Source: an uncultured Anaerolineae bacterium (GTDB taxonomy: Bacteria > Chloroflexota > Anaerolineae > Anaerolineales > Villigracilaceae). From it: a stretch of DNA of 13,156 nucleotides. The DNA is taken from positions 1 through 13,156 of the forward strand of contig CAINXK010000275.1 of assembly GCA_903854805.1 (NCBI GenBank), read 5' to 3'. Positions within the stretch are counted from its first letter, which is position 1; each line of letters begins with the position of its first letter. The notes beneath the pieces were generated by a model that was given only the letters and a program-made list of their open reading frames with translations, was not told the DNA's origin and ran no database searches. A program made the translations under genes and the position numbers. Below, one piece after another: positions 1 to 13,156 of the stretch.

Positions 1-276
1 ATAGCGGTTGATGGTCTCGCCGCTAACCGTATTAGGCAAACCAGCCCGCAGGGCGACTGTGCGGGCCATGTTCAGGCCCTGTTCACCTTCCGGGAAAGCA
101 CAGCCCAGGATGACGTCTTCGACATCTGCGGGCGCGAGACCCTGTGTGCGTTTGAGCAGCTCTACAATCACCGCAGCCGCCAGCTCATCCGGACGGACAG
201 TGGCAAAACCACCGCGCTTCGATTTTCCAACAGCCGTACGAGCGGCTGAAACAATCACAGCATCACGAATATTCAT
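1..276 (-). CDS. fadA: Acetyl-CoA acyltransferase (thiolase), N-terminal part
   Basis: This is the first 92 codons of a thiolase; the rest lies beyond the window. Thiolases cleave 3-ketoacyl-CoA with free CoA, the last step of beta-oxidation. The protein opens with [18 protein letters not shown], the typical thiolase first strand, followed by a [13 protein letters not shown] stretch, [16 protein letters not shown] and the end of the first domain at SGETINRY. The next residues, off the window, should be the catalytic CSSG cysteine motif. The start at 276 is preceded by AAGGAGA about six bases upstream. It follows the FadN-like gene by 35 bases on the same strand, so the two are probably co-transcribed, as in the Bacillus fadN-fadA-fadE operon. 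The family is clear; the exact symbol and chain-length preference are inferred from context. Confidence 0.93.
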
Positions 277-311
277 TAGATTCTCCTTGTGTTGGGCAGG
301 CTCAGGCAAGC

Positions 312-2693
312 CTAATTCCGTAAGGGCTTCCCGGTCTGGAGCAAGTTCCACATGCGCTGCTGAGTCTTTTCGTTGCCGCACAGACTCAGGAAGGCTTCGC
401 GTTCCAGATCCAGAATGTACTGCTCGGAGACCCAGGCTGGCCGGCTGAGGTCGCCGCCAGTCATGACGGCGGCAAGTTTTCCGGCAATGACCTTCTCGTA
501 TTCGGTGATGTATTTGCCTTCTGCCATCATGTGAATGCCGACACGCAGAGCAGCCAGCGCATCACGCCCGGCCGCGTAGATCAGCTCAGGTGCGGGTGGA
601 GCATAGCCGGCAGCCGCAAGATGCAGCACTTCGCGCTTGGCTTCTGCCAGCAGGTGCTCACGCCGCATGACGATGCGATCGGAAGGACTCAGAAAGCCCG
701 CCTGGCGAGCTTCACCGGCACTGGTGGCCACCCTGGCAAGCCCGATCTGCTCGAAGACGCGCTGAAGGTAAGGCAGGGCATCGGCATTTTGGGTACGCAT
801 GGGCGGGTTAACGATCCGGCGCAGAAGTTCCTTGGTGCCCGCGCCAGCCGGGATGACACCTGCGCCCATCTCCACCAGCCCAATGTAGAGTTCACCGTGA
901 GCCACCACGCGCGCGGCGTGCATGGTCACCTCAGCGCCGCCACCCAGGGCCAGCCCGGCAGGTGCCACCACTACAGGTTTGGGAGAGTAACGCATGCGCA
1001 TGTTCAGGCCCTGCAGTTTGCGGATGGCTTCATCCAAAGAATCCCACATGCCTTGCTGGGCTCCGACCACCACCATGAACAGGTTGGCGCCGGCGCTAAA
1101 ATTTTCAGCTTCGTTGCCGATCACCAGTCCATCAAAGTCCTTTTCCAGCCGCTCGAGTGCCTCGATGCTGATATTGAAAATATCGTCATCCAGCGCGTTC
1201 ATCTTGGTGTGAAATTCGACACCCGCGACACCATCGCCCATATCATAGAGCGTAGCGCCGGCGTTCTGGCTGATGATCTTCTGGTCTTTGAGCAGCAGCA
1301 CACCGCGCGGGCGTGGAATGGGCACATATTTGCGTTGGGAGACATCGTAGACGCCAATTTTTTGATCGCCACTGAGCTGGTAAAAGCTTTCGACCCCGGC
1401 GGCGAGCATCTCGTCCACCCACCCGGCGGGGGCAAAGCCCTCGGCTTTCATCAGATCGACCATCGGGCGCACGCCCATTAGATCCCAGATTTCAAACGGT
1501 CCGGCATCGTGACCAAACCCCCAGCGAACGGCATCGTCAACTGGTTTGCCGGTATCGGCAACTTCCGGGATGATGGCGGATGCGTATTGGAAAGCCTGCA
1601 GCGTGAGAGCTTTGACCAACTGGGCGCCGCGATCGGTTTCCTGGATCAGGGCCTTCAGGCGGTCACCGAGCGCCTCGATCTCGCGCAGCTTGCCAATCAA
1701 TTCAAAACGGACTTTTTTGGGCGCTGCGTGTTCAAGCGTGGTCAGGTCCAATGACCAGAACTCCTTGCCACTCTCTGTTTTAACTTCCTTGTAGAAACCT
1801 GCCTTGGTCTTGTTTCCGAGCCAGCCCTTCTGGAGCATGTTTTTGATCAGAGCGTTGACATTTTCATCCTGCAGGTAGGGCATGACGTAACTATCGTGTG
1901 GAATGCCCAGCGCCAGATTGCGGCCGACATGTTCCCAGATATCGATGCCGACCAGGTCGATCAGGCGGAAGGTGGCTGTCTTGGGACGCCCCATGGTCGG
2001 GCCAGTCACGGCATCGACTTCATCGACCGAGTATCCATTTTTAAGAATATAGTGCAGCGCAAAAGCGCCTGTCCCAAAGGCAATCCGATTACCGATAAAA
2101 TTGGGGGTATCTTTGCACTGTACAATACCTTTGCCCAGGCGATATTCGCCAAAGTGCGAGATAAAATCGACCACATCCGGGCTGGTATCAGCGGTACGGA
2201 TGATCTCAAGCAGTTTGAGGTAGCGCGGCGGGTTGAAAAAGTGGGTGCCGAGAAAATGCAGTTTGAAATCAGGCGAGCGACCGGCAGCAATATCCTTAAG
2301 CGGGATGCCAGAGGTGTTGCTGGAAATGATCGAGCCGGGTTTGCGGATGGCGTCAATGCGCGCCATCAGATCCTGCTTGATTTTCAGGTTTTCAACGATG
2401 ACTTCGATGACCCAGTCGGCCGCCGCGATGACCTCAAAATTGTCTTCCAGGTTGCCGGTTTTGACCAGCGGGTATTGATCGGATGAGAAAAAAGACGCCG
2501 GACGGGACTTTTTGGCGCGCTCCAGGCCTTCGGTGACAATTTTATTGCGCGCATCCGGATTGTCCGCCGGGGCATCTTTTGGGACAATATCCAGCAGAGT
2601 GACAGGCACCCCTGCGTTCGCCAGGTGAGCCGCAATCGCCGCGCCCATGGTTCCAGCACCGATAACAACAGCAGAATGAACTTGATATTTCAT
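312..2693 (-). CDS. fadN: Bifunctional 3-hydroxyacyl-CoA dehydrogenase / enoyl-CoA hydratase, FadN type (793 aa)
   Basis: The protein carries out hydration of enoyl-CoA and NAD-dependent oxidation of L-3-hydroxyacyl-CoA in beta-oxidation. The N-terminal Rossmann fold has GAGTMG at residues 12-17, then SSNTSG (124-129) and the catalytic-histidine motif HFFNP (151-155), with FIGNRI in the second dehydrogenase domain. The C-terminal third is crotonase-like: FSAGANL (532-538) forms the oxyanion-hole loop, and GGGAE (E588) and GLVE (E608) match the two catalytic glutamates of active hydratases. Dehydrogenase-first order and ~790 aa match Bacillus FadN, not E. coli FadB. The start chosen is 2693, with AAGGAGG six bases upstream. 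An in-frame ATG at 2759 has no such site, lies upstream of a possible promoter, and adds 22 residues before the Rossmann fold. It lies 35 bases ahead of the thiolase gene. Confidence 0.95.
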
Positions 2694-2722
2694 GTTTCCT
2701 CCTTGGGTGAGGTACTGCTCTT

Positions 2723-2752
2723 TGTATATTTTGCCAATCAATTGCCAATCAA
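2723..2752 (-). promoter_or_regulatory. Possible sigma-70-like promoter of the fadN-fadA operon
   Basis: On the minus strand a TTGATT (2747-2752) lies 18 bases before TATACA (2723-2728). Each matches four of six consensus bases. Transcription from here would give a short leader containing the strong ribosome site of the 2693 start. The fit is moderate and other assignments are possible. Confidence 0.35.
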
Positions 2753-2754
2753 TT
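2733..2754. repeat. Tandem 11-bp repeat, two perfect copies
   Basis: GCCAATCAATT occurs at 2733-2743 and again at 2744-2754, followed by a diverged third start (GCCACCGATT). It sits in the intergenic region upstream of fadN and overlaps the proposed -35 box and spacer. It could be a regulator site or simple slippage; the sequence alone does not decide. Confidence 0.7.
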
Positions 2755-2770
2755 GCCACCGATTGCAGAA

Positions 2771-2784
2771 GGCATGACCATGCC
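2771..2784 (-). terminator. Small hairpin after the AspT-family gene, weak terminator candidate
   Basis: GGCAT (2771-2775) and ATGCC (2780-2784) form a 5-bp stem with a 4-base loop, eight bases past the transporter stop. On the minus strand only TTCT follows, so this is a poor intrinsic terminator. It is listed because it is the only candidate at this gene end. Confidence 0.25.
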
Positions 2785-2791
2785 CGGCGGC

Positions 2792-4414
2792 TTAAAAAAT
2801 CTTACTCAACACTTCCACCAGGATCTGCGCCAGCAATATTTTAAAGATCAAAGCCGCCGGATAGACACTGGCATAAGAAACTGTCGGCAGGTCGGTCTCG
2901 GCCTGGGACTGGGCAGCGCCCAAGCCGGGAGGGTTGGTCATGCAGGCGCACAACGCGCCCAGGGTAGAAAGAGTGGTCAACCGATAGATCGGGATCATCA
3001 AGACTAAGCCGCTGATGACCGTCACCAGCGAGATCAAGACACCCGCCGCCACCAGGCTCCAACCACGCTGCTGCACGACCTGCATCAGCTGGGCCCCGGC
3101 ATTTGTGCCAGCACCCGCCAGGAACAGCATCAACCCGAGTTCGCGGGTGATGTTGCGCGCGGCTGGCGGCACCCACAAGCGAAAGTTACCAACCCGACCA
3201 AAATGACCGATCACCAGCCCAACCAGAAACACGCCTCCCGCGTTTCCAAGTCGTAAATCCAACCCGCTGGAAATAGGAATGGAGATATTTCCCAGGATTA
3301 CACCCAGAACCAGCCCTACCAGGAAGGTGACCATCTGGGTCTCATCGGTGCGAGCGGGTTTTCCGGCCACGATGCGCACAAATTCATCGACCGCGGCAGA
3401 TTCGCCCACCAGGCGGATGCTATCGCCAATTTCCAGGGTGGCTGTGCCGGTGGGGGTAATCTCCAGTCCCTGGCGGCGAATGCGCGTGATCACCACGGTG
3501 TAGCGTTCCCAAATTTTAAGGTTCATCAACTTTTTACTGGTCAGTGACGGCTCGCTGACGTAGACATCGACACTCTTGACGTCGGTATTGACATCCATCC
3601 TGGCGTCGGTCGGTTCGCCCAACAAAACCGACATTTTGGCCACTTCAGCTTCCTGCCCGACGACCATGACAATATCCCAAAGCTGCAGGCGGGTGCCAGG
3701 GGTGGCGGCAAAGACCTGATCACCGCGCCGAACCCGGGAGAGATTGACGGTGCTCAAGCGGTGCAGGTCAATCTCGCGCACCAGGCGGCCATCAATATTA
3801 GCATTGGTGACGCGGTACTGGCGGGCTACGATGCCCGGCGTTTCAAGGGCCTGGGCCTCGCGCCAACGCGCTTCTTCGGCAGCCAGGTCGCGCCGCAGCA
3901 GCCTGGGCAAGAGTTGGATGACCAGCACGACACCCACCATGCTGAAAGGATAGGCAATTCCATAACCAACCGATACCGCGGCACTGCTGCCCAGACCCAG
4001 CCGGTTGACACTGTCGATCACCGCTGCCAGGGCAGGGGTGCAGGTCAGCGCACCCGTAAAGAGACCGGTCGCCAGGTCAAAAGGCAGCTTCCAGATCCAT
4101 GCGACCAGGACGGTCATGACTCCGCCGGCCAGCACAGTTACAAACGCAATGATAATGAACCGGATGCCCTGACTGCGGAATGTGCGGAAAAAGCGCATCC
4201 CGGCCTGCAGGCCAACCGCGTAGACAAACAGTAACAGCCCAAGATCCATGATGACCTTTGGGACGCTAAACCCAAAATGGCCAAAGATAAGCGCAACAAA
4301 TAATACGCCGGCTGTGCCCAGTGAAATACGCTTCACCGAAAGTGTACCCAGCCAGGAGCCCAGGGCCAGGATCAAAAACAATATTAACATTTGCTCTGCA
4401 AATAATGCGGACAT
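2792..4414 (-). CDS. AspT/YidE/YbjL-family membrane transporter with paired RCK_C domains (540 aa)
   Basis: This is a predicted inner-membrane transporter of the aspartate:alanine exchanger family. The layout is the family's usual one: about five hydrophobic segments in residues 1-170, a cytosolic middle (about 195-350) with two RCK_C/TrkA_C-like domains (each ending in a D-x-(I/L)-x-(L/M)-V-G type strand, WDIVMVVG and GDSIRLVG), then a second membrane half (about 360-540). Repeat signatures GALTCTPALAA (121-131) and, in the second half, TNPPGLGAA mark the two inverted-repeat halves, and GYGIAYPFSMVG (150-161) fits the family. The length agrees with E. coli YidE and YbjL (about 550-560). The start at 4414 has GAGGTG five bases upstream. 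The substrate is unknown: most relatives are uncharacterised and only AspT is well studied. Lying between the beta-oxidation genes, it may move an organic acid, but that is a guess. Confidence 0.9.
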   Translation of the reverse strand: MSALFAEQMLILFLILALGSWLGTLSVKRISLGTAGVLFVALIFGHFGFSVPKVIMDLGLLLFVYAVGLQAGMRFFRTFRSQGIRFIIIAFVTVLAGGVMTVLVAWIWKLPFDLATGLFTGALTCTPALAAVIDSVNRLGLGSSAAVSVGYGIAYPFSMVGVVLVIQLLPRLLRRDLAAEEARWREAQALETPGIVARQYRVTNANIDGRLVREIDLHRLSTVNLSRVRRGDQVFAATPGTRLQLWDIVMVVGQEAEVAKMSVLLGEPTDARMDVNTDVKSVDVYVSEPSLTSKKLMNLKIWERYTVVITRIRRQGLEITPTGTATLEIGDSIRLVGESAAVDEFVRIVAGKPARTDETQMVTFLVGLVLGVILGNISIPISSGLDLRLGNAGGVFLVGLVIGHFGRVGNFRLWVPPAARNITRELGLMLFLAGAGTNAGAQLMQVVQQRGWSLVAAGVLISLVTVISGLVLMIPIYRLTTLSTLGALCACMTNPPGLGAAQSQAETDLPTVSYASVYPAALIFKILLAQILVEVLSKIF

Positions 4415-4448
4415 TTTTCACCTCTGCCAGGAGGGTAACACAAGCCAG

Positions 4449-4481
4449 CAGGATTTATTAGTGCATTTAAGCACAATCCTG
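4449..4481. promoter_or_regulatory. Nested inverted repeat upstream of the transporter gene
   Basis: CAGGATT (4449-4455) pairs with AATCCTG (4475-4481), and inside it GTGC (4461-4464) pairs with GCAC (4471-4474). The result is an 11-bp stem with a five-base bulge and six-base loop. It lies 35-67 bases before the transporter start, within its likely leader or promoter. It could be an RNA element or protein site. There is no T-run, so it is not an obvious terminator. Confidence 0.4.
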
Positions 4482-4483
4482 GC

Positions 4484-4496
4484 AAGAGTCACTCTT
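4484..4496. promoter_or_regulatory. Perfect 13-bp palindrome, possible operator
   Basis: AAGAGT (4484-4489) and ACTCTT (4491-4496) are perfect inverted arms around a single central base, three bases beyond the nested hairpin and about 70 bases upstream of the transporter start. Size and place suit a regulator site; no binding protein can be named. Confidence 0.3.
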
Positions 4497-4534
4497 AATG
4501 ACTGCACCTGAACCCGCAAAATGTAATTCGCGCA

Positions 4535-4563
4535 GCGGGCCGAGGCAGGCAGCAACGGCCCGC
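4535..4563 (-). terminator. GC-rich hairpin after the acyl-CoA dehydrogenase operon
   Basis: GCGGGCCG (4535-4542) and CGGCCCGC (4556-4563) form a perfect 8-bp stem with a 13-base loop, 48 bases after the stop at 4611. On the minus strand the downstream sequence becomes AT-rich (ATTACATTTT) but has no clean T-run directly at the stem, so this is a weak or factor-assisted terminator at best. Confidence 0.35.
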
Positions 4564-4610
4564 CCAATCTCACAGAGATAATCCCGGAAAACATGGCCGA
4601 TCACTCCATG

Positions 4611-5882
4611 TTAGCGCAGTTCCGCACCTGAATAACCGAGCAGGTGACGGGCGACAACCAGCCGGTTGATCTGCCCGGTGCCTTCGTAAATATCGGTGAT
4701 CTTGGCATCCCGGAACCATTTTTCCAGCAGAAACTCGCGGCTGTACCCAAGCGGTCCCAAAATCTCGACGGCCTTCTGGGTGACACGGTTCACAATATCG
4801 CCAGATCTGACCTTGCTCATGGATGATTCAAGCGCATTGGGTTGCTTGTTATCGGCCATCCAGACGGCTTTCAGCACCATTAACCAGGCTGATTTGACCA
4901 TGATCTCCATGTCGATCACATCACGTTCTATGGAAGAGAGCTTCTGGCGCGGCAGACCGTAGCGAATACTGAGGCCCTGCTCTGCCAACATTTTCTTAAC
5001 CTCTTCGAGAGCAGCGCGGGCCACGCCCACACCAGTCGCGGCGACGAGAGGACGGGTGGCATCAAAGGTGGCCATGGCACCCTTAAAGCCGGTGGTGGTC
5101 TTCTCTACGGTTGGGCTGCCGAGGATATTCTCAAACGGAACGCGCACAGCATCCAGCGAAATGGAAGCCGTATCACTGACGCGAATACCCATTTTGTACT
5201 CAAGCTTGGTAACCTTCACCCCGGGGGTTCCGGCTTCGATCACAAACGAACGCATGCCTGAGCGCCCGGCAGCCGGGTCGATGGAAGCCCAAACCACCAG
5301 AAAACCCTTGCCAAATTCAGGATGTTCGTTGAAGGATTTTTCACCGGAGGTGACGAAAATTTTCTCGCCGGTGATGACCCATTCATTGCTATTTTGATCC
5401 AAAACAGCCCGGGTGCGGATGGCGGAAGTATCCGACCCGGCTTGCGCCTCGGTCATGCACATGGCCGCAAAGGTGGGTTTATCGCCAGAGAAGCGCGACA
5501 GGAACCTTTCGCGCTGTTCCGGAGAACCGGCCGCCTGGACTGCCGCCGCCCCCAAACCGCCGCCGGGGGTGATCAGGTACATGCCCACATCGCCCCAGGA
5601 GAGCATTTCCAACTGGTTGGCTAATACCTGGTAGGCGATCGAGGGCCGCCTGGGTTTATTGGGATCTTCATTCTTTTTCTCGTCAGCCGGGGCAAGCGAA
5701 CCGGCCGAACCGGCGCCCATGGCCTGCATGGCTGTATGCATGAACTCAACATAGCCATAAGGAATGGCGTGCTCATTCTCGTCCATCTCACGCGAGACAG
5801 GCCGCATCATATTATCGGCCACAGTTTGCAGCAAAAAGCGTGCCTGTTCGACGGGTTTTGGGATCTCAAATTCGATGGTCAT
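4611..5882 (-). CDS. Acyl-CoA dehydrogenase, catalytic-type subunit (423 aa)
   Basis: Members of this family are FAD enzymes that introduce the 2,3 double bond into acyl-CoA, the first step of beta-oxidation. Visible signatures are TEAQAGSD (144-151), equivalent to the TEPGAGSD FAD/substrate motif, then WVITGEKIFVTSGEKS, and near the C-terminus IYEGTGQINR with E400 at the position of the usual catalytic base (the Glu of the YEGT motif). Length is slightly above the ~380 aa of common short-chain enzymes: an insert after residue 60 (PADEKKNEDPNKPRRPS) lengthens the N-terminal domain. The start at 5882 has AGGAG about seven bases upstream. It lies nine bases after a second dehydrogenase-like gene that lacks this glutamate, which suggests that the two form one heteromeric enzyme. 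Substrate chain length cannot be read from the sequence. Confidence 0.93.
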   Translation of the reverse strand: MTIEFEIPKPVEQARFLLQTVADNMMRPVSREMDENEHAIPYGYVEFMHTAMQAMGAGSAGSLAPADEKKNEDPNKPRRPSIAYQVLANQLEMLSWGDVGMYLITPGGGLGAAAVQAAGSPEQRERFLSRFSGDKPTFAAMCMTEAQAGSDTSAIRTRAVLDQNSNEWVITGEKIFVTSGEKSFNEHPEFGKGFLVVWASIDPAAGRSGMRSFVIEAGTPGVKVTKLEYKMGIRVSDTASISLDAVRVPFENILGSPTVEKTTTGFKGAMATFDATRPLVAATGVGVARAALEEVKKMLAEQGLSIRYGLPRQKLSSIERDVIDMEIMVKSAWLMVLKAVWMADNKQPNALESSMSKVRSGDIVNRVTQKAVEILGPLGYSREFLLEKWFRDAKITDIYEGTGQINRLVVARHLLGYSGAELR

Positions 5883-5891
5883 ATTCTGCTC

Positions 5892-6974
5892 CTATGCAAC
5901 CGCTAAACCAGTGAAAGTAGCGAAACCGCGCCCAACCCGCATCCACATTTCCACAGGATGATCGCGAATGTAACCGTGTCCACCCAGGATCTGGACAGCC
6001 CGATCGGTCACCAGCATGGCCATATCTGCCGCAGCAGTTGCCGCCAGGTAAGCTTCGCTACCGGCATCTGGCTTGCCAGTGTCCAGTTTCCAGGCTGCTT
6101 CCCAGGTCAGCAGGCGGGCGGCTTCAATTTCGATGCCCATCTCGGCCAGCATGAAGGCAATGACCTGTTTCTGGGCAATTTTGACCCCAAAAGCATCGCG
6201 GTCTTTGGCGTAATCGCGCGCATATTCAAACGCTGCGCGGGCCACGCCAACCGCCAGGGCAGCGTTGGTCACACGCATGGCGGCCAAGAGCGGGGCAAAA
6301 TCACCGGCTACAAAATTGGCTGCCGGAACCCGCACATGGTTGAGGCTCACTTGATACATTGGAAGCGCGTTCAGGCTCATCAACTTAATGCGCTCGGAGA
6401 TTTGCAGGCCTTCAGAATTTTTCGGGACAATGAAGCCTTTGGTCTCGCCATCCAGGTTCGCATACACCAGCACGGCTTCTGCCTCAGCCGCAAAAGGCAC
6501 ATAGGTTTTTAGACCGTCCAGAATGAAATCAGCGCCATCGGCTTTTGCAACGGTCTTAAGCGCGTTCGGGTCAAAGTCGAAAGATGGCTCGATCAGCGCG
6601 GCAGTATAAGGATGCCAATCTGCTGCGATAACCGGCGGAATAAAGGTTTCTTTCTGCAAGTCACTGCCCGCCAATAAAATCGGCAGGACGAATAAGCCGG
6701 GGGTCATGACTGCCAGCGCACCCGCCAGGTCACCCCAACCCAATTCTTCGGCCGCCAGCACACCCGTCACAAGCGAGCGTTCGCCAAAACCACCATACGT
6801 TTCGGGTGTTGAGGCTTGTAAAATGCCCAATTCCCAGCCCTTGTTGATCAGTTTTTGCGAAAGTTTCTTTTCTTCCTCGGCAGCGTGTGCCGCTGGGCGC
6901 AAGTCACTCCTGGAGTAGCGGGAGACAGCGTCAATCAACATTTTTTGTTCTTCGGTTGGCGAGAAACCATACAT
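5892..6974 (-). CDS. Acyl-CoA dehydrogenase-like protein lacking the catalytic Glu (360 aa)
   Basis: The fold is clearly that of an acyl-CoA dehydrogenase: an N-terminal helical domain (FSPTEEQKMLIDAVSRY), a middle beta domain (ADFILDGLKTYVPFA, VSLNHVRVPAANFVAG) and a C-terminal helical domain ending AVQILGGHGYIRDHPVEMW. Two hallmark segments are altered. The TEPGAGSD motif is replaced by IEPSFDFDPNA, and the region where YEGT should stand reads GRGFATFTGLAVA, so the catalytic glutamate is missing and the chain stops about 20 residues early. It sits between the TetR gene (22 bases upstream) and the full dehydrogenase (9 bases downstream). By analogy with the alpha2-beta2 FadE pairs of actinobacterial steroid degradation, it is probably the partner subunit of 4611-5882. 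The start at 6974 has AAGGAG about ten bases upstream. Confidence 0.88.
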   Translation of the reverse strand: MYGFSPTEEQKMLIDAVSRYSRSDLRPAAHAAEEEKKLSQKLINKGWELGILQASTPETYGGFGERSLVTGVLAAEELGWGDLAGALAVMTPGLFVLPILLAGSDLQKETFIPPVIAADWHPYTAALIEPSFDFDPNALKTVAKADGADFILDGLKTYVPFAAEAEAVLVYANLDGETKGFIVPKNSEGLQISERIKLMSLNALPMYQVSLNHVRVPAANFVAGDFAPLLAAMRVTNAALAVGVARAAFEYARDYAKDRDAFGVKIAQKQVIAFMLAEMGIEIEAARLLTWEAAWKLDTGKPDAGSEAYLAATAAADMAMLVTDRAVQILGGHGYIRDHPVEMWMRVGRGFATFTGLAVA

Positions 6975-6996
6975 AATCTGTCTGCTCCTTATGTAC

Positions 6997-7557
6997 TTAC
7001 TTTTTGAGACCGGTTAAGAATAAATCGGTGAAATGATCCGCGATTTGATCAATCGACAGCGCTCCGTCAGGCTTGTACCAGGTGATGGTCCAGTTCATGA
7101 CCCCCATCAAACCGCGGGTTGTCAATGGAATATTTTCGACGATAAAAACCCCTGTATCCGCCCCTTCTTGAATTAATTCACGCCACATCTGCTCGAAACG
7201 ATCGCGATGCGGAATGTGTTTTGAGTGGTATTCCGGGTCAAGCGAGCGATGTTCCATTAGAAGCACGGATACCAGGTCGCCCTGCTCGCTCAAGGTTTTG
7301 AGGTACAAGCGCACTGCTACGCGCAGTTTTTGATCTGCGGGCAGGTTCTGGGCCATCACCCCGGCCATTCCTTCAATGACCATGTCCAGGGCCCTGTCTA
7401 ATAATTCCAAGAGGATGTCTTGCTTACTCGAAAAGTGGTGGTAGAGGCTGGCTTTTTGGAGCTGGACCGCCTCGGCAATATCTGCCATGGAGGCCGCATG
7501 AAAGCCCTTCTGGCGGATAACCTGTGCTGCGGATTCAAGGATGGCTTCTCTGCTCAT
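6997..7557 (-). CDS. TetR-family regulator of the acyl-CoA dehydrogenase operon (186 aa)
   Basis: The N-terminal ~50 residues are a TetR DNA-binding domain: REAILESAAQVIRQKGFHAA, then the helix-turn-helix MADIAEAVQLQKASLYHHF, then SKQDILLELLD. The C-terminal half ends with MNWTITWYKPDGALSIDQIA, like TetR regulators of lipid and steroid breakdown (FadR, KstR2 groups) that bind acyl-CoA thioesters. It is first in a likely operon with the two dehydrogenases and has a perfect inverted repeat in its own promoter, so autorepression released by an acyl-CoA is the likely control. The start at 7557 has GGGAGA about eight bases upstream; that ribosome site touches the edge of the operator. Ligand identity is an inference from family and context. 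Confidence 0.93.
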   Translation of the reverse strand: MSREAILESAAQVIRQKGFHAASMADIAEAVQLQKASLYHHFSSKQDILLELLDRALDMVIEGMAGVMAQNLPADQKLRVAVRLYLKTLSEQGDLVSVLLMEHRSLDPEYHSKHIPHRDRFEQMWRELIQEGADTGVFIVENIPLTTRGLMGVMNWTITWYKPDGALSIDQIADHFTDLFLTGLKK

Positions 7558-7568
7558 TCAACAATCTC

Positions 7569-7588
7569 CCTACCGACCGTTCGGTAGG
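7569..7588. promoter_or_regulatory. TetR-type operator, perfect inverted repeat
   Basis: CCTACCGA (7569-7576), a four-base centre CCGT, and TCGGTAGG (7581-7588) form a perfect 8-bp inverted repeat. It closely resembles the ACCGACCG-N-TCGGT type sites bound by TetR regulators of fatty-acid and phenylacetate degradation. It begins three bases after the -10 box and so covers the transcription start, the ideal place for autorepression of the TetR operon. Confidence 0.85.
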
Positions 7589-7591
7589 ATA

Positions 7592-7620
7592 ATCATAGCA
7601 GAGAGCGCATCCAGAGTCAA
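7592..7620 (-). promoter_or_regulatory. Strong sigma-70-type promoter of the tetR-dehydrogenase operon
   Basis: On the minus strand TTGACT (7615-7620) lies exactly 17 bases before TATGAT (7592-7597). Each matches five of six consensus bases. The inverted-repeat operator follows directly, over the expected +1. This is the best promoter in the window. Confidence 0.85.
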
Positions 7621-7674
7621 GAGGGATTTTTGTAATCTATCAGGCGATCAAAAATAACAGCTGCGGAATTAACC

Positions 7675-7703
7675 TGTGGGGAGAAACTACGTTTCTCCCC
7701 ACA
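7675..7703. repeat. 13-bp perfect hairpin in the 3' flank of the NACHT target gene
   Basis: TGTGGGGAGAAAC (7675-7687) and GTTTCTCCCCACA (7691-7703) are perfect inverted arms around a three-base loop, 83 bases past the target-gene stop. A matching hairpin with different stem bases lies at 12213-12237 behind the other target gene, 81 bases past its stop. No T-run follows directly on the minus strand, though TTATTTTTG appears about 20 bases on. It may act as a terminator or as a DGR target-side structure. Confidence 0.8.
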
Positions 7704-7785
7704 CCCCTCTTCCTACAGAAAACCAGCACTGCAGAAAGCAGAATTCAGCAGACAGAACACAGAAATATCCCCTTCGGGGCTGATA
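7704..7785. repeat. Homologous 3' flank shared by both DGR target genes, copy 1
   Basis: From AGAAAACCAGCACTGCAGAA through ACAGAAATATCC this stretch aligns with 12238-12317 behind the other target, with scattered differences. Together with the VR and the two hairpins it makes a duplicated 3' cassette of about 230 bp. It is rich in CAGAA-like words but has no regular unit. Confidence 0.75.
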
Positions 7786-7786
7786 T
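7765..7786. promoter_or_regulatory. Putative DGR target hairpin just downstream of VR1
   Basis: ATATC-CCC (7765-7772) pairs with GGG (7777-7779) and, past a two-base bulge, GATAT (7782-7786), leaving a TTCG tetraloop on the plus strand. It lies about 11 bases after the 3' end of VR1. In the Bordetella phage DGR a hairpin/cruciform close behind the VR promotes retrohoming; this placement and size agree. The TR lacks such a structure, as expected for a target-only signal. Confidence 0.55.
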
Positions 7787-10362
7787 CAAAGCCCAGGGGA
7801 AACTAACCGAAAACCGATAAGGTTGCCGAAGTACTCGGGGTCGTACCAGTCGCGGTAGGCACAGCGCGCAAAGCTACGAGTGTAGTCCCACGAACCGCCG
7901 CGCACGACACGGTAGACCTGCGCTTTTTCATACCAGGAAGTAGTCCACTCCCAAACATTACCTGACAAGTCGCAAATACCATCGGGCGTACTGCCTTCCG
8001 CAAACTGTCCAACCACGGTAGTCCCTGCTTCCGGTAGATCAAAAGCGTAACTTGCATTATCATCCTGCTTCCAGAATGGCGCAGCATTCAGCTTGTTTCG
8101 ATCAAACGTATCCCCCCAGGCAAATTCCCGGCCAGCCGCTCCCCTGGCAGCGCGCTCCCATTCTTGTTCAGCCGGCAGGCGCACTGTTTTGCCCAACTGC
8201 TGCGAGAGCCAGCCAGCATAGGCTTCGGCTTCGAACCAGGAAATGCCCACCAGCGGGGCAAGCGGGTTATTCCATTTCTCGTCATGCCAGAAGAATGGCT
8301 CACCGCGTTTCTCAGGCGGGCGCTGCGCCAGCCACTTTTTTGTATCATCATCTGCCCTGGTATCATAGGTCCCCATGCGCCAGGCCCAACCGTCCTCGCT
8401 CCAAAATTCCGGGCGCCCATAGCCTTTATCATGGACAAAACGCCGGAACTGCAAGTTGGTGACCGGAAACTTCTGGATGGCAAAGGGAGTTTTAATGGTT
8501 TCCTTACGTTTCTCATCGCCATACAGAAACTCCCCCGCGGGAATATTTACCCAGTCATCCAGGTCCGCTGGAACCCAACCTGTGCGCGCCAGTGAAAAGC
8601 CTGCAGCGTGCTGCAGGGCAGGCGTCAGCGAGCGGTTGCGGCTGGCGGTCAGCAGGGCAGCCTGGATCTCGTGCGCGGCAACCTGGCCCAGCCCGGTGGG
8701 GCCGACATCTTCCAGGCAAGCCCCAGCCATTAGCAGGTTCTTGCCGGTATTTTCGCCAGCACAGTTCATACTGAGCATGGCGCGCACCACCTCACCCGCT
8801 ACCCGCGGCTGGCGATTGATCAGCCCTATAACTCCGACGCTCAACAGGATGGTTTCGCGCCAGACGGGGTCGACGAGATATTTCTGGATATAAGCCAGGC
8901 TTTTCTGCCGGTCAACCTGCCCGGCGGCCACCAGGCCAAAAGCAGCCAGGGCCTCTTCGAAAGTCAGGTGAATAAAACCGAACTGGCCTTCGCCGCGCTC
9001 CAGCAGCAGGTTGGAAAAACGCCGCACGCTGTCCAGAAATTCACACGCTTTTACACGGGCTGGGCCGGGTTTTAGACCCCACTGTTCTCCGGTAAAATGA
9101 TCGGTCAACCAATCCTGCAGCTGGCGTGCACTCACCAACCCAGCGGTCGGGTTCTCTTCGCGCAGACGCAAAGCCAGCGGGCCTAACACTTCCAGGGTGG
9201 TTTCGTAATCGAGCGACTCGCGCCCGGCGCTTCTATCCAGCGCGCTGGCGCGGTTCCAGGCCTCAATCAGGGTTTCAAGATAGCGGTCATAGAGCTTAAT
9301 CCGGCTTTTGGGAAGTTCCACACCCTGGCGCTTGATCAAAGCCAGGATGGTCAGCAGCAATGGATTGGAGGCCAGTTGAGCTACACCAGGGTTGGCCTGA
9401 ATGGCATTGAGCAAGCTGATGCGCTCGGTCTCAGCAGAGGCGGCAGCCTCGGGGGTGTTTCCCAGCGTACTTATTTCAAAGGCCAGGCACCATTTTTTTG
9501 CGAATAATTCGATCGCATCCGGGGTGAAATCCATCAGCGTATACAGAACCCAATCTTTTGGGGCCAACGGGGCATCACGATAGCCAACGATCCGGCTGGT
9601 AACCGCCACGCGGTTACCGAACGCAATCACCTCATGGGTGAAATCTTCGACCTTTTGCGCCAGCGCAGCGCGGTTGATCTGGACTTCATCCAGGCCATCC
9701 AGCAAGAAGATGGCTTTACCACTGGTCAGGGCTTCCTTGAACAGCGGCCCAAGCGCAGCCAACCCTTCTGCGCGACCGGCGAAATATTCCCCAAGATAAC
9801 TTTGCAGGTTGATATCCTTTTTGGAAAGGGCTTTGGCATACGCATTCAAAGGCAGCAGGATGGGCAGGGGCGCGTTTTCATCTTTAGCCAGGCGCAAGGC
9901 CAGGTATTTGAGCATGGTCGATTTGCCTGAGCCAGGATCGCCCAATACAACAATGCGTTTTTTCTCGCGCAGGGCCGTTTCGATCTGCACCGGGGCGGAA
10001 ATTTCGCCGGCCCCCTGGCTTAGCAAAACAGCTTCGGGCAGCATGGCCGGGTCGAAGACGCGCCCGGCATGCCGGCGTTCCCACGTATCCCCTGCGGGCA
10101 TTTCAGGGCGAGCCATGAGCGGCACGTAGACTTCCTCGAGCGCGAGCTCATTTGCCATGCCGCGTAACTGCGGGATACCCTTGAAATCGAGAGCATGGTA
10201 AGTGCGTTCAATATGCGCCAGGTAGTCCAGGCGCAGTTGAGCCAGGTCTAGCGGCGGGATGAACGCGCCCATCGTGCTGATCAGAAGGACATACTGGTCG
10301 CCCATGATGATGTCGCGACCAGATTTGGGTTCAATGATTTCATATTTTTTATTTGCACACAT
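7786..10362 (-). CDS. NACHT NTPase fused to an FGE-sulfatase/C-type-lectin-fold domain; DGR target 1 (858 aa)
   Basis: Residues 1-110 have no enzymatic domain that I recognise but hold the VYVPL linker common before NACHT domains. The NTPase has Walker A GDPGSGKST (141-149), Walker B with extended acid run LLDGLDE (220-226), and VTSRIVGYR (254-262). It ends with the FIHLTFEEALAAF helix-turn typical of NACHT proteins. Residues ~604 to 858 form a formylglycine-generating-enzyme-type fold: WVNIPAGEFLYG, FPVTNLQFRRF, ISWFEAEAYAGWL, VRLPAEQEWERAARG, GNVWEWT. Its last segment from RGGSW to IGFRLV is VR1. The paired catalytic cysteines of true FGE enzymes are not seen there, so ligand binding is likelier than catalysis. 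The start at 10362 has GGAG six bases upstream; a TTG at 10374 is an alternative. Likely an NTP-switched sensor whose binding face is rewritten by the DGR; the response it triggers is unknown. Confidence 0.93.
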   Translation of the reverse strand: MCANKKYEIIEPKSGRDIIMGDQYVLLISTMGAFIPPLDLAQLRLDYLAHIERTYHALDFKGIPQLRGMANELALEEVYVPLMARPEMPAGDTWERRHAGRVFDPAMLPEAVLLSQGAGEISAPVQIETALREKKRIVVLGDPGSGKSTMLKYLALRLAKDENAPLPILLPLNAYAKALSKKDINLQSYLGEYFAGRAEGLAALGPLFKEALTSGKAIFLLDGLDEVQINRAALAQKVEDFTHEVIAFGNRVAVTSRIVGYRDAPLAPKDWVLYTLMDFTPDAIELFAKKWCLAFEISTLGNTPEAAASAETERISLLNAIQANPGVAQLASNPLLLTILALIKRQGVELPKSRIKLYDRYLETLIEAWNRASALDRSAGRESLDYETTLEVLGPLALRLREENPTAGLVSARQLQDWLTDHFTGEQWGLKPGPARVKACEFLDSVRRFSNLLLERGEGQFGFIHLTFEEALAAFGLVAAGQVDRQKSLAYIQKYLVDPVWRETILLSVGVIGLINRQPRVAGEVVRAMLSMNCAGENTGKNLLMAGACLEDVGPTGLGQVAAHEIQAALLTASRNRSLTPALQHAAGFSLARTGWVPADLDDWVNIPAGEFLYGDEKRKETIKTPFAIQKFPVTNLQFRRFVHDKGYGRPEFWSEDGWAWRMGTYDTRADDDTKKWLAQRPPEKRGEPFFWHDEKWNNPLAPLVGISWFEAEAYAGWLSQQLGKTVRLPAEQEWERAARGAAGREFAWGDTFDRNKLNAAPFWKQDDNASYAFDLPEAGTTVVGQFAEGSTPDGICDLSGNVWEWTTSWYEKAQVYRVVRGGSWDYTRSFARCAYRDWYDPEYFGNLIGFRLVSPGL
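7797..7907 (-). repeat. DGR variable repeat VR1
   Basis: This 111-bp segment aligns without gaps to the TR at 10580-10690. Seventeen positions differ, and 15 of these are adenines of the TR coding strand (29 adenines in all). The two exceptions are at 7834 and 7894. It encodes the C-terminal lectin-fold segment of target 1, between RGGSW and LVS. Changed codons give D-Y, R, S-F, D-W-Y-D, E-Y, G and L where the TR would give mostly Asn. The end nearest the stop (ATCGGTTTTCGGTTAG on the coding strand) is unchanged and is the likely initiation-of-mutagenic-homology region. Confidence 0.95.
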
Positions 10363-10372
10363 AGGGGTCTCC

Positions 10373-10440
10373 AAAAAAAGCGGCCTGCCTCAACCTTCAT
10401 TCTGTCCTAATCTCGGCGAAATTACCAGAGGAGGCAGACC
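10373..10440 (-). terminator. Branched spacer hairpin followed by T7
   Basis: On the minus strand GGTCTGCCTC (10440-10431) pairs with GAGGCAGGCC (10391-10382), counting one G-U, then GC and seven Ts (10379-10373). Inside the 39-base loop, TAATTTC and GAGATTA (10424-10418 with 10414-10408) form a 7-bp stem around a GCC loop, and CTG/CAG can pair just outside it. This would end the DGR RNA. Oddly, the T7 runs straight into the GGAG ribosome site of target 1. Confidence 0.6.
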
Positions 10441-10579
10441 TTGGGCAATATTTGGCACCCCGTCTGCTTTTGCAGCAACCAAAAGAGACCGGATACCAGG
10501 AACAGGCGGCGCTGGCTCTAATATCAGGGCCTCGCCTGGCTTGCAGCACAGGCTTTGCCGGCCAAAAAATGAGATTCAT

Positions 10580-10690
10580 GGGAAACTAACCGAAAACCGA
10601 TATTGTTGTTGAAGTTATCGGGGTTGTTCCTGTTGCGGTAGGCACAGCGCGCATTGTTATGAGTGTTGTTCCACGAGCCGCCGCGCACGA
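10580..10690 (-). repeat. DGR template repeat TR
   Basis: On the minus strand this non-coding copy reads as the end of an FGE-fold protein ([17 protein letters not shown], then [18 protein letters not shown]), full of AAC/AAT codons, the usual DGR choice because adenine mutagenesis of them gives many residues and no stop codons. It is not in frame with any start; after LVS it continues unlike the targets. Both VRs differ from it mainly at adenines. Its first 34 bases overlap the 3' end of avd. Confidence 0.96.
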
Positions 10691-11076
10691 ATCCACCTGT
10701 CCCTCCGTAAATGTCTTACCCAGGCTTGACGCTTGCGCAAGACGGAACGGCTTTTTTTGATCCAACCACCGAGTAAATTGCCCATTTCTGTCAGCAGACC
10801 GGCAGCGTGTTGGTATTGTCCGGGTTCAAGCAAGTCCATTTCCAGACATAAACGCACATGTGTGCGGATTTTATCCAGTTCGGCATCAGCATCTGTCAGC
10901 CGCTCATCCGGATCGGGCTTGTGGGCGGCTTCGATGATCAATTCTTGAAAATGCAGCGATTCGTGCTGCAAAGCAGCTGCCATCACAAAGCGTTGGTAGC
11001 GCGGGAATTTGACCGTTACTGGAATGACCCAAGCTACAAAATCGTAGGTTTTGCTAAAAAGTGGTGATTGCTTCAT
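10657..11076 (-). CDS. avd: DGR accessory variability determinant-like protein (139 aa)
   Basis: The protein is small, predicted all-helical and basic at its end, as expected for Avd, the pentameric four-helix-bundle partner of DGR reverse transcriptases that binds the template RNA. Helical segments include [20 protein letters not shown], then [37 protein letters not shown] and a long [20 protein letters not shown]. The last ~30 residues carry about 14 Arg/Lys. The start at 11076 overlaps the RT stop as ATGA and has AGGAA six bases upstream; an earlier ATG at 11091 would overlap RT more and lacks this site. Identification rests mainly on position between RT and TR, size and composition. The stop lies 34 bases inside the TR, so the final 11 or so residues are encoded by TR sequence in another frame from the target protein. 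Confidence 0.8.
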
Positions 11077-12167
11077 GCGATTTCCTGCCATTCCTGGTAT
11101 TTTCCTTGATGTGATGGAAGGATGGAAGCTGACAACAAGCTCCTGCGCAGGCCCCAGGTGTTACCATGCCGTGCATGGGCCACCCAACCCTGAACGCTGG
11201 CATCAAGCCGCTCGAAGCTGATCTTGCCATCGGCATAATCACGGCGCATTTCTGCATAGCGGCGCTGAAAAGCCAGCCCGTTGCGTTTACGCAGCAGGCG
11301 ATGGTGTGGGTAGAGCCTCCAGCCCAAAAATGGGATGCCAGTTTCTACAGGGAAAACCTGGGCTTCATTTTCGTGCAGGGTCAGACGCAGGGAAGCCAGA
11401 TACTCGATAATTGCGGCGCGCCAATGATGCAGGTCAGCCTTGCTGTTTGAAAAAAGCAGGAAATCGTCAACATAGCGGCAATAGGCCAGGCATTTCAACT
11501 CACGCTTGATGAAGTGATCGAGCGGGTTCAAATACACATTGGCCCAAAACTGTGAGGTCAGATTACCAATCGGCAGTCCACGCGGCCGAATTGCTGCAAA
11601 CAGATCATCGCCGGGGAAAAAGGCGGGCGGAATACCCTGGTGGATCGCCGCACCGCTTTCTAAAATCAGCCGGCACAGGCGCAGTGTTTGTGGGTCGGCC
11701 AGCCGGTGTGAAAGCTGCCCAAAGAGAATCTGATGATCAATGTGTGGAAAGAAATGTTCGATATCGCATTTGAGCACATAGGCATAATTCTGGCTGAACG
11801 CCTGGGCACGGTCCAGGGCGGCATGCGTTCCCTTGCCCTTGCGGTTGGCATAGCTGTCATAGATGAAACCACGCTCTAAAAGAGGCTCGATCAGGTTGCA
11901 CAAAGCATGATGCACAACCCGGTCACGGAAGGGAGCGGCGGAGATCAGGCGCGGTTTGGGGTCGGTGATATTGAAATTGTGATAACGTCCTGGGCGGTAA
12001 GTTTCGGTTTGCAGAGAGTTTTGCAGCTTTAGCAAATTGGTCTCCAGATCAAATTCGAAACTTGCCACATTCGGATGCGAACGCTTGCCGCGGCGTGCCT
12101 TGTAGAAAGCCAGCAGAAGGTTATCGAAGCTGGCAATTTGGAGATAGAGATGCTTGAATGTTTTCAT
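11073..12167 (-). CDS. Diversity-generating retroelement reverse transcriptase (364 aa)
   Basis: The enzyme copies TR RNA into cDNA with frequent errors opposite adenines. Fingers and palm motifs are in order: RLISAAPFRDRVVHHALCNL (motif 1-2 area, 73-92), the first catalytic Asp in LKCDIEHFF (D135), LPIGNLTSQFWANVYLN (198-214) and the catalytic YVDD (232-235), then FLGWRLYPHH (280-289). The SQ in IGNLTSQ, where retrovirus and group II intron enzymes have (Q)GxxxSP, is a DGR hallmark. The tail GWVAHARHGNTWGLR matches other DGR enzymes. No maturase (X) or endonuclease domain is present, and the length is normal for DGRs. The start at 12167 has only a distant AAGGA about 12 bases upstream, so initiation may be modest. 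It overlaps avd by four bases, implying translational coupling. Confidence 0.95.
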   Translation of the reverse strand: MKTFKHLYLQIASFDNLLLAFYKARRGKRSHPNVASFEFDLETNLLKLQNSLQTETYRPGRYHNFNITDPKPRLISAAPFRDRVVHHALCNLIEPLLERGFIYDSYANRKGKGTHAALDRAQAFSQNYAYVLKCDIEHFFPHIDHQILFGQLSHRLADPQTLRLCRLILESGAAIHQGIPPAFFPGDDLFAAIRPRGLPIGNLTSQFWANVYLNPLDHFIKRELKCLAYCRYVDDFLLFSNSKADLHHWRAAIIEYLASLRLTLHENEAQVFPVETGIPFLGWRLYPHHRLLRKRNGLAFQRRYAEMRRDYADGKISFERLDASVQGWVAHARHGNTWGLRRSLLSASILPSHQGKYQEWQEIA

Positions 12168-12212
12168 GCGATCTGTTCATCCTTTCCAAAGTCCGAAAAA
12201 TTCGCTTAACCC

Positions 12213-12237
12213 GCAGGGGGAACGTCGTTCCCCCTGC
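12213..12237. repeat. 11-bp perfect hairpin between target 2 and RT
   Basis: GCAGGGGGAAC (12213-12223) and GTTCCCCCTGC (12227-12237) pair perfectly around a three-base loop. The stem sequence differs from its counterpart at 7675-7703, yet pairing is complete in both and the apical AAC/GTT is kept. It lies 45 bases before the RT start and 81 bases after the target 2 stop. It may attenuate transcription into RT or serve target recognition. Confidence 0.8.
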
Positions 12238-12317
12238 AACCCCCTCCTCAGAAAACCAGCACTGCAGAAGGCAGCATCCAGAAAACAGAAAACAGAAATA
12301 TCCCTGTGGGACTGATA
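12238..12317. repeat. Homologous 3' flank shared by both DGR target genes, copy 2
   Basis: This aligns with 7704-7785, including AGAAAACCAGCACTGCAGAA and ACAGAAATATCC. The differences are scattered and not confined to adenines, so ordinary drift after duplication explains them. Confidence 0.75.
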
Positions 12318-12318
12318 T
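12298..12318. promoter_or_regulatory. Putative DGR target hairpin just downstream of VR2
   Basis: ATATC-CC (12298-12304) can pair with GG (12309-12310) and, past a bulge, GATAT (12314-12318); alternatively TCCC pairs with GGGA (12301-12304 with 12308-12311). It occupies the same place as the hairpin behind VR1, and the inner stem has changed on both sides. Confidence 0.45.
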
Positions 12319-13156
12319 TAGAGCCCAGGGGAAACTAACCGAAAACCGATACTGCCGCTGAAGTACTCGGGGAGGTTCCTGAAGCGGGCGGCACAGCGCG
12401 CATTGTCATGAGTGCCGTACCACGAGCCGCCGCGCACGACACGCTCCCCATCCGCTTCGGCAACTTCACTTTTGCCCTGCTCATAAGGATAGGGTAGATA
12501 CAGGCTGCTGGTCCAGTTATACACATTGCCAGCCTGGTCTTCCGCGCCATACGGACCCAGCGCACCTGCGCAGGCATAGGCACCGACCGGCGTGGGTTTC
12601 AAGACACGTCCTTCAAGGCTGTTGGCTTTAACAAGGTCCCAGGCATCACCCCAGGGATAAAACCTGGCAGCCTGCCCACGCGCAGCAGCCTCCCACTGAA
12701 TCTCAGAAGGCAAACGAAATTCTTTACAAGTAACAGCCGAGAGCCAGGCGCAGTATGCCTGAGCTTCAAACCAGGTTATCGCGACCACGGGTTGAGATGG
12801 ATTGTTGTACTGGGCGTCGTTCCATTTATCTGGCTGGGTGCGGGATTTTTCCGAAAGCTGTTTTCCGAGCCACGCTTTCAGTTCTACTTCGCTCATTTTT
12901 GCAATCCGAACCCATGCTTCTACTGCGGATGGCGTGAAATTCCCGTTTTCTTCCAGCGCTTTGCGGACATCGGGCCAGGTCTGCAGTGTTTTCCAGTTTT
13001 CCAAATATTTCTTGAACTGCCCGCCAGCCACATCTTCGCCCTGGAGCCAACGCATTGCCAACTCTGTCTGCCAATAGCGTTTATCCTGGTAACCACCGGC
13101 AGCCATAAAACAGGCATATTCGGCATTGGTCACCGGCCATTTGCCAATGGAAAAGG
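12318..13156 (-). CDS. FGE-sulfatase/C-type-lectin-fold protein, DGR target 2 (5' end beyond window)
   Basis: The reading frame is open to the window edge: the residues before VTNAEYACF are FSIGKWP, the normal start of the FGE repeat, so an internal GTG at 13133 is not the true start. The visible 279 codons contain VVAITWFEAQAYCAWLS, FRLPSEIQWEAAARGQAA, FYPWGDAW, YGAEDQAGNVYNWT and VVRGGSW, ending with VR2 and SPGL. Compared with target 1 there is an extra, mostly helical stretch of about 55 residues (roughly YLENWKTLQTWPDVRKALEE through KQLSEKSRT) before WNDAQYNNP. Whether a NACHT or other signalling domain lies upstream cannot be seen. The catalytic cysteine pair of true FGEs is not seen in the VR, so a ligand-binding role is likelier. 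It is first in the DGR order, about 150 bases before RT. Confidence 0.93.
   Translation of the reverse strand, partial: FSIGKWPVTNAEYACFMAAGGYQDKRYWQTELAMRWLQGEDVAGGQFKKYLENWKTLQTWPDVRKALEENGNFTPSAVEAWVRIAKMSEVELKAWLGKQLSEKSRTQPDKWNDAQYNNPSQPVVAITWFEAQAYCAWLSAVTCKEFRLPSEIQWEAAARGQAARFYPWGDAWDLVKANSLEGRVLKPTPVGAYACAGALGPYGAEDQAGNVYNWTSSLYLPYPYEQGKSEVAEADGERVVRGGSWYGTHDNARCAARFRNLPEYFSGSIGFRLVSPGL
12329..12439 (-). repeat. DGR variable repeat VR2
   Basis: This 111-bp segment aligns without gaps to TR 10580-10690, with 16 differences: 14 at coding-strand adenines and two elsewhere (12366 and 12389). The resulting residues include Y-G, D, A, F, L, E-Y, S-G and S at positions that are mostly Asn in the TR frame. 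Its changes differ from those of VR1 at most sites, which indicates separate mutagenic events. Confidence 0.95.

Follow-up and report, generated by a model that had tools for sequence, protein, structure and literature searches.

The window, that is, the whole 13,156-nucleotide stretch of DNA that was analyzed, was annotated as carrying on its minus strand genes for a reverse transcriptase (RT) and Avd, a template repeat (TR), two VRs, and two FGE targets. The RT, Avd, TR, and two VRs together constitute a diversity-generating retroelement (DGR), which is probably located on the chromosome of an Anaerolineae-like bacterium. The features are as follows.

7675 to 7703, minus strand: G-run hairpin after the VR1 array, 13 bp with a 3-nt loop
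7716 to 7764, minus strand: heptad array after VR1, 7 YTG units spaced 7, 7, 7, 7, 8, and 8, with one extra YTG between two units
7786 to 10362, minus strand: target 1, NACHT (STAND) NTPase with a C-terminal FGE/C-type-lectin region (Pfam)
7797 to 7907, minus strand: VR1, 15 of 29 TR adenines changed (scripted alignment to the TR)
7801 to 8562, minus strand: FGE-sulfatase domain of target 1, residues 605 to 858 of the 862-aa frame (Pfam)
9490 to 9957, minus strand: NACHT domain of target 1, residues 140 to 295 of the 862-aa frame (Pfam)
10580 to 10690, minus strand: TR (repeat search and scripted alignment)
10657 to 11091, minus strand: avd, 3' end overlapping the TR by 34 nt (NF033474 and Pfam bAvd)
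11073 to 12167, minus strand: DGR reverse transcriptase of 364 aa with GNLTSQ and YVDD motifs (family and PDB sequence matches)
12213 to 12237, minus strand: G-run hairpin after the VR2 array, 11 bp with a 3-nt loop
12249 to 12297, minus strand: heptad array after VR2, 7 YTG units spaced 7, 7, 7, 7, 8, and 8
12318 to 13154, minus strand: target 2, protein with an FGE domain (Pfam FGE, 143.3 bits), 278 visible aa, truncated at its 5' end by the window edge
12329 to 12439, minus strand: VR2, 14 of 29 TR adenines changed (scripted alignment to the TR)

A preliminary description of this DNA had placed a complete two-target DGR at positions 7786 to 13156. The RT, Avd, TR, and VRs are complete and lie inside that interval; the target 2 gene is open at the window edge, and the VR1 array and hairpin (7675 to 7764) fall outside. 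That description was silent on the module 3' of each VR and on the combination of NACHT and FGE domains in target 1.

The SQ motif and YVDD attributed to the RT were located as GNLTSQ at 201 and YVDD at 232; the SQ motif is a mark of DGR-type RTs. The best PDB sequence match was a reverse transcriptase (8ub7; 1e-51), and the RT aligned with Brt of BPP-1 at 37% identity. No relative was found when the RT was used as a single-protein query against viral contigs. Avd matched NCBIfam family NF033474 at 97.5 bits (cutoff, 80), and an Rfam search of the window at gathering scores returned no family.

The program alignment of the TR, VR1, and VR2 that had been called for was run and reproduced all of the counts claimed. 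Both VRs aligned to the TR without gaps, with changes at 15/29 (VR1) and 14/29 (VR2) adenine sites and at 2/82 other bases in each, and 22 of the 29 TR adenines varied in at least one VR. The VRs also carried different changes: a comparison of VR1 with VR2 gave 22 differing sites, and of these, 20 were TR adenines. The bias toward adenines over other bases was significant (Fisher test, P = 5.8e-9 for VR1 and 3.2e-8 for VR2), and a repeat search independently recovered the same three copies. Three similar copies in one locus might also be expected from ordinary duplication and divergence, an origin that is excluded by the adenine-only bias (P < 1e-7 per VR). The DGR interpretation held, with every named part present and an adenine-specific pattern far beyond chance.

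In the TR, 17 codons carry an adenine at position 1 or 2, and none of them can mutate to a stop. Across 54 aligned homologous targets, these 17 codons had a mean entropy of 2.63 bits, compared with 0.52 bits for the 19 other VR codons, 1.11 bits for the rest of the FGE domain, and 0.92 bits for residues 1 to 604. Past or recent activity is supported by these stop-proof and variable codons, as well as by the small number of nonadenine differences and the different adenine changes in the two VRs, and the system is probably active or recently active, as had been proposed. The two VRs together show four nonadenine differences from the TR, which could instead point to a decayed or silent DGR, but the visible reading frames are open, the catalytic motifs are present, and the differences between VR1 and VR2 fall nearly all at TR adenines, which makes decay improbable.

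Target 1 is 858 aa long from an ATG at 10362 or 862 aa long from a TTG at 10374, and its NACHT and FGE-sulfatase domains scored 29.8 bits (Pfam cutoff, 26.7) and 168.9 bits, respectively. The two targets shared 35% identity in an alignment of 291 columns. By sequence profile, both VRs are covered by the FGE-sulfatase domain, the C-terminal C-type-lectin region; an AlphaFold model of target 1 had a mean pLDDT of 68.5 and was too poor around the VR (residues 800 to 849, <50). Among relatives' targets, represented by one complete frame each from 47 of 62 loci including the window, the FGE domain was found in 47/47, NACHT in 33/47, and TIR_2 in 5/47 (E values up to 0.001). The NACHT protein is probably a STAND sensor with a diversified ligand-binding tip. 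No effector or partner gene adjoining target 1 was seen within the window.

The cassette itself belongs to the published STAND-NTPase DGR type, members of which are described in the text of Doré et al. (2024, PMC10907252) as putative antigen sensors with a proposed role in defense. According to the sections of that paper on clade 5D, these systems encode a NACHT or nSTAND NTPase with a diversified C-terminal FGE/CLec domain, commonly have two targets, each with a central STAND domain, and include many targets with N-terminal extensions without known domains; DGR RT clade 5 also includes filamentous Chloroflexi. The cassette is likened to clade 5D by domain architecture, with NACHT fused to a C-terminal diversified FGE/CLec in target 1 and with two targets; unlike in clade 5D systems as described there, a partner protease was not seen in this window.

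What seems new is a module outside the VRs, 3' of each target. Behind each VR, but not behind the TR, stands an array of approximately 7-nt units (core YTG, mostly TTCTG), with a G-run hairpin next to it on the far side. The array DNA was identical between the two window targets at 50/56 positions, although their FGE domains are only 35% identical. The hairpins lie approximately 92 nt 3' of the VRs, and no hairpin of at least 7 bp was found in the 180-nt flank 3' of the window TR; folding z-scores were -5.2 and -2.9 after the VRs and -0.75 after the TR.

In the literature consulted, the question of how a DGR reaches its targets while leaving the template unchanged has an experimental answer for the phage prototype. 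As presented by Guo et al. (2011, PMC3240598), the DGR of Bordetella phage BPP-1 resembles the window in having an RT, Avd, a TR, and a VR at the target 3' end, in a VR end shared with the TR, and in a GC-rich hairpin that follows the VR but is missing behind the TR. The BPP-1 hairpin has 7 to 10 bp and a 4-nt GRNA loop and lies 4 to 34 bp after the VR, whereas the window hairpins, with 11 to 13 bp, a 3-nt loop, and a distance of approximately 92 nt, are not of the BPP-1 type, and a heptad array stands here between VR and hairpin. Hairpin loops of three nucleotides and a fixed difference between IMH and IMH* are shared with the nanoarchaeal DUSEL4 DGRs (Paul et al. 2015, PMC4372165), in which, unlike here, the hairpin is inside the target gene; an array was not found in the passages of that paper on DUSEL4. 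No description of a heptad array as a target mark was found in the texts searched, with terms that varied from paper to paper; besides the papers cited here, these were PMC5006420, PMC7517822, PMC3521204, PMC8867640, PMC12875486, PMC10053308 (in which no term occurred), PMC8144416, and PMC7159879. The main text of PMC10907252 does not mention hairpin, cruciform, heptamer, or TCTG.

The module was then counted across relatives. A loose TR/VR scan gave adenine-template matches in 65/81 loci and cytosine-template control matches in 27, this control covering the loose scan only; the loci counted were those that passed a stricter filter for adenine over other bases (62 loci including the window). 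Array counts covered 62 loci and 77 VRs, and hairpin counts covered 60 loci and 75 VRs with 180 nt of flank. One locus in which TR and VR were not distinguishable (L069) was left out of the flank counts, and a short one (L020) was left out of the hairpin count. At least two TCTG motifs spaced 6 to 9 nt apart were present in 67/77 VR flanks, 0/62 TR flanks, and 1.6% of shuffles, and at least three in 46/77, 0/62, and 0.03%, respectively. Within 105 nt of the stop codon, at least two spaced TCTG motifs followed 55/70 VR genes and 11/716 other genes. The array was first spotted by eye in the same set in which it was later counted; in previously unused hold-out loci, it followed 22/28 FGE genes versus 4/174 others (Fisher test, P = 3.5e-20). 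With no motif preset, the autocorrelation of VR flanks peaked at lag 7 and that of TR flanks was flat. Hairpins of at least 7 bp were found in 42/75 VR flanks, 12/75 TR flanks, and 5% of shuffles, as well as after 24/28 hold-out FGE genes versus 34/174 other gene ends, and the VR zones (14.3 kb) contained 28 G-run hairpins, compared with 6 in the remaining 809 kb.

Two spaced TCTG motifs were lacking at 10/77 VRs and at 6/28 hold-out FGE genes. The array also flagged FGE genes at three loci (L001, L003, and L047) where neither TR/VR scan gave a convincing pair. In the cultured nonpathogen Levilinea saccharolytica KIBI-1, TCTG repeats follow the VR at loci L022 and L079, the array at L022 being less regular. 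BPP-1-like viral DGRs were without the array (lag-7 value of 0.261 versus 0.244 expected; 61 VRs), and the array is therefore dispensable for some DGRs. Cyanobacterial VR flanks showed a 7- to 8-nt period with CCTTTA-like units.

The array could be a simple-sequence heptamer repeat, generic in these genomes, that by chance lies in the intergenic DNA behind the targets. TCTG heptamer arrays occurred in 14/18 relatives' genomes, with tens in some, and a reversed control pattern was equally common or commoner in some of these genomes; of 29 fetched array loci examined, 7 (5 distinct places) lay behind FGE/VR genes. Short intergenic arrays of 7-nt units are likewise described for Beggiatoaceae and cyanobacteria in the main text of MacGregor (2015, PMC4679880), which contains neither "retroelement" nor "reverse transcriptase"; those TAACTGA repeats have another core and, in the Maribeggiatoa genome, stand mostly before start codons. 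Such an origin is nevertheless unlikely given the counts at TR flanks, at other gene ends, and in the hold-out loci, the spacing kept in both window copies, and three metagenome bins, possibly mixtures, that each hold one T-core and one C-core DGR, so that the core differs with DGR type and not with genome.

Whether the core carried T or C largely tracked the RT lineage, with three changes among 55 labeled loci on a quick RT tree with one support value. The exceptions were L010 (a T-core locus with an unresolved basal position in a mostly C group) and L078 (three C and two T, inside a T group), in which the core did not clearly go with RT lineage rather than gene order. The core at first correlated with gene order, a link for which the tree yields only three independent pairs, too small a number to test it; in L024, L035, and L053, the core went with RT lineage rather than order. 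Pairing of TR-flank RNA with array DNA was not supported, as CAGAA/CAGAG counts near the TR did not follow the core (0.72/0.21 in T loci and 0.55/0.35 in C loci). The agreement between core and RT could reflect mere inheritance of the whole cassette.

Hairpins at gene ends often serve termination, stability, or translation of mRNA. The module lies directly past the stop codon in transcript orientation and might, together with its array, serve the target mRNA in these ways rather than homing. This role also appears unlikely: there is no T-run behind either window hairpin, the array is rare at other gene ends, where hairpins are also less frequent, the core largely tracks RT lineage, and BPP-1 homing, as reported in PMC3240598, requires the hairpin after the VR.

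In the proposed mechanism, an RT-Avd complex would copy TR RNA, making errors at adenines, and its cDNA would replace VR1 in the NACHT-FGE protein and VR2 in the second FGE protein, altering up to 17 residues of the lectin-like C-terminal domain without creating a stop codon. The 3' module of both targets, running from the VR end through the heptad array to the G-run triloop hairpin and absent from the TR, would act as an address that steers homing to the targets and not to the TR, with the RT or its partner as the putative reader. This explanation as a whole, comprising DGR copying with adenine errors, a probable NACHT sensor, and a proposed 3' address module, is given a probability of roughly 0.85. 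The more general proposal, that array and hairpin, with a core matched to the RT lineage, mark the targets of cellular DGRs in this lineage and so decide which genes are rewritten, is tentative, at slightly under even odds; other lineages may have different cores.

The cassette adds a two-target, Anaerolineae-like case with a diversified NACHT protein. If the array is an address, target finding would become testable in cellular DGRs whose diversified targets are putative immune sensors, and the array would provide both a sequence tag for target genes whose TR is missing or distant and a handle for directed, targeted diversification.

Script comparison of the template repeat (TR) with the two variable repeats (VR1 and VR2) reproduced all TR-VR counts in the preliminary description. 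Adenine sites were changed at 15/29 positions in VR1 (Fisher, P = 5.8e-9) and 14/29 in VR2 (P = 3.2e-8), whereas either repeat was changed at 2/82 sites with other bases. Twenty-two of the 29 TR adenines were changed in at least one VR, and 20 of the 22 sites differing between VR1 and VR2 were TR adenines. Substitutions of A by G, T, and C numbered 7, 7, and 1 in VR1 and 7, 5, and 2 in VR2. The SQ and YVDD motifs claimed earlier for the reverse transcriptase (RT) were present, and the interpretation of the cassette as a diversity-generating retroelement (DGR) was supported overall and is practically certain. The gene order was target 2, RT, avd, TR, and target 1.

Genes and repeats of the cassette
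13154-12318, minus strand, target 2: FGE (lectin-like) domain; 5' part cut by the window end
12329-12439, minus strand, VR2: aligned to TR by script
12167-11073, minus strand, RT: 364 aa; GNLTSQ and YVDD
11091-10657, minus strand, avd (accessory protein): above the NF033474 cutoff
10580-10690, minus strand, TR: aligned to both VRs by script
10362-7786, minus strand, target 1: 862-aa frame with NACHT (140-295) and FGE-sulfatase (605-858)
7797-7907, minus strand, VR1: aligned to TR by script

The best PDB sequence match of the RT was 8ub7 (E = 1e-51). The 3' end of avd ran into TR, with 34 nt in common (10657-10690); such overlap was found in 4/39 avd candidates from relatives of the same gene order, window included, and was largest in the window. 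Because genes for a TetR-type regulator, acyl-CoA-dehydrogenase-like and FadB-like proteins, and a transporter follow target 1 (the last three mostly with matches under curated cutoffs), a chromosomal rather than phage location is suggested.

RT relatives among the genome contigs were mostly Chloroflexi, with best identities of 66 to 67% (L001 and L002). These two loci were absent from the RT tree, built from 72 rows by a quick method, in which the window clustered with L008 and L009 (support, 94). RT matches in several relatives' genomes (G005, G018, G075, G247, G306, and others) were reported with one internal stop codon each. Of 80 loci fetched by RT, 61 plus the window passed a strict TR/VR filter. 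Targets were scanned as one complete frame from each of 47 loci, window included, the other loci having open frames or being excluded for size. FGE was found in 47/47, NACHT in 33/47, and TIR_2 in 5/47, with kinase (2), KAP (2), caspase (1), and trypsin (1) domains rarer (E up to 0.001). Since these targets match the type described in the consulted sections of Doré et al. 2024 (PMC10907252), in which clade 5D DGRs commonly have a pair of targets containing STAND NTPase and CLec domains, the cassette belongs to an already published kind of DGR. Antigen sensing is proposed there, as a proposal only, for clade 5D targets; target 1 is probably a diversified STAND sensor.

In the VR frame, TR contains 17 codons with adenine at position 1 or 2, none convertible to a stop, allowing ~10^16 proteins. 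Across 54 aligned targets (the window and 53 of 120 listed homologs), entropy was 2.63 bits at these codons, 0.52 at the other 19 VR codons, 1.11 in the rest of FGE, and 0.92 in residues 1 to 604. This sequence pattern is the footprint expected from repeated DGR action on the target family, though it does not prove that the window's copy is active. The window's target fell in a homolog cluster of two sequences from two contigs.

In the VR flanks inspected by eye, the DNA directly 3' of the VR held an array of ~7-nt units, in most cases TTCTG with two further letters, often followed by a G-rich stretch and a hairpin. Both window targets carried such a module, and neither array nor hairpin was found in the window's TR flank.

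Post-VR modules of the window
7716-7764, minus strand, VR1 array: seven YTG units, spacing 7,7,7,7,8,8; one extra YTG
7675-7703, minus strand, VR1 hairpin: perfect, 13 bp, 3-nt loop
12249-12297, minus strand, VR2 array: seven YTG units, spacing 7,7,7,7,8,8
12213-12237, minus strand, VR2 hairpin: perfect, 11 bp, 3-nt loop

The two post-VR flanks were identical at 50/56 positions, versus 35% identity between the FGE domains, and the 300 nt upstream of VR1 and VR2 gave no ungapped match (0.26). In 62 loci (window included, L069 dropped), at least two TCTG spaced 6 to 9 nt occurred in 67/77 VR flanks, 0/62 TR flanks, and 1.6% of shuffles, and at least three in 46/77, 0/62, and 0.03%, with TCTG-to-TCTG distances of 7 nt (96 times), 8 nt (46), and 9 nt (26). 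Arrays lay within 105 nt 3' of the stop codon in 55/70 VR genes, 11/716 other genes, and 6/10 FGE-like genes without a detected VR. Motif-free autocorrelation in VR flanks peaked at lag 7 (0.391 versus 0.278 expected, n = 54; 0.364 versus 0.263, n = 23) and was flat in TR flanks (0.259 versus 0.258, n = 62). Hairpins of at least 7 bp occurred in 42/75 VR flanks, 12/75 TR flanks (rows repeating for two-target loci), 3/75 regions upstream of VR, and 5% of shuffles; those with a four-G run numbered 28 in VR zones (14.3 kb) and 6 in the remaining 809 kb.

Because the array had been spotted by eye in the same loci that gave these first counts, a hold-out of 70 new loci of this class was run (30 fetched and 40 regions chosen from the rest of the hit list). 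Twenty-eight loci with RT DNA matching the first set at ≥90% were dropped, leaving 42, and 5'-open frames were now included. Arrays followed 22/28 FGE C-terminal genes and 4/174 other genes (Fisher, P = 3.5e-20), and hairpins followed 24/28 and 34/174 (P = 1.4e-11). Visual inspection showed different YTG or TTTG units in some of the six misses.

The array might be a generic repeat of these genomes: TCTG heptamer arrays occurred in 14/18 relatives' genomes searched, with tens in some, a reversed control pattern was equal or higher in some, and 7 of 29 fetched examples examined (5 distinct places) lay behind FGE or VR genes. G001, G004, G008, G009, and G013 had 14 to 51 TCTG heptamer matches each; of those fetched and placed, most were not behind FGE genes. 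Against this, the base preceding TCTG (the core base) differed between the two DGRs of each of three metagenome bins, CFX8 (L021, T; L037, C, read from an FGE gene flank), bin-243 (L008, T; L060, C), and S1bins75 (L020, T; L019, C), which is not expected of a genome-typical repeat unless the bins are mixed.

The array was not universal, some VRs lacking it. BPP-1-like viral VRs (61, from 80 loci) had no 7-nt period (0.261 versus 0.244) but carried a short invariant sequence and an immediate hairpin, whose loop, by eye, was mostly of 4 nt (GAAA, for example). Eleven cyanobacterial VR flanks had a 7- to 8-nt period (0.436 and 0.478 versus 0.318 expected), in which CCTTTA-like units could be made out by eye; five cyanobacterial TR flanks lacked the period. 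It was seen in the cyanobacterial plasmid DGRs at L082 to L085 and L088. Among other phages and plasmids, nine flanks, including that of BPP-1, gave a weak peak (0.365 versus 0.275). Long palindromes of the AGACCTGACAGGTTT type recurred in several Chloroflexi loci (L019:11-473, L023:6994-7026, L020:9876, and others), some adjoining DGR genes. By eye, a repeated CC[AG]GAAATGC-like stretch lay ~20 to 35 nt past TR in relatives and might contribute to the structure of the template RNA.

The core base was T in 168/213 units where TR follows RT and C in 91/101 where TR precedes RT, and three changes were needed on the RT tree over 55 labeled loci. L024 and L035, of unusual gene order, shared a T core with their relatives on the RT tree; L053, of usual order, had a C core and was placed beside the C group. 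L010 (T core) lay without clear placement at the base of the largely C group; L078, with 3 C and 2 T units, was an exception. This broad agreement of core with RT suggests the RT or a partner as reader; joint inheritance of flank and cassette is a possible alternative, the three independent pairs on the RT tree being too small a number for testing.

At the first mismatch past the shared 3' end, TR had A and VR had C in 65/77 pairs (A/T in 6; 62 loci). This difference, a constant mark and not the product of chance mutation, fits the idea of a target mark lying outside the copied part. The consulted sections of PMC3240598 report that efficient BPP-1 homing needs a hairpin 3' of VR. By analogy, array and hairpin would jointly make VR acceptable as a homing target and keep TR from being one, with the RT or a partner reading the core; we put the probability that the array functions in homing at about one-half. 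The cassette itself is of a known type, and it is this cis array that merits follow-up.
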